A DNA stretch of 64,000 nt from Acetobacteraceae bacterium. Its GTDB lineage: Bacteria; Pseudomonadota; Alphaproteobacteria; Acetobacterales; Acetobacteraceae. The stretch covers positions 33,635-97,634 of the forward strand of contig JANXMB010000128.1 of the NCBI GenBank assembly GCA_025354865.1. The letters are read 5' to 3'. Positions 1-64,000 of the stretch are shown one piece after another. The notes under the pieces are model-generated. The model was not told the DNA's origin. It did no database searches and saw only the letters and a list, made by a program, of their open reading frames with translations. The first letter of the stretch is position 1; each line of letters begins with the position of its first letter. Made by a program: the position numbers and the translations under genes.

Positions 1-877
1 AACTGAGAGCGATGTTATTGCTCGTTTGAGTCGGGCTGGAAATCGCCGAGACTTGGCTCGGTACAGCGAGACTGCCGCCGCCATTGCCAATATATGCGTA
101 GATCGTTGTTCCGCCGGAGTATGCGATGCACCGCAGCGTTGTGGCCTGTCCGGGCAATAGCGACGACACGCCAGTCGAAGAGACGACCGACCCGGCCAAG
201 GAAACCGAACCCGAACTGAGGTTCACGATCTCGCACTGGAAACCATTTCCCATGTTTGCGGCGATGGGTGTGAGCGTCACAGGCTGGCTACAAACCAGGA
301 GCCGCCCGTTATGGACGGTGCCATCAAGGGTGGTGTTCGTGCCGATCTCGACCACCGGCGTTTTGAACGACGGCAGTTTCGATGCGATCCACGGCCATAT
401 CGCGCTGAACGTTTGGCTGACCATTGCATTGCTGCCTTGGGCGACCCAGAACGTGTCGCTGTCGCCGACCGCTGCGGCTGCTGCAGCCGCGTCGATGGTT
501 TGCCCGTTGATCAGGTTGGCATACGAAATAGCGTGCGCCGACCCCGACTGTTGGATCGCGACAAGATCCTGGGCCGCCGGACTGGTTGTCACGGGCAGGG
601 TGCGAATGTCGGCGATCGAGCCGCCCGTTGTCATCGGGACGACCTGTAGTGTCGACGCGCTCAGGACCAACCCGCTGCCGATGGCGATCGCTTCCGGGCC
701 GCCAGGCCCCAGGCTCAGCCTGCCGAGCAGACTGCCTTGGTCGATGAGGATGGCGGGTTGGGTAGAACTCAGTAAAGTCCCGATACTGACGGCATGGGCC
801 GCACCAGCCTGACTGATGGGGACCGTGTCGCCGGCCGTCACGGAGGGAGCGATCGGCAACTGGGATATTGTTGGCAT
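1..877 (-). CDS. Phage tail fibre/collar-like protein, 3' end truncated by window edge
   Basis: Open minus-strand frame from ATG at 877 to the window edge (not in the ORF track because it has no stop here). Translates as MPTISQLPIAPSVTAGDTVPISQAGAAHAVSIGTLLSSTQPAILIDQGSLLGRLSLGPGGPEAIAIGSGLVLS...; N-terminus resembles the adjacent fibre ORF MPTIDQLAPATAATDADVILVSQNG... Confidence 0.75.
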   Translation of the reverse strand, partial: MPTISQLPIAPSVTAGDTVPISQAGAAHAVSIGTLLSSTQPAILIDQGSLLGRLSLGPGGPEAIAIGSGLVLSASTLQVVPMTTGGSIADIRTLPVTTSPAAQDLVAIQQSGSAHAISYANLINGQTIDAAAAAAAVGDSDTFWVAQGSNAMVSQTFSAIWPWIASKLPSFKTPVVEIGTNTTLDGTVHNGRLLVCSQPVTLTPIAANMGNGFQCEIVNLSSGSVSLAGSVVSSTGVSSLLPGQATTLRCIAYSGGTTIYAYIGNGGGSLAVPSQVSAISSPTQTSNNIALS

Positions 878-919
878 ATTATAAATCCTTCCGGCATCGA
901 CCGTTTACAAGTCGCGATC

Positions 920-3900
920 TCAGGCGCTGACCTGCGTGCCGGCGCAAACCGAGATCCAGCGCGTTCCGTCGTGAAAAACCTCGACGCCGGTACCGGCGCC
1001 AGCGGCATCCGCCGGCTTTCGGCCGTTGGTGGCGAAGGCTTTCGCGCCTGCGCCCGGCGAGGCGGGGAGAGCGGCCACGGTATATGAAGGCATTACCGGT
1101 GGGCCCAAGAAGCGCGGCGCGATTGCATTGGTGCGAAAGATCTCGCGCCAGGTCGAGGATCCGTCGGAAACGACATGATAACGATCGTTCGGCCGAAGGA
1201 CGACCGGGCCATTGTCGATCGCATCCGACCCGGTCGTCGCAATCGTTACGACAGCCGTGCCGATGGCGGTGAATGTGAAGCCAACCCCAGCCGGTACCGT
1301 GCTGGCCGCAGGGAGCGTGACGGTATAGGTTCCGCCGCCGGCCAGAAAGACGAGATCGCCAGCGATATAGTTGGGCAGCGTGGTATTGCCGCTCGCGACA
1401 TATTGCCAACCGACAGTAATACCCTTACCGACGACATAGGACAGACTGCCCTGGTTCCAACGTAGAGTGCCTGTTGTGCTGTCGTAGGCCAGATTGTTAT
1501 TGCCGCTCGGTTCGAAAGATATCGAATGCCCGGCTGCGAGCCGAATGGCCGAGCCCCCCGTCAATTGGACGGCATTGGTTGTGTCTAGAACCGAGCGATT
1601 GAAGGGAATGCCGACATTGAATACCGTCTTTGCCCGCCCGGACGATCCCGCAGCGAGGTAAACGCCGATGATATTGCTGACCTCGACCGGTGGGCCTGCC
1701 GGGTTATGTTGCTGCACAACAAGGGATTGGATCTGCCGATTATTGGCATCGTCCAGCCCATTCGCGATGAGGTCCATTTCGACCGTCAGGGAGGCATTCG
1801 ACCAACTGGACGGTTGCCCCGTGGTATCGCGCATTTCGAGGCATGCGGCCCAAAGTTGGGGTTGGGGTAGCGGTGCGCCGCTGCTGTTTGTCCCAATCGT
1901 TTGTCTAACAGTTTGTACATAGCGGCCGACATGCTGTGCCGGCGTGGTCGCGGAAGGTGTTTGCACGCCCGTCCAAATCAGCCTGTCGAGCCCTCCCCAA
2001 ACATAGTTGTTCGGGCTGTTATAGACAATGGTATCGGTCCGAGCATTCGCGATAACCGATCCTGTTGTGCCCCCGTTATGGTTCACAATATAGGATGAAT
2101 GTAAGACCGCGAGATCGGACGGTTGCGAACTGCCGGCGGAAAATTCGCCTCCAGTTGCGGTGTTGCCCACCGCAACCCCGGGCAGGACCAGGGCTGCCGG
2201 GTTGGTGCCGGTCGGGATAGCGGACACCAGCGGCGTTCCATCGACGAGCGTAGTCCCGTCGACTGCCCATTTCACCCGTTTCGTTAACGACACACCCCAT
2301 GCATTGGGGTTTTGGAGGACGGCTACCCCGAACGGCACATAGATGACCGAACCGGCGGGCGCAGCAAGATAGGCGGCTTTGAACGCGGCGGTATCGTCGG
2401 CCACACCGTTCAATAAGGCGTTGTATGGTGCGGCCTTAACGTTGATGGCTCCAGCGGCGTTGGTTGCCGTATCGACATACTGCTTGGTGGCCGCTCCCAT
2501 CGGTGCGGTCGGCGATGCAGCCAATGTCAACGCTCCGGCCAGGGTACCCCCTGACAGCGGTAGCGTGGTCGCCACCTGCCCATCCACGTATTGCTTGGTA
2601 GCGGCCTGGTTGGCTGCTGCGGGGCTGCCGGTCAATGTCAACGGACCGGTAAGGGTCCCGCCATTCAGCGGTAGCGCCGCACCGACCTGGGTGTCGACAT
2701 AGCGCTTCGTTGCTGCCTGAGCGACCGAGGTCGGATCCGCATTCAGCGACAGTGGCCCGGTCAGAGTGCCCCCGGTCTTGGGCAGCGCGCCAGCGACCTG
2801 ATTGTCCACGTATTGCTTCGTGGCGGCTTGCAGAGCGGCCGTCGGATCTGCCGCCAGCGTTAAGCCGCCGGTGAGCGTATCGCCATTTCTGAGGATGCGC
2901 GCATCGGCGTATTGTTTGGTAGCGGCTTGCAAGCTCGACGTCGGATCGCCCGACAGAACTAACGACCCTGTCATCGTCCCGCCCGCCTTCGGGAGGGCGG
3001 CCGACGCCTGGTTATCGACGTATGCCTTCGTCGCTGCCTGTAAAGGCGCTACAGGGTCGGCAGCCAGCTGCAACGCGCCGGTCAGAGTGTCGCCGTTACG
3101 CAAGAGCCTCGCATCGACATACTGCTTCGTCGACGCCTGCAACGGTCCGCTCGGATCGCCCGGAAGCGTGAGGGCGCCTGCTAGCGCTCCCCCAGTTTTG
3201 GGCAGGGAGAGAGTCGTCTGACCGTCGACGTATCCTTTTGTCGCGGCCTGCAACAGCCCCGTCGGATCGGCTGCCAGAGTAAGTGGGCCGGTCATCGTGT
3301 CGCCGCTGCGCAATACTCTGCTGTCGACATACTGCTTGGTTGCAGCTTGCAGATTGGTCGCGGGATCGCCCGATAGCGTTAACGCGCCGGTTACGGCCCC
3401 GCCCGCTTTGGGAAGCGCCGTCGCCGCCTGACCGTCGACGTAATTTTTTGTCGCAGCGTGCAGGGGCGCCGTCGGATCGGACGCCAGGGTTATCGGACCC
3501 GACAGCGTGCCGCCGACTTTTGGCAACGCTGTCGCAATCTGCCCATCCACATAAGCTTTGTTGGTCGCCTGACCGGCCACTGTGGGGGCGCCGTTCAAAA
3601 CCAGCGGTCCGGCCATGGTCCCACCGGCAACCGGCAACATGTTGGCTGCAAGATCGGCCAATTTTACGCTGCTGCTTGTCCCGGTCGGAAATACCAATGC
3701 CTGCGACGCATTGACATTCGCGACGCCAGGCAGACCGCTCAGGAACTGGCTGAAGGTCACCGAGGTGTTGGTGCCATTTTGACTGACTGGAATAACGTCG
3801 GTCGGCGCTGGCACGCTACCGGACGCAAGTTGGGTTACGGAAAAGGGCGTCGCCAGGGCCACAAGGGTGGACCCGGATAGCAACAGATTCGCACCGAGTG

Positions 3901-4093
3901 CGATAGTCTCGGGTGCGCCGATGCCGGAGGATGCGCGGCCCAGCAAAGTGCCTGCCGGGATAGCCAAGGTAGGCTGCACCCCGGCAAGTATTTTCGATCT
4001 GGTAATTTTGCGAGTCGTGCCATTTTGGCTGACTAAAATGACATCGGCGTCGGTGGCCGCAGTTGCGGGCGCAAGTTGGTCGATCGTAGGCAT
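920..4093 (-). CDS. Large phage tail fibre with about 11 repeats of the GGTLTGPLTLAADPTAALQAATKQYVD type and a pectate-lyase-like segment
   Basis: 1057 aa ORF; repeated (K/N)xYVD units typical of tail fibre shafts; ..GVADDTAAFKAAYLAAPAGSVIYVPFGV resembles the start of a pectate-lyase_3/beta-helix domain; located at the fibre end of the tail module. Confidence 0.85.
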   Translation of the reverse strand: MPTIDQLAPATAATDADVILVSQNGTTRKITRSKILAGVQPTLAIPAGTLLGRASSGIGAPETIALGANLLLSGSTLVALATPFSVTQLASGSVPAPTDVIPVSQNGTNTSVTFSQFLSGLPGVANVNASQALVFPTGTSSSVKLADLAANMLPVAGGTMAGPLVLNGAPTVAGQATNKAYVDGQIATALPKVGGTLSGPITLASDPTAPLHAATKNYVDGQAATALPKAGGAVTGALTLSGDPATNLQAATKQYVDSRVLRSGDTMTGPLTLAADPTGLLQAATKGYVDGQTTLSLPKTGGALAGALTLPGDPSGPLQASTKQYVDARLLRNGDTLTGALQLAADPVAPLQAATKAYVDNQASAALPKAGGTMTGSLVLSGDPTSSLQAATKQYADARILRNGDTLTGGLTLAADPTAALQAATKQYVDNQVAGALPKTGGTLTGPLSLNADPTSVAQAATKRYVDTQVGAALPLNGGTLTGPLTLTGSPAAANQAATKQYVDGQVATTLPLSGGTLAGALTLAASPTAPMGAATKQYVDTATNAAGAINVKAAPYNALLNGVADDTAAFKAAYLAAPAGSVIYVPFGVAVLQNPNAWGVSLTKRVKWAVDGTTLVDGTPLVSAIPTGTNPAALVLPGVAVGNTATGGEFSAGSSQPSDLAVLHSSYIVNHNGGTTGSVIANARTDTIVYNSPNNYVWGGLDRLIWTGVQTPSATTPAQHVGRYVQTVRQTIGTNSSGAPLPQPQLWAACLEMRDTTGQPSSWSNASLTVEMDLIANGLDDANNRQIQSLVVQQHNPAGPPVEVSNIIGVYLAAGSSGRAKTVFNVGIPFNRSVLDTTNAVQLTGGSAIRLAAGHSISFEPSGNNNLAYDSTTGTLRWNQGSLSYVVGKGITVGWQYVASGNTTLPNYIAGDLVFLAGGGTYTVTLPAASTVPAGVGFTFTAIGTAVVTIATTGSDAIDNGPVVLRPNDRYHVVSDGSSTWREIFRTNAIAPRFLGPPVMPSYTVAALPASPGAGAKAFATNGRKPADAAGAGTGVEVFHDGTRWISVCAGTQVSA

Positions 4094-4162
4094 GGGATTA
4101 ATCGTCCCCTACAGCGGGAATATGCGACGTACAATTCAAGATTGGTAATATCGTAATGAGTA

Positions 4163-4648
4163 TTACAATGTCGCCACGACCGGATTGCCATTTTGGTCGG
4201 TTAAGACGACCCCAGCACTGGTCTGGATCGCGTTCGCGGGGATCGGAGGCACCGACAATTCCAGGACAGGCAGTAAAACGCTGCGTTGGATCGCGCGACC
4301 ATTCGTCGTCGTAATGGAAAGCGTGATTGTATAGACCGTGCCCGCTTGCCCGCCCGCGAGCCACAAAATGGCAACGGTTCCGTCCACGCCGACGTTGTTG
4401 ACGGTGAGATCGCCCGGATTCGACGGCGCGACCGAAACGTTCAACGTTGCAATCGTATCGGCGGAGTTACCGAGGACTGCCGGAGCGATGTCCAGTTGGT
4501 AGTCCAGGACGTCCTGCGGGTCTTTGGTCGGCCAATTGAGCGGGGCCGGTGCGGCCGCAACCGAACCGCGCGGTACAGGTACGAATGAGTCGATGACGAC
4601 CGAACGCGCCGAACTGGGCTTCCAAACATATGTAACGGCATTGGTCAC
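4163..4648 (-). CDS. Phage protein with Ig/fibronectin-like beta sequence, possible fibre-tail adaptor
   Basis: 161 aa, lies between fibre genes; beta-rich sequence ...TVAILWLAGGQAGTVYTITLSITTTNGRAIQRSVLLPVLELS. Confidence 0.5.
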   Translation of the reverse strand: MTNAVTYVWKPSSARSVVIDSFVPVPRGSVAAAPAPLNWPTKDPQDVLDYQLDIAPAVLGNSADTIATLNVSVAPSNPGDLTVNNVGVDGTVAILWLAGGQAGTVYTITLSITTTNGRAIQRSVLLPVLELSVPPIPANAIQTSAGVVLTDQNGNPVVATL

Positions 4649-4674
4649 AGGGCGAGCCTCCTAAATATTTTCGA

Positions 4675-5928
4675 TTACCATCTCACGACCACAAACCCAC
4701 CTGCGCCAGCGGCGCCGGCGTACGGGGTGGATCCTGTCGCGCCGGTTCCGGCGCCGGAGGCACCGCCACCTGGAAACAGTCCGTTTACACCGGTCGTTCC
4801 GCTATTTTGGGTGCCACCCATCGGAGCGGCGCCGCCCATGCCCCCTTGGCTTCCCGACCCGGCCTGGCCGGTCGATCCGCTTAGATTGACATCGCCGCCG
4901 ACCCCGATCCCTGGCGGCGTGGCTCCGTTCTGGGGCGATGCATTGGTCGCGAGGTAGTTGAGGCTGCCGCCTACGGCGCTGACAAACGTGCCGAAGCTCG
5001 AAGTTCCGCCAGCAGTGGGAGCGGACCCGCCGCCGGCACCCGCGCCGCCGCCAGCGCCGATCCCGACGGCGATCTGTTGCCCCGGACTTAAATTGGCGAT
5101 TCGTTTCTTGGCGTAACCACCGCCAGAACCGCCGCCGCTGGGCGCGCCGCTGCTGGAGGCGAAAGTGCCCGAACCGCCACCCCAGAGCTCGACTTCGACC
5201 TGGGATACGCCGTTCGGAACGACGAATGTCCCCGACGATGCAAAGCTCTGCACCCCCGATCCAAACCCTGGCCGGAGCATGGGCAGTTTCCATAACTGGG
5301 CTGGCGAGCCGACGGCCGGAACGATCGAGGACAGCTCGATCGTGGACTGACCGTAGGATACCGAGATTGTGTATAAAGGCACCCAACCTGCGTCGGTCGT
5401 CGGCACGACCTGCGATCCAGAAGCGGCAGGAATTCCGGGCTTTAGTTGCAACTGCACTTGCTGAGACCGGCGGGTCGCCTGTGGTTGCCCAGAATTGGCC
5501 GGACCGGAGTAGGGCTGCGACGGGTTGGCCGCATTGTAATAGGGTAGAACGACTGGGTTACTGTCGCTCTCTTGCAATGTGGCTTCGATCAGATAAGCGA
5601 TCGACTGCCCGGGTGCGGTCGGCGCCGGCAGCATAAATTGTGCCGGACCCGAAGCGATCCCCATTTTCACCAGTGGCGTGCTCGCATCGGCGGGCAGGGA
5701 ACCGTAGGGCGCGACGTCGACAACAGACATTTGCGTGAGGCTGCCTGCCGACACTGTTATCGACATCGACGACGGTACGCTCGGTGCGCATGTCAAACCA
5801 TCGACGACCGGATTGTTGCCCAATACCATTTGCGCCAGATAGCCCAGCGCAACCATGGCATTTCGATTGGTCGCGAGCATGTCGGTGTCGAGTGGGATAC
5901 CACCCGGGTACACCATAATCCTGTCCAT
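4675..5928 (-). CDS. Phage tail fibre/tip protein with Gly-rich C-terminal domain
   Basis: 417 aa; C-terminal Gly-rich GGGSGGGYAKKRIANLSPGQQIAVGIGAGGGAGAGGG...; downstream of baseplate gene order J-I. Confidence 0.7.
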   Translation of the reverse strand: MDRIMVYPGGIPLDTDMLATNRNAMVALGYLAQMVLGNNPVVDGLTCAPSVPSSMSITVSAGSLTQMSVVDVAPYGSLPADASTPLVKMGIASGPAQFMLPAPTAPGQSIAYLIEATLQESDSNPVVLPYYNAANPSQPYSGPANSGQPQATRRSQQVQLQLKPGIPAASGSQVVPTTDAGWVPLYTISVSYGQSTIELSSIVPAVGSPAQLWKLPMLRPGFGSGVQSFASSGTFVVPNGVSQVEVELWGGGSGTFASSSGAPSGGGSGGGYAKKRIANLSPGQQIAVGIGAGGGAGAGGGSAPTAGGTSSFGTFVSAVGGSLNYLATNASPQNGATPPGIGVGGDVNLSGSTGQAGSGSQGGMGGAAPMGGTQNSGTTGVNGLFPGGGASGAGTGATGSTPYAGAAGAGGFVVVRW

Positions 5929-5954
5929 TTTATACTCACTTCGGTTTTAGGGGA

Positions 5955-6641
5955 TTAATTGGCGATATTTGTCCAGGCGACGACGCCGGTGGGGGCGATG
6001 CGTGCCACCTCGGTCATGATTTGCCCGTCGCTCAGGTGACCGTCGATAAGGGTCGCATCGACATACTCCAGCGCGCCGAGACCATAGGCGCCGTCGTGAC
6101 AACCCCAACCGGACGCGTTTGCGACGCCGTTCCCATGGGGTCGGAGTACCGTTACAAAAAACTGAAATGGCAGAAAGAGATTGCCCCATCCTCCTCCGAC
6201 CCCGTAACCGACTCCGCCGCCGATCCATGCGCCATTCGTGGACCAGGTCGCGTAGCCGCCGGTATCGCTGGTATTGCGGGGTTCGAAGATCGACGGCGGC
6301 CGACCCGTAAGTTCGGTTAAACCCTGGGTCAGAGCCCGTCGCGTCGCGAGCGGCCTTAGGATATTCCGCTTTATTGTTGCTCGAAACAGATCGTCGGCTT
6401 GTCCCTCGGGCCGTCGCAGCGCACTCTCGAAGAAATCGTAGGCGAACATGTCTAGCCAGATCCCGGTCGTCGTGGCCAATCGAAGTTGAACCCGAGCTGA
6501 TTCCAGGAGTTGAAAGGATTGTTCCCATCCAGCGCCCAAGGCGGTCAGAAGCGTATCCAAAATCGGTGCGGCATCGCCGAACCATCGGGACGGCAAGACC
6601 GCTTTCAGACGGCGCACGATATCTTTGCGATCGGTCGTCAT
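5955..6641 (-). CDS. Phage tail protein, P2 gpI / DUF2313-like baseplate wedge
   Basis: 228 aa; order after baseplate J; ..RLKAVLPSRWFGDAAPILDTLLTALGAGW.. Confidence 0.65.
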   Translation of the reverse strand: MTTDRKDIVRRLKAVLPSRWFGDAAPILDTLLTALGAGWEQSFQLLESARVQLRLATTTGIWLDMFAYDFFESALRRPEGQADDLFRATIKRNILRPLATRRALTQGLTELTGRPPSIFEPRNTSDTGGYATWSTNGAWIGGGVGYGVGGGWGNLFLPFQFFVTVLRPHGNGVANASGWGCHDGAYGLGALEYVDATLIDGHLSDGQIMTEVARIAPTGVVAWTNIAN

Positions 6642-6642
6642 A

Positions 6643-7767
6643 TTACTGCACCGTAACCGATTGAGCTCGGAATATCTGGTATTCTGACCCGACGAGGTCG
6701 GATGTACCGCTGTTGATGGCTATACTGGAGATGTTGGAAATCGGATTTCCGGATCGGTAAGCGGTCTCGATAATGCGCGTTACCGACAACGTGGACCCGA
6801 TTTCCAAGCCGTCGATGTAGTCGGAAATCGCATTCTTTATCGCGCCGACGGTCGCGGTGTCGATCGTCAACCCTCCCGCAGCGAGGGAAATGGCCACGTT
6901 GACCGGCACGATTTCGGCTTGCCGAACGGCGAACGTCGAACCGATCGGACGGACTTCGTCGATGACCTGGTAAAGGTTCCCACGGAGCGTATCGGTTAAC
7001 AAGTCGGTTCCGTCGTCGGCGATCGCCAGAAAATGGCCGGGTGCCCAGGTCCCGGTCGAATCCCGGTTCTCGAAAATCTTGAAGCGCAAATTGCGCTGTA
7101 GCGAACGTATCGCGTAGGCCACAGCCGCGGTCGTTGCTTGGGATCGGCTGTTTATGTAGTCGCGAAATCTCGCGCGAAACTGCGCGTCGGACTCGGCATC
7201 GAATCCGCCGGACAAAGCATACGAGTTGGATACGAAATCCAGGCCAGGAACGGCCGAACCTAACACGGCTATCGAACCAGCCGCGACGTTCCCATGTGCA
7301 CCCGCTACCATCGCGACGATCGGCAAATCGACCGACGCGACCCCAATTGGGACGATGTAACTATCGTTTGCCGGTTGCCATGCAGGATGGCTCGTGTCGG
7401 CAACAACCGTGAAACCAATATTGTCGACCAAGGCTTTGGCGACGGTGCCGGCCGGGATGAAAAGCACGATACTTGCCGACAAGCGGGAGAAGGTTGCCGT
7501 ACCCTGTGCCTGGGAGGCCGGCTGGCGGGCCAACGAAAAATCGCCCATCCAGGTATCGAGATCCCCTCCGGTGCTGGTAGCGGCGCGGGTCATCTGGAGG
7601 GTCTGCGCGATCAGCCACTGCATCCACAAGCCGATGGACGCATTAGCTTCCAAGATGGCCCGCAGCATGGAGCCAGGCGAGAGATCGATCAACTGACTTG
7701 CGGAAGTTTGGACGGCAGCCGACATTCTTTGCAATAGTTGCTGGAATGTCTGAAAAGACAATTGCAT
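6643..7767 (-). CDS. Baseplate J/gp47 family protein
   Basis: 374 aa; DLSPGSMLRAILEANAS, ...AGAHGNVAAGSIAVLGSAVPGLDFVSN..GGFDAESDAQFRARFRDYINSRSQ typical of baseplate J. Confidence 0.85.
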   Translation of the reverse strand: MQLSFQTFQQLLQRMSAAVQTSASQLIDLSPGSMLRAILEANASIGLWMQWLIAQTLQMTRAATSTGGDLDTWMGDFSLARQPASQAQGTATFSRLSASIVLFIPAGTVAKALVDNIGFTVVADTSHPAWQPANDSYIVPIGVASVDLPIVAMVAGAHGNVAAGSIAVLGSAVPGLDFVSNSYALSGGFDAESDAQFRARFRDYINSRSQATTAAVAYAIRSLQRNLRFKIFENRDSTGTWAPGHFLAIADDGTDLLTDTLRGNLYQVIDEVRPIGSTFAVRQAEIVPVNVAISLAAGGLTIDTATVGAIKNAISDYIDGLEIGSTLSVTRIIETAYRSGNPISNISSIAINSGTSDLVGSEYQIFRAQSVTVQ

Positions 7768-7771
7768 TTTC

Positions 7772-8152
7772 CTACCCCGTTATGGGTATTGAAATAGAAT
7801 CCTGAGGACCATCCTGAACCGTCGAATATCGGATCGTTACACCGAACGTGCCTAGTCCAGGCGCACCAAGCGTCGATACGGCGACCTCGGGTCCGGGCAT
7901 TCGACTGACGGCGGCTTCCATCAGAACTTGCGTGTGGACAACGGCTTTAATGCGTCCATTGGAGGTGGTGCCACCGATAAATCCGGGCAATCCGGCCCCA
8001 TAAGACGAATCCCAGATGTAGTCGCCCGGATTGGTTAGCAGGCGCCGGATAATGCGCTGTTTCGTTACCAGAGAGCCTGACGCGATCGCTAAATCGCCGG
8101 TGGGACCAACCTCCAGATCGCCGGCCCATCGATGCCCGATGTCGATAATCAT
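7772..8152 (-). CDS. Baseplate wedge protein, gpW/gp25-like
   Basis: 126 aa; ..GDLAIASGSLVTKQRIIRRLLTNPGDYIWDSSYGAGLPGFIG; immediately upstream of J. Confidence 0.65.
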   Translation of the reverse strand: MIIDIGHRWAGDLEVGPTGDLAIASGSLVTKQRIIRRLLTNPGDYIWDSSYGAGLPGFIGGTTSNGRIKAVVHTQVLMEAAVSRMPGPEVAVSTLGAPGLGTFGVTIRYSTVQDGPQDSISIPITG

Positions 8153-8155
8153 CGA

Positions 8156-8671
8156 TCAGTCCGTATTATTCGGTTGAGATGTAGACGAGCCGGATGCAGT
8201 GTTATGTCGATGTTCATTGTAAACACCTCGTAGATGGGCAAGAGAGCCATGGCGGTCGTAGACATCGCCATCGACATGCAGGTCGCCCGCAATAGATACT
8301 GTACCGTCGGTTTTCAATTTCAGACTGGCTCCGGATTTGTGCACGATCCAAAATTCACCCGCAGTTGCGGCTGGCGGTGCAGCCCGGTTCGAATAAGCAC
8401 ACCCGACAATGACTCCGTGTTCGGCATTGCCTTCCTGCGATATGGCAAGGACCTGGTCGCCGATGGCGAGCGGGCAGACGATGCCCCAACCAGAGCCGAT
8501 CCATGGAGACAGCACAGGTAGCCAACCGGTAATCGTGCCCTCCGGTTGAAGCAAAACGCGCGCCGTGTAATTCGTTGCATTAAAAGAAGAAATAGTACCG
8601 AAACGGGGTTGGGCCAGCGTGCGATCCAATTTGGCGGCCTGGACCCGAAGTGCGTCGAGAAGTCCATTCAT
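8156..8671 (-). CDS. Baseplate spike / assembly protein gpV-like
   Basis: 171 aa; FGTISSFNATNYTARVLLQPEG..VCPLAIGDQVLAISQEGNAEHGVIVGCAYS; C-terminal HEHRH-like HRHNTASGSSTSQP. Confidence 0.75.
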   Translation of the reverse strand: MNGLLDALRVQAAKLDRTLAQPRFGTISSFNATNYTARVLLQPEGTITGWLPVLSPWIGSGWGIVCPLAIGDQVLAISQEGNAEHGVIVGCAYSNRAAPPAATAGEFWIVHKSGASLKLKTDGTVSIAGDLHVDGDVYDRHGSLAHLRGVYNEHRHNTASGSSTSQPNNTD

Positions 8672-8716
8672 GGCGGGTATCGTCCGGAAATGCGGCTCTT
8701 GAATCCCAAGCCGGGA

Positions 8717-9769
8717 TCACGTTGCCAGAGTTGCTTGAATCGTCTGGGTAAAACCCGAGTTGCTCCGAAAAATGCGGGCGATACGTGCGATCTTGAATGG
8801 CCGATCGAAAACCGTATTGCTCCCGACCAGAGTGAAGTGCTGCCGTGCAGTCAATGTAAGGTCGGCGGGCATTTTGAAGTGGACGGATAAAGCGTCCCGG
8901 GCGATAGTTTTGGCGATTTTGGTTGCTAAGGTTCGGGCGGTCTTAGATTGAAGGTTGGGCTGTATAACCGCGTAGCGACGGGGCGATCGGGCCCCGGGGG
9001 GGCCGGTATAGCCATCCCCGTTCGACGCAAATGTCTCAGTCACGGCCTCTTGCTGCGCCGAATGCCAGCTCATAACCGTCAGATCGACACCATCGGATAG
9101 CGGCAATATGCGGTTCATTCTCAGGTCGATCAGGTCGTCATATGCGATCGACAGGATAGATTTCGAGGTATCCGCATTTGGTTGGAAACAGATCGTGTCG
9201 CCCGACATGTATAAATCGCAATCGGCAGTCTGCGCGAGCGTGACGAGCATATCCCAGTCTGTCGAGACTTGGGCGAATTGGGTCAGCGCCAAGGCGGTCG
9301 TGTCGCTTTCGTATGTGCGCCCGGCGTAAGGTCCGTCAGCGGCGAAGGTCGTCGTCAACCCGTGCGCCTCGGCAATATTAGCCGTGATTTCTCCAGGTGT
9401 TCGGTTTTGGAAATTGGAAAATGTCCTTGTGTCCAAGAGGGAAGCGGACAGGTCCCGCCCTTGCAGAACGACGAAGCCCGCAATCGGATGGATATGGACT
9501 GTGTCGCAATACCCCTCGATCAGATCGATAAATGGATCGACCGGACTGAGAGACGCCTGGATTCTGACGCGAACGCGCGATACCGACGCCCAATAGGACG
9601 CATCGTACTGGGTGATTTCCTTAAGCGATATCGCGATTGCAAATGTCGCCGCACCGAACGAAGCCGGATGTACAATTGCCGCGTTATAAGGAAATACACA
9701 GACCGTGTCGTCCAGCAGGGCCCTTATTTTGGGGAGCCGGATGGTCCCTGGGTCACTGCTGAACGACAA
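8717..9769 (-). CDS. Baseplate hub / late control gpD-like tail protein
   Basis: 350 aa; position before spike; ..RDLSASLLDTRTFSNFQNRTPGEITANIAEAHGLTTTF..TDWDMLVTLAQTADCDLYMSGDTICF. Confidence 0.75.
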   Translation of the reverse strand: MSFSSDPGTIRLPKIRALLDDTVCVFPYNAAIVHPASFGAATFAIAISLKEITQYDASYWASVSRVRVRIQASLSPVDPFIDLIEGYCDTVHIHPIAGFVVLQGRDLSASLLDTRTFSNFQNRTPGEITANIAEAHGLTTTFAADGPYAGRTYESDTTALALTQFAQVSTDWDMLVTLAQTADCDLYMSGDTICFQPNADTSKSILSIAYDDLIDLRMNRILPLSDGVDLTVMSWHSAQQEAVTETFASNGDGYTGPPGARSPRRYAVIQPNLQSKTARTLATKIAKTIARDALSVHFKMPADLTLTARQHFTLVGSNTVFDRPFKIARIARIFRSNSGFTQTIQATLAT

Positions 9770-9944
9770 CGCCGCCTCCGGCCGTCCGGTCGACTGGCGG
9801 AAGGGCCAATGTCGTGATGCCTGAAACCATCGGATCGCTGAGGCGGTTCAACTGGGCGATGCGAATCCACTGCGTTGCGTCGCCCAGGTATTGTGCGGCG
9901 ATCTGAAATAAATTCCCCGACACAATTGTGATTCTCTCAGTCAT
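9753..9944 (-). CDS. Small LysM/tail protein X-like
   Basis: 63 aa; TITIVSGNLFQIAAQYLGDATQWIRIAQLNRLSDP resembles LysM/tail X; lies between hub and adaptor genes. Confidence 0.6.
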   Translation of the reverse strand: MTERITIVSGNLFQIAAQYLGDATQWIRIAQLNRLSDPMVSGITTLALPPVDRTAGGGVVVQQ

Positions 9945-10681
9945 TATTGGACCCGTCCGGTCAGATATAGTTGTGCCTGGCCCAGGCAGTGTTGCGAGAG
10001 TGTAAGGGACTGCAAAGCCCCGGCCGCAGCCACGGCCACATGGAAGTCCTCCAGTGCCCGTGGCACGGAGGTAGAACTTCGTAACGCGACACGCGATATC
10101 GTAGCAGCCTGCCGTTCCTGTTCGGCCTGTATGGATGGCGTGAGCGTGTCCAGCATCGCGATCATCGCCTGCATCGCGCCCAGGCGGGCACCGATCGCCC
10201 CGGACGATATTGTCGGTCGAATGTCGGGGATGGGCACGGCCGGTTGAGGGGCGCTGTCATACATCAGGTTCAAGGACGCGATTGCATCGCCCGCCATCGA
10301 TAGTCCGGCTTGCAGAATGTCGTTGATCGGGTTCGATATCACCAAACAGGATAAGCGGTACGGTATCCACAGACGATTGCGGTATTCGGCCCGGAAATCT
10401 GATATTAATACGGAATATATCAAACTATCCCATGTCAGAATCAGCGGCAAACCGAGCGATCTCAGGCTGTCAAGTTCCTGTGCTCGCGCGGTTGCGTCGG
10501 GGCCGGATAGGAAACCCCCGAACGAGATCGTCGCGTCGTCGGGTCCCAGAGCGTCGGTTACGCGTCGACCCGACCCAAGATACCGGACAACTGCCCTTTG
10601 ACGCCCGCCGAATGTTATACTGGACGGTACCTCGAAGCTGCGGAACACGATCGGTCCAAGCGATAATACCACTTCTGACAT
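9944..10681 (-). CDS. Phage tail protein, hub adaptor/gpU-like or DNA-circularisation N-like
   Basis: 245 aa from internal ATG MSEVVLSLGPIVFRSFEVPSSITFGG (the longer track ORF overlaps the upstream gene); tail gene position. Confidence 0.5.
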   Translation of the reverse strand: MSEVVLSLGPIVFRSFEVPSSITFGGRQRAVVRYLGSGRRVTDALGPDDATISFGGFLSGPDATARAQELDSLRSLGLPLILTWDSLIYSVLISDFRAEYRNRLWIPYRLSCLVISNPINDILQAGLSMAGDAIASLNLMYDSAPQPAVPIPDIRPTISSGAIGARLGAMQAMIAMLDTLTPSIQAEQERQAATISRVALRSSTSVPRALEDFHVAVAAAGALQSLTLSQHCLGQAQLYLTGRVQ

Positions 10682-10700
10682 TGCAGAAATATCCGATTTT

Positions 10701-11690
10701 CTAGAAAAGGGGTGGCTGACCGGGCCAGGCTGGAATCCCATGGTTCGTCACGAAATTCGCCGTGGTAGGAGCCTGCGTAAGAGCGTGTTCGATATGATCT
10801 AGCATCCATTGGCCCAATACTTGGCCGTCGAGATGCACCTCAGCCGTTTCTAGCTGGTCCGGAAACTGCGAATGCCCGACCGGGGATCCCTGCGAGGGGC
10901 GATCGGCCCAATCCACACTCCCAGAGCCCTTCGGGACGATAGCGGTGCGCGGTATATTCGCCGATTGCGGTGCCAAGGGGCGATAGGACTGCATGTAGTC
11001 AGCGGTCGGACCCGGCCGGTCGGCAGTCGGTGCTTGTCGCGACGCCAGTTGGTCGCGTGCGCTGGCAATCTTGGTTGGACTGTTCTGCGCCGCTGAAGCG
11101 GGCACCGGGCGACCCACCCGGCCATCGGCAACCCGGCGTTTCCGTCCACCGGTGCCCGGCATCAACGGCGATATCCGGGCCGGTTGCGTCGTAGGAACGG
11201 TCGCAGCAACGACTTGTCGTTCCGATGCAGAACGAACATTGGTAACGATCGGCGTCGTCGCAGGTGCGTCGGTCCTGAGGCTCGTGGCACCTGTCGTCCG
11301 TTCGATCGAGCGCATTACCCGCAATGGGATGGGGCGATAACTATCGATCGATCGCGCCAGCGGACCAGATAAGGTTCTCAACGGGCGGTCGGAATCGTTG
11401 CGCCTGCCGCGTTCCCGCGCGTGCAGCCATGCCGGCGCGGCGCCGCTGCCACCGCTGGGGGCCAATCGATAGGTGCCACCGGCCGACGCCGCTACGACGA
11501 CAGGTCGGTAGATTGCACGGTTGGGGCGCATGAGCGGTGCAACGCCCGGTAAACCGCTGCGGCGACCCGCCATCTCGCCCGGGATCCGTGCGATCGATAG
11601 CCGTGGGCGCTTCGCACCGACCCAAAAGATGGGATCGATCGGCCGCGCGACCGTTGTGCCTTTTGCAAGCATGGAGCCACCTGATTTCAT
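10701..11690 (-). CDS. Protein in tape-measure position, Arg/Pro-rich, unusually short (329 aa)
   Basis: Sits directly after the tail assembly chaperone/frameshift ORF and before hub proteins, the usual tape measure slot; no long hydrophobic/coiled-coil body evident; C-terminal AEVHLDGQVLGQWMLDHIEHALTQAPTTANFVTNHGIPAWPGQP. Confidence 0.5.
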   Translation of the reverse strand: MKSGGSMLAKGTTVARPIDPIFWVGAKRPRLSIARIPGEMAGRRSGLPGVAPLMRPNRAIYRPVVVAASAGGTYRLAPSGGSGAAPAWLHARERGRRNDSDRPLRTLSGPLARSIDSYRPIPLRVMRSIERTTGATSLRTDAPATTPIVTNVRSASERQVVAATVPTTQPARISPLMPGTGGRKRRVADGRVGRPVPASAAQNSPTKIASARDQLASRQAPTADRPGPTADYMQSYRPLAPQSANIPRTAIVPKGSGSVDWADRPSQGSPVGHSQFPDQLETAEVHLDGQVLGQWMLDHIEHALTQAPTTANFVTNHGIPAWPGQPPLF

Positions 11691-12207
11691 TCGGACCCGG
11701 ACGCGTCATCCAGCCAGGTGCCGGAAGCCCAGTCGAATTGGCGACCGTCCAAAGTCCCGAACGCGACCACGAAGGCCTGTCGTTCGTCCGACGGTAACGA
11801 AAAAGCGACGTCGAACGGCACCCCGTTCCTGACCAAGTAAAGACAGTCGATCAGGCCGGGATGCCGAGCGAGTTTCCCACGTTGGTGTCCGCGTCGCGGT
11901 CGGCTTCGGCCAGTGTCTCGGCAACCGCGTCGAGCCCGCGATCCCCCAGACGACCGACGAGAATTTCGATCTGCTGTTCGGTGACCGGCATCGGCACCGG
12001 GATGCCATCGATCTCGATCACTGACGCGGCCAGCATGGCAACGCCGAGCCATGCTTGGTTTTCCGACAGCTCCGAGCCTGCGGCTTTCAACAGACGCAGC
12101 TTGTCCAACGCGTTGAGTTTCCGAACGCCCAGGCTGCGCCCGTCCTTGTCGACGGCCGACAGGCTTTCCTGCGCTGCAGCCAGAACGCGTGCGGTGGGGT
12201 TCATCAA
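11687..12207 (-). CDS. Tail assembly chaperone, predicted -1 frameshift fusion (112 + 61 = 173 aa)
   Basis: GGGAAAC at 11878..11872 (minus) in correct phase GT[G GGA AAC]; after -1 slip reads LARHPGLIDCLYLVRNGVPFDVAFSLPSDERQAFVVAFGTLDGRQFDWASGTWLDDASGSE to stop at 11687. Confidence 0.7.
11851..12207 (-). CDS. Phage tail assembly chaperone (0-frame product)
   Basis: 118 aa; between tube and tape-measure slot; overlaps tube stop (ATGA); ends NVGNSLGIPA*. Confidence 0.7.
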   Translation of the reverse strand: MMNPTARVLAAAQESLSAVDKDGRSLGVRKLNALDKLRLLKAAGSELSENQAWLGVAMLAASVIEIDGIPVPMPVTEQQIEILVGRLGDRGLDAVAETLAEADRDADTNVGNSLGIPA

Positions 12208-12632
12208 ATTCTCCGCCGCGTTGCCGCGAAAAATTCGAGTTTTTGTTTCACGCTGGCATCGCCGCGCCAGGTGCCGGAATTCGCAAGGCGGAACGCGACG
12301 CCGTCGTACTGAAACGTCGATGTCGAGCCGTCGGGCTCTGCGATGTATTGATACATCGTGCCGGTCGTCGAACCGGCGCCGTTATAGTATTGTTGTTCGG
12401 TCGAGGCGATAAAATCGTCCACCGCCGAGTTTCCGCGATCGAGTTCGAACGTTCCCTCCCAGCCTTTGGGAAGCTCTGTGCCCATATGCGTCCCATCGAG
12501 CCGGCTGACCCTGACCGATTGTGTCAGTTGGCGGCTTTCGAAAGCTGTGACGTACGACAGGTCGATGCGTCCGGAAGGGACCATGACGACCAATTGGGTG
12601 TCGCGACCGACTGAGAATGTGGTGAATGACAC
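12204..12632 (-). CDS. Phage tail tube protein
   Basis: 142 aa; directly downstream of sheath; ..MSFTTFSVGRDTQLVVMVPSGRIDLSYVTAFESRQLTQSVRVSRLDGTHMG. Confidence 0.75.
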   Translation of the reverse strand: MSFTTFSVGRDTQLVVMVPSGRIDLSYVTAFESRQLTQSVRVSRLDGTHMGTELPKGWEGTFELDRGNSAVDDFIASTEQQYYNGAGSTTGTMYQYIAEPDGSTSTFQYDGVAFRLANSGTWRGDASVKQKLEFFAATRRRI

Positions 12633-12645
12633 TTTCTAGCTCCCG

Positions 12646-14208
12646 TTAGGCTGGCTGACCGGAGGGCAGGGTCTGCGTCGAAACGCTGACGGTTTGCCCG
12701 CCTTCCAGGTTGATAAGGAAGATTTCGTTGATCGCTTGGTATTGGACCTGGATGTCCGCCTGGACATAACCCAGTCCTGTGCGGCTGGCTGGATTGTTTG
12801 ATGCATCGCAAACGACCCCGAACGGCAGCGCGCCGGTCACACTCCCCAGCATACCCTGGTTCAGCATATTTTGCAGAAACGACAGCAGCGTTGCTCGGAC
12901 CTGACGCAGCATGTTGGCATTAATCACCTGCCCGACATACAGACCCATCCCGGCAGCCAAGGTGGCGGCGATATAGTTGGTCAGTCGCGTGTAATTGTCG
13001 CCGTTGATCGTCGCGTTGGACGACGAATTCCGTCCACCGCGGACGCCCCAGAAACTCCCGGCCGGTTGCGGATTGCATACGACGTCGATGCCGGCCCGGA
13101 GCAATGCCGAAAGATCGGCGGCCGAATAGGACGTGTTCTGACCAGAGCCGGGAGCACCGAAGTTCTGGCTGCCCAAAACCCCATACAACGGCTTATTCAA
13201 ACTGGACTGCTCGGGAGAAAGATTGGCGAGCCGACCTACGACGAAGCCCTGCGGCGAAACCAGACGAATGGTGTTGTTCGTCTGATCCGACCACCAAAGC
13301 CAATCGCCGAACATCGTTTTCACGGCATAGGAGTCGATGCCCGCTGCATGCATCGTCGTAATGGCATTCTGGATCGTGTCGCCCGGCGGCCCCGTCAGCA
13401 CCATGTAGACGCCTTCCTGCAGCGCGAACGCGACCTGAGCGGACCAACTGGCGGGATCGGTCGCATCGGCGACCATCGCAATGCCGCAACCTTGACCTCG
13501 CAGGGCGTACAGACCGGTGCGGGTCGTCCCATCCTGTCCCAACAGTTGGGTTGCCCCGATGCCGGCGTGGCCGTCGGTTCCGGGTACTGCGTCACCGAGA
13601 GCGATCGAGAAACCAGTCGGCGTCACCGTGGCGCCACCGGCGTTGGCGGAAATCAGGCGGGACGGCCCGCGCTGCGGTCCTTGTCCGGTGTTGACCGCCG
13701 TCGCCAGATTCGCCCAGAACGACGCTCCGGTGCCCGCAATGTTGTCGTAAAGCTCCGGTCGAGCACCGGGGAGCGCGACGAGCAACTGCCAGGTGGCCGG
13801 CTTGGAACCCGGTTGCAAGGTCACGACGATACGGTTGCCGAGCGAGCCGGTATGGATCGCGGTAAACGTAACGGTCGTGCCCGGCGGGCCACCCACCGCA
13901 GCCGTATCCGTGCCGTCTGTTACTCGGACACATCGGAAGTCCTGCGCGCCTTGCTGCACCGCGATCGCAAGCGGTGTGCCCAAATCGTGCTGACGGGCGA
14001 CGATCGGCCCGAAACCGGTGGCGTAATCGGCCATTGTGGCAACGATCACCGGTTGGCCGACGGGCCCCCACGATGCGGTGCCGACGATACCGACAATATT
14101 GGTGGGAACGCCGTTCAGCACCAGATTTTGCGGCGGAACGACCTGGACATAGAGATCGGGAACGATAAGGGCCGTCGTGTTGATGGCACCCTGTTGAACA
14201 ACTGGCAT
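12646..14208 (-). CDS. Phage tail sheath protein
   Basis: 520 aa; PPQNLVLNGVPTNIVGIVGTASWGPVGQPV.., ..NYIAATLAAGMGLYVGQVINANMLRQVRATLLSFLQNML: contractile sheath signatures. Confidence 0.9.
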   Translation of the reverse strand: MPVVQQGAINTTALIVPDLYVQVVPPQNLVLNGVPTNIVGIVGTASWGPVGQPVIVATMADYATGFGPIVARQHDLGTPLAIAVQQGAQDFRCVRVTDGTDTAAVGGPPGTTVTFTAIHTGSLGNRIVVTLQPGSKPATWQLLVALPGARPELYDNIAGTGASFWANLATAVNTGQGPQRGPSRLISANAGGATVTPTGFSIALGDAVPGTDGHAGIGATQLLGQDGTTRTGLYALRGQGCGIAMVADATDPASWSAQVAFALQEGVYMVLTGPPGDTIQNAITTMHAAGIDSYAVKTMFGDWLWWSDQTNNTIRLVSPQGFVVGRLANLSPEQSSLNKPLYGVLGSQNFGAPGSGQNTSYSAADLSALLRAGIDVVCNPQPAGSFWGVRGGRNSSSNATINGDNYTRLTNYIAATLAAGMGLYVGQVINANMLRQVRATLLSFLQNMLNQGMLGSVTGALPFGVVCDASNNPASRTGLGYVQADIQVQYQAINEIFLINLEGGQTVSVSTQTLPSGQPA

Positions 14209-14259
14209 GTTTGACTGCCTCGTGACTAAAAATTGCGTTGTGGCAATAGATGCCGAATT

Positions 14260-15069
14260 TCAGGCGCTGACGTCGATCGCGTTCAGTCGGAGATCGCCAA
14301 AGATCATCGAAGGCAGGGATGCCGAAACGATGGTTGGATATTCCACCGTGTAAATCAGGTCCCGGCGGTATAAAATCGCACTCTGCGATTGATCGAAGAT
14401 CGCGGTGTTTTTGTAGCAAAGCCGACCACGGCCGGTGTCGGGTAGTACGATGAAAGTCAGAGCCGCCAGCGCAAGGTCTACGGTTGCGGCAGCCGCGTCG
14501 CGCAGCGCCGGTGTCGGACACCAGAAGCTGATGCGCAGATCGTGGCTTTGGCGCCGAACCTCTCGCAAGGTCGGGCTATCGACAGCGGTGCGCACGACGA
14601 TATTGGCTGCACCGGGGATCGAGACAGTGTTGCCAACCAGGTGTACAATGCGCACCTGACGGATCATGCTGGCCAGATTGGCGGCGACGGCGTAGGGCGT
14701 ATCCCCTACCTCGGTGCGGTAAACAAACGTCCTGTTATCGATTTCGATACCCGCCAGTTGCCCGATATCGGCCGTGCCTGTGAAAGCGACCGTATTGCCC
14801 ACGACGGACCCCAACAAGGTTGGTGTCCCTGGGGTGCCGCGCCACTCCGAATTGTAGCGAGTCACCGCCTGACCCGGCGCACTGTCGGGAAATACGGTCG
14901 CATTGACCCGGCCTGCCCGGAGATCCGCATCGAGCGAAGCCGGTGCCGGCCACCCCCGATAGATCCGACAATCCGCACCCACGCTGCTCGGCTCTGCCAA
15001 TCCGCCAGGGTAAAGCGCAGCGGTCGCCAAATCGACCAGTGCGCTTTCGACATCCGCGAGATCGGCCAT
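14260..15069 (-). CDS. Phage head-tail connector/tail completion-type protein
   Basis: 269 aa from MADLADVESALVDLATAALYPGG (longer track ORF overlaps upstream gene); between capsid and sheath genes. Confidence 0.55.
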   Translation of the reverse strand: MADLADVESALVDLATAALYPGGLAEPSSVGADCRIYRGWPAPASLDADLRAGRVNATVFPDSAPGQAVTRYNSEWRGTPGTPTLLGSVVGNTVAFTGTADIGQLAGIEIDNRTFVYRTEVGDTPYAVAANLASMIRQVRIVHLVGNTVSIPGAANIVVRTAVDSPTLREVRRQSHDLRISFWCPTPALRDAAAATVDLALAALTFIVLPDTGRGRLCYKNTAIFDQSQSAILYRRDLIYTVEYPTIVSASLPSMIFGDLRLNAIDVSA

Positions 15070-15713
15070 CAGGTCGAGGCCTGTTTGACAACCAGGCGCC
15101 AGCCCATCTCGGTCAATTCCGATCCGACGACGACTGCCCTGCGCCCGAGATCGTCGGAGAACAGGTCGCCGGTCTGCAAGATGACGTCGGCCCAAGCGGG
15201 CATCAGCACCGTCCAGAAGGGAACGGAAACGTCGGTGGGCAAACCGGCCGTTGGATGGCCGGCGTCGTTCACACCCAGAACGCTGGCTGGCCAGTTTTCC
15301 ATCAAGATGTCGGTGTTGCCCAGGATCGATCCACCATATTCGTTCGCTCCCAATGCGCCGGGCGGAAGGGCCCGAGCGATGGTGACTCGCCGATTGGTCT
15401 GTACGCAAAGCGGTTCGGCGAGGCCTTGTTGGGTGGCGATGAACAATGTGCGGCCGGGCTGCAGAAGGTAATCGCCGCTTTGGGTATAGGATGCGTCGAA
15501 AATGCCATGCCATAGGGCGTCGCCATAAACATTCGCCGCAAGGACATTGCCGCGTCTGGGCATGAAACCGGCGTGCATGCGGAGAATGCGGTTAACAGGG
15601 TTCAGCGGCTCGAAGGGACTGCGAGGGCGGTAAAGGTCCGTCACTGCCCCCATCGTGCGCGCGGCGATATTCATGCCCCAGCGCAGCCGGTCCAGGAGTC
15701 TTGCCTGGTCCAT
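15069..15713 (-). CDS. Phage head/tail joining-type protein
   Basis: 214 aa from MDQARLLDRLRWGMNIAARTMG; start/stop overlap with neighbours. Confidence 0.5.
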   Translation of the reverse strand: MDQARLLDRLRWGMNIAARTMGAVTDLYRPRSPFEPLNPVNRILRMHAGFMPRRGNVLAANVYGDALWHGIFDASYTQSGDYLLQPGRTLFIATQQGLAEPLCVQTNRRVTIARALPPGALGANEYGGSILGNTDILMENWPASVLGVNDAGHPTAGLPTDVSVPFWTVLMPAWADVILQTGDLFSDDLGRRAVVVGSELTEMGWRLVVKQAST

Positions 15714-15714
15714 A

Positions 15715-16095
15715 TCACACGACCAGCCGCGTTGCTTTGGTGGGAAAGAACGGTCCGGGATGTACCCCGAGGAAGGCACAAAGCCGCCGGCGCCATTCGT
15801 CGAATAACGCAAGGCGATCCAGCGGTTCCGTACGGTTGCGGGTCCAGACGGCTGCCTGGTCGGTGTCCAGGCTATCCCCGGCACGCGGTACGGCAAGTTC
15901 CAAGTTCGTCAGCGCAGCCAAGTACCGGCGGGCGATCCCCAGTTCGGCGTCGACCAGAGTATTCATGCGATGCTCCAGCAGTCCGGATTGTTGATACAGA
16001 AGCCAGGCTTGGCCACCGGCGCCCCCGGCTGCCCGCGTGGGGTAGCCGCAATGGCGCCTGATGTCGGTTTTTTCGGGGTCCGAAAGGGGCGTCAT
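15715..16095 (-). CDS. Phage head-tail connector-like protein
   Basis: 126 aa; first gene after capsid; MTPLSDPEKTDIRRHCGYP. Confidence 0.5.
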   Translation of the reverse strand: MTPLSDPEKTDIRRHCGYPTRAAGGAGGQAWLLYQQSGLLEHRMNTLVDAELGIARRYLAALTNLELAVPRAGDSLDTDQAAVWTRNRTEPLDRLALFDEWRRRLCAFLGVHPGPFFPTKATRLVV

Positions 16096-16167
16096 TGCCT
16101 GCTTTACCTGTCGGGAGAACCAGAGAAGATCGCGGAAATCGTCCCGATAGGACGCGCGATCGGCTCC

Positions 16168-16210
16168 AAAAAATTAACGATATCGAAGGTGCCGGCCGCT
16201 GCCGGCCGGC
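16168..16210 (-). terminator. GC-rich hairpin with downstream T-run just after major capsid gene
   Basis: GCCGGCC-GCTGCC-GGCCGGC at 16191..16210; minus-strand T6 at 16173..16168, about 17 nt after the stem (spacing non-canonical). Confidence 0.35.
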
Positions 16211-16221
16211 CCTAACGCCCG

Positions 16222-17544
16222 TTAGCCGATGTGCTCGATCATCACCGCACGCTTGAAGGCGGCGTTGGTTGCGGTCGGGATCGTGGTCGGGGTGGTGGTC
16301 GTATCCGACGGCGTGCAGAAGCCACCGATCCAATACCAGGACTGGGCGATGATCTGCTGCAAGCGATCCACCGGTTCGCGAGTCACCATTGCGACGCCAT
16401 CGACCATCGACACGATCGAGTCGGCCGGCGCCACATCCTGCGCGGCCATACCGGCAAAATCCCCTTCGATCAGGGCGCCTTGACCGCAAACGATCGGCCG
16501 ACGGATCGTCGCCCCGGAGAGCGTCGGATGGGGCGTCACAAAGGCTTCGTTGGTCGTAACGAACCGTAGACCGAGGAATTCGTTGGTCATGCCGCGCTTG
16601 AAGACGAGGTTCGCCGACGTCGCACCCTGATACAGTTGTTTGAAATCGGCATCCATGAACAACTGCCGCGCGGACATCGGATCCAGATAGCAGTTGTACG
16701 CACCGCCGATATCGGGCACTGCATTCAGTCGCAATTTAGCGACGGAATCCAACAAAGCCCCCATGGTCAGGGTATCGGACGCCTGGATCAACGACGTATT
16801 GGTACGCTGATTCGGTCGGGAAACGGAGCAGGCTGTGGACGCGGTGGTCGTGTTACCCGCCGTTCCGTCGGCGACGGTGACATTGCTCGACAACGTGAGC
16901 ACGCCGGAAATGCCGTTCGGGGCAGTGGAATTGCTGGTAGTGTCGGCGACGGCGGCGATAGCGATATAAACGCTCGCACCGATCGTGACAGTCAGGGTGT
17001 TGGTCGAACTGACAGGCTGCTGGACACCATTGACGAAAACGGTCTGAAAGCCGCGCAGATCGTCGACTGCCACCGAGGGGCCAGCCGAGGAAAGGGTCGT
17101 CCGAACCCGGGTATTCCCACCGAAATACGCATTGTAAAGCGCATTGCGGGCAAGCTCGTCGAGACTGCGCGCCGCTTGCTCGCCATTCACATACGCGTTC
17201 TGCAGAAACTGCGACGCGATGCCGACCCGGCTGGTGACCATGTTCAAGTCGGTAGTCGCGGCATAGTGGTTGATGCTGAGCGTATACTGTTCGACACCCC
17301 ATCCGGTCGGCGTCAATCCATTGTCCAGATTGGTGTTGGCGGAAGCCGTCAGCGGAGTCGTCACCGTCGGTTTCAGACCGGCGCGGGTTTTGGTCAGCGT
17401 TTCGCCGATACCGACGGAAATCGCTTCGCGATCCGCGCAGGATCGGTACGCCAGCCGCGAACGCAGCGCCTGTTGAAATTCCCGCTCCAGAAAACCTTGT
17501 TGGATGATCGGTTGCAGCGTGGCGGGGAAATTCTGAATGCCCAT
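16222..17544 (-). CDS. Phage major capsid protein
   Basis: 440 aa; follows scaffold-like ORF and portal; MGIQNFPATLQPIIQQGFLEREFQQALRSRLAYRSCADREAI..., ..YLDPMSARQLFMDADFKQLYQGA. Confidence 0.8.
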   Translation of the reverse strand: MGIQNFPATLQPIIQQGFLEREFQQALRSRLAYRSCADREAISVGIGETLTKTRAGLKPTVTTPLTASANTNLDNGLTPTGWGVEQYTLSINHYAATTDLNMVTSRVGIASQFLQNAYVNGEQAARSLDELARNALYNAYFGGNTRVRTTLSSAGPSVAVDDLRGFQTVFVNGVQQPVSSTNTLTVTIGASVYIAIAAVADTTSNSTAPNGISGVLTLSSNVTVADGTAGNTTTASTACSVSRPNQRTNTSLIQASDTLTMGALLDSVAKLRLNAVPDIGGAYNCYLDPMSARQLFMDADFKQLYQGATSANLVFKRGMTNEFLGLRFVTTNEAFVTPHPTLSGATIRRPIVCGQGALIEGDFAGMAAQDVAPADSIVSMVDGVAMVTREPVDRLQQIIAQSWYWIGGFCTPSDTTTTPTTIPTATNAAFKRAVMIEHIG

Positions 17545-17669
17545 TGTAAATCCCTGAAGGAGAGTGTTGATTGAATGCGGATCGTGGAAGCGCGTCCGTT
17601 ACGGACGTTGCGATCTACTATTAAAACAAATATTTGGAGCGAACCGAACGGCCCTGCTCGGTCATTGCT

Positions 17670-18083
17670 TTAAGATCGGTGACGCAGGATCGCGTCCCGC
17701 GCGACCTGGTATTCGGCGTCGGTCATGTCGGTCGCAAGCTTTTGGCGCGGCGGTTGGGACGGCGGTGCGTTGCCGGCGGCAGAGGTAAATGCCCGGCCGA
17801 ACAGCCATGGTTTGTCCTTGCGAACCTGCGCCATCAATGCAGTTGCCCCCTGCACTTCCCCGTTATCGGAAACGACGACGCCGGTCAGATCGAGCATTTT
17901 CAACCCGTCCAGATCGACCATCCCGGCACGCATCGCCTCGGCTTGCAAATGAGCTTTTACAATCCCGCTCTCGGCCCGCTGTTTCACCTGGACCAATTCC
18001 TGTTCCAGGTGCTCGCAGCGTGCTCTGAGTTCCGCCACGGGATCCGCAGCGGGATCGTTGTCGTTATTCTCGCCAGACATCAT
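17670..18083 (-). CDS. Phage scaffold-like protein
   Basis: 137 aa, charged/helical N-terminus VAELRARCEHLEQELVQVKQRAES; between portal and capsid genes. Confidence 0.55.
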   Translation of the reverse strand: MMSGENNDNDPAADPVAELRARCEHLEQELVQVKQRAESGIVKAHLQAEAMRAGMVDLDGLKMLDLTGVVVSDNGEVQGATALMAQVRKDKPWLFGRAFTSAAGNAPPSQPPRQKLATDMTDAEYQVARDAILRHRS

Positions 18084-19495
18084 GGCTCCTTCTGGTTCCG
18101 ATCGGTTTCAATGCGATTGAGTTCACCCGGGACATCTTCGATATCGTAAGATGAAGCCAGGGTTTTCACGGCCGTCTCACGGCTGATATGTCCAGCATTC
18201 GCCAGCGTCGAAAGCGTTTGCGCGTCCCGTTGACGGTCCTCGGATGTGGGCGGATACCAGGCGGGCCAGCGTAACGATAGCGGCGCCGTCGTATCCAACG
18301 GTCCGATCTGCCGACCGGCGACGATCAACGAATATCGGACCGATGCCCGGACCACCATGCGCATCAGCGCCAATAGGGCGCCCTCGCCGTAGGTAACCCG
18401 CAGATTATCGGCCAGCCACAGTAAGCCTTGGTTCAACATCTCCAGGGCGCGACCCGATTGTGCGGCGGTGAGCTTGCTGGGGCTGGCCCGATTGCCATGG
18501 ATGCTTTCCAAGGCGAATTCCCGCAGCAACCGCACATACTCGATGACGGCCGAGGATGCGGTACCCCCGATTTCGAGCAATCGTGCATCGCCCTTCTCGC
18601 TGACGATCAAGGCATTGCCGGCACCTCTGACGATCTCGGAATCGACACCGGCCGGTTCCTTGATCAAAAGCGTCGGGTCGCTGCTGTATTTCAGCCCACG
18701 CCCGGCTTGGCTGAGCTGATAGTCGATTTCGATCTGCGTCTCGATAGCGGCCTGGAATGTGCAGGCGCCATCGTTGCTGTCGCCGGTCACCGAAAAGCCG
18801 GGCAAGTTACGAATCCAGACGATCGGCACGAAACCTAGGCCGTGTCGAACAGTACGGGTCGTATCGATGTCCGGCGGAAGGTTGGATGCGGTCGGCGATG
18901 GCAGGAACCATGTTTCGGTTTCTGTATCCCAATGACGGGCGAACCAGTAGTCCTGATCGATATCGTCGATCTCGTAACCGCTTGCGGCCAGCACGTGGCC
19001 CGATACTTTGTAGCGTTCCGTGACGGACAGCAGATCGTCCGGCGCCGCCGGATCCCATGTCGGGGTCAAATAGAGTGTATCGACGTAGCTGAAAAAGACG
19101 CGTCCGCGCAGAACGCGCATTAGCACGGCAGCGGAACCGATCGAACCTTTGATGGCCGTTTCCGTCATTACGAGGTTCAGGCGCGTTTCTTTGATCAAAT
19201 CGGCCAGGATGCCCCGCAGCGTATGATCCGGGCAGTCGACCGAGGGAAAATGCCCCTCGCTGAACAAGAGAGAAACGCTATCTTCGACGACCAGCCGACA
19301 AAGCGGATACCGGACGCTGGGGCGCCGATTTCGCAGTGGAATATACTCTCCGCCAGCGCCGCGCTCTTCATTGAATGAGTAAGGCAGGATATTGTAAAAT
19401 GTGCCGGTAAGGACGCGGTTCAATATATCCAGCGTGCGTGTGCGGCCGGGATAAGCGGTGTCTCTGGGGACGAGGGCACCGATCGTGTCGAACAT
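18080..19495 (-). CDS. Phage portal protein
   Basis: 471 aa; downstream of terminase; SPP1/anti-CBASS-portal-like architecture, ..TQIEIDYQLSQAGRGLKYSSDPTLLIKEPAG. Confidence 0.8.
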   Translation of the reverse strand: MFDTIGALVPRDTAYPGRTRTLDILNRVLTGTFYNILPYSFNEERGAGGEYIPLRNRRPSVRYPLCRLVVEDSVSLLFSEGHFPSVDCPDHTLRGILADLIKETRLNLVMTETAIKGSIGSAAVLMRVLRGRVFFSYVDTLYLTPTWDPAAPDDLLSVTERYKVSGHVLAASGYEIDDIDQDYWFARHWDTETETWFLPSPTASNLPPDIDTTRTVRHGLGFVPIVWIRNLPGFSVTGDSNDGACTFQAAIETQIEIDYQLSQAGRGLKYSSDPTLLIKEPAGVDSEIVRGAGNALIVSEKGDARLLEIGGTASSAVIEYVRLLREFALESIHGNRASPSKLTAAQSGRALEMLNQGLLWLADNLRVTYGEGALLALMRMVVRASVRYSLIVAGRQIGPLDTTAPLSLRWPAWYPPTSEDRQRDAQTLSTLANAGHISRETAVKTLASSYDIEDVPGELNRIETDRNQKEP

Positions 19496-19512
19496 ATAAC
19501 CCTCATGCGGTG

Positions 19513-20928
19513 TTATCTTGATAGGTGAAGGCTGGCGATCTTCCGGGTGGGAGTGCCCAGATTCACAAGCGTCATAAAGGCCCGCACGAAAGCATCGACC
19601 TGATCGTCTTTGCCTCCGTAGGGAAAATCCCTTAATTCATCGGCAAATATGCGATTCCAATCCGCTCGCACGATCGAAACATTTCCGGCTTCGACCTGCG
19701 ATGACAAAGGTTGTGCCCGGACAATCTTCGAACCGCTTTCGCGTGAAGCAACCACATGGTAACCGGCGAGAAGCCCGGTCAGATGGGCCACCTGACTCTT
19801 GCCGGCTTGGCCCGGATCTTCGGGAAGGCCGACATGCACCGATGGTCCGTCGGTTCGTGCCGCTGCGAGAATGGCTTGCTCGATATCGCGTGCCGTTCCG
19901 CGGGTGCGCACAACGTCCAGAACCAGGAATTGTCCGGGCCGTTCCAGTCGCAATTTGACCCCGACGGTCCAGTCGGGATTGTTCGTACCATTCGCGACCG
20001 TTGCCGCCAGATCCCATGCCCGCACGGTCCTCCCGCCCGGGGTGGAGGACCCATCGACGGGCACCAGACAGGCAACTTTGAACATGCCGCCTTCGAGTGG
20101 GCGGGGCGATTGCTGATAGGCCGCGAACCAAGCCCGTTCTCCGACGGTCGCGCGCTTTCGTGCGAGAGCGTGGACATCTTCCCACTCCGGCCAAAGCGCA
20201 GCGCCGGGGGGGCGTCCGAGCGGATCGGCGTCTTCGGCGATGGCGGGAAGTCGGAGAATGCGCCAACCGTCATCGACATGTTGCCGGAGACGGCCAGCAA
20301 GATCGTCTTCGTGCCATCGTGTCATAACGATGAGAATGCGGCCTTTCGGCTTCAGGCGGGTTGTCAGGTCGGATCGATACCATTCCCAAAGCCGATCCCG
20401 ATCGGTATGTCGGTCCGCCTGCGCCTGACTGCCAACAGGATCGTCCACGATCACCAGATCGGCTCGGCGTCCGATAATCGAGCCCCGGGTTCCGGCAGCG
20501 AAATATTCTCCGCCGTTGGAGATACGCCATTGCAATGCCGATCTGTTACCCTTGGCCAGTGTGTAACCGAGCTGGGCTTCTTGGGTCGATATCAGGTCGC
20601 GGACCTGCCCGCCAAAATAGGCGGCGAGCGAGGCATTGTGGGACGCGGCGATGATGGAGCTACCGGGATGCTGCCCAAACCACCAGGCTGGGAATAGTTT
20701 CGACGCGAAGGTCGATTTTGCCGAACCCGGCGGCATGTGGACGAGAAGCCGATCGATGCGACCGGCCGATAGCGATTCCAATTCGCTCAGCAGCAACCGA
20801 TGGTGCCGAGCGGGGGTTTGGTCGGAGCTTTTCAGAACATGGACAGCCCAATCAGAGAGAGTAATAGGAGACGAATTCACCGGAATCGTCGCGGCCTCGG
20901 ATTTGCGGTCGTCTTGCGGACTCCTCAT
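19513..20928 (-). CDS. Phage terminase large subunit
   Basis: 471 aa; Walker A-like HMPPGSAKSTFASKLFPAWWFGQ; ..GRRADLVIVDDPVGSQ (Walker B); C-terminal nuclease-like ..AWDLAAT... and DDQVDAF. Confidence 0.92.
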   Translation of the reverse strand: MRSPQDDRKSEAATIPVNSSPITLSDWAVHVLKSSDQTPARHHRLLLSELESLSAGRIDRLLVHMPPGSAKSTFASKLFPAWWFGQHPGSSIIAASHNASLAAYFGGQVRDLISTQEAQLGYTLAKGNRSALQWRISNGGEYFAAGTRGSIIGRRADLVIVDDPVGSQAQADRHTDRDRLWEWYRSDLTTRLKPKGRILIVMTRWHEDDLAGRLRQHVDDGWRILRLPAIAEDADPLGRPPGAALWPEWEDVHALARKRATVGERAWFAAYQQSPRPLEGGMFKVACLVPVDGSSTPGGRTVRAWDLAATVANGTNNPDWTVGVKLRLERPGQFLVLDVVRTRGTARDIEQAILAAARTDGPSVHVGLPEDPGQAGKSQVAHLTGLLAGYHVVASRESGSKIVRAQPLSSQVEAGNVSIVRADWNRIFADELRDFPYGGKDDQVDAFVRAFMTLVNLGTPTRKIASLHLSR

Positions 20929-21333
20929 CGATCAGAGGACCGATTTCCAGTACGAAATGTATCGCATATTTGCCTTTACCGTTTCGCGTATGAATGCACG
21001 GCACCTTGCCTACGGGGCGCCTGTGGCGCGAAAGCGCCGGCTTGCAGCGCCGAAGAAGACAGGCCGATGCTCAGTCGCCTCGTCGAAGAGACGGCTTTAC
21101 TGTGCGGAATATAGAAATCGCGTAATATATGAAGCAAAGACGGCGGAGGCACCGGGAAAATGGGGCGCACCGGCCGTCGCGGCGCAAATCGCCATCGTGA
21201 GAAAAGGTATACGCTTTTTTGGGGTAGTTGGTCAAGCATTTTTTCCCTGAGAGGCATAATTTCTTTGGTGGCCGGCACGGCCCGCAAGCGGCACCACGGT
21301 GGCGTCGAACGGCATTAGTGGCTAAACAGCGGT

Positions 21334-24165
21334 GTGCATCGAACGATTCCCCTGCCGCCCGGGCCGGCAATCGCGGTTGGGTATGGCCGCAGCGCCGTGC
21401 TCACGCCCGACGGCGAACTGCTGACCATCCCCACACACGAATCCGCCGCGCTCCTGAGGGGCATGCCCCCGCCGCTGTTGGTCCACGCGCCGGCAACCTT
21501 CCGCCGGCTCGGTGTTCGGCCGGGGCCGGCGTTCGACCTCCTGGAACTGTTCGCCTTCGTCTACCCCGCCAAGGCCGCCGCTCCGACGGCCCGAGGTCTC
21601 GCGCTGGCGTTGGACCATCCCTATAAGGAAGACGGTCTCGATGCGGAGGCAGCGTTGCTGCCGGACCTGACAGCCGCAATGCTCCATCGTTTGCAGCAGG
21701 CCCGCGACACTTTGTTGAATCGCGATGCAGCCGGGTTGGCCGCCTACATGGGCAAGGCCGGCTGGGGCTGGGCACCCTATGTGATGGCTGCCCTCGGCCG
21801 AGAAGGGGACACCGCGTCCAACGAACCCTTGAAGGTCTGGAAGCGACTGCCGGAATGGGAAGAAGCAGCCCCTGTGCCGCCGCCGACCTCCCATCCCGTC
21901 AGCCAGGCCGAAGCCCGCAGTCGGCTCGCAACCCTGCTCGGTCCCCAGGCGGAGCAAAGGCCCGGGCAAGGCGATTACGCTGGCGCGGTCACGGCCGCCT
22001 TCGCGCCGCGGGAGGTTCGGGGCGATCCGCACATCGTCCTGGCCGAGGCCGGGACGGGCACGGGTAAAACCCTGGGCTACCTCGCGCCGGCCAGCGTCTG
22101 GGCGGAAAAAAATCGCGGCCCTGTTTGGATCAGCACCTTCACCCGCCACCTCCAACGGCAAATCGATTCCGAGGTGAACAAGCTGATCCCGGACGCCGCC
22201 GAACGCCGCAAACGCGTCGTCGTTCGCAAAGGCCGGGAGAACTATCTCTGCCTGCTGAACCTGGAAGACGCGGTCATGGGCGCGACCGGGGGGATGGCTT
22301 TCTCCCAGGCCATTTTGCTTGGACTAATTGCCCGCTGGGCCGTCTCCAGCGCCGATGGCGACCTCCAAGGCGGCGACCTCCCTGGCTGGCTCGGGGAACT
22401 GCATGGCCAGGTGGCGATCGCCGCCCTGGCCGATCGACGCGGCGAGTGCATACATTCGGCCTGCCCCCATTGGCGGCGTTGCTTCGTGGAACACACGATC
22501 CGACGCGCCAAAACCGCCGATCTGGTGGTCGCGAACCACGCCCTCGTGATGACCCAGGCCGCATGGGGGGGGCTCGACGATAACGCCGTCCCGACACGCT
22601 ACGTGTTCGACGAAGGCCATCATCTGTTCGACGCGGCGGATTCGGCCTTTTCTGCCGTGCTTTCGGGACTTGAAACGGCGGAGTTGCGGCGCTGGCTGTT
22701 GGGCGCGGAAGGCGGCCGATCCCGTGCAAGGGGCCTGCGGCGGCGGATCGAGGAACTGGTGGCCGGACGCCCCAACCTGGAGGCCCCGCTCGATGCCGTC
22801 CTGCAGGCCGCTCGCACACTGCCCGCCGGTGGTTGGGCGCAACGCCTGACGGAGGCCGGACCGGAATTGACCGGGATCGAGGCAACCAGAGCCAATCCGA
22901 CCGAGGTCTTTCTGCGCGTGGTACATCGGCAAGTGCTCGCCCGAGTCGGTAACGCCGACGATGCGCCAGGACGCCCCGCAGCCTGGGGTGCCCTGGAATG
23001 CGATGTGTTTCCAATCGCAGCCGATGTCTCCAACGCTTCAGAGTCCCTCGTTCGGGCGCTCGGGCGCATCGCCGAGCCGGCGACGACATTGTGCAATCGT
23101 CTGACAGCGCGCCTGGAAGACGAGGCGGAGGATATGGATACCGCGACCAGGGTGCGGATCGAAGCCGTATGCCGGTCGCTGACCCGGCGCGCCTTGAATC
23201 CGCTCGCCGCTTGGCAAGGTATGCTGCGCGCATTGACCGAGGTGCCAGCGGAGCCCGGCCAGCGTCCGGAGCATGTCTTGTTTCTGCGGATCGACCGGCG
23301 CGATGGGAATCGGGACGTGGATGTCGGCTTGCATCGACACTGGTTGGACCCGACGATCCCGTTCGCCGCGACTTTGGCTGCGCCCGCGCAAGGGTTAGTG
23401 GTGACGTCGGCCACCTTGCGCGATTCTGGGGACACGGATCCCGAAGCCGCCTGGATCGCGGCCGAAGCTCGGGTCGGCGCGCGGCACCTGCCGTCCCCCG
23501 CGATACGCACAGCCGTGTCGTCGCCGTTCGACTATGCCGCGCAGACTCGCGCCTTCGTGGTGACCGATGTTGCCGGTACCAATCTCGATCGACTGGCGGC
23601 CGCGTACCGAGCGCTGTTCTTGGCGGCGGGCGGCGGCGGCCTCGGGTTGTTTACCGCAATCCGGCGGTTGCGCGCGGTGCACGAACGGATTGCGCCGGAT
23701 TTGGAAGCAGCAGGCATCCCGCTATTCGCCCAACATGTCGATGTAATGGGGAATGCCACTCTGGTAGACATCTTCCGAACCGAGGAAGAAAGCTGTCTGC
23801 TCGGAACCGACGCTATGCGCGACGGGGTCGATGTGCCGGGTCGAGCGCTTCGGTTGGTTGTGTTCGAAAAAGTGCCATGGCCGAGGCCGGATATTCTGCA
23901 CCGTGAGCGGCGCATCCACCTTTCCGAAGGCGATCCGAGGGGTTACGACGACCGTATCGCGCGGTTGCGTCTGCGCCAGGCATTCGGGCGGTTGATACGA
24001 CGCGCCTCCGACCGGGGGGTTTTCGTGCTGCTCGATCGTGGGACGCCAAGCCGCATCCTGTCGGCTTTTCCCGCCGGCGTGACCGTCGAACGCGTCGGGC
24101 TCGCGCAAGCCGTTGCCCGAACCAGCGCGTTCTTGTCCGAAACGCCGCCTGCCGGCGCAATTTGA
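21334..24165 (+). CDS. ATP-dependent DNA helicase, DinG/YoaA-like
   Basis: 943 aa; EAGTGTGKTLGYLAPA (Walker A), DEGHH box, four-Cys region CIHSACPHWRRC. Confidence 0.88.
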   Translation: MHRTIPLPPGPAIAVGYGRSAVLTPDGELLTIPTHESAALLRGMPPPLLVHAPATFRRLGVRPGPAFDLLELFAFVYPAKAAAPTARGLALALDHPYKEDGLDAEAALLPDLTAAMLHRLQQARDTLLNRDAAGLAAYMGKAGWGWAPYVMAALGREGDTASNEPLKVWKRLPEWEEAAPVPPPTSHPVSQAEARSRLATLLGPQAEQRPGQGDYAGAVTAAFAPREVRGDPHIVLAEAGTGTGKTLGYLAPASVWAEKNRGPVWISTFTRHLQRQIDSEVNKLIPDAAERRKRVVVRKGRENYLCLLNLEDAVMGATGGMAFSQAILLGLIARWAVSSADGDLQGGDLPGWLGELHGQVAIAALADRRGECIHSACPHWRRCFVEHTIRRAKTADLVVANHALVMTQAAWGGLDDNAVPTRYVFDEGHHLFDAADSAFSAVLSGLETAELRRWLLGAEGGRSRARGLRRRIEELVAGRPNLEAPLDAVLQAARTLPAGGWAQRLTEAGPELTGIEATRANPTEVFLRVVHRQVLARVGNADDAPGRPAAWGALECDVFPIAADVSNASESLVRALGRIAEPATTLCNRLTARLEDEAEDMDTATRVRIEAVCRSLTRRALNPLAAWQGMLRALTEVPAEPGQRPEHVLFLRIDRRDGNRDVDVGLHRHWLDPTIPFAATLAAPAQGLVVTSATLRDSGDTDPEAAWIAAEARVGARHLPSPAIRTAVSSPFDYAAQTRAFVVTDVAGTNLDRLAAAYRALFLAAGGGGLGLFTAIRRLRAVHERIAPDLEAAGIPLFAQHVDVMGNATLVDIFRTEEESCLLGTDAMRDGVDVPGRALRLVVFEKVPWPRPDILHRERRIHLSEGDPRGYDDRIARLRLRQAFGRLIRRASDRGVFVLLDRGTPSRILSAFPAGVTVERVGLAQAVARTSAFLSETPPAGAI

Positions 24166-24173
24166 GGTAACCG

Positions 24174-25538
24174 ATGTTCGCCCTTGTCGCGAGTATCGCG
24201 AGTCTTCCGACAGTCTGCCTGTTCGTCGGGGCCGCCATGGGATGGGTGCAGCCATGGGCAGCCCTCGGCATCGCCTGTCTCACGATCTTGGTCGCCGCTG
24301 CGTGCGTGGCGGTCGTGCGGCGCGATCAACGGCTGCTGTCGTTCGTGGTCCGTAAGCTCGCCTCGGATGAGCCGCAGGATGCATCTGCGGTGGTTGCCGA
24401 GCCGATCGTGCTCGAAACATTGGGGCGCGAACTGGATTATCTGGCGCGTCGGGTCGCACCCCGCGCGGCGTTGGTCGAACAATTGCGGCGGGCAGACGCC
24501 CTCATTCTCGAACGGTTGCCGGATCCCTTGATCGTGCTGGCCGGCGACGGCGCGGTGCGCCGAGCCAATGCGGCCGCACGCTCGACCTATGGCGACGATA
24601 TGGCGGCGGTACTCCGCCATCCCGGTTTACGGGGGGCGATCGAGCGTACCTTTGCCTCCGGCGCGGTGCAGACAGCGGAATTGACTTTGCCCGCGCCGGT
24701 GGAGCGCGATGTACAGGCGTCGGTCGTGCCGATGGACCCGCCGCTGGCCGATGGGGGCCGCGCGATCGTTGTTTTATCCGACCGAACCCGCGAACGCATG
24801 GTTGAGCGTATGCGTGCCGATTTCGTTGCCAATGTCAGCCATGAGCTTCGCACGCCGCTGACATCGTTGATCGGGTTTATTGAAACATTGCGCGGTCCCG
24901 CCGCCGACGATCCCCCTGCCCAGCAACGATTTCTCGCCATCATGGCGGAGCAGGGCGCGCGGATGAACCGGCTGATCGACGACTTGTTGAGTCTCTCCAG
25001 GATCGAATTGATCGAGCACCAACTCCCATCGGAGGCTATGGACCTCAAGGAATTGATCGGTCGGCTGGTAGCAGCGTTCGAGCCGCGCTTGTTGCAACGG
25101 AATGCGCGTGTCGATGTGCAGTTCGAGGACGGTTTGCCGGAAATCGTTGGCGATCCAGATCAAATAGCCCAGGTCGTACAAAACCTCCTGGACAACGCGA
25201 TGAAATACGGCGGCGAGGGCGGCACGATCGGTTTGAAGGTCGAACGTCCGCCGCCTGGGGGCCGGTGGCCGAACCGTCCGGGCCTGACGATCGTCGTGAC
25301 GGATCGCGGTGCCGGCATCCCGCGCGAGCACATTCCAAGGCTGACCGAGCGCTTTTACCGCGTTGACAAAGGGCGGTCTCGGGCGGTGGGCGGCACGGGG
25401 CTGGGTCTGGCGATCGTCAAGCATATCGTCAACCGCCATCGCGGCCAGCTATCGATCGAGAGCGAGGTCGGTGTCGGCACCACCGTCGGTGTGTGGCTGC
25501 CCCTCACGCAGCCATCGGCTGGGACCAAGGCGGCGTAG
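24174..25538 (+). CDS. phoR: PhoR-like sensor histidine kinase
   Basis: 454 aa; FVANVSHELRTPLTSLIGFIETL H-box; N, G1, G2 boxes NLLDNAMKYG, DRGAGIP, GGTGLGLAIVKHI. Confidence 0.8.
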   Translation: MFALVASIASLPTVCLFVGAAMGWVQPWAALGIACLTILVAAACVAVVRRDQRLLSFVVRKLASDEPQDASAVVAEPIVLETLGRELDYLARRVAPRAALVEQLRRADALILERLPDPLIVLAGDGAVRRANAAARSTYGDDMAAVLRHPGLRGAIERTFASGAVQTAELTLPAPVERDVQASVVPMDPPLADGGRAIVVLSDRTRERMVERMRADFVANVSHELRTPLTSLIGFIETLRGPAADDPPAQQRFLAIMAEQGARMNRLIDDLLSLSRIELIEHQLPSEAMDLKELIGRLVAAFEPRLLQRNARVDVQFEDGLPEIVGDPDQIAQVVQNLLDNAMKYGGEGGTIGLKVERPPPGGRWPNRPGLTIVVTDRGAGIPREHIPRLTERFYRVDKGRSRAVGGTGLGLAIVKHIVNRHRGQLSIESEVGVGTTVGVWLPLTQPSAGTKAA

Positions 25539-25560
25539 GGGTCCGGGCGGGCGATAAAGC

Positions 25561-26211
25561 CTATCGTTGCCCCGTCAGCCGATAAAGTGCGACCGCTCGT
25601 TCGGTGCGATCCTCCAATTCCAGGGACGTCGGCACCCGATAATGCGCGAAAGGGGCGAGCCCGGTAGGCGGCAGATAGGTGCGGCCTGGGTCGGCAATCC
25701 AGACCTCGGCCGTGTGTGCCAGGCAGGTCAGCCAGGGCAGGATATGCCCGGTCATGGGCGCTTCGTAGCACACGTCGCCGCACAAAATCAGATCCCATCG
25801 GCATGCGGACCCGACGATGTCGCCCGACAAGGCATCGATCTCGATGTCGTTCTCCGCAGCATTCAGGCGCATGGCAGCGATGGCCATCGGGTCGATTTCC
25901 GCCGCTTCGACCGACGCCGCACCGGCTTTGACGCACGCAATGGCCGCCAAACCGCAGCCTGCCGCGAAATCCAACACCCGCCGACCGGCAACGATGTCCG
26001 GGCGGTCCAAGATGTGGCGCGCCATCGCCACGCTGCCCGGCCAAGCAAACGCCCAGAACGGCGGGGCGGTGTTGTTTTCGGCTAGCCAATCCTCGGTGGC
26101 TTGCCAAATCGGGGTGATTTCCGTCGCCAACCACAGCCGAATCTCCGGCACCATCGAATGGGCCGAGAGGATCGTGTTGCGCCGGATGAAATCGCCCGGT
26201 GCGCTTGTCAC
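25561..26211 (-). CDS. Class I SAM-dependent methyltransferase, ETFB-lysine/nicotinamide N-methylase-like
   Basis: 216 aa from GTG at 26211 (GTGA overlap with ubiA stop); PPFWAFAWPGSVAMARHILD.., VLDFAAGCGLAAIACVKAGA. Confidence 0.75.
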   Translation of the reverse strand: MTSAPGDFIRRNTILSAHSMVPEIRLWLATEITPIWQATEDWLAENNTAPPFWAFAWPGSVAMARHILDRPDIVAGRRVLDFAAGCGLAAIACVKAGAASVEAAEIDPMAIAAMRLNAAENDIEIDALSGDIVGSACRWDLILCGDVCYEAPMTGHILPWLTCLAHTAEVWIADPGRTYLPPTGLAPFAHYRVPTSLELEDRTERAVALYRLTGQR

Positions 26212-27107
26212 AGCCGGCCCACTAGGATCGCCGCCGCGACCGCCAACCCAACCTCCCGGTTCGCGCGGAACAGGCGCAAGCAGCCTGCGGGATCGTGGAT
26301 ATCCAACTGCACAATCTGGCGGATCAGCAGCGCCGCCGGCAAGGCCAATGCCGCGTAGAAACCCCAATGCAGCCCGGCCATCCATCCGGCGGTGCCCAAC
26401 AGAAGGACGGCCCCGGCATAGCAGGTTGCCAGGAACGGGGCGGTGCTCTCGCCGAACAGCCGCGCGGTGGATTTCACCCCGATCAACGCGTCGTCGTCGC
26501 GATCCTGGTGCGCGTAGATCGTGTCGAAGCCCAGGTCCCAAAAGATCGCCGCCGCATACAGCGCCGCCCATGCGAAATCCAACCGGTCGGCACCGGCCGC
26601 GTATCCCAGTGGCGCGCCGAAGCCGAACGTAAAGCCCATCATCAGTTGGGGCCACCACGTGATCCGCTTCGCCAATGGGTAAAGCCCAACCAGAACCAGG
26701 GAGGCGACACCGAGCGCCTGGGACAAACCGTTGAGTTGCAGAAGTATCCCAAGGCCGAGGGACAGCAGGCAGGCCAGGAATACCAATGCGTGGCGCGGTC
26801 GCAGCATGCCCGATGCCAGCGGTCTGCCGGCCGTGCGTGCGACCATCCGATCGATATCGCGATCCCACAGGTCGTTCACGACGCACCCGGCCGAACGCAT
26901 GGTCAGACTGCCGATGCCGAACAGCAGGATCAGCCGCACCGTTTCGGTCCAGGATGGCGTCGCGAGCAGGATGCCCCAAATTCCCGGAAGAAAGAGCAAC
27001 CAGGTGCCGATCGGACGGTCGAGCCGAGCAAGCAGGATGTAGGGAAGCCAGCCGCGCGGCATGCGGGCGACCCAGCCGGTTGCGACGATATCGGTGTGTA
27101 TGGTCAT
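26208..27107 (-). CDS. ubiA: 4-hydroxybenzoate octaprenyltransferase
   Basis: 299 aa; RLDRPIGTWLLFLPGIWG, NDLWDRDIDRMVART, YAHQDRDDD motifs. Confidence 0.93.
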   Translation of the reverse strand: MTIHTDIVATGWVARMPRGWLPYILLARLDRPIGTWLLFLPGIWGILLATPSWTETVRLILLFGIGSLTMRSAGCVVNDLWDRDIDRMVARTAGRPLASGMLRPRHALVFLACLLSLGLGILLQLNGLSQALGVASLVLVGLYPLAKRITWWPQLMMGFTFGFGAPLGYAAGADRLDFAWAALYAAAIFWDLGFDTIYAHQDRDDDALIGVKSTARLFGESTAPFLATCYAGAVLLLGTAGWMAGLHWGFYAALALPAALLIRQIVQLDIHDPAGCLRLFRANREVGLAVAAAILVGRL

Positions 27108-27161
27108 TGCTGCTACTGTGCGCGCCGATGCCCTTCGGTCAACCGGAAACCGCTCGCCCCG

Positions 27162-27869
27162 ATGCCCACGATTCCGCGCCTCTTTGTTGCAACCCCCCTT
27201 CTATCGGCCACCGATGTCCCGGGCACCGCAGCCCAGGCCCATTATCTCGGCTCGGTGATACGCCGGGCGGTGGGGGACGAAGTGTGCTTGTTCAACGGCC
27301 GCGATGGGGAGTGGCGCGCCGTCATCGCGGTTCTGCGCCGCGATCGGGTGGCGTTTCGTTTGCAGTCATGCCTGAGGCAGCAGGCGCCGGACGGCGATCT
27401 TTGGCTGCTCTTTGCTTTGCTGAAGCGCGACACGACCGATTTGACGATCGAGAAAGCGACGGAACTCGGCGTATCCGTTATCCAGCCGGTCGTCACCGAT
27501 CGTACCAATGCCGCCCGCGTCAACGAGGACCGGCTGCGCGCCATCGCCACGGAAGCGGCCGAACAGTGCGAGCGCCTCACGATCCCGGAAATCCGCCCGC
27601 CCCGTTCGCTGGCCGATTTGCTGGCATCCTGGCCACCCGATCGGAAGCTGTTCGCGGCGATCGAACGAGCGGACGTCGCCAGGATCGGACCGGCATCGGG
27701 ACCGTGTGCACTGCTGGTCGGTCCGGAGGGCGGCTTTACGGCAGCCGAGCTTGACGCGCTGCGACGATATTCGTTTGTTGAGCCTGTGACGCTCGGGCCA
27801 CTGGTGCTGCGAGCCGAAACGGCATGCCTGGTCGGACTGGCCCTGTTGCGTTCGGCCGGTTGCGGGTAA
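27162..27869 (+). CDS. rsmE: 16S rRNA (uracil(1498)-N(3))-methyltransferase
   Basis: 235 aa; KATELGVSVIQPVVTDRT, LVGPEGGFTAAELDAL, LGPLVLRAETA. Confidence 0.93.
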   Translation: MPTIPRLFVATPLLSATDVPGTAAQAHYLGSVIRRAVGDEVCLFNGRDGEWRAVIAVLRRDRVAFRLQSCLRQQAPDGDLWLLFALLKRDTTDLTIEKATELGVSVIQPVVTDRTNAARVNEDRLRAIATEAAEQCERLTIPEIRPPRSLADLLASWPPDRKLFAAIERADVARIGPASGPCALLVGPEGGFTAAELDALRRYSFVEPVTLGPLVLRAETACLVGLALLRSAGCG

Positions 27870-27905
27870 GAAGCCGAACCACGAACCGAGACGTTTGGGA
27901 AGAAT

Positions 27906-29285
27906 ATGTCCAACCCTGGCGACAGCGACACGACCCCGCTCACGTCCATCCAACAGATGGCCGACTATCTCGCCGTCGGCTGTAAGCCGGCCGAGGCGTT
28001 CCGTATTGGGACGGAGCACGAGAAATTCGGCTTTCGTCTCGATGATCGTCTAGCGCCCCCCTACCTGCCGGCCGATGGGCAGCCGGGCTCGATTCGCGAC
28101 ATCCTTGCCGGCCTGCGTCGCTACGACGCCGAGCCCATCATGGACGGCGAAAACGTCATCGGGCTGAAGCAGGGCGGCGCGTCTGTTTCGCTGGAGCCGG
28201 CTGGGCAGCTCGAACTATCGGGCGCACCGTTGGAAACCTTGCACGACGCCAAGGCCGAATTCGATTGGCACTTCGAACAGGTTCGCGCCGTGTCCGAACC
28301 GTTGCGGGTTGGCTTCGCGCCCCTGGGCTTCCATCCTTTCGCGACCCGGGCGGCGATGCCTTGGATGCCCAAAGGCCGCTATGCCATCATGCGGCGTTAC
28401 ATGCCCTTGGTCGGTTCGCTCGGTTTGGACATGATGACTCGCACCTGCACCGTTCAGGTGAACCTGGACTATGCATCCGAGCAGGACATGATCCGGAAAC
28501 TCCGGGTATCGTTGCTGTTGCAGCCGCTGGCGACCGCGCTGTTCGCGAACTCGCCGTTCAAGGAGGGCGCGCCGAACGGTCTGCTGTCCAACCGGGCGCA
28601 TGTTTGGACTGATACCGACAACCAACGGTCGGGCATCCCGAAGGTCATGTTCGAGGACGGGTTCGGTTTCGAACGCTATGCCCAATGGCTCGTCGATTCG
28701 GTGCCGATGTACTTCGTCTACCGCTCGGACCGATATATCGACATTGCCGGTCGGTCGTTTCGCGACTTCATGAACGGTAAGTTGCACGGGGAAACCGGCA
28801 CGGAACCGACGATCGGGGATTTCGCCGATCATGTCACAACCGTGTTTACCGACGTGCGAATCAAGCGCTTCGTGGAAATGCGAGGCGCCGACGCCGGACG
28901 ACCCGACATGATGCTGGCGCAATCGGCACTCTGGGTCGGACTGCTCTACGACGACGCGGCGCTGACGGCGGCCGAGGCGTTGTTGCGCGGCGCCGGCTGG
29001 GCCGAAGCGAACGCCATGCGGGCGGCGGTGCCAGTGCACGGCCTTGCGACACCTTGGAAACAGGGCACCATGCGCGACCTCGCGCGGGACGTGGTTGCCA
29101 TCGCGCAGGATGGCCTGAAGGCCCGCTGCCGCCTGAACCCTGCCGGCGAGTCGGAGGCGATTTACCTCGCCCCGCTGGCCGACATCGCGGCCGGCGCACC
29201 GACCCAGGCCGAATATTGGCTGGCCCGATATCGCGATGTGTGGAACGGCGATCTCAGCCGGATCTTTGCCGAAGCGGCTGTCTGA
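27906..29285 (+). CDS. gshA: Glutamate-cysteine ligase (plant/alphaproteobacterial type)
   Basis: 459 aa; RIGTEHEKFGF, GGASVSLEPAGQLELSGAPLETLH. Confidence 0.92.
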   Translation: MSNPGDSDTTPLTSIQQMADYLAVGCKPAEAFRIGTEHEKFGFRLDDRLAPPYLPADGQPGSIRDILAGLRRYDAEPIMDGENVIGLKQGGASVSLEPAGQLELSGAPLETLHDAKAEFDWHFEQVRAVSEPLRVGFAPLGFHPFATRAAMPWMPKGRYAIMRRYMPLVGSLGLDMMTRTCTVQVNLDYASEQDMIRKLRVSLLLQPLATALFANSPFKEGAPNGLLSNRAHVWTDTDNQRSGIPKVMFEDGFGFERYAQWLVDSVPMYFVYRSDRYIDIAGRSFRDFMNGKLHGETGTEPTIGDFADHVTTVFTDVRIKRFVEMRGADAGRPDMMLAQSALWVGLLYDDAALTAAEALLRGAGWAEANAMRAAVPVHGLATPWKQGTMRDLARDVVAIAQDGLKARCRLNPAGESEAIYLAPLADIAAGAPTQAEYWLARYRDVWNGDLSRIFAEAAV

Positions 29286-29399
29286 TACCGGTCGGCCGGA
29301 CGGTATGCGCGCAGGGTTGGCGTGGCGGCTGCGCGCGAAATCAAGAGAATACCAGCCGACCGACCGCTGGTTAGAGTCAAAGGTTCGGTCGGCTGGTAT
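29285..29399. terminator. Convergent intergenic region with perfect 15-bp inverted repeat
   Basis: ATACCAGCCGACCGA (29349..29363) and TCGGTCGGCTGGTAT (29385..29399) between convergent gshA and ahcY; plus imperfect palindrome ATACCGGTCGGCCGGACGGTAT at 29285..29306. Confidence 0.55.
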
Positions 29400-29407
29400 A
29401 AATCGAT

Positions 29408-30706
29408 CTAGTAACGATAAAGGTCGTGTTTGAACGGCCCGCTGGTGCTAATGCCGATGTATTCGGCCTGCGCCGGCGACAGTTTGGTCAGCTTCGCGCC
29501 GACCTTTTCCAGGTGCAAAGCCGCAACCTTCTCGTCCAGCGCCTTGGGCAGGGTGTAGACGTCCAGTTTGTATTTGCCGGCCGGGGCGTGGAACAACTCG
29601 ATCTGGGCCAGCACCTGATTGCTGAAGCTGGTGCTCATGACGAAGCTGGGGTGACCCGTGGCATTGCCCAGGTTCACCAAGCGCCCTTCGGAGAGCACGA
29701 TCAGACGCTTGCCGTCCGGGAACACCACTTCGTCCACCTGTGGCTTGACGTTGTCCCAGGTGTAGTTGCGCAGGGCGTCGATCTCGATCTCGGAATCGAA
29801 GTGCCCGATGTTGCAGACAATCGCGCGGTGCTTCATCGCCCGCATGTGGTCGATGGTGATCACGCCGACATTGCCGGTGGCGGTGACGAAGATATCGCCG
29901 TGTCCGGCAACGTCGTCCATCGTCACGACCTGATAGCCTTCCATCGCCGCCTGCAAGGCACAGATCGGATCGACTTCCGTTACCATCACCCGGCAACCGG
30001 CGTTGCGCAGCGATGCGGCGGAGCCCTTGCCGACGTCGCCGAACCCGTTCACCACCGCCACTTTACCGGCCATCATCACGTCGGTGCCACGGCGGATACC
30101 GTCCACCAGCGACTCGCGGCAGCCATACAGATTGTCGAACTTCGACTTGGTAACGCTGTCGTTGACGTTGATCGCCGGGCTCAACAGCTTGCCGTCGCGG
30201 ACCATGTCGCGCAGGCGCAGGACGCCGGTGGTGGTTTCCTCGGAGATGCCCTTAACGTCCTTCATCATCTCGGGATATTTCTGATGCATCAGCAGCGTCA
30301 GATCGCCGCCGTCGTCCAGGATCATGTTCGGCGTCCAACCGTCCGGACCGCGAACGGTCTGTTCGATGCACCAGTTGAACTCATCTTCGTCCATGCCCTT
30401 CCAGGCGAACACCGGGGTACCGGCGGCGGCAACGCCAGCGGCGGCATGGTCCTGGGTCGAGAAGATGTTGCAGGACGACCAGCGGACGGTGGCGCCAAGA
30501 TGGGTCAGCGTCTCGATCAGAACGGCCGTTTGGATAGTCATGTGCAGGCAGCCCGCGATGCGCGCGTCTTTCAGCGGCTGGGACGATCCATATTCCCGCC
30601 GAATCGCCATCAGCCCAGGCATTTCATCCTCGGCCATGGAGATTTCCTTGCGGCCCCACTCGGCCAACGCGATATCTTTGACCTTGTAGTCGGGGTCGAT
30701 GGTCAT
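29408..30706 (-). CDS. ahcY: Adenosylhomocysteinase
   Basis: 432 aa from [29 protein letters not shown]-binding [16 protein letters not shown]-terminal [28 protein letters not shown]. Confidence 0.96.
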
Positions 30707-30947
30707 GCGGGTCTTCTCCTGAAACCGACGGTGTTCTGTGCGAGCGGTCGTATATAAAGATATCTGCATGTCTGCAAGAACAATCTCCCGAAGCGCGATA
30801 ATCCTCGGTGAAATCGCCGCAGGTCCGGATCGAACGCATCCCACGCCAGGCTGGCGGATCGGCCGCAGCGTTGCACGACGGACATCGGCAACCCATATCG
30901 TGGGCGGACCCCAATGGTCCCAGGTTCGTCGCGACGCGGGTAGGACC

Positions 30948-31763
30948 ATGCACAATTGGCGGATGGAAGATATCGACTGGCATCGCTTCGATCGCGCCAA
31001 AGCCGCGCCCGAGGTCGTCCCGCTGATCAAGGCGGCAGCGCTGGTCGAACGCAACGGCCGAGAATACGCCACCTATCTTTGCCGTGTCTTCGCCGCAGAC
31101 CCCGAACTGTGCGAGGCCGTGCGGAATTGGGCCGAAGAAGAGGTTCGACACGGGGAAGCTCTGGGCGAATGGGCTCGGTATGCCGATCCATCCTGGGATT
31201 TCCACGCCGCTCGCGCCCGTTTCAACGCCGGTTATAGCCCGCCGCTGGACTCCGCATCGTCGATCCGCGGTTCCCGCACCGGAGAGCTGATTGCCCGCTG
31301 CGTGGTCGAGACAGGCACATCCAGCTATTACACCGCCCTCGCCGATGCGTGTCAGGAACCGGTGCTGCGCCAAATCTGCCGCAAGATCGCTGCGGACGAA
31401 TTCCGCCATTACAAATTGTTCTACGACCACATGCGCCGCTATCAGGCGCAGGAGCGTATCGGGTCTGCTCGCCGGATGCTGATTGCCTTCGGGCGCGCTG
31501 GCGAAAGCGAGGACGACGAACTCGCCTACGCCTACTATTGTGCGAATGAATCGCCTGCGGTGCCCTATGATCGAGGGCGATTCTCAACCGCATATTTCGC
31601 CGGGGCGATGCGCTACTATCGCTTTCCGCACGTGCGGCGGGGCGTGGGCATGACCTTGAAGGCCATCGGATTGCCGGCACACGGGCGATTGTCGGAGCTT
31701 GCCGCACGCGCCGCTTGGTGGTGGCTCGACCGGCGGCGGGTCCGGGTCGGCGCAAACGGTTGA
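30948..31763 (+). CDS. Ferritin-like diiron-domain protein
   Basis: 271 aa; EExxH-type ligands ..[15 protein letters not shown].. and ..[15 protein letters not shown]. Confidence 0.7.
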
Positions 31764-31775
31764 ACGGGAGCCGCC

Positions 31776-32996
31776 CTATATCGTTCGCCACAACTTGCGG
31801 GTCAGCACCATCGCCAGCAACCCCATCGCCCCGGTGACGCCGGTCGCCCAATGCGCCCCGATGGCGTCGGCCAGCAAGCCGAGCCACACGAACCCGATCG
31901 GCCCGGATCCAATACAAACCGACAGGACTCCCAGTATGCGCGACCGCATTTCCGGTGGCGCTGCCAAATACACGAGTGTCGCTTGCATGGTGGCAAATCC
32001 GGCGCCGCCGAATCCGGTCAACAGCAGCGCGGCCCCGGCAATCGGGGTGTAGGGAACCACAGCGAACACGATCAGCATGATCATGTAACTGATAACCCCG
32101 CCCAGATAGGCTCTCGCATACCAAGACGGTTTGATCAGAATGGCCAGCACCACGGCGCCCGCGAAAGCACCTACGCCGTCGAGGCTGGCAAGTACGCCGA
32201 CCCCTTCGGGACCGAGACCGAGCCGGTCGCGGCCGATCACGGGGATCATTGCGGTGAACGGCCAGGCGAATACGTTGTAGATGACGGTCACGGCCAGGGT
32301 GCCGATCAGCCGTTTGTCGCCGCGTACTAGGCGCAGCCCCTCGGCGATGCGGGCGAGAACGGCGCCGGACGCGGTCGAACGCGTGTCGCGAAAGCGGATG
32401 CGTATCGCCGCGATCAGCGCCAGACCGTAAAGCAGGACGCTGACGGCGAAAGCCCCCTCGATCCCAACATGCGCCAACATAAGCCCGCCGATCGTCGGCC
32501 CCACCATCCGGCTGGCATTATTGGCGCCAGCATCGAGGGACATGGCAGTGCCCATCGCATCGGAGCCCACGACCTCCCCGATCATTACGCGGCGCACCGG
32601 GTTGTCGGTGGCCCAGCCCAGGCCGTTCATGAAGCTGGCAACCGCCAACTGCCATACCTCCAATTGTCCGGAGTAGGCGAGGACGCCGAGCACGGCGGAG
32701 TTGGCGCCCATCAGCAGCACGACGCCGATGAGGGTTGTGCGTCGTTCCATCCGGTCCGCCCATGCACCCAGGAATGCGCCGAACAGGCCCATCGGCAAAA
32801 GCCGCAGCATGGTCATCATGGAAACCAGGAAGGCGGAATCGGTTCGCTGGTAGACCACGACGCCGACCGCCACTGTTTCGAGCCAGCGGACCACGAATAC
32901 GACCAATCCCACGGACCAGAGGCGCCAGAAATCGGCGAATTCCGGGCGCAGCAGGCGGCGCACCGGGGAGGTGGCGGTTGTCGATACGGCAGCCAA
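31776..32996 (-). CDS. MFS transporter
   Basis: 406 aa, multiple hydrophobic segments; GAFLGAWADRMERRTTLIG motif A-like. Confidence 0.85.
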   Translation of the reverse strand: MAAVSTTATSPVRRLLRPEFADFWRLWSVGLVVFVVRWLETVAVGVVVYQRTDSAFLVSMMTMLRLLPMGLFGAFLGAWADRMERRTTLIGVVLLMGANSAVLGVLAYSGQLEVWQLAVASFMNGLGWATDNPVRRVMIGEVVGSDAMGTAMSLDAGANNASRMVGPTIGGLMLAHVGIEGAFAVSVLLYGLALIAAIRIRFRDTRSTASGAVLARIAEGLRLVRGDKRLIGTLAVTVIYNVFAWPFTAMIPVIGRDRLGLGPEGVGVLASLDGVGAFAGAVVLAILIKPSWYARAYLGGVISYMIMLIVFAVVPYTPIAGAALLLTGFGGAGFATMQATLVYLAAPPEMRSRILGVLSVCIGSGPIGFVWLGLLADAIGAHWATGVTGAMGLLAMVLTRKLWRTI

Positions 32997-33124
32997 AATC
33001 GGTTTTCCTCACCCAACCCGGCCAATCCACCACGTTCTACGCCGCCGCCGCCACACCCGATCGCGTATTGCAGCATGGCGCCAACCGGGTGACGATATCG
33101 CCAGATCGATATGGGGCTGCGGAC

Positions 33125-33697
33125 ATGACTGGACGGGTAGCTATGGTGCCGCTGGCGCGGGCACAGGAACTGGGCGCGGCAATCGGCTTGCCGGCGCCGA
33201 TGACCACGCGATCGGCGTTCCGGACCCTCGCCAACAACCCGCCGCTGCTGAAAGCCGTGTTCGGACAACTCAGCACCTTGCTGCTGCACAATACCTTCGA
33301 CACCCGCCTCCGCGAACTGATGATCATGCGCATCGGCTGGGTTACCGGCTCGGTTTACGAGTGGACCCAACACTGGCGCGTCGCCACGACCGCCGGCATC
33401 CCACCGGAAGACGTCCTGGCCGTCCGCGACTGGCAGAACTCTGATCGACTGTCGGCTGCGGATAAGGCCGTATTACAGGCCACCGACGAATCGCTGGCAG
33501 GCAAGACCATTTCCGATGCCACCTGGGCTGCGTGTGTGAAGCACATTCCCGACCCCGCGCAACAGGTGGAATTCATCGTGGCCATGGGTAACTGGACCAT
33601 GTTCTCCATCCTGCTGCGCAATCTGAAAATCCCAGTCGAAGACGGTGTCGCCTGCTGGCCGCCCGACGGTGCAGTCCCAGCTAGCGCGGAGGTTTGA
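33125..33697 (+). CDS. Carboxymuconolactone decarboxylase family protein
   Basis: 190 aa; LRELMIMRIGWVTGSVYEWTQHWRVATTAGI matches CMD/AhpD-like helix pair. Confidence 0.8.
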   Translation: MTGRVAMVPLARAQELGAAIGLPAPMTTRSAFRTLANNPPLLKAVFGQLSTLLLHNTFDTRLRELMIMRIGWVTGSVYEWTQHWRVATTAGIPPEDVLAVRDWQNSDRLSAADKAVLQATDESLAGKTISDATWAACVKHIPDPAQQVEFIVAMGNWTMFSILLRNLKIPVEDGVACWPPDGAVPASAEV

Positions 33698-33700
33698 TCC

Positions 33701-34654
33701 ATGGCCCGAGCAATTGCCGCCGGTATCGGCATTATGGAATTCCCGTTCGACACCACGGGAGCGTTCTGGAAATGGGTGGATTTGTGCGAGGCCGGCGGGA
33801 TCGACTCGATCTGGCAGACCGACCGCTTGATCAGCAAACAACCGATTCTGGAGTGCATGACAGCCCTCGCCGCGATCGCCGGGCGGACGAAGCGGATCAA
33901 GTTCGGCGTCAATGTCGTATCGGTGGCGATGCGCGATCCCGTGCTGCTGGCCAAGCAGTGCGCCACCTTGGATTTCCTGTCCGGCGGCCGTCTGTTACCC
34001 GGCTTCGGTATCGGCAGCCCGCGCGGCCCCGAATGGACGGCGATGCACCTCGACCCCAAGACACGCGGCCGTAAAACCGATGAGGCGCTCGAAATCATCG
34101 CTCGGCTCTGGACCGGGGAGAAGCTGGACTATCCCGGTAAATATTTCCAACTCACCGGGGCCTCCATCGCACCGCTCCCCGTGCAGTCGGACCTTCCGAT
34201 GTGGATCGGGGGTTCGTCGGACGCGGCGGTCAAGCGCACTGCTATCTATGGTACCGGTTGGCAGTCCGGGGCGGAAACCCCGGAAACCGTTGGCAAAGTC
34301 ATCGCCGCGATCAAGGAAGCCGTCGTCGCGCAGGGGCGAACGATCGACGAAGACCACTACGGCGCGGCCTTGGCATATCGTTTCGGCTCCTGGAACGACC
34401 CCGGTATGACCCGGCTGGCCGAAGCCTACGAAACCCGCACCGGACGCGACGCGCGGGAGGCATTCGCGATCGGCGATGCCGAACTCATCATGGCGCGGCT
34501 CACCGAATATGTGGATGCCGGCGCCAGCAAGTTCATCCTGCGCCCCGTCGCGCAAGGGGACCAGCAAATGCTCGATCAAACCCGCCATCTGGTGGAAGAA
34601 ATCCTACCCCGGATGGCCGCGCGTTGGCCGAAACCCGCCAAGCGCGCGGTGTAA
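33701..34654 (+). CDS. LLM class flavin-dependent oxidoreductase
   Basis: 317 aa; TIM-barrel luciferase-like: LLAKQCATLDFLSGGRLLPGFGIGSPRGPEWTAM, LPMWIGGSSDAAVKR. Confidence 0.85.
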   Translation: MARAIAAGIGIMEFPFDTTGAFWKWVDLCEAGGIDSIWQTDRLISKQPILECMTALAAIAGRTKRIKFGVNVVSVAMRDPVLLAKQCATLDFLSGGRLLPGFGIGSPRGPEWTAMHLDPKTRGRKTDEALEIIARLWTGEKLDYPGKYFQLTGASIAPLPVQSDLPMWIGGSSDAAVKRTAIYGTGWQSGAETPETVGKVIAAIKEAVVAQGRTIDEDHYGAALAYRFGSWNDPGMTRLAEAYETRTGRDAREAFAIGDAELIMARLTEYVDAGASKFILRPVAQGDQQMLDQTRHLVEEILPRMAARWPKPAKRAV

Positions 34655-34662
34655 CGGCCAGT

Positions 34663-34766
34663 CTAGATCGCGATGCGTTCGCTCTCGCTCACGCATCGCG
34701 ATCTACCTATTGTTTGGTCGCGCGATTCAGACCTCCGGTGATTCCACCTTCGGTCATCGCGCTCTA
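34663..34766. repeat. Dispersed structured intergenic repeat, copy A (104 bp)
   Basis: 15-bp perfect inverted repeat TAGATCGCGATGCGT/ACGCATCGCGATCTA with 12-nt loop plus GCGCGAT...ATCGCGC; closely similar to 53840..53929. Confidence 0.75.
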
Positions 34767-35615
34767 TATCTCGGAGAAACCGGATCCGCGCGATGTGACC
34801 CCGCGTCCGTGCGCGTCCGCGATCCAGCCGAATTCCTTGAGGATTTGCTGGCTGTAGGTGACGCGACCGTTGACGCGCTCGGCTGCTTCGCTCGCCAATA
34901 AAAGGGCGGCGCGCGCCATGGTGGATGGCGGTTCGGCGACGGGGTCGTCGATGCCGGTGACCAATTTGTGATGGATGGTGCCGGGCGTGGCCACAAGGTT
35001 CGACGGCGACACGGCCGATATCGCAATACCGCCGTGGCGGGCTACCTCCTGCGCGAGGCCCTGGGTGAAACGTTCCAGCGCGGCTTTGGTCGCACCATAC
35101 ATCGTGTTGCCCCGGATCGCGTGATCGCTGTACGGCCCGCGCCCCGGCCCGATGCCCGAACCCGAACTTATATTCACGATGGCGCCGGATTTCCGGGGGA
35201 TCATGTCGTTCAGCACTTCTTTCGACAGCATGAACGGAGCATGCACATTGACGGCGAAGCAGCGCCACCAACGATTGGTCGCCAAATCCATTGTCGGTAA
35301 ATAGTAGGACAGGGCCGCGTTGTTCACCAGAATATCGACCGGGCCATAGGCCGCGCGAGCGGCTTGCACCAAAGCGAGGCATTCGGGTTCGTTCGAGATA
35401 TCGGCAGCGAAAGCCATCGCTTCGCCGCCTGCCGCTTCGATCCGCTCGACCGTGCGCGCCAACGAACCTTCCAAGAATCGGTGATCGCCCTCGTTCAGTG
35501 TTCGGGCCACGCAGAGCACTTTGGCGCCTTCGGCAGCAAAAAGCGCGGCAATCGTTTCGCCGATGCCGCGGCTGGCACCGGTCACGATTGCGACTTTACC
35601 GTTCAGCTTGCCCAT
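34764..35615 (-). CDS. SDR family oxidoreductase
   Basis: 283 aa from MGKLNGKVAIVTGASRGIGETIAALF; TGxxxGxG motif; NNAALS. Confidence 0.85.
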   Translation of the reverse strand: MGKLNGKVAIVTGASRGIGETIAALFAAEGAKVLCVARTLNEGDHRFLEGSLARTVERIEAAGGEAMAFAADISNEPECLALVQAARAAYGPVDILVNNAALSYYLPTMDLATNRWWRCFAVNVHAPFMLSKEVLNDMIPRKSGAIVNISSGSGIGPGRGPYSDHAIRGNTMYGATKAALERFTQGLAQEVARHGGIAISAVSPSNLVATPGTIHHKLVTGIDDPVAEPPSTMARAALLLASEAAERVNGRVTYSQQILKEFGWIADAHGRGVTSRGSGFSEI

Positions 35616-35693
35616 TGCGCATCCTCCGTCGAGGCGGCTCGACCCGGGTATTTGGTTGCCTACCTTGTATGTGCCGATCTGCCGCAAATGAAA

Positions 35694-35726
35694 CGACAAC
35701 GGCCCTTGCCGAGCGGGCCGTTGTCG
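35694..35726 (-). terminator. Hairpin downstream of FAH-family gene
   Basis: CGACAACGGCCC / GGGCCGTTGTCG perfect 12-bp stem, 9-nt loop. Confidence 0.6.
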
Positions 35727-35738
35727 CGGTGGGCGGTC

Positions 35739-36524
35739 CTATTTGCCTTCTTTGACGAACCGGTTCGTCAACACACCCAGGCCGGTCAACTCGACCTCGA
35801 CCACATCGCCGTGCACCAGATCCGGGGACGTGCCGTCGGTGCCCATCCACATGACATCGCCGGGATAGAAGGTGATGTATTTGCTGGTCTCTGCGAGGAA
35901 GTGGCGAATGCTGAAGATCGTATCGTTGGTTTTGAACCGCAGATCTTCTTTCCCGTTGACGCGGATGACGGTTTCCATCGCGTCCAGATCGACGTCGGTG
36001 TCGATCCACGGCCCCATCGGTTTGAACGTGTCGGAGTTCTTGCCGCGCCAGAACGTTCGGTCGCCCCGCTGCCACGTGCGCTCGCTGACGTCGTTGCCGA
36101 TGGTGAAGCCGAACACGCAATCCATCGCGTTTTCTTCGGTCAGGTGCTTGGCTTTCTTGCCGATGACGACAACCAATTCGCCTTCGTAGTTCATCTTGGG
36201 CGGGGCATCGGCCGGGATGATCACGTCCTCGCCATCGGCGATCAGCGCATTGTTGGCGCGATAGCCAATATCGGCCTTGGTGGGGAACACCGGCTCGACC
36301 CCGCGCTTGTGCGCCATTTCGCGGATATGCGCTGCGTAGTTGATGCCAGCGCAATAGAAGGTCGGTGGGATGACCGGCACTTCGATCTTCACGTCGGCCA
36401 ACCGATGGGTGCGCCCGGTCGGTGTGGCGTCGGCCCAGGGCGCGCCCGCGACCTCGGTCACCGTGTCGTCGGTCAACGAGCCGTAAGCGATATGGTTGTC
36501 TTTGGAGAAACGTATCCAGCGCAT
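35739..36524 (-). CDS. Fumarylacetoacetate hydrolase family protein
   Basis: 261 aa; NYAAHIREMAHKRG, KMNYEGELVVVIGKKAKHLTEENA, GFTIGNDVSERTWQRGDRTFWRGKNSDTFKPMGPWI. Confidence 0.9.
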   Translation of the reverse strand: MRWIRFSKDNHIAYGSLTDDTVTEVAGAPWADATPTGRTHRLADVKIEVPVIPPTFYCAGINYAAHIREMAHKRGVEPVFPTKADIGYRANNALIADGEDVIIPADAPPKMNYEGELVVVIGKKAKHLTEENAMDCVFGFTIGNDVSERTWQRGDRTFWRGKNSDTFKPMGPWIDTDVDLDAMETVIRVNGKEDLRFKTNDTIFSIRHFLAETSKYITFYPGDVMWMGTDGTSPDLVHGDVVEVELTGLGVLTNRFVKEGK

Positions 36525-36548
36525 TGCGGTTTCCTCTTTTTTCGTTGT

Positions 36549-37457
36549 TTAGGCCGCCAGCAAGGCCGGCCGTAAAAAGGCGGGGTCGAACACCTTGGTC
36601 GCCATGACTTGGCAACGCCGCATCAGGCGGATTTCGTCCGGACCGTAGTCGTCGATGGCGCGGTGGATGGTGCTGAGGTGATCCCAAACCAGCAGGTCGT
36701 TTTCGTTCCATACGTGGGTGTGACGGAACCGCATTTCCAACTGATGGGCGAACAAGAATGCCAACATTGCATCGCTTTCGGACGCCGATAATTCGTTGAT
36801 CCGGGTTGCATATCCCGGGTTGCAGTAAAGGATTTTCCGCCCGCTAATGGGATGGGTCAGGATCAGCTTGTGCACGACAGGCTGGCGCCGCTTGCGCTGT
36901 TCCGGGGTCATCGCGGGCCGGCCGCTGTTGCGGTCCTGGCGCATATGTTCCCAGAATTTCTCGAAATCGTGGGTGGCGGTCATATTCTCCAGTTGCAGCT
37001 TCAGCGCACCCGGCAAAGCGTCGTAGGCCGCTGCCATGTCGCCGAATTCGGTCCCGCCGAGGGCCAGTCCGTTCCGGCGCGGGATGTGGATGCCATACAA
37101 CACGTTAACGAACCCGCGGACATCGCGGTACGACATGTCCGTGTGCCAATCCTGCCCGGCATCGGGGGAACCGATATATTCGCCATTTTCCTTGATGTTC
37201 GACAGGATGCCCACATAGGCCAGCGGGTCGATGGCCCCGTTCGGATCGACGCGGGACGGGCCTTGGATTTCTCCGAACCGGATCGAAAACCGATAGACAT
37301 CGATCGGTTCAAGGTGCTGGTCCGGAAAACGCAGCACGGCACGATCGCCAAGCGCCTTCAGGATTTGACCAAAATCGGCGTCGGACAGGGGTTTCGCCAA
37401 ATCCACACCGCGCACGGTGGCGCCCAAAGTGGCGCCGTTCGGTTCGATGGTCAGCAT
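36549..37457 (-). CDS. TauD/TfdA family dioxygenase
   Basis: 302 aa from MLTIEPNGATLGATVRGVDLAKPLSD; WHTDMSY (HxD) and distal H/R region ..VWDHLSTIHRAIDDYGPDEIRLMRR. Confidence 0.88.
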   Translation of the reverse strand: MLTIEPNGATLGATVRGVDLAKPLSDADFGQILKALGDRAVLRFPDQHLEPIDVYRFSIRFGEIQGPSRVDPNGAIDPLAYVGILSNIKENGEYIGSPDAGQDWHTDMSYRDVRGFVNVLYGIHIPRRNGLALGGTEFGDMAAAYDALPGALKLQLENMTATHDFEKFWEHMRQDRNSGRPAMTPEQRKRRQPVVHKLILTHPISGRKILYCNPGYATRINELSASESDAMLAFLFAHQLEMRFRHTHVWNENDLLVWDHLSTIHRAIDDYGPDEIRLMRRCQVMATKVFDPAFLRPALLAA

Positions 37458-37512
37458 GTCGATGCTCCCTCCTGCTACTGCCCGGTAGGATAAACCCAGC
37501 GTGATCGGTTGG

Positions 37513-39078
37513 CTACCGAGCGAGGTGAACGAAATGGACGGAGGTTGCCTCGCCGCGATCGGCATCCACCCGATAACCCTTGCGCGCCGCCCAGTACAAT
37601 TTTTGCCAGTACAGCGGCAGTATGGCGCCATCTTCCATCGCGATCCGGGTTGCCTCGCTCAGCAGCTTGTTGCGCTCGGCTTCGTTGAATTCGCCGGCAG
37701 CCTTGGCCAAAACGGAGTCGAATTGGTTGTTCGAATAGCGCGCCCGATTCAACGATCCGGTGCCGGCCGCCGCATCGAAGGTGGCGAGAATGCCGGTCAG
37801 GCCGTTCAACGACGAACTGGCGATACTGCCGTAGCTGAAGTCGAACAGGCTGAATTTTCGTTGCGTCGCGGCGGGGGCATAGACGTTGTAGGGCATCACC
37901 TCCACCCCATTCACCTTCAGACCGCCTCGGGTGAACATCTGTCCCAAGGCCTGAGCGAGCTGCGAGTCGGCCGGAAAGCGGTTGTTCGAGCCGTGGATCG
38001 TTAGGCCGAACCCGTCCGGATAACCCGCTTCCGCCAGCAGCTTGCGCGCCCCGTCTGGATCGAATGCCATCGGTTTCATCGCCGGATCGTGACCGCCCAT
38101 GCCATCCGGCACGATCTGACCGGATGGCTCGCCCGCCCCGGCCAGCACACGCTCGGTAATCGCCGGGCGGTTGATCAACTTGGAAAGCGCCAGTCGGACC
38201 CGCCGATCTTTCAACGGGTTCTTCGCCAGCGGCTTGCCGTCCTTGTCGGTCAGGAACGGACTGCTGTCCCGCCCCTGATCCATCGCAATGTAGACCACGC
38301 GCGTCGATATCGCCGAATACAGCGCAATATCCTGCCTGTTTTGGAATACCCCGATGTCGGACGGCGGAATCTGCTCGATGGCATCCACCGCCCCCGATAG
38401 CAGCGCAGCCGAACGGGCGGCGGGATTCGCGAGGAATTTCAGCGTCACAGTGCCGAATTCCGGCTTGTGTTCCCAATAATCCGGGTTCGCCGCCATGACG
38501 ACCTTATCCCCCGGCAAATAGGACTTGTACCGGTAGGGTCCGGTCCCGATCATCGCTCGGCCGGCGTTGAAATCGTCGGTGACGACCTGCGACCCCAATG
38601 CGGCGGGAATGATGGGGATGCGCCCGATCATGTCCATCAGCAGCGGCACCGGAGTGTCGGTGTGGACCCGAATGGTATGAGGATCGAGGATCTCGGTCTC
38701 TTTGACCGATCGCACGAAGCTGGCCAGAGGCCCGGGGGAGTTCGGCACCGAGCGTGCGCGCTTCAGCGAGAAGGCGACATCGACAGCGCCGAAATCGGAG
38801 CCATCGTGGAATTTGACCCCCGGCCGTAAGGCGACTTCCCACGTCAGAGGATCGATCAGCTTCCATGAAACCGCTAACGCGGGCTGAACCTGCAATTTCG
38901 AGTCGAACCGAATCAGGCTGTCGAACATGTTCTCGGCTGTCGAAACGTCGTTCCCCAGGTCGGAGAATAACGGATCCAACGCGTTCTGCTCGGTTGCCCG
39001 CCCGATCGTCAGGTCGGTGGCCCAGCCAGGGCCGCTGGCGGTCAATAGCAATGCCAAAATCGCGGCGTTCCGGATCAT
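37513..39078 (-). CDS. ABC transporter substrate-binding protein, family 5 (peptide/nickel type)
   Basis: 521 aa with signal peptide; WEVALRPGVKFHDGSDFGAVDVAFSLKRA; GTGPYRYKSYLPGDKVVMAANPDYW. Confidence 0.9.
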   Translation of the reverse strand: MIRNAAILALLLTASGPGWATDLTIGRATEQNALDPLFSDLGNDVSTAENMFDSLIRFDSKLQVQPALAVSWKLIDPLTWEVALRPGVKFHDGSDFGAVDVAFSLKRARSVPNSPGPLASFVRSVKETEILDPHTIRVHTDTPVPLLMDMIGRIPIIPAALGSQVVTDDFNAGRAMIGTGPYRYKSYLPGDKVVMAANPDYWEHKPEFGTVTLKFLANPAARSAALLSGAVDAIEQIPPSDIGVFQNRQDIALYSAISTRVVYIAMDQGRDSSPFLTDKDGKPLAKNPLKDRRVRLALSKLINRPAITERVLAGAGEPSGQIVPDGMGGHDPAMKPMAFDPDGARKLLAEAGYPDGFGLTIHGSNNRFPADSQLAQALGQMFTRGGLKVNGVEVMPYNVYAPAATQRKFSLFDFSYGSIASSSLNGLTGILATFDAAAGTGSLNRARYSNNQFDSVLAKAAGEFNEAERNKLLSEATRIAMEDGAILPLYWQKLYWAARKGYRVDADRGEATSVHFVHLAR

Positions 39079-39261
39079 CCTCGATACTCCCTTTATTGCC
39101 GCCGGTTTGCCCCATGGCGGCCGATCGCGCCAGAGCGGATCGCGCCTCGGTGTCCTGTGCGAGATTGTAAATCTATTCTATAAAACAACCGTATAGAGCG
39201 CGATGATCGAATCCGGCCGGTCGGTAGCGCCTGGGTTTTGCGGCGAAACAGGGGGGAAAGC

Positions 39262-39741
39262 ATGCGTATCGCGATCGGGTCTTTGATCCACGACCCAATG
39301 CCGGGAGCATCGTTGACGATGATGGAATCGTTCGTCCTCCATCGCGAGCAAGCGGTGCTGGCGGCGCTGCCGGACTTCGTGCTGCCGGATGCGGATATCG
39401 TCCCGTTGATCGCAGCCGTCGCGCCGGCCGGTGGCCCGTTGATGCGGGAAACGTTCCACGTGCTGGCGATCGAATTGGTTCACCGCCTGGCGGCCCGCCG
39501 CCCGGTCGATGGCGTGCTGTTGTCGTTGCCCAACGTCCTGACGGTCGAGGACGAGCCGGACGGCAATGCCGAATTGCTGGAACGTGTGCGCAACGTGCTG
39601 CCGCCGCAGTTGCCGATCGTCGTATCCTTGCCGATCGGCGCCGCCCCGACCCCGCGCATGCGCCTGACCGGCGCGATTTTCGCCGACGGCAGCGCGCCGC
39701 AACGCCTGTTGGAGGTATTGGCGACACAGGCAATCCCCTGA
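39262..39741 (+). CDS. Truncated M81 (MlrC-like) metallopeptidase-related protein
   Basis: 159 aa; MRIAIGSLIHD.., VPLIAAVAPAGGPL.., PVDGVLLSLPNVL..DGNAELLERVRNVLPPQLPIVVSLPIGAAPTPRM aligns by eye with the M81 N-terminal region. Confidence 0.6.
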   Translation: MRIAIGSLIHDPMPGASLTMMESFVLHREQAVLAALPDFVLPDADIVPLIAAVAPAGGPLMRETFHVLAIELVHRLAARRPVDGVLLSLPNVLTVEDEPDGNAELLERVRNVLPPQLPIVVSLPIGAAPTPRMRLTGAIFADGSAPQRLLEVLATQAIP

Positions 39742-39781
39742 TACGCTGCGGCGCAGCAAAACAATTCGGTGGATCGAGCCC

Positions 39782-40789
39782 ATGAGCGCACCCGTTTCCG
39801 ACCGCATTCCCGTGCTGGATATCGGCCCTTATCTGGCCGGAGAGCCCGGTGCGCGTGCTCAGCTGGGTTACGATATCGCCAAAACCGCTGCCGACACGGG
39901 GTTTCTGGTGATCGTGAATCACGGCATCCCGCAAAACGCGATCGATGCGTGTTTCGGTGCTGCCTCGGCGTTTTTCGATCGGGACGAAGATTTCAAGCTG
40001 GCGCTTAAGGTCGGCGATCTCAACATCGGCTACCTGCCGTACGGGGCGCAGATCGTCCGCACGTCGAAAGTCGCGTCCAACACGAAACCGAATTTCAGCG
40101 AAAGCTTTTATATCGTGAACGACCTCGCGCCGGACGATCCGCGCATCGTCGCGCGCGATCCGCTGTACGGGCTGAATCGTTGGCCGCCCGATATGCCGGC
40201 ATTCAAGATGGCCACGACGGCATATATCCAGGTGATGGCGGTTTTGGCCGATAAGATGGTCTCGGCGGTGGCCACCGCGTTGGATCTGTCGTCCGATTAT
40301 TTCACCGCCGCCTTCACCGACGAACCGACGCGAACGCTGCGGTTGATTCGTTACCCCAAACACGACGGGGCGGAGGACAATCAGTTCGGTTTCGCGCCCC
40401 ACATCGATACCAATTTCCTGACGCTGCTGGCCCAATCGGCGCTGCCCGGATTGGAGGTCCGCACGCCCCAGGGCGAATGGATCCGGCCCGCCCCGATTCC
40501 TGGCGCTTTCGTCGTCAACACCGGGGAGATGCTGGGGCGCTACTCCAACGACCGGTTCATCGCCACACCGCACCGTGTCATCAACGACAACAATGCGGTT
40601 CGCCATGCGATTCCGTTTTTTTTCGGACCGGGATTGGATGCCGTCATCGCCCCGGTGCCGACCTGCGTGTCCGCCGAAAACCCCGCTAAATACGAGCCGC
40701 TGCTGTATTCCGACCATCGACGCAAGCTGAACCTGACCAATTTCGCGCATCGCCAGAAAAACCCTGGCGCCAGCGCGAGCGAATATTGA
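39782..40789 (+). CDS. Isopenicillin-N-synthase-family 2OG/Fe(II) dioxygenase
   Basis: 335 aa; IPVLDIGPYLAG, GFLVIVNHGIP, FAPHIDTNFLTLLAQ, VNTGEMLGRYSNDRFIATPHRV. Confidence 0.88.
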   Translation: MSAPVSDRIPVLDIGPYLAGEPGARAQLGYDIAKTAADTGFLVIVNHGIPQNAIDACFGAASAFFDRDEDFKLALKVGDLNIGYLPYGAQIVRTSKVASNTKPNFSESFYIVNDLAPDDPRIVARDPLYGLNRWPPDMPAFKMATTAYIQVMAVLADKMVSAVATALDLSSDYFTAAFTDEPTRTLRLIRYPKHDGAEDNQFGFAPHIDTNFLTLLAQSALPGLEVRTPQGEWIRPAPIPGAFVVNTGEMLGRYSNDRFIATPHRVINDNNAVRHAIPFFFGPGLDAVIAPVPTCVSAENPAKYEPLLYSDHRRKLNLTNFAHRQKNPGASASEY

Positions 40790-42363
40790 TGTGCGCGCTC
40801 AGGTGGCTTGTGCTGGCTGGCTGTCTCGGCAGCTCTGTTCAGGCGGCGGAACCATTCCGAGCGGTGATGAATATCGAGTTGCAGGTCCTCGACCCCATTC
40901 TGACAACCGCCACCGTTACCCGGGCGCTGGGGTATATGATCTACGACATGCTGATCGCGATGGATTCGAAGGGCGAATACCATCCGCAAATGTTGGAGTC
41001 GTGGAAAGTCAGCGACGATCGCATGACCTGGACGATGACGTTGCGGCCGGGTCTGACGTGGCACGACGGCGCGGCGGTGACACCCGAGGATTGCGTCGCT
41101 TCGATACGCCGTTGGGCGCAAATGGATGCGTTCGGCAAACGATTGATGGCAGCGACCGCAGAATTGCGCGTGCTCGACAGCCGTAGATTCCAGATCGTGC
41201 TGTCGCGGCCATTCGCCTTTGTGATTGAGGCACTTGGCAAACCCAATGCGCTGCTGCCTGTCATGATGCCGGCGCGCATGGCGGCGACGCCTGCGACGAA
41301 AGCCAATACCGAAACGGTGGGCTCTGGGCCGTTTACCTTCGATCGCAACGAATGGCGCCCGGGCGATCGCGCGATTTTCCACCGCAATCCGGCCTATAAG
41401 CCTCGTTCGGAACCGGCCGATGGATTCGCGGGCGGAAAAATGGCCAATTTCGATACGGTGGAATTCGTCAGCATTCCCGACCCCGGCGGTCGCGTCATCG
41501 CGTTGGAAACGGGCGCGGTGGACTATGTCGAAATCCTGACCTTCGATTACATCGAGAAGATGCGGACAGATCCCCGGATTCGGATCATGCCGATGCCGTC
41601 GTACGCGCAAACCACAGGCGGTTTGTCGGTGAACAATCTGATCCCGCCGTTCAACGATGTGCGCATGCGCCGCGCGTTGCAAATCGCGCTCGATCAGAAG
41701 GAAATCATGGCGGGGATGGGATTGCCGCAAAGCATGTATCTGCCGTTCTGCCAATCTGTGTTCCTATGCGGCGGACCCTACGGCACCGATGTCGGCAACG
41801 ACTACCTGCGCGAGCCCAGCGCCGCCAAGGCTCGGGCACTATTGCAGGAGGCCGGTTATAAGGGCGAAAAAATCGTCCTGCTGCACAGCATCGACTCCGC
41901 GACGATCAACCCCATAAGCTTGGTCGTCGTCGATCAGTTGAAACGGGCGGGCTTCAACCTGGAAGTCGTCTCGTCGGATTACAGTTCCCTCGCGCAACGG
42001 CGGACGAAGAAAGATCCGATCGAGCAGGGCGGTTGGAACCTGATGCCGGTGGTCTGGAGCGGTTACGACATGATCAATCCGCTCTCGCATTATACGACAG
42101 CCTATAGTTGCGGCGGATCGTATCCGGGCTGGAACTGCGATCCCGGCATGCCGGCGCTGGTCGCTCGGTTCGAGGTTGAGCCGGATCGCGACAAACGCAT
42201 GGCCCTGGCGAAGGAAATGCAATTGCGCGTTCTCGATCAGGCGCCGCAGATGTTCCTCGGCCAGTTTTCGCCGCCGGCGGCCTATCGATCCAATATCGTC
42301 GGGCTGCTGGAGACCGGCCTCTCGGTGTTCTGGAACGCCCGGCGGGAGGGCAAGGCGCACTAA
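40786..42363 (+). CDS. ABC transporter substrate-binding protein, family 5
   Basis: 525 aa with signal peptide; ATGA overlap with upstream gene; TWTMTLRPGLTWHDGAAVTPEDCVASIRRW. Confidence 0.9.
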   Translation: MMCALRWLVLAGCLGSSVQAAEPFRAVMNIELQVLDPILTTATVTRALGYMIYDMLIAMDSKGEYHPQMLESWKVSDDRMTWTMTLRPGLTWHDGAAVTPEDCVASIRRWAQMDAFGKRLMAATAELRVLDSRRFQIVLSRPFAFVIEALGKPNALLPVMMPARMAATPATKANTETVGSGPFTFDRNEWRPGDRAIFHRNPAYKPRSEPADGFAGGKMANFDTVEFVSIPDPGGRVIALETGAVDYVEILTFDYIEKMRTDPRIRIMPMPSYAQTTGGLSVNNLIPPFNDVRMRRALQIALDQKEIMAGMGLPQSMYLPFCQSVFLCGGPYGTDVGNDYLREPSAAKARALLQEAGYKGEKIVLLHSIDSATINPISLVVVDQLKRAGFNLEVVSSDYSSLAQRRTKKDPIEQGGWNLMPVVWSGYDMINPLSHYTTAYSCGGSYPGWNCDPGMPALVARFEVEPDRDKRMALAKEMQLRVLDQAPQMFLGQFSPPAAYRSNIVGLLETGLSVFWNARREGKAH

Positions 42364-42383
42364 TCGGTTTCAGTCGGTTCGCG

Positions 42384-42415
42384 CGTGGCGATCGCCACGT
42401 CCTTGCCGGACGTGG
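42384..42415 (+). terminator. Overlapping alternative hairpins between convergent genes
   Basis: CGTGGCGATCGCCACG (42384..42399) and CCACGTCC-TTGCC-GGACGTGG (42395..42415), followed by TTCTATTC. Confidence 0.45.
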
Positions 42416-42441
42416 TTCTATTCAAGCTGTGTCGCCGCGCG

Positions 42442-43440
42442 TTACACCGATGCCGATGCCGGGGTGCCATTCCGAGCGGGTGGCAGGGCGCCGGATGGCA
42501 TGGACCAGTTGGGTGCACCGGGTTTCCGCGGCAGCGGCGGGGCGGTCAACATCGTTTCCGATCTTGTGTAACCGAGGGCGTGGCTCAGTTTGGCGGCGGC
42601 GTCCTGCACGACCGATACCAAGGCGCGCGGCCGAGGCGGCCGCATGCGCATGGTCGGGGCGCTGATGAAGATCACCGCGACGACCTGCCCGGAGGCATCG
42701 CGAACCGGCGCGCCCACGCTGACCGCGCCCGGCACGACCTCGTCGGCTGTCACCAAATAGCCGCGGGCGCGAATGCGTTGCAAATCGGCCGCGATCCAGG
42801 TGGGGTCGGTGCGTGTGGCGGGCGTAAAGCGGGGCAGGCGTTGCGTCAGCAACTGGGTTTGCACGGCTTCCGGCGCGTGGGCCAACAGCATGCGGCTGGT
42901 GCCGGCGTGCAGCGGGCCGTGGGCCCCGACCTCGGTATAAATGCGCAGGATGGGATCGGTCTGATAGATGGCAACCGTCTGGCTTTGCATCCCGTCGCGT
43001 ACGCGCAGGTAGGCGTTCTCCCCAGCTGCGATGCCCAACGCGGTCAGGAATGGCATGGCTGTGGTTGCGAGGGCGTCTTGTTCGACGGCAGCTTGTCCGA
43101 AGGCATTCCAGCGGGCGCCCAGGCGCCAGGTCTTGTTGACCTCGTCGGCGACGGCGAAGCCTTTGGCTTGCAGGATGCGGAGAAGCTTGGTGGCGGTCGC
43201 CGGAGCGCAATCGGCGTGCCGCGCGATGTCGGCGACCGCGATCGGGCCTTCCTTGGCCAGCAGTTCCAGCAAATCGATCCCCCGTTCCAGCATCGCCGTA
43301 TTCGGTTCGCGGGGTGGGGATGGCGGGGCAACGGGCACCGGTTTCTGCGGCTCCGCCTTCGCGGTGGCCGTGCGGCGAAGGCCGATCGACGGCTTGATGA
43401 GGGGCCGGCCGAGGCCGGTACGTTGTTTCATGGACGCCAT
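42442..43440 (-). CDS. IclR family transcriptional regulator
   Basis: 332 aa; ALERGIDLLELLAKEGPIAVADIARHADCAPATATKLLRILQAKGF HTH; C-terminal effector domain ISVGAPVRDASGQVVAVI. Confidence 0.9.
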   Translation of the reverse strand: MASMKQRTGLGRPLIKPSIGLRRTATAKAEPQKPVPVAPPSPPREPNTAMLERGIDLLELLAKEGPIAVADIARHADCAPATATKLLRILQAKGFAVADEVNKTWRLGARWNAFGQAAVEQDALATTAMPFLTALGIAAGENAYLRVRDGMQSQTVAIYQTDPILRIYTEVGAHGPLHAGTSRMLLAHAPEAVQTQLLTQRLPRFTPATRTDPTWIAADLQRIRARGYLVTADEVVPGAVSVGAPVRDASGQVVAVIFISAPTMRMRPPRPRALVSVVQDAAAKLSHALGYTRSETMLTAPPLPRKPGAPNWSMPSGALPPARNGTPASASV

Positions 43441-43603
43441 TGATTGCTCACCGATTATGTCGGGTTACCAGCGGGTAGCATCGCATCCCGAATGCGTTTC
43501 GGTCTAAAGCCGTATTCGGATATCAGGTATGCCGAGATGACGGGTCAGCAAAAAAACCGCTTTAGCCGTTGACAGTGCCGGCGCGGGGCGGCGTTGTCCG
43601 GCT

Positions 43604-44467
43604 ATGCGTTCGGTCCCAATTCTGCTTCTGGCCCTCCTGCTGGCCCATCCTGCCTGGACTGCCGAACCGGCGGGGCGGCATCGCTTTTTCGCGGCCAGCG
43701 ACGGCACCCGCTTGCACTATATCGAAGCGGGTCCGCCGTCCGCGCATATTCTTGTCCTGGTGCCCGGTTGGACCATGCCCGCCTGGATCTGGGACGCGCA
43801 GATCCAGGGACTCAGCCACCGTTATCGTGTCATTGCCTTCGATCCGCGGGGGCAAGGTCAGTCCGATGTGCCGCGAACCGGTTACGAACCCAATCGACGC
43901 GGCAAGGATATCGGCGACCTCATCGGACATCTCGGGCCGGAGCGCGTGGTTGTCGTCGCGTGGTCGCTGGGGGTGCTGGACACCTTGGCCTATGTCCATA
44001 CGCAGGGGGATGGGCGGCTGGCCGGGTTGGTCCTGGTCGATAACTCCGTGGGCGAGGAACCGCCGCCGCCAATGCCGCCGCCACCGACCGGGCCGCCGGT
44101 GCCTAAGCCGCCGCACGCCGAGGCGATGCGGTCCTTCGTCGCGCATATGTTTCGCACCCCGCGCACGCCCGCCTACCTCGAACGCCTAACCGAGGCGACC
44201 TTGCGCACGCCCGAGGACGCCGCACGCGCTCTGCTAGCCTATCCCATGCCGCGCAGCTACTGGAAGGAGGCGGTCTATGCGACGACCCGGCCCGTCCTTT
44301 ATATAGTACGTCCACGCTGGGTTCCCCAGGCGGAGAACCTTGCGCGTAACCGGCCGGGAACGGAGACGGACATTTTTACTGACGCCGGCCATGCCTTGTT
44401 CGTCGACGAACCCGCGCGGTTCAATGCGAAGGTGGAGAGTTTCGTCCGGCGAAGGATTTGGCCGTGA
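43604..44467 (+). CDS. Alpha/beta hydrolase
   Basis: 287 aa with signal-like N-terminus; VLVPGWTMPAWIW, GxSxG-like VVAWSLGVLDTLAY, DAGHALFVDEP. Confidence 0.85.
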   Translation: MRSVPILLLALLLAHPAWTAEPAGRHRFFAASDGTRLHYIEAGPPSAHILVLVPGWTMPAWIWDAQIQGLSHRYRVIAFDPRGQGQSDVPRTGYEPNRRGKDIGDLIGHLGPERVVVVAWSLGVLDTLAYVHTQGDGRLAGLVLVDNSVGEEPPPPMPPPPTGPPVPKPPHAEAMRSFVAHMFRTPRTPAYLERLTEATLRTPEDAARALLAYPMPRSYWKEAVYATTRPVLYIVRPRWVPQAENLARNRPGTETDIFTDAGHALFVDEPARFNAKVESFVRRRIWP

Positions 44468-46911
44468 ACTTCCTGCCGCTTTTTTTGGTTTCGCTTGCGG
44501 CGGTCGGATACGAGACCGCGCTGACCCGTTATTTCGCCGTCGCGAAATGGTCGGAATACGGTTACTGGGTCATATCCATCGTTATGGTCGGTTTCGCGCT
44601 GAGCGGGGTGGTCATCGCCCTGTGGCGGGATGCGTTCGCCCGTAACGGGGAGCGGTTGCTGGCCATTCTGCCGCCCGTATTGGTGGCGACCGCTGCGGCC
44701 GGGTATCTTCTGGTTGCGATCAATCCATTCAACCCGTTGCAATTGCAAAATGCTGCCACGTGGCAGCCGCAACTGTGGAACATCGGGCTCTATTATCTCG
44801 CCCTGTTACCGTTCTTTTTCCTCGCTGGCATGTTTATCAGCCTGAATTTCGTGCTGCATGCGCGGCGCATCGGGCTGGTCTATGGCTTCGATCTCACCGG
44901 GGCCGGCGCCGGTTCCGCGACCGTGCTGGTCGCGATGTATGCCGTGCACGCCTTCAATTTGGTGCCGCTGCTGCTCATTCCCCTCGCCGTCAGTGCGGTG
45001 TTCGTGGATCGTCGCTGGCGGTTGCGGTCGGTTCTCGCATCGCTCCTCGCGCTTGTTGCGTCGGAAGCCGTATTGCTGACCGATCCGCAGGCGGCCTTCA
45101 ACGATTTCAAATCGATCTACGCCCCGCTGCACACCCAGGATGCCCAGGTGGTGGCAGAGGTACTGTCGCCGCGCGGCGACTACCTTCTGCTGGACGATTT
45201 TCAGGAACGCGTGGACACCGACATTTCCAACAATGCCGGGATGATGGGGCTGAGCGGGCCGCCCAGCACCTTCGGGCTCTACCGCGACGGCAACCGTATC
45301 GCCGCCCTTCCGAAGAACGACAAATGGGATGTCGGCTACGCCAGCGCCGCGCTGGACGCCCTGCCATACACGTTGATTCCGGGTGCCCGCGTGCTTCTGG
45401 TCGGCGGCTCCGGCGGATTCCGCGTCCGCGCGGCCCTCGCGCTTGGCGCCACCGCAATTCGCGTTCTGGAACCCGAACCGATCCTGAACATGGCCCTGCG
45501 CAACGGCATGGGCCCCTCGCCGGCGCTCCCCCCCGATCCCATGGTACGCGTTGCCGACGAAGGGCCGCTCGCGGTGCCGCCGGGCGTGCACGATATCGTC
45601 GATATTTCGGCGGATTTCCTCGATACCGCCGAGGCCAACGTCAACGCCTTCAGCAAGGAAGCGATTGCGAAATACCTGATCGGATTGCCGGAAGGCGGTC
45701 TGATTTCGCTGCCAGTGTCGATCCGCGATTTCCCGATCTATGCCCTGCGGATGCTCGCGACATCCCGCGCCGCGCTGTTGGCGGCCGGTGTGCCGGACCC
45801 GGCGGCGCATGTCGTCGTTTACCGATCTGCCTGGGCGGTGCGCATCCTGCTGTCCCGCGAACCGTGGGACGAAGATCGTCTGGCCGCATTGCGCAAATTC
45901 TGCGACGAACGATCCTTCGATGTGTCCTGGTATCCGCACATGGATGTCGAGGCAGCGCGCGCAAAGCTCTACAACGATCTGCCGCGCGTGTCCTTTGCCT
46001 TGGGGGAGGTCGAAGCGACCGGCCCCGACGACGCCATCGCCGATGAGGCGGAGGCCGTTTTGAACGGCCAACCGACACCGTCGGCGCAATTTTTCAACCT
46101 CGGCCCGATCGCCTTGGATCGCCCCTTTTATTATGCCGCACCGCGACTGGATCAAATCGGGACCTTACTGAAACGCCTGGAAATTCTGCCGCAACAGGAA
46201 GTCGGCGTGCTGGTCAATCTGGCGGTGCTGGCCCAGGCGGTGCTGATCGCCGCACTCGTTCTGTTGGTGCCGGTTGCGGCCCGCCGTCGTCTGCGCGGGG
46301 ATGGCGACATGCCGCTCCCGCTGTTGCGGGCGGTGGTGTATTTCCCGGCCCTCGGCCTGGGCTTCCTGTTCGTCGAGATTTTCCTGATCGAGAAAGCAAG
46401 TCTGTGGCTGAACGATCGCACCAGCGGTTTCGCCCTCGTGCTGACCGGAATGCTCGTCTTCTCCGGCTTCGGCAGTCTCGCGGCGGAACGTCTGTCCCGC
46501 GCCCCCTCGGCTGCGATGACGATGGTATGCGGTGCCGTCCTGCTATGGATGGTCCTGATGCTGATTTGGTTCCAGCCGCTGGTGCTCGCAACGCTCGGCT
46601 GGTCCTGGATGGGCCGGGTCGCGGCACTGATGGCGGTGGTCGCGCCGGTGTCGATCCTATTGGGTTTGCCCTTCCCCTTGGGGCTGACCCGAGCGGGTCG
46701 GGGTGGGTTGCTGCCGTGGGCTTGGGGCCTGAACGGTGCGTTTTCGGTCGTTGCGACCCCGCTGGCCAATTTGATCGCACGCGAGGCCGGGTTCGACAGG
46801 GTTCTTTTGTGCGCCGCGATATTGTATGGGGTGGCGCTCTTGACCTTTCCCGTGACCAGGAGACGCCCCGCGTGGCACCGTTCGACTCAACCATCACCCG
46901 TCGGGGACTGA
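44464..46911 (+). CDS. Membrane-embedded spermidine-synthase-like protein
   Basis: about 815 aa (GTG start overlapping upstream TGA); N- and C-terminal hydrophobic segments; central Rossmann-like VLLVGGSGGFRVRAALALGATAIRVLEPEP; WAWGLNGAFSVVATPLANLIA. Confidence 0.75.
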   Translation: MNFLPLFLVSLAAVGYETALTRYFAVAKWSEYGYWVISIVMVGFALSGVVIALWRDAFARNGERLLAILPPVLVATAAAGYLLVAINPFNPLQLQNAATWQPQLWNIGLYYLALLPFFFLAGMFISLNFVLHARRIGLVYGFDLTGAGAGSATVLVAMYAVHAFNLVPLLLIPLAVSAVFVDRRWRLRSVLASLLALVASEAVLLTDPQAAFNDFKSIYAPLHTQDAQVVAEVLSPRGDYLLLDDFQERVDTDISNNAGMMGLSGPPSTFGLYRDGNRIAALPKNDKWDVGYASAALDALPYTLIPGARVLLVGGSGGFRVRAALALGATAIRVLEPEPILNMALRNGMGPSPALPPDPMVRVADEGPLAVPPGVHDIVDISADFLDTAEANVNAFSKEAIAKYLIGLPEGGLISLPVSIRDFPIYALRMLATSRAALLAAGVPDPAAHVVVYRSAWAVRILLSREPWDEDRLAALRKFCDERSFDVSWYPHMDVEAARAKLYNDLPRVSFALGEVEATGPDDAIADEAEAVLNGQPTPSAQFFNLGPIALDRPFYYAAPRLDQIGTLLKRLEILPQQEVGVLVNLAVLAQAVLIAALVLLVPVAARRRLRGDGDMPLPLLRAVVYFPALGLGFLFVEIFLIEKASLWLNDRTSGFALVLTGMLVFSGFGSLAAERLSRAPSAAMTMVCGAVLLWMVLMLIWFQPLVLATLGWSWMGRVAALMAVVAPVSILLGLPFPLGLTRAGRGGLLPWAWGLNGAFSVVATPLANLIAREAGFDRVLLCAAILYGVALLTFPVTRRRPAWHRSTQPSPVGD

Positions 46912-47747
46912 TTTCGGCCGCCACCGCGTCGGCGTTCGTGTCCTCAGCCCATGCCGCAGCGAATGCTGCACAGTGGACCAAGGCTGACTATGAAAAAGCG
47001 ATGAAGGAATCCGGTCGGCCGGTCAGCCTGACGGATGGGCAGTTCGACGCGATCCAGAAGCGCCGCCCCGCCGCGCTGAAGCGCATCGAAGCCTATCTGA
47101 AGGAACGCCTGGGCTCCGCCGATCCGGCCGTCCTGGCCGCGTTTGCCGAGGTGCCGCGCGAATATTTCCATTACCTCTACCCCGAGCGGGTGGCGCAACC
47201 GAGCATGGCGTATGAGGATACGCCGAAGCCGTGGGCGTTGGGGTATGGGTCGGCGCTGTCGGATTACCTCGGGCAAGCCTACATGACGCAGGTGTGTCAG
47301 CCGAAACCCGGCGATGTCACGCTTGAAATCGGCACCGGCAGCGGGTTCCAGAGTGCATTGCTTTCGCGCATCGTCAAGGAAGCCTATTCGATCGAAATCA
47401 TCGAGCCGCTGGGCAAGGCGGTGGACAAGATCTTCGAGCCGCTGGGCTATACCAACGTGCACGGCAAGGTCGGCGACGGATATTTCGGCTGGCCCGAGGT
47501 CGAAGGCGGCTTCGATATCGTCATCGTGACCTGTGCGGCGACCTTCGTGCCGCAGGCGCTGTTGAAGCAGCTCAAGCCGGGCGGGCGCATGGTCATTCCC
47601 ATTGGGCAGCCGTTCAAACACGGCCAAGTCCTCTATGTTTATACTAAAGATGCGGACGGCAAGGTCCACTCCAAGCGCGACATGGGGGTGTTCTTCATCC
47701 CGATGACCGGCGCGATTGCCAAAAGCACCCCGACGACCGGCGGTTAG
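46872..47747 (+). CDS. PIMT-like (protein-L-isoaspartate O-methyltransferase family) methyltransferase with putative Tat signal
   Basis: about 291 aa from GTG; N-terminus TITRRGLISAATASAFVSSAHAA; catalytic region VTLEIGTGSGFQSALLSRIV; LKQLKPGGRMVIPIGQ. Confidence 0.75.
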   Translation: MAPFDSTITRRGLISAATASAFVSSAHAAANAAQWTKADYEKAMKESGRPVSLTDGQFDAIQKRRPAALKRIEAYLKERLGSADPAVLAAFAEVPREYFHYLYPERVAQPSMAYEDTPKPWALGYGSALSDYLGQAYMTQVCQPKPGDVTLEIGTGSGFQSALLSRIVKEAYSIEIIEPLGKAVDKIFEPLGYTNVHGKVGDGYFGWPEVEGGFDIVIVTCAATFVPQALLKQLKPGGRMVIPIGQPFKHGQVLYVYTKDADGKVHSKRDMGVFFIPMTGAIAKSTPTTGG

Positions 47748-47757
47748 GACCCAAACG

Positions 47758-49074
47758 ATGCGCATCTCGGTGTTCGGGATTGGCTATGTCGGCGTTGTCT
47801 CCTGCGGCTGTCTGGCCGAATTGGGGCACGAGGTCATCGGCGTCGATATTTCCGCAGACAAAGTGGCGATGTTGGCGGCAGGTCGATCCCCGATCGTCGA
47901 GGAAACGATCGACGACCTCATCGCCAACGCCGTGCGCGACGGAAATTTGACCGCGACCCAGGATGTGGCGGGGGCTGTGGCGCGATCCGACGTGTCCTTC
48001 ATCTCCGTCGGCACGCCAAGTGCAGCCGACGGCAGTGTGGCACTCGGGGCCGTCGATGCGGTGATCGCGTCGATCGGGCAAGCGGTGCGCGAAAAGCCCG
48101 GAACCCATACGGTGGTCATGCGTTCCACCGTGCCGCCGGGCACAGGCGAGGACCGGGTTATCCCAATCCTGGAGCGGGAAGCCGGACGCAAGCTGGGCGA
48201 TCGGCTGTTCTACTATTCCAACCCCGAGTTTCTGCGGGAAGGCTCGTCGGTGCGCGATTTCCGCGCCCCGCCGTTTACCCTGATTGGCGCCCCGGACGGG
48301 GACGATGCGCCGATCCTGCGGCAGATTTATGCCCCGATCTCCGCCCCGGTGCACGTCGCGCCGCTGCGGGTTGCCGAAAGCGTCAAGCATATCTCGAACG
48401 TCTACCACGCGGTGAAGCTCGCCTTTGCCAACGAAGCCGGCGCGATCCTGGCCGCGCAAGGTGTCGATGCGCGGGAGGCGTTCCGCCTGCTGTGCGAAGA
48501 TCGTGTCCTGAACGTTTCCCCGGCGTATCTGCGACCGGGATTCGCGTTCGGCGGATCCTGTTTGCCGAAAGATGTTCGTAGTTTTTTGTCGCTGGCCGAT
48601 GGCCACGCGATCGCCGCGCCGTTCCTGAAAAGCATCCTGCCCGGCAATCAGGCGATCATCGATCGGACCTTCGACGCCATTGCTCGGCACGGCCGGGGCT
48701 CGGTGGCGCTGTTCGGACTGGCCTTCAAACAAGGCACGGACGACCTCCGCGAATCGCCCTTCGTGCTGCTGTCCGAAAAACTCCTCGGCCGCGGCTTCGA
48801 CCTGCGTATCTACGACCGCTCGGTGCGGGTGGCCCAACTCATGGGGGCGAACCGCGCCTATATCGATCGGGAAATTCCACATTTGGAGCGGCTTATGGTC
48901 GCCACCCCCGAAGCGGCGCTGGATGGCGCGCGGGTGGCGGTGATCGGTCACGTGGCACCTGAAGACCGGCCGGCGTTGCTCGCGGCTCTGGCCGGTAAAA
49001 TCGTGATCGATCTGGCTGGCATGACGGCCCTGCGGGAGGTCCCGGGGGCGACTTACGAAGGCCTGTGCTGGTGA
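47758..49074 (+). CDS. Nucleotide-sugar (UDP-glucose/GDP-mannose) 6-dehydrogenase
   Basis: 438 aa from MRISVFGIGYVGVVSCGCLAELGHEVIGVD; GFAFGGSCLPKDVRSF catalytic Cys motif. Confidence 0.92.
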   Translation: MRISVFGIGYVGVVSCGCLAELGHEVIGVDISADKVAMLAAGRSPIVEETIDDLIANAVRDGNLTATQDVAGAVARSDVSFISVGTPSAADGSVALGAVDAVIASIGQAVREKPGTHTVVMRSTVPPGTGEDRVIPILEREAGRKLGDRLFYYSNPEFLREGSSVRDFRAPPFTLIGAPDGDDAPILRQIYAPISAPVHVAPLRVAESVKHISNVYHAVKLAFANEAGAILAAQGVDAREAFRLLCEDRVLNVSPAYLRPGFAFGGSCLPKDVRSFLSLADGHAIAAPFLKSILPGNQAIIDRTFDAIARHGRGSVALFGLAFKQGTDDLRESPFVLLSEKLLGRGFDLRIYDRSVRVAQLMGANRAYIDREIPHLERLMVATPEAALDGARVAVIGHVAPEDRPALLAALAGKIVIDLAGMTALREVPGATYEGLCW

Positions 49075-50303
49075 GCACCGGGCAACGCCCGCGCCTTCTG
49101 TTCGTTAGCCCCCGCTTCCTGTTTCCCATGGATCAGGGCGGTAAAATCCGATCCGGCAATACCTTGATGGGCATGAAGGGCGGCGCATTCGAAATTGAAA
49201 TGGCGTCGCCCGCCCCGCCGGATATCGCCCGATATGCGCCCGAGATCGAGGCATCCTGCGATCGTTTTGTCTCTTGGCCGGAACAAGCGCCGTCCCGCGT
49301 GCGCCGCGCTCTGGCATTGGGCAGCGCCCTGCCGGTCGCGGTTGCAACGGATCGATCGAGCGCGGGAAGCGCCTGCGTTGCAGCGGCGCTCGCCCGGAAG
49401 CCCGATGTTGTCGTCGTCGATTTTCCGCATGCCGACGTGTTGATGCCGCCCCGCGTCGATGCAGCGCTAGTCATGTTCACCCACAACGTCGAGGCCGAAA
49501 TATTCGAACGCCACGCCACCCGCGCGACCGGGCTGTGGCGGTTGGTGTGGGCCGATCAAAGCCGCAAGATGACCCGCTTCGAAGGCGAGACGCTCCGTCG
49601 CTTCGATAGCGTGATCGCGGTATCCGATCGGGATGCGGCGGCACTGACCAAGCGGTACGGGTTGCCGGCGGTGGAGGCGATCGACACTGGCGTCGATCTC
49701 GATTTCTTTGCGACCAATCCGCCAGGACCGGGTCCCGCACCGGATGGCGGCACCGTTGTGTTCACCGCGACCATGAGCTGGCCGGCAAACGTCGAAGGCA
49801 TTCATTACCTTCTCGATGAGGTTTGGCCGATCCTGCTGCGCACCCGGCCGGGACTGAAAGCAACGATTATCGGCCGCAACCCGCCGGCGTCCTTGTCGGA
49901 AAAGATCGCCGCGCGCGGCTTGAATGTGACCTTGACCGGGTTCGTGGACGACATTCGTCCCTATGTCGCTGCGGCCGATGTCTACGTCATCCCCCTTTGG
50001 GTTGGCAGCGGAACGCGGATCAAGGCGTTCGAAGCGATGGCCATGGGGCGCCCGGTCGTTTCGACCTCCCTCGGGGTTGAGGGGTTGAACGTGACCCATG
50101 ACGAGCATTTTCTGCGGGCCGACAACACCCCGGATTTTGCCGCAGCCATTCTCTCGCTATTGGACGATCGTGCGCGGCGGGTCCGGATAGCCGCAGCGGC
50201 ACGGGCGTTGATGGAGGCGCAATTCTCCTGGGCCGTGGTCGCTCGGCAGTTCGAGAGTATTTGCCTGCGGGCGTTGGAACGGCGCAGCCCTAGCCGCATT
50301 TAG
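49065..50303 (+). CDS. Glycosyltransferase family 4-like
   Basis: 412 aa; VIPLWVGSGTRIKAFEAMAMGRPVVSTSLGVEGL. Confidence 0.88.
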   Translation: MLVSTGQRPRLLFVSPRFLFPMDQGGKIRSGNTLMGMKGGAFEIEMASPAPPDIARYAPEIEASCDRFVSWPEQAPSRVRRALALGSALPVAVATDRSSAGSACVAAALARKPDVVVVDFPHADVLMPPRVDAALVMFTHNVEAEIFERHATRATGLWRLVWADQSRKMTRFEGETLRRFDSVIAVSDRDAAALTKRYGLPAVEAIDTGVDLDFFATNPPGPGPAPDGGTVVFTATMSWPANVEGIHYLLDEVWPILLRTRPGLKATIIGRNPPASLSEKIAARGLNVTLTGFVDDIRPYVAAADVYVIPLWVGSGTRIKAFEAMAMGRPVVSTSLGVEGLNVTHDEHFLRADNTPDFAAAILSLLDDRARRVRIAAAARALMEAQFSWAVVARQFESICLRALERRSPSRI

Positions 50304-52569
50304 ACCAGCCGCAGTGCACGCAGGCCAGGCAGCCGGCCTCTTTGACCAGACCGGGCTGGCTGCATTTGGGACAAATCGGGCCGAGCTGCGCGCCCGGACG
50401 TGCGGGTGAGGTAGCAGGGGCAGCGTAACCGTCCGCATTCTCGGGTTCGGCCAGAAAGCCGATATCCAACATATGGCGTTCGATGACATCGCCGATGGCC
50501 GCGACCAGGGACGGCACATAACGGCCGGCGTTCCAGTGCCCGCCACGGGGGTCGAACACTTGCTTCAGTTCTTCGGCGACAAAGGCGACTTCGCCCCCAC
50601 GACGGAAGACGGCGCTGATCATGCGTGTCAGCGCCACAACCCAGGCGTAATGTTCCAGGTTTTTAGAATTGCAGAAAATCTCGAACGGGCGGCGCATACC
50701 GTCCTGTTCGATGTCGTTGATCGTCACATACATGGCATGTTCGCTGTCGGGCCACCGCAGCTTGTAGGTCACGCCGGTTAGTTGCTCCGATCGGATCAGA
50801 AGATCGCCCGGCATCGGTGTCGCCGGTTTGACCTCCAAAACCGACCCGGTGATCGCGTTCGGGCGGTAGGTCGTGCAGCCCTTGCAGCCGCTGCGGTAGG
50901 CGTCGAGGTACACGGCCTGGAACGCGGCCATGCCAATATCCTCCGGGACGTTGACGGTCTTGGAGATCGCGCTGTCCACATGGCGCTGCACCGCCGCCTG
51001 CATCCGCACATGTTCCGACGGCGTCAGATCTTGCGCGGTCACAAAAGCTTCCGGCAGAGGTGCTTGGTCACCGAACAGGGTGCGGAACCGCCGTACGGCG
51101 TAGTCGGACACTTCTTCCTCGGTCCGGGTTCCGTCGGGTTGCAGCACTTTCCGGGTGTAGGCCAGTGCGAAAATCGGCTCGACCCCGCTGGAAACGTTGT
51201 CGGCAACGAGCGAAATCGTGCCGGTCGGCGCGACCGAGGTGAGCAAAGCGTTACGGATGCCATGTGCCGCGATCGCCGCCCGCACGTCGGCGTCCAGGCC
51301 GCGGATCGTTTCGCCGGACAGATAGGCCTCGCGATCGAACAGCGGAAATGCGCCCTTCTCCCGAGCGAGATCGGTGGATGCGAGGTAGGCGGCCCGTTCG
51401 ATTTGTCCGGCCCAATCCGACGCTTTCTCGGCCGCTGCTGCGGAACCGTAGCGCAGGCCGCACATTGCCAGGGCATCGGCCAAACCGGTCATGCCAAGCC
51501 CAATGCGGCGTTTCGCCTGGGCTTCGTGCAGTTGGGCTTCCAGGGGGAAGCCGGACACGTCGATGGTATTGTCCATCATACGAATGGCGACTGCGACCAA
51601 ATCGGCCAACGCGGACGCTTCGATGCGAGCATGCGGGGTGAAGGGCGCATGCACTAGGCGCGCCATGTTGATCGAGCCCAGCAGGCACGCACCATAGGGT
51701 GGCAAAGGTTGCTCACCGCAGGGATTGGTCGCGTGGATCGTCTCGCAGTAGTTCAGATTGTTGCGGGCATTGATCCGGTCGATGAAAATCACCCCGGGTT
51801 CCGCATAGTCGTACGTCGCCCGCGTGATGCTGTCGAACAGCGCTCTGGCCCGCAAAATGCGGTAGGTTGTGCTGCCGAACACCAACGGCCAGTCGGCGTC
51901 GGCGTCGACCGCTGCCATGAAGGCGTCGGTTACCAGGACCGAGAGGTTGAAATTCCGCAGCCGGCCGGGTTCCCGCTTGGCCGCGATGAAGGCTTCGATG
52001 TCGGGGTGATCGCAGCGGAGCGTCGCCATCATCGCGCCCCGCCGCGCGCCGGCCGACATGATCGTGCGGCACATCGAGTCCCATACGTCCATGAACGACA
52101 GGGGGCCGGACGCATCGGCGCCGACGCCTTTGACCGGTGCGCCTTTCGGCCGAAGGGAGGAGAAATCGTAACCGATTCCGCCGCCTTGCTGCATGGTCAA
52201 AGCGGCTTCCCGCAGATGCGAGAAGATCGCCCCTAAATCGTCCTCGATTTCCCCCATGACGAAGCAATTGAACAGCGTCACCCGCCGCGCACTGCCCGCG
52301 CCAGCTAGGATGCGGCCGGCCGGCATGAAGCGGAAATCGGCCAGAGCGTCGTAGAATCGCCCCTCCCAGGCAGCGGGATTCGTTTCCGCGACTGCGAGGG
52401 CGTGGGCTACTCGACGCCAGCTATCCTCGACCGTGCGATCGATGGGGGTGCCATCCACCGACTTCAGGCGGTACTTGGCATCCCAAATTTGCCGCGAAAT
52501 CGGGGCGGCGCGATCGAGTGCGCTGCTGGCCGTGTCGGAAGCAAGCATGTCCATCGTCGTCCCCCGCAA
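50290..52569 (-). CDS. nrdJ: Adenosylcobalamin-dependent ribonucleoside-diphosphate reductase
   Basis: 759 aa; NPCGEQPLPPYGACLLGSINM; C-terminal CPKCSQPGLVKEAGCLACVHCGWSKCG Zn-finger. Confidence 0.93.
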   Translation of the reverse strand: MRGTTMDMLASDTASSALDRAAPISRQIWDAKYRLKSVDGTPIDRTVEDSWRRVAHALAVAETNPAAWEGRFYDALADFRFMPAGRILAGAGSARRVTLFNCFVMGEIEDDLGAIFSHLREAALTMQQGGGIGYDFSSLRPKGAPVKGVGADASGPLSFMDVWDSMCRTIMSAGARRGAMMATLRCDHPDIEAFIAAKREPGRLRNFNLSVLVTDAFMAAVDADADWPLVFGSTTYRILRARALFDSITRATYDYAEPGVIFIDRINARNNLNYCETIHATNPCGEQPLPPYGACLLGSINMARLVHAPFTPHARIEASALADLVAVAIRMMDNTIDVSGFPLEAQLHEAQAKRRIGLGMTGLADALAMCGLRYGSAAAAEKASDWAGQIERAAYLASTDLAREKGAFPLFDREAYLSGETIRGLDADVRAAIAAHGIRNALLTSVAPTGTISLVADNVSSGVEPIFALAYTRKVLQPDGTRTEEEVSDYAVRRFRTLFGDQAPLPEAFVTAQDLTPSEHVRMQAAVQRHVDSAISKTVNVPEDIGMAAFQAVYLDAYRSGCKGCTTYRPNAITGSVLEVKPATPMPGDLLIRSEQLTGVTYKLRWPDSEHAMYVTINDIEQDGMRRPFEIFCNSKNLEHYAWVVALTRMISAVFRRGGEVAFVAEELKQVFDPRGGHWNAGRYVPSLVAAIGDVIERHMLDIGFLAEPENADGYAAPATSPARPGAQLGPICPKCSQPGLVKEAGCLACVHCGWSKCG

Positions 52570-52620
52570 TCGGCGACGGCATGCCCCGATTCGGCCGGCA
52601 TTCTGCGCTCGCTCGGCCGC

Positions 52621-53814
52621 TTATACCAACGCGAACGCACCGCTCGCGCGCAATGCGGCGATCCGCTCGGCCGAGTATCCCAGTGTATCCGCCAGAATCG
52701 CCTCGGTCTCCGACCCCAACGCAGGCGCTGCCGTGTCCGCCGTGCCGCCGCCATCGGCCAGTTTGAACGGTGTTCCGACCAGGTCCTGCATCGTGCCGTC
52801 GGCATTCCGAGCCTGAACCCGCATGTCGTTGGCGAGGACCTGCGGGTGGGTCATGACCTGATCGACCGTCTGCAAGGGGGAGCATGCGACGGTATTTGCC
52901 TCGAAGCGTTCCACCCAATAGGCGACCGGCTTCCGGGCGAACCGTTCCTCCAGCATCGGGATCAGCACCGACCGCTGTTCGGCACGAGCGACGGCACCGA
53001 GGAAGCGTGGGTCCTGCGACAATTCCGGCCATTCCAGCGCATTGCAGAAGCGGACCCAGGCGGCGTCGTTCGGGGCGCCGGCCAGCATGTACCCGTCGGC
53101 GCATTCGAAGGCCTGATAAGGCACCAAATGGCCGCTGCCCGATCCCTGCGGTTCCGGCATGTGGCCGCCTTGCATCCAACCGACCGCGTGGTAGCCCATC
53201 AGGGCGATGGCGGTTTCCAGCAGGGAGCCGCGCACCCAGGTGCCCTTCCCGGTTTTCTCCCGGTTCAGCAAGGCTGTGACGACGCCGGCGTAGCAGGACA
53301 GGCCGGTGGACATGTCGATGAACGATACGCCGCAGCGGATCGGGGTCCCGCCCGGATAGCCGGTGGTCGACATCGGGCCGGCAAAAGCCTGCACCATCAG
53401 GTCGTAACCGCGCTTATCCGCCAGCGGCCCGTTGGCGCCATAACCGGAGATGGTGCAGACAACCAGCCTCGGGTTTGCCTCCTGCAACGCTTCCAGGCTG
53501 ATCCCAAGCCGCGCCGCAGTGTCTGGCAGAAAGCTGTGAATAAGGACATCGGCACCGGCGGCAAGCTGCTTCAGCACGTCCTTCGCCCCCGGATTTTTCA
53601 AATTCATTGCCATCGAGCGCTTGCCGCGATTGACGCTGGTGAAATTGGCGCTCCACCCTTCGTGGCTCATTGGTGGCCAACGGCGGTTCTCATCGCCTTC
53701 GGGGCTTTCCACCTTGATGACGGTGGCGCCGAAATCGGCCAGCATCTGGGCGCAGTAAGGCCCGGCTAGTACCCGACTGAGGTCGATGACACGGATGCCA
53801 TTCAGCACTTTCAT
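52621..53814 (-). CDS. CaiB/BaiF family CoA-transferase
   Basis: 397 aa; MKVLNGIRVIDLSRVLAGPYCAQMLADFGATVIKVESPEGD. Confidence 0.92.
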   Translation of the reverse strand: MKVLNGIRVIDLSRVLAGPYCAQMLADFGATVIKVESPEGDENRRWPPMSHEGWSANFTSVNRGKRSMAMNLKNPGAKDVLKQLAAGADVLIHSFLPDTAARLGISLEALQEANPRLVVCTISGYGANGPLADKRGYDLMVQAFAGPMSTTGYPGGTPIRCGVSFIDMSTGLSCYAGVVTALLNREKTGKGTWVRGSLLETAIALMGYHAVGWMQGGHMPEPQGSGSGHLVPYQAFECADGYMLAGAPNDAAWVRFCNALEWPELSQDPRFLGAVARAEQRSVLIPMLEERFARKPVAYWVERFEANTVACSPLQTVDQVMTHPQVLANDMRVQARNADGTMQDLVGTPFKLADGGGTADTAAPALGSETEAILADTLGYSAERIAALRASGAFALV

Positions 53815-53839
53815 GGTTTTGTTCCCTCTGATTCGTCCG

Positions 53840-53930
53840 CTAGATCGCGATGTGTTCGCGCTCGCTCACGTATCGCGATCTAACGTATTGTTTGTTCGCG
53901 CGATTCAGACCTTCGGTCATCGCGCTCTAG
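53840..53930. repeat. Dispersed structured intergenic repeat, copy B (about 91 bp)
   Basis: TAGATCGCGATGTGT/ACGTATCGCGATCTA inverted repeat (two G-T wobbles) with 12-nt loop, then GCGCGATTCAGACCTTCGGTCATCGCGCTCTAG; similar to 34663..34766. Confidence 0.75.
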
Positions 53931-53964
53931 CTTGCCGCACCGAAGCAATGGGGAGAAGACACGC

Positions 53965-54534
53965 ATGTCGGAGTCGATGGAACGCGCACACGAAACAATG
54001 CATGCCGAGCACCACCCGCACGGCGACCCCTGGGCTCGGGGTACGGCGGTGTTGGTATCTTTCTTGGCGGCAGCGCTGGCCTTGGCCGAAATCGGGGGAA
54101 AATCGGCGCAGAATGCGTATCTGACCAATCATATCGCGGTGTCCGACGACTGGGCGCTCTATCAGGCCAAGAACCTGCGCCAGACGGTGCGCGGCTCCGA
54201 GATATCGATTCTGGAGAACCTGCCCAACGCCACCGACCCGGCCATCCAAGCCCGAATCAAAGAGGCCAAAGAATACCAGGCTCGGATGCGCGACGAGCCT
54301 GGGCGCGACGGCATGAAGCAGATGGCGGAACAGGCCAACCAGCGGACACACGATCGCGATCATGCGTTCCATCTATACCACAACTACGAATACACAGTCG
54401 GCGCGCTGGAAATCGCGATCGTGCTGGCATCTGTGTCGGTGGTGACCCGGATCAGACCGCTGACCATCGGCGCGGGGCTGATCGGGCTTGCGGCGGGCCT
54501 GTTCGGGTTAGCGGTCGCGATGGGGGTCGTGTAA
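53965..54534 (+). CDS. DUF4337-like membrane protein
   Basis: 189 aa; helical with N- and C-terminal TM segments; EISILENLPNATDPAIQARI; pattern consistent with DUF4337. Confidence 0.6.
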   Translation: MSESMERAHETMHAEHHPHGDPWARGTAVLVSFLAAALALAEIGGKSAQNAYLTNHIAVSDDWALYQAKNLRQTVRGSEISILENLPNATDPAIQARIKEAKEYQARMRDEPGRDGMKQMAEQANQRTHDRDHAFHLYHNYEYTVGALEIAIVLASVSVVTRIRPLTIGAGLIGLAAGLFGLAVAMGVV

Positions 54535-54546
54535 CCGGGATCGTGT

Positions 54547-54578
54547 AATCAGGGGCCGGATTGTGCCGGCCCCTGATT
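54547..54578. terminator. Bidirectional terminator-like hairpin
   Basis: AATCAGGGGCCGG / CCGGCCCCTGATT perfect 13-bp stem, 6-nt loop, between convergent genes. Confidence 0.75.
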
Positions 54579-54587
54579 TAACCGGGT

Positions 54588-55004
54588 TCAGGTGATCGGC
54601 GCGGTTTCCGCCGCGTATTCCGTGTCGGACACCTGTTCGAACCACGCCGTGCCCTCGCCTTTGTCGGTTTGCTCCGACATCGCGAGATGGGCAAACAACT
54701 TGTCCGGCGCGGCGCCGTGCCAATGCCGGGTGTTCGGCGGGATGATGACGGTATCGCCGGCTCGGATTTCCTGCACCTGCTCGCCTTCGAACTGGATGCG
54801 GCCGGCGCCGGACAGGCAATACAGGGTCTGTCCGACTGGATGGCTATGCCAGTTGGTGCGACCGCCCGGGGTGAACGACACGACCGAGGCGCGCATGCGG
54901 GACGGCGATTTCCCCTGCACGATCTCGTCGGAGAAGACGGTCCCGACGAAGTTTGCCGGCGGTTGGATGTTGGTTTTGCGGTCCGATGAACGAAGGACAG
55001 GCAT
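54588..55004 (-). CDS. Cupin domain protein
   Basis: 138 aa; FTPGGRTNWHSHPVGQTLYCLSGAGRI, IPPNTRHWHGAAPD. Confidence 0.88.
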   Translation of the reverse strand: MPVLRSSDRKTNIQPPANFVGTVFSDEIVQGKSPSRMRASVVSFTPGGRTNWHSHPVGQTLYCLSGAGRIQFEGEQVQEIRAGDTVIIPPNTRHWHGAAPDKLFAHLAMSEQTDKGEGTAWFEQVSDTEYAAETAPIT

Positions 55005-55106
55005 CTCGGGTTCCCCTTTGGTTGTCTACGGATCGGAGCTTACGGTCAGTCGGTCGCGGATAGAAGGCCCCCGCCGCCGCGATCCCGGTTCCATGCGAAC
55101 CGAGGG

Positions 55107-55454
55107 TTATCGGCCCTCCGACCGCCATGTCACCATGCCGCCGCGTAGAACCGCGACATCGGTCGCGCCCGCCGCGCGCAAATGTGCCGCCGCCGCCGAG
55201 GAGCGCCGATCAGTGTGGCAGACCAGAACGATGGGGCCATTGTGTTGCAGCAATCCATCGGTTTCTGTCGCTAACCGGTCGAGCGGGATATTGTGAGCGC
55301 CGTCGATATGCCCGAGCGGACCGTCGAACTCGCCGGGGCCGCGGACATCGACGACCAGAACCTCGGTCAGGTTGCGATGCAGGTCGGCGCCCACGATCCA
55401 TCCGGCATCGTCGCTGGGTTTGTTGCCGAGCAAGCGGGAAAAGAACGAACTCAT
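55107..55454 (-). CDS. Rhodanese-like domain protein
   Basis: 115 aa from [57 protein letters not shown] (active-site Cys). Confidence 0.85.
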
Positions 55455-57670
55455 GCGCCGAATCCGGCGGTACGCGGGAACCCGGCGGGCGGCATGTGCC
55501 CGGTTTGGCCCCGGCTGCCGCGCCAATCCCGCAGGTCGGTTTCGGTGCGCACCCGCTCACCCAGGCGCCATGTCAGGCCGTCCGCGAGCTTGAACACTTT
55601 GATGTCGGCCAACCCACCATCCTTATAACGTTGCAGGATTACCCCGGCGCCGCGCGCCATCTCGGGGATTTCGTTCAGGGGGAATACCAGCAAGCGGCGG
55701 TTTTGGCCGACCACGGCGACCGCATCGCCATCGGCGAGGACGCAGAATGCCGCTGCTTCCCCCGGTTTCAAATTCAGGACCTGCTTGCCGGTGCGTTTTT
55801 CGGCCCCGAGTTCGTCCCCTGGCACGACGAAGCCGCGCCCGTTGTTCGACGCCAGCAGATACTTCATGCCCTCGACGGCCACAAACAGCAGGATCACGTC
55901 GTCCTCGTTGGTCAGATCTACCAACACCCGCAGCGCCTGGCCGTCGCCGCGCCCGCGCGGGAGATCGGCGGCTTTCAGGGTGTAGGCGCGCCCATTCGTG
56001 CTGAACAACGTGAGTTTGTCGGTCGTGAAGCAGGGTAGAATAAGCTTGAGCTTATCGCCCTCCTTGAATTTCAGCTCCGCCGCATCGGCGACGCTGCCTT
56101 TTACGGCGCGGATCCACCCTTTCTCCGACAGGATGACGGTGATGGCCTCCCGCTCGATGAAGGCATCGGGGGCCACATCCACCACATTGGGCATGACGCC
56201 CATCTCGGTGCGACGATCGCCGAGCGGTCCGGTTCCGAACTTCTTGCGCGTCGCCGCGATCTCGTCGGAGATCTTTTTCCAGCGCAATTTTTCGCTACCT
56301 AGCAGCCCTTGCAGACCCTTAAGTTCTGTCGAGAGCGCCTTGTGTTCCTTACGGATTTCCATTTCTTCCAGACGCCGCAGGCTGCGCAGGCGCATGTTCA
56401 GGATGGCTTCGGCCTGGGTGTCGGTCAGGCTGAAATGGGCCATCAGGCCGGATTTGGGCTCGTCCTCCTCGCGGATGATGCGGATCACCTCGTCGATGTT
56501 GAGGTAGACGATCAGATAGCCGTCCAGGATGTCGATCCGACGTTCGATCGCGGCCAGACGATGGTTGGAACGGCGGACCAGCACGTCGTGCCGATGATCG
56601 AGCCAGCAGCGCAGCACCTCGGGCAGTGCCATCACCCGGGGCGTTCGTGTCGAGTCGAGGACGTTCATGTTCAACGGAAACCGTGTTTCCAGGGCGGTGA
56701 TGCGGAACAATGTTTCCATCAGCACCTCCGGTTCCACGCCGCGAGTCTTGGGTTCCAGCACCAGGCGGATGACGTCGCTGCTTTCGTCGCGAACATCGCC
56801 GAGCAACGGGAGTTTTTTGTCCTCCATCAGTTGGGCGATCTGCTCGATCAGCTTGTTTTTCTGTATCTGGTAGGGAATCTCGGTCACGATCACGGACCAG
56901 GTGCCGTACTGGCCCTTTTCGACCGCCCATTTGGCCCGCAGGCGGAAGCCGCCGCGCCCGGTTTCGTAGGCCGATCGGATGGTAGCGGCGTCTTCGACCA
57001 ACACCCCGCCGGTGGGGAAGTCCGGTCCCGGCATATGGCGCAGCAGATCGGCGGCGGTTGCGTCCGGGTGTTCGATCAGATGCAGCGCGGCGGCGCAGAC
57101 CTCCCCGGCATTATGCGGCGGGATGGACGTCGCCATGCCCACCGCGATGCCGGCCGCGCCGTTTGCCAGGAGGTTGGGGAAAGCCCCGGGCAGAACGATG
57201 GGTTCGGATTCCTCGCCGTCGTAGGTCGGTCGGAAATCGACGGTGTTTTCGTCGATGCCTTGCAGCATTGCCTGGGCGACCTGGGTCAGCCGCGCTTCCG
57301 TGTAGCGCATGGCTGCCGGATTATCGCCGTCGATATTGCCGAAATTACCCTGACCCTCGACCAGCGGATACCGAGCGGCAAATTCCTGCGCCATGCGAAC
57401 CATGGCATCGTAGATCGATTGGTCGCCGTGCGGGTGGTATTTGCCCATGACGTCGCCCACCACGCGGGCGCACTTCTTGAACCCGGCCGTAGGGTCGAGC
57501 CGGAGTTGGTGCATGGCGTAAATCAGCCGCCGATGCACCGGTTTCAGCCCGTCGCGGACATCCGGCAAGGAGCGCGACATGATCGTGGACAGGGCATAGG
57601 CGAGGTACCGTTCGCTCAAGGCGTCGGTCAGTTTGGTATCTTCGATATGCCCGGCAAAATCATCCGGCAT
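55451..57670 (-). CDS. parC: DNA topoisomerase IV subunit A
   Basis: 739 aa from [85 protein letters not shown]. Confidence 0.95.
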
Positions 57671-58418
57671 TGTCTGCTCCAGAAGTCGATTCGGCGTCGG
57701 CCAGCATGGCGACGCGGTCGTATAGCATGACCCGAGCCCGAGGCAGGGGGCGATGGCGCAGTCCAAATGCGTCGCGCATCAGGAAGTGCCCGGTCAGGCG
57801 CAAGCCATCGCGGTGGTCTGCGGCCGTGGCGATGTTGCCGCCGATCAGAAAACCGGGCAATTTCAACAATTTATCGATGTAGGGCTCGGCCGCCTCGCGA
57901 CAGACGGCGCGGCCGGACCGGGGGGACACATGCGTCAACCCCGCCGTTGCCCCCGTCACCGCGCAGGAACCGAGGTCCAATCCGTACCCCAACTCTGTCA
58001 GCAGCGTCGTTTCCCAACGCACGAGGTCGGACAACATATCCGCGCCCAGCGGCAAATGCGCGATCAGCCGCAGCAGCCCCGAAAACACCGCCGGATGCGG
58101 TTCGCGCTCGGGTAACGCACCCTCGGCGGTGGCGCATACGGCCGACAGCATGGCCAATGCCAGTGCGTCGTCCATCGCAAGGGCCGCGTTCGGATGGATG
58201 GTCTCTGCCCTGAAGCTGCCCAACCCATCGGCCAACCGCCCCGTCCACCGCACCTGCACGAAATTCCCCGCTTGCCAAACCGCCGCCTGTGCTCGGGATG
58301 CCCCCCCTTTGGCGAGACCCTTATGCAGCCCGTGGTCGGCGGTCATGACTGTGGCGATGGTGTCGGCCTCCCCATAGGGCCGAGCATCGAGGACGATGGC
58401 GGGCGCGTCCCATTCCAT
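57660..58418 (-). CDS. recO: DNA repair protein RecO
   Basis: 252 aa; [53 protein letters not shown]. Confidence 0.92.
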
Positions 58419-58618
58419 GGCGCGTTCAGCGGCAGAAAGGGGGAGGGGGAATGGTCTTGCTCCTGGGTTCGCGATTCCGATGCCGAGGGTAATAGGTCTC
58501 GCCCGGCAAAATGGCGGGTTTATCCGATCGCAGGTCGGGTCGGTTGGCAGCGTCGTAGGCGAACATTACAGGAACTAAAAAGACTGCGTCAACCGCATTC
58601 CCACCCCGTCGACAGGCT

Positions 58619-59359
58619 TCAGCCCTGCGGCAGCAGCAACTGCATACCCTGTGAAAGTCGCATGCTCTCGACGTGTCCCGACGCGGTATTGTCCGCCGTT
58701 TGCAGGTGGATATGGAGGTTGGACGCTGCCGGCGTGAACACGCCCCGGTGGTCGCGCGACCAGAAACCCGCCAGGATTGTCTCCACCGCCGAGCGCTCGA
58801 AATGCCGTTGGATCTTGGTGTGCCCGTCCATGCCGGGGGGAAGATCGGGCGGGGCATCGACGACATGGAAACCGACGCTGGCGACACGGCCCACGATTTT
58901 GAATGGGAAAGCCGGCCGCGATGCGGCTTCGTCGGTGACCGTATCCATGAAGCTTTCGAGGTCGGTGTATGTTTGCACGCTGTCGGGCAGCGGTCTGGCT
59001 TGCCATGCGGATACCTCGGCCCAGACGAAAAACGGTGCGCCCGCCGCGAAGCTTTCTTCCACCCGCAAGGTCCCGTCGGGTTGGACCCGAACCAGGGATG
59101 GGCGGCTGTCGACAATGGTCGCTTCGCCGGTCAGACCTTCGAGCGGGCCGAGTCCGAGGAGTCCGGGGCGGCCGGCCAGTGTGCGCAGGTCCAATCGGGC
59201 CGCGCGCTGCCCGCCCATAATCGTCTCGCGCATGCCGCCGATGTGCCATAGGCGGTAGCCTCGGCCTTCGATGGCGGATTGCGCAAAGCTGGGGCGCGAT
59301 GCGGCGAGGCCGGCGCATATCGTGCAACCGCCGAGAGCGAGGAATTTACGTCGGGTCAT
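58619..59359 (-). CDS. Acetolactate decarboxylase-family protein with Tat-type signal
   Basis: 246 aa from MTRRKFLALGGCTICAGLAASRPSFA; LEGLTGEATIVDSRPSLVR, SRDHRGVFTPAASNLHIHLQTADNTASGHVESM (ALDC-like metal-site region). Confidence 0.65.
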   Translation of the reverse strand: MTRRKFLALGGCTICAGLAASRPSFAQSAIEGRGYRLWHIGGMRETIMGGQRAARLDLRTLAGRPGLLGLGPLEGLTGEATIVDSRPSLVRVQPDGTLRVEESFAAGAPFFVWAEVSAWQARPLPDSVQTYTDLESFMDTVTDEAASRPAFPFKIVGRVASVGFHVVDAPPDLPPGMDGHTKIQRHFERSAVETILAGFWSRDHRGVFTPAASNLHIHLQTADNTASGHVESMRLSQGMQLLLPQG

Positions 59360-59421
59360 GGGATGCGCGCGGGCCTCCGAGCTGGGAGGAATCCGGGACG
59401 ACAATCCCGAAGTTCCGCCGC

Positions 59422-59497
59422 TGGTGGAGTCAGGGGGAATCGAACCCCCGACCTCCTGAATGCCATTCAGGCGCTCTCCCAACTGAGCTATGACCCC
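59422..59497 (-). tRNA. tRNA-Ala (GGC)
   Basis: GGGGTCATAGCTCAGTTGGGAGAGCGCCTGAATGGCATTCAGGAGGTCGGGGGTTCGATTCCCCCTGACTCCACCA; cloverleaf arms pair, anticodon loop ATGGCAT, encoded CCA. Confidence 0.97.
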
Positions 59498-59608
59498 TCC
59501 GGCGCGGGAGCGGGCTTATAACCACCCCTCGATCCGCGATCAAGTGGTGCGTGTGGCACTTTTTTTACGGGCGTGCGCTTTGGCGAGACTTTCACTATAT
59601 AGGGCGGC

Positions 59609-60430
59609 ATGAAAGCGCGCTTTATCAAGATGCACGGCTGCGGAAACGACTTCGTCGTCATGGATGATCGCGCCCGTATGCTTGGCATTTCGCCGGCCCG
59701 GGCGGCGGCGATTGCCAACCGTCGCACCGGCGTAGGATGCGATCAGTTCATCGTAATCGAGCCGGGCGACGATGCGTTTATGCGCATTTATAACCCCGAT
59801 GGATCGGAAGCGGGCGCCTGCGGCAACGCGACACGCTGCGTTGCATCGCTGATCGCCGCCGAAACCGGCCGCACCGGGCTGAACATCCGAACGATCTCGG
59901 GCGATTTGCCGGCGACGGTGCTGCCGGATGGGCGGGTTCGGGTGGACATGGGCGCCGCGCGGCTTGGCTGGGCGGATATTCCGCTGGCGTATGCGATGGA
60001 CACGCTCCATCTCGATCTATCGCGCGGGCCGGTCGCCGACCCTGCTGCGGCCGGCATGGGCAATCCGCACGCGACGTTTTTCGTGCCCGATATCGATGCG
60101 TTGGACATCCCGGCGATCGGCCCGTCGTTGGAAACCGACCCGCTGTTTCCGGCCCGAGCCAATATCGGATTCGTGCAGGTGCTCGCGTCGGATCGGATCC
60201 GGCTGCGGGTGTGGGAGCGTGGGGCGGGCTTGACCCTCGCCTGCGGCTCCGGCGCCTGCGCCGCCCTGGTCAACGCTGCTCGGCGCGGCCTGACCGGACG
60301 ACGGGCCGCCGTGATCGTGGATGGCGGCGAACTCGAAATCGCGTGGCGCGACGACGGGCATGTCCTGATGACCGGCCCGGTCGCGACGGCGTTCTCCGGT
60401 GAAATCGACCTGTCGGCCTTCCCCGCATGA
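59609..60430 (+). CDS. dapF: Diaminopimelate epimerase
   Basis: 273 aa; [38 protein letters not shown]. Confidence 0.95.
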
Positions 60431-61656
60431 GTCCGGAAATACTGACCTTCGGCTGCCGCCTAAATGCCTACGAAAGCGAGGCGATGCGTGCCCTCGCATC
60501 CGGGGTGGAAAACACGGTCGTCGTCAACACCTGCGCCGTGACGGCCGAAGCCGAGCGGCAGGCCCGGCAGACCATACGCCGATTGGCGCGCGAAAAGCCC
60601 GGTGTGGATATCGTGGTGACCGGATGCGCGGCGCAGATCGATCCGGCAGCCTGGGCAGCGCTGCCCGGCGTGACCCGGGTGCTGGGTAACGAGGACAAGC
60701 TGAAGCCCGAAAGCTGGGCAATCGGCGCCGGTTCGGCTGTATCCGACATCATGGCCGCGCGCGAAACCGCGCCGCATATGGTCACCGAGTTCGCCGGCCG
60801 CGCCCGCGCTTTCGTGCAGGTGCAACAAGGGTGCGACCATCGCTGCACCTTCTGCGTGATCCCCTTCGGACGCGGCCCCAATCGGTCGGTGCCGATCGGT
60901 GCCGCCGTGAGCCAGGTGCGGACGCTGGTGGAGGCCGGTTTTCGTGAAATCGTGCTGACCGGGGTGGATATTGCCTCGTACGGGCCGGACCTGCCCGGCT
61001 CCCCCAGTTTGGGGCAACTGGCGCGGCGGTTGCTGGCGATGGTGCCCGAATTGCCCCGGTTGCGGCTGTCGTCGATCGACCCCGCCGCCATCGACGACGA
61101 TATGTGGCGGTTGATCGCCGACGAGCCCCGGCTGATGCCGCACTTGCATCTGTCCTTGCAGGCCGGCAGCGATCTGATCCTGAAGCGGATGAAGCGGCGC
61201 CATCTGACGGCCGACGCCATGGCCACCATCCGGCGCGCCCGGTCGTTGCGACCCGGTATCGCTATCGGGGCCGATCTGATCGCCGGATTCCCGACCGAGA
61301 CCGACGCCCTGTTCCAGGAAACGTTGGATTTCATCGAAGCCGCCGACATGCCGTTCGTCCATGTATTCCCCTACAGCGAGCGCCCCGGCACCCCCGCCGC
61401 CAAAATGCCCGCCGTGCCCAAAGCCTTGCGGCGGGCGCGCGCGGCCGCTCTGCGCGCTACAGGCGCCCGTGCCACCGAACGGTTTTTGGCTGGCCATATT
61501 GGGCGGGAAGTCGTGCTGCTGACCGAAAGCGGCGACACCGGCCATTCGGAACATTTCGCGCCCGTGCGGTTGGCTGTCGCAACCGAACCGGGGCAGGTGA
61601 TGGTGGCGCGTGTGACCGGTTCGACCGGTTCGGTTTTACTGGCGGAGGCAGCCTGA
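60427..61656 (+). CDS. mtaB: tRNA (N6-threonylcarbamoyladenosine(37)-C2)-methylthiotransferase MtaB
   Basis: 409 aa; [12 protein letters not shown], radical [25 protein letters not shown] overlap with dapF. Confidence 0.9.
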
Positions 61657-62579
61657 TGGCGCTTGGCAGTTTTTTCTCGCGCCTCAAAGAAGGTTTGTCG
61701 CGCAGCACCGCGAAAATTACGGACACGATCGCCACTGTCTTCAAAAAACGCCGGCTCGATGAGGAGGCACTGGCGGAGTTGGAGGAGCTTCTGATCTCCG
61801 CCGATCTCGGGACGGCAGCGGCCGCGAAGGTCGTCGCAGGGTTTCGGCGGACCCGCTTCGGCAAGGAAGTCGGCGACGACGAAGTCAAAGCCGCTCTGGC
61901 CGAAGAAATTGCCGGTATTCTGGCCCCGGTCGCTCGGCCGTTGGTTTTGAACCCCGCATTGAAGCCGCATGTGGTGTTGGTGGTCGGCGTCAATGGAACC
62001 GGCAAAACCACGACCATCGGCAAGTTGGGGCAGCTTTACAGCGCCGAGGGGCTGAAGGTCGTCATGGCGGCCGGCGATACATTCCGGGCCGCGGCGGTGG
62101 AACAATTGCAGATCTGGGGGGAACGGACGGGGACCCCGGTGATCGCCGGGAAGCCGAACGCGGACTCGGCGGGGTTGGCCTTCGACGCCTTGTCCCGGGC
62201 CGAGGCCGACGGTGCCGATGTTCTCCTGATCGATACTGCGGGGCGTCTGCACAACAAAGGTGCGTTGATGGAGGAACTGCGGAAGATCGTGCGTGTCCTG
62301 AAGAAGAAAGACGCGACCGCACCCCATTCGGTGCTGTTGGTGCTGGACGCGACCACCGGGCAGAATGCCATTCAGCAGGTGAAGGTATTCAAAGAGATGG
62401 TCGACGTGTCCGGATTAGTGGTGACCAAGCTGGACGGCAGCGCCCGAGGCGGCATCGTCGTGGCGTTGGCGGAATCGTTCGGACTGCCCGTGCACGCCGT
62501 TGGCGTCGGAGAACAGGCCGGCGATTTGCGTCCCTTCGATGCTGCGGAATTCGCCCGTGGCTTGGTCGGGGCGGCGTAG
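61656..62579 (+). CDS. ftsY: Signal recognition particle receptor FtsY
   Basis: 307 aa; GVNGTGKTTTIGKLG, DTAGRLHNKGALMEEL, TKLDGSARGG. Confidence 0.95.
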   Translation: MALGSFFSRLKEGLSRSTAKITDTIATVFKKRRLDEEALAELEELLISADLGTAAAAKVVAGFRRTRFGKEVGDDEVKAALAEEIAGILAPVARPLVLNPALKPHVVLVVGVNGTGKTTTIGKLGQLYSAEGLKVVMAAGDTFRAAAVEQLQIWGERTGTPVIAGKPNADSAGLAFDALSRAEADGADVLLIDTAGRLHNKGALMEELRKIVRVLKKKDATAPHSVLLVLDATTGQNAIQQVKVFKEMVDVSGLVVTKLDGSARGGIVVALAESFGLPVHAVGVGEQAGDLRPFDAAEFARGLVGAA

Positions 62580-62584
62580 AGCGC

Positions 62585-63079
62585 ATGCAAGCAGTCGTTC
62601 TTCCCTCCGGCCGCCTGATTCTGCGGGACCGCACCTACCGCGTAGCCATCGGCGCACGCGGTGTGTTGGTGCACAAAGAAGAAGGCGATGAGGCAACGCC
62701 CGCCGGCATTCTACCGCTGCGTCGCGTCTTGTATCGCGCCGATCGGGTTCCGCCGCCGCAATGCGCGGTGCCGATCGAACCGATCGCACGGGACGATGGG
62801 TGGTGCGACGATCCATGGTCCCGCGATTACAACAGGATGATCCGCCTGCCGCACGATGCCCGTCATGAGGAACTCTGGCGCTCCGACGGGCTCTACGACA
62901 TTGTTGGCGTGCTGGGCTGGAACGACCGCCCCGTCGAAAAGCGCCGCGGCTCGGCCATTTTCCTGCACGTCGCCCGGCCGGACTATGCGCCGACCCAGGG
63001 CTGTGTCGCGTTATCGCTGTCCGACCTACGCGCTGTACTTGCGGCGGGCGTAACCGAGCTTTCGGTCGCCCAGTCGTAG
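62585..63079 (+). CDS. L,D-transpeptidase (YkuD-type) family protein
   Basis: 164 aa; catalytic region GSAIFLHVARPDYAPTQGCVALSLSDL. Confidence 0.85.
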   Translation: MQAVVLPSGRLILRDRTYRVAIGARGVLVHKEEGDEATPAGILPLRRVLYRADRVPPPQCAVPIEPIARDDGWCDDPWSRDYNRMIRLPHDARHEELWRSDGLYDIVGVLGWNDRPVEKRRGSAIFLHVARPDYAPTQGCVALSLSDLRAVLAAGVTELSVAQS

Positions 63080-63179
63080 GGTGTTTGGGGTTGGGAGGGC
63101 GATCGATGGACCTCCGGTCCCTCTGGACGTTTCGGCGATTAGCAGCCACGTTTCGGGGGTAGAATTAAGGAGGGCGTCC

Positions 63180-64000
63180 ATGCAACTCGGGATTCATTTG
63201 CCGCATATCGGTCGCAAAGCGGGGCCAGATGCCATACGCCGCGCCGCCATGCAGGCCGAGGATTTGGGGCTGGCCGATGTTTGGGTGAGCGAGCACATCA
63301 TTGTCCCGAAAGCCGGCGGCTATCCCCCTTCGCCCAATTTCTGGGACCCCATCCTCACCCTCACCTGGGCCGCCGCATGCACCAGCCGCGTGCGGCTCGG
63401 CACCTCGGTCCTGGTGCTGCCGCTGCGCCATCCGTTGCCGTTGGCGAAGGAACTCGCGACGCTGCACAACCTGTCTAACGGCCGCGTCATCCTGGGCGGC
63501 GGCGTCGGTTGGCTGGAAGCCGAATTCGACGCGCTGGGCGTGCCGTTCAAAGAGCGCGGCCGCCGAATGGATGAGGGTATCGCGATGATGCGCGCGGTCT
63601 GGACCCAGGATCCCGTCACATTCCCGACCAAATATATCGCCGCGTCGATCGTGGATATGCGGTCGCAACCGCAACCGATTTCGCACATCCCCATTTGGAT
63701 CGGCGGCTCGTCCGATGCTGCGATCGCGCGAGCACAGCGGAACGACGGCTGGCACGGCAGCCGGGTGCGGCCGGACGCCGCAGCGGAAACAGTCAAGCGC
63801 TTGCGTGCCGGTCGGCCGGAGGAGTCCTGGACGATCTCTCTGCGCGTGAACATCAACGCCAACAATGTCGATGAGATGAAATCCGCGCTGGCGCTTTACC
63901 GTGAGGCAGGGGTGCAGCACGTCATGGCGGCACCCGAAGACCGCGACATCGACACGTATCTGAAGACTGTCGAACGTTTCGCTCGCGCTGGCGAGGGACT
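63180..64000 (+). CDS. LLM class (F420/FMN-type) oxidoreductase, 3' truncated by window edge
   Basis: Open frame from ATG 63180 to window end (absent from ORF track); MQLGIHLPHIGRKAGPDAIRRAAMQAEDLGLADVWVSEHI..., IWIGGSSDAAIARAQRNDGWHG; GGAG RBS upstream. Confidence 0.85.
   Translation, partial: MQLGIHLPHIGRKAGPDAIRRAAMQAEDLGLADVWVSEHIIVPKAGGYPPSPNFWDPILTLTWAAACTSRVRLGTSVLVLPLRHPLPLAKELATLHNLSNGRVILGGGVGWLEAEFDALGVPFKERGRRMDEGIAMMRAVWTQDPVTFPTKYIAASIVDMRSQPQPISHIPIWIGGSSDAAIARAQRNDGWHGSRVRPDAAAETVKRLRAGRPEESWTISLRVNINANNVDEMKSALALYREAGVQHVMAAPEDRDIDTYLKTVERFARAGEG

Follow-up and report, generated by a model that had tools for sequence, protein, structure and literature searches.

The gene in the tape-measure slot of a contractile tail cluster in the 64,000-nucleotide stretch of DNA analysed here (the window) encodes a protein of only 329 residues, which we read as a core-less tape measure. 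The particle to which it belongs is a vertically inherited, domesticated and most likely gene transfer agent (GTA)-like particle of the Acetobacteraceae, a reading that we regard as probable. Short slot proteins recur across the family, and in part of the Acidocella lineage the slot gene is absent altogether.

The tape-measure slot and its gene cluster

The slot gene occupies positions 10701–11690 of the minus strand (329 aa by ORF reading of the window), a plus-strand reading of the same interval being ruled out by seven stops in frame. The open reading frame pointed out by the first-pass annotation is therefore real, and the strand that it left unstated is minus. The ATG of the slot gene overlaps the stop of the −1 frame of the tail assembly chaperone (ATGA), and the gene lies between this G/GT-type chaperone, which carries a GGGAAAC heptamer, and the baseplate tube initiator. 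Its earlier placement in the tape-measure slot is borne out by sheath, tube and chaperone genes before it and by tube initiator, LysM-like and hub genes after it.

The whole cluster runs on the minus strand in the order terminase, portal, small gene, capsid, neck genes, sheath, tube, chaperone, slot, tube initiator, LysM-like protein, hub, gpV, gp25, gpJ, gpI and fibres. Its first gene encodes the large terminase (19513–20928, 471 aa; PHROG 38, E 5e-92; PF03237/PF17289), followed by the portal (18080–19495, 471 aa; PHROG 145, E 4e-13), the major capsid protein (16222–17544, 440 aa; PHROG 1357, E 3e-35) and the contractile tail sheath (12646–14208, 520 aa; PHROG 23 tail sheath, E 7e-45). The tail tube (12204–12632, 142 aa) is assigned from its position after the sheath and matches a family that carries no annotated function (PHROG 12993, E 1e-41). 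The function of the chaperone, a 118-aa G-type ORF in the zero frame (11851–12207), is likewise assigned by position and frameshift, its PHROG match having no annotated function (PHROG 20383, E 2e-18). By sequence reading, the −1 frameshift heptamer lies in the zero frame at 11872–11878, 25 nt before the chaperone stop, and the −1 frame extension that forms the T-type part of the GT fusion (11687–11877) is conserved in frame among relatives. Of 80 distinct chaperone genes, 74 have a heptamer of this kind, GGGAAAC in 61 and AAAAAAC in 13.

Downstream of the slot, the baseplate tube initiator (gpU; 9944–10681, 245 aa) combines a tube-like N-terminus with long C-terminal helices. Its best Foldseek matches are baseplate proteins of Mu, Milano and diffocin (E 5e-7 to 1e-5), with low to moderate TM-scores that point to a fold class and not to close kin; an IMG/VR search with the tube initiator as query returned no confirmed relative. 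A LysM-like (gpX-type) protein of 63 aa (9753–9944) was recognized by eye as a small ORF that recurs in relatives. It is followed by the hub (gpD-like; 8717–9769, 350 aa; PHROG 52 tail protein, E 2e-6), the gpV-like spike (8156–8671; PF04717), a gp25-like baseplate wedge (7772–8152) and a gpI-like tail protein (5955–6641), both assigned by position and co-conservation, with baseplate J between them (6643–7767; PF04865, E 3e-33). Three fibre ORFs of 417, 161 and 1057 aa (920–5928) close the cluster within the window; a 561-aa fn3 fibre extends to the left of it and is followed by a 691-aa gene. In one related locus (L048, oriented 9307–12452), an insertion of two ORFs (759 and 368 aa) separates the tube initiator from the hub; they are mutually similar and glycosyltransferase-like by eye.

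The element contains no second gene of tape-measure size, including the part left of the window: its other large genes (417, 1057, 561 and 691 aa) are fibre-type, and host genes start left of about C38:30750. The suggestion that a tape measure might reside elsewhere in the prophage, beyond the left edge of the window, accordingly found no support among the cluster genes or in the leftward stretch. The window comes from a draft genome in 190 contigs, and the genus, assigned by tree position and named relatives, is Rhodopila-like and uncultured.

The slot protein itself is of low complexity (P+R+S+T 38%, with R 11% and P 12%) and contains no hydrophobic stretch (maximum 19-residue Kyte–Doolittle value of 0.76). 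An AlphaFold2 model built on an alignment of 24 rows shows disorder throughout except for a helix at residues 289–305, in a block with pLDDT values of 82–96. Low confidence outside the helix agrees with disorder and, with an alignment of this depth, is no proof of it. Residues ~289–306 (10772–10826) are the only segment predicted to be ordered, and D288, G289 and G293 are invariant in the 24 sequences. This helix is a probable anchor to the hub and tube initiator. The C-terminus, earlier described as a distinct segment, is indeed conserved in relatives: the dN/dS of the C-terminal 60 aa is mostly 0.13–0.28 in the close pairs where it is computable, compared with 0.37–0.70 between close relatives for the body, which is less than 40% identical in many close pairs. 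The capsid, sheath and tube genes show values of ~0.02–0.11 (Nei–Gojobori method, with several pairs near synonymous saturation). The length of the slot protein varies little within clades (coefficients of variation of 3.1, 2.5 and 0.7%, and 11.9% in a fourth, mixed set). This constancy is no more than suggestive of selection on length.

Short slot proteins and long tape measures

Relatives were gathered through the neighbouring tube initiator, through the capsid in named genomes and from fetched loci; the slot proteins of the L066/L183/L185 group, missed by a motif filter, were added by hand. Nearly all slots compared hold one low-complexity protein. The 51 distinct short slot proteins, that of the window included, measure 250–444 aa (median 322), have a P+R+S+T share of 27–45% and for the most part lack a long hydrophobic stretch. 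They agree in slot, composition and C-terminal motif, so that the description of the window protein as very short and of low complexity extends to the family, as does its size once ORFs are compared across related elements. The common C-terminus follows the consensus ~GDVFLDGxxLGRWxxxHLAxxAxRPPxGxTGFDPRMxPxWPG, which in the window reads AEVHLDGQVLGQWMLDHIEHAL...GIPAWPGQP. About 20 short slot proteins, all outside the window's genus, share the N-terminus MIDAYTIGIxLALDDGVSxG...; in the window's genus this motif is lost, as is an HK97-gp10-like gene found between chaperone and slot in many relatives.

The short family resembles a long tape measure at both ends. Among ~12,000 ORFs, a profile of the short N-termini matches residues 5–52 of the long tape measure of locus L068 (E 4e-5), and a profile of the C-termini matches its residues 764–805 (E 1e-7), which argues that the short proteins are tape measures without a middle. 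On this sequence evidence the short slot proteins are tape measures minus their core, and the shortening is ancestral. The window protein itself joins the long tape measures through its relatives, via the C-terminus only; the 329-aa sequence has no Pfam match and no PHROG match up to E 0.1. The tape measure of the Komagataeibacter phage phiKX1 is unmatched by either profile, its only link being a 490-aa slot protein (L069) whose extreme C-terminus aligns to the extreme C-terminus of the 742-aa phiKX1 protein (E 0.001).

The window protein therefore has the chaperone-to-baseplate position of a tape measure, after a G/GT frameshift chaperone, and homology to one through the family termini. Tape measures typically have a long body that is mostly helical and includes hydrophobic or transmembrane stretches. 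Such a body is missing here, and for this reason we call the protein a core-less remnant with a disordered P/R/S/T-rich body and not a typical tape measure. Long tape measures at the same position do exist in relatives (~807 aa in L068, 742 aa in phiKX1), a finding that the first-pass annotation would have read as a sign of deletion here, but they do not reveal a local deletion in the window, since the short form is family-wide. The same fact, together with the strong purifying selection on sheath, tube and capsid, speaks against the earlier alternative of a tape measure lost by local accident from a defective particle.

Vertical descent of the element and absence of the slot gene in part of Acidocella

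The element is phage-derived, bears a capsid and measures ~24 kb. Of 247 well-assembled family genomes, 110 carry its capsid gene, which occurs in 46 of 91 genera, usually in one copy, and is among the most conserved genes of the element (65–88% identity across the main clade). A sub-lineage of acetic-acid bacteria, at 50–59% identity, takes in true phages as well as genomes with several copies. When 289 genomes from across the class were sampled, the sheath was confined to the Acetobacteraceae. A tree of capsid, sheath, tube and gpJ from 27 genomes agrees with the rpoB tree in each of the five multi-member genera and in most of the deeper groups (Mantel r 0.45–0.66, p 0.001–0.008). Host flanks are shared as well: one with a DinG-like helicase is common to the window, L128, L129 and L140, a second set to nine Rhodopila-clade loci and a third to twelve Acidocella loci. 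Given the concordance of the element tree with the rpoB tree and the flanks common within genera, the element is vertically inherited. No tRNA was found near it, no integrase was seen in cluster or flanks, and no replication genes were seen in the cluster on inspection. Of 1088 core-gene alignments, just 34 contain a stop; many of these concern the chaperone, whose frameshift leads one to expect it.

By these sequence characters the element is domesticated. Like a gene transfer agent, it is inherited vertically, co-diverges with its host, keeps head and tail genes under purifying selection and shows, on inspection, no integrase or replication genes in its cluster; it is probably GTA-like and may still produce particles. 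An R-type tailocin is ruled out by the presence of capsid, portal and terminase, and the integration module and horizontal movement of an active temperate phage were not found.

In 26 loci the terminase is preceded by a divergent XRE regulator and a DUF6362 gene. This pair was first read as a host locus marker; it belongs to the element and is therefore not used as synteny evidence. In the window's genome the XRE gene, a small HTH gene (GcrA-like by eye) and the DUF6362 gene lie on a separate contig (G000:C144:1203-2511, L295), so that the element is split there. Such dispersal of regulators recalls gene transfer agents.

At least 592 stretches in IMG/VR (loci L207–L286) encode this capsid, and many of them are probably the domesticated element and not viruses. 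GOX1212, GOX1215, GOX1222 and GOX1224, listed as Acetobacteraceae-specific phage proteins (PMC2241609), and the phage-like contigs of uncertain origin common in Sphagnum (PMC12142844) are, matched by description, probably either this element or the related one of acetic-acid bacteria; neither study recognized domestication or the loss of the tape measure. The open-access literature yielded no paper in which the element is called domesticated or a contractile GTA.

The slot gene is absent from ten distinct elements of the Acidocella lineage (L178/L059, L179, L180, L182, L184, L186, L188/L060, L190, L193 and L196). In these, the tube initiator starts 9–54 bp after the second frame of the chaperone. 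The frameshift site is kept in eight script-scored elements and is visible in L178 and L188 also. With few exceptions the core genes are uninterrupted and of full length, and capsid, sheath and tube dN/dS values are 0.03–0.11 in computable pairs. Other Acidocella loci (L191, L200, L201 and L205) retain a slot protein of 244–287 aa, and on the capsid, sheath and tube tree the absence maps as two changes. Among named strains, Acidocella facilis ATCC 35904 and A. aromatica DSM 27026 lack the slot gene; Rhodopila globiformis DSM 161 has a slot protein of 301 aa. In the slot-less elements a tail with chaperone, tube, sheath and baseplate is thus apparently kept by selection with no tape-measure gene in the slot. 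Since total loss is possible, the slot gene is not indispensable. The terminase alignments of L193 and L178/L059 contain stops, as does the gp25 alignment of L193, through either assembly error or starting decay. Both this absence and the vertical inheritance of the element had escaped the first-pass annotation.

Competing readings and known systems

Under the preferred reading, the C-terminal helix most likely still plugs into the baseplate hub and tube initiator, while the disordered P/R/S/T-rich body would thread the lumen of a short contractile tube. The chaperone pair produced by the −1 frameshift would still help tube assembly, and the remnant may nucleate or space tube polymerization. 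Where part of the Acidocella lineage lacks the remnant, tail length would be set otherwise. If the usual scaling holds, the tail would be short, ~45–50 nm. The phiKX1 tape measure (BCZ76066, 742 aa) serves a tail of 98.9 nm (n=3; PMC8566455), that is 0.133 nm per residue, which for 329 aa gives ~44 nm; at 0.15 nm per residue the predicted value is 49 nm. The earlier argument for a tail of about 50 nm thus stands as a prediction, and a fully extended body would allow up to ~100 nm. Particles of Acetobacter orleanensis NBRC 3170 have 43-nm heads and 46.6-nm contractile tails (PMC8566455, Table 1), the tails having the length that would be expected with a core-less tape measure.

An unlikely but serious alternative is that the slot protein is no ruler now: only its hub-anchoring C-terminus would matter, the lumen would be free for cargo, the body would be filler or a loading scaffold, and the element would be an injection device. 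The weakly constrained body, the intact tails of Acidocella elements without the slot gene and the tape-measure-derived effector known from a Streptomyces contractile injection system (PMC11126660) are consistent with this. So are the cargo-like genes that immediately follow the slot protein gene in four loci (L035:52-1184; L036:4264-5366; L037:906-1202; L045, oriented, 3632-4756), which share an N-terminus (~MDDxxIPxxxWFxGDPPPDL) and have variable C-termini, among them a lytic transglycosylase fold (L035) and Ntox44 (L045), with a DUF4279 gene next in L036. Followed by small genes, they resemble polymorphic effector–immunity pairs borne by the tail. However, the window's slot has no cargo gene, the capsid, portal and terminase that are kept would be superfluous in a pure injection device, and slot protein length is near-constant within clades.

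That the slot gene now has no function and is simply decaying as part of a defective prophage we consider improbable. Loss of the N-terminal motif in the window's genus, a near-relaxed body and total loss in Acidocella relatives would fit decay, but the ORF is kept in the lineages that carry the gene, its C-terminal 60 aa remain constrained, and the low dN/dS of head and tail genes extends to the slot-less elements; nor would decay predict a capsid gene retained, usually singly, in half of the genera with so few stops in the core genes. Least credible is an ordinary, horizontally moving temperate prophage with an unusually short tape measure. The related phages phiKX1/2 of Komagataeibacter are real, and hundreds of IMG/VR contigs carry the capsid gene, but this reading is already contradicted by trees congruent with rpoB, loci fixed within genera, the lack of an integrase on inspection or of a tRNA site, and the position of the regulator genes on a different contig in the window's genome.

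A bolder form of the core-less tape-measure reading, which we put forward tentatively and do not ourselves expect to hold in full, is that a contractile-tailed gene transfer agent ancestral to the Acetobacteraceae is discarding its tape measure. The protein would first have become a core-less disordered spacer and then have gone from part of Acidocella, where the chaperone or the helical tube initiator would perhaps set the length in its stead. For long tails, a tape measure is treated as the universal means of length control, and this element family offers a natural series from long through core-less to absent. As the series lies in genomes of cultivable acidophiles, the building and sizing of a contractile tail without a tape measure becomes directly testable. 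The analysis also brings to light a contractile element with a capsid, spread by vertical descent across the family, that virus databases list as viruses.

Among known systems, phiKX1 is a real phage. The long tape measures of phiKX1 and L068 occupy the same slot between the same neighbours as the short family, but are 2–2.5 times longer than the window protein and have a lower P/R/S/T share; long proteins also contain hydrophobic stretches (maximum Kyte–Doolittle values of 1.68 in L068 and 1.88 in L067). The contractile injection system of Streptomyces davawensis has a tape-measure-related effector, Tme (PMC11126660), which resembles the window protein in being the product of an altered tape-measure gene in a domesticated contractile system. 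Tme is, however, a large protein that contains a nuclease domain and transmembrane helices; both are missing from the window protein, whose element keeps the capsid. RcGTA, the gene transfer agent of Rhodobacter capsulatus, is also an alphaproteobacterial head–tail cluster with a very short tape measure: g11 has segments of 113, 83 and 20 residues and serves a 49-nm tail (PMC7296036). RcGTA differs in its non-contractile, siphovirus-type particle and in a tape measure that contains a long helix and forms a trimer. As RcGTA demonstrates, a very short tape measure is enough for a workable 49-nm tail (PMC7296036).
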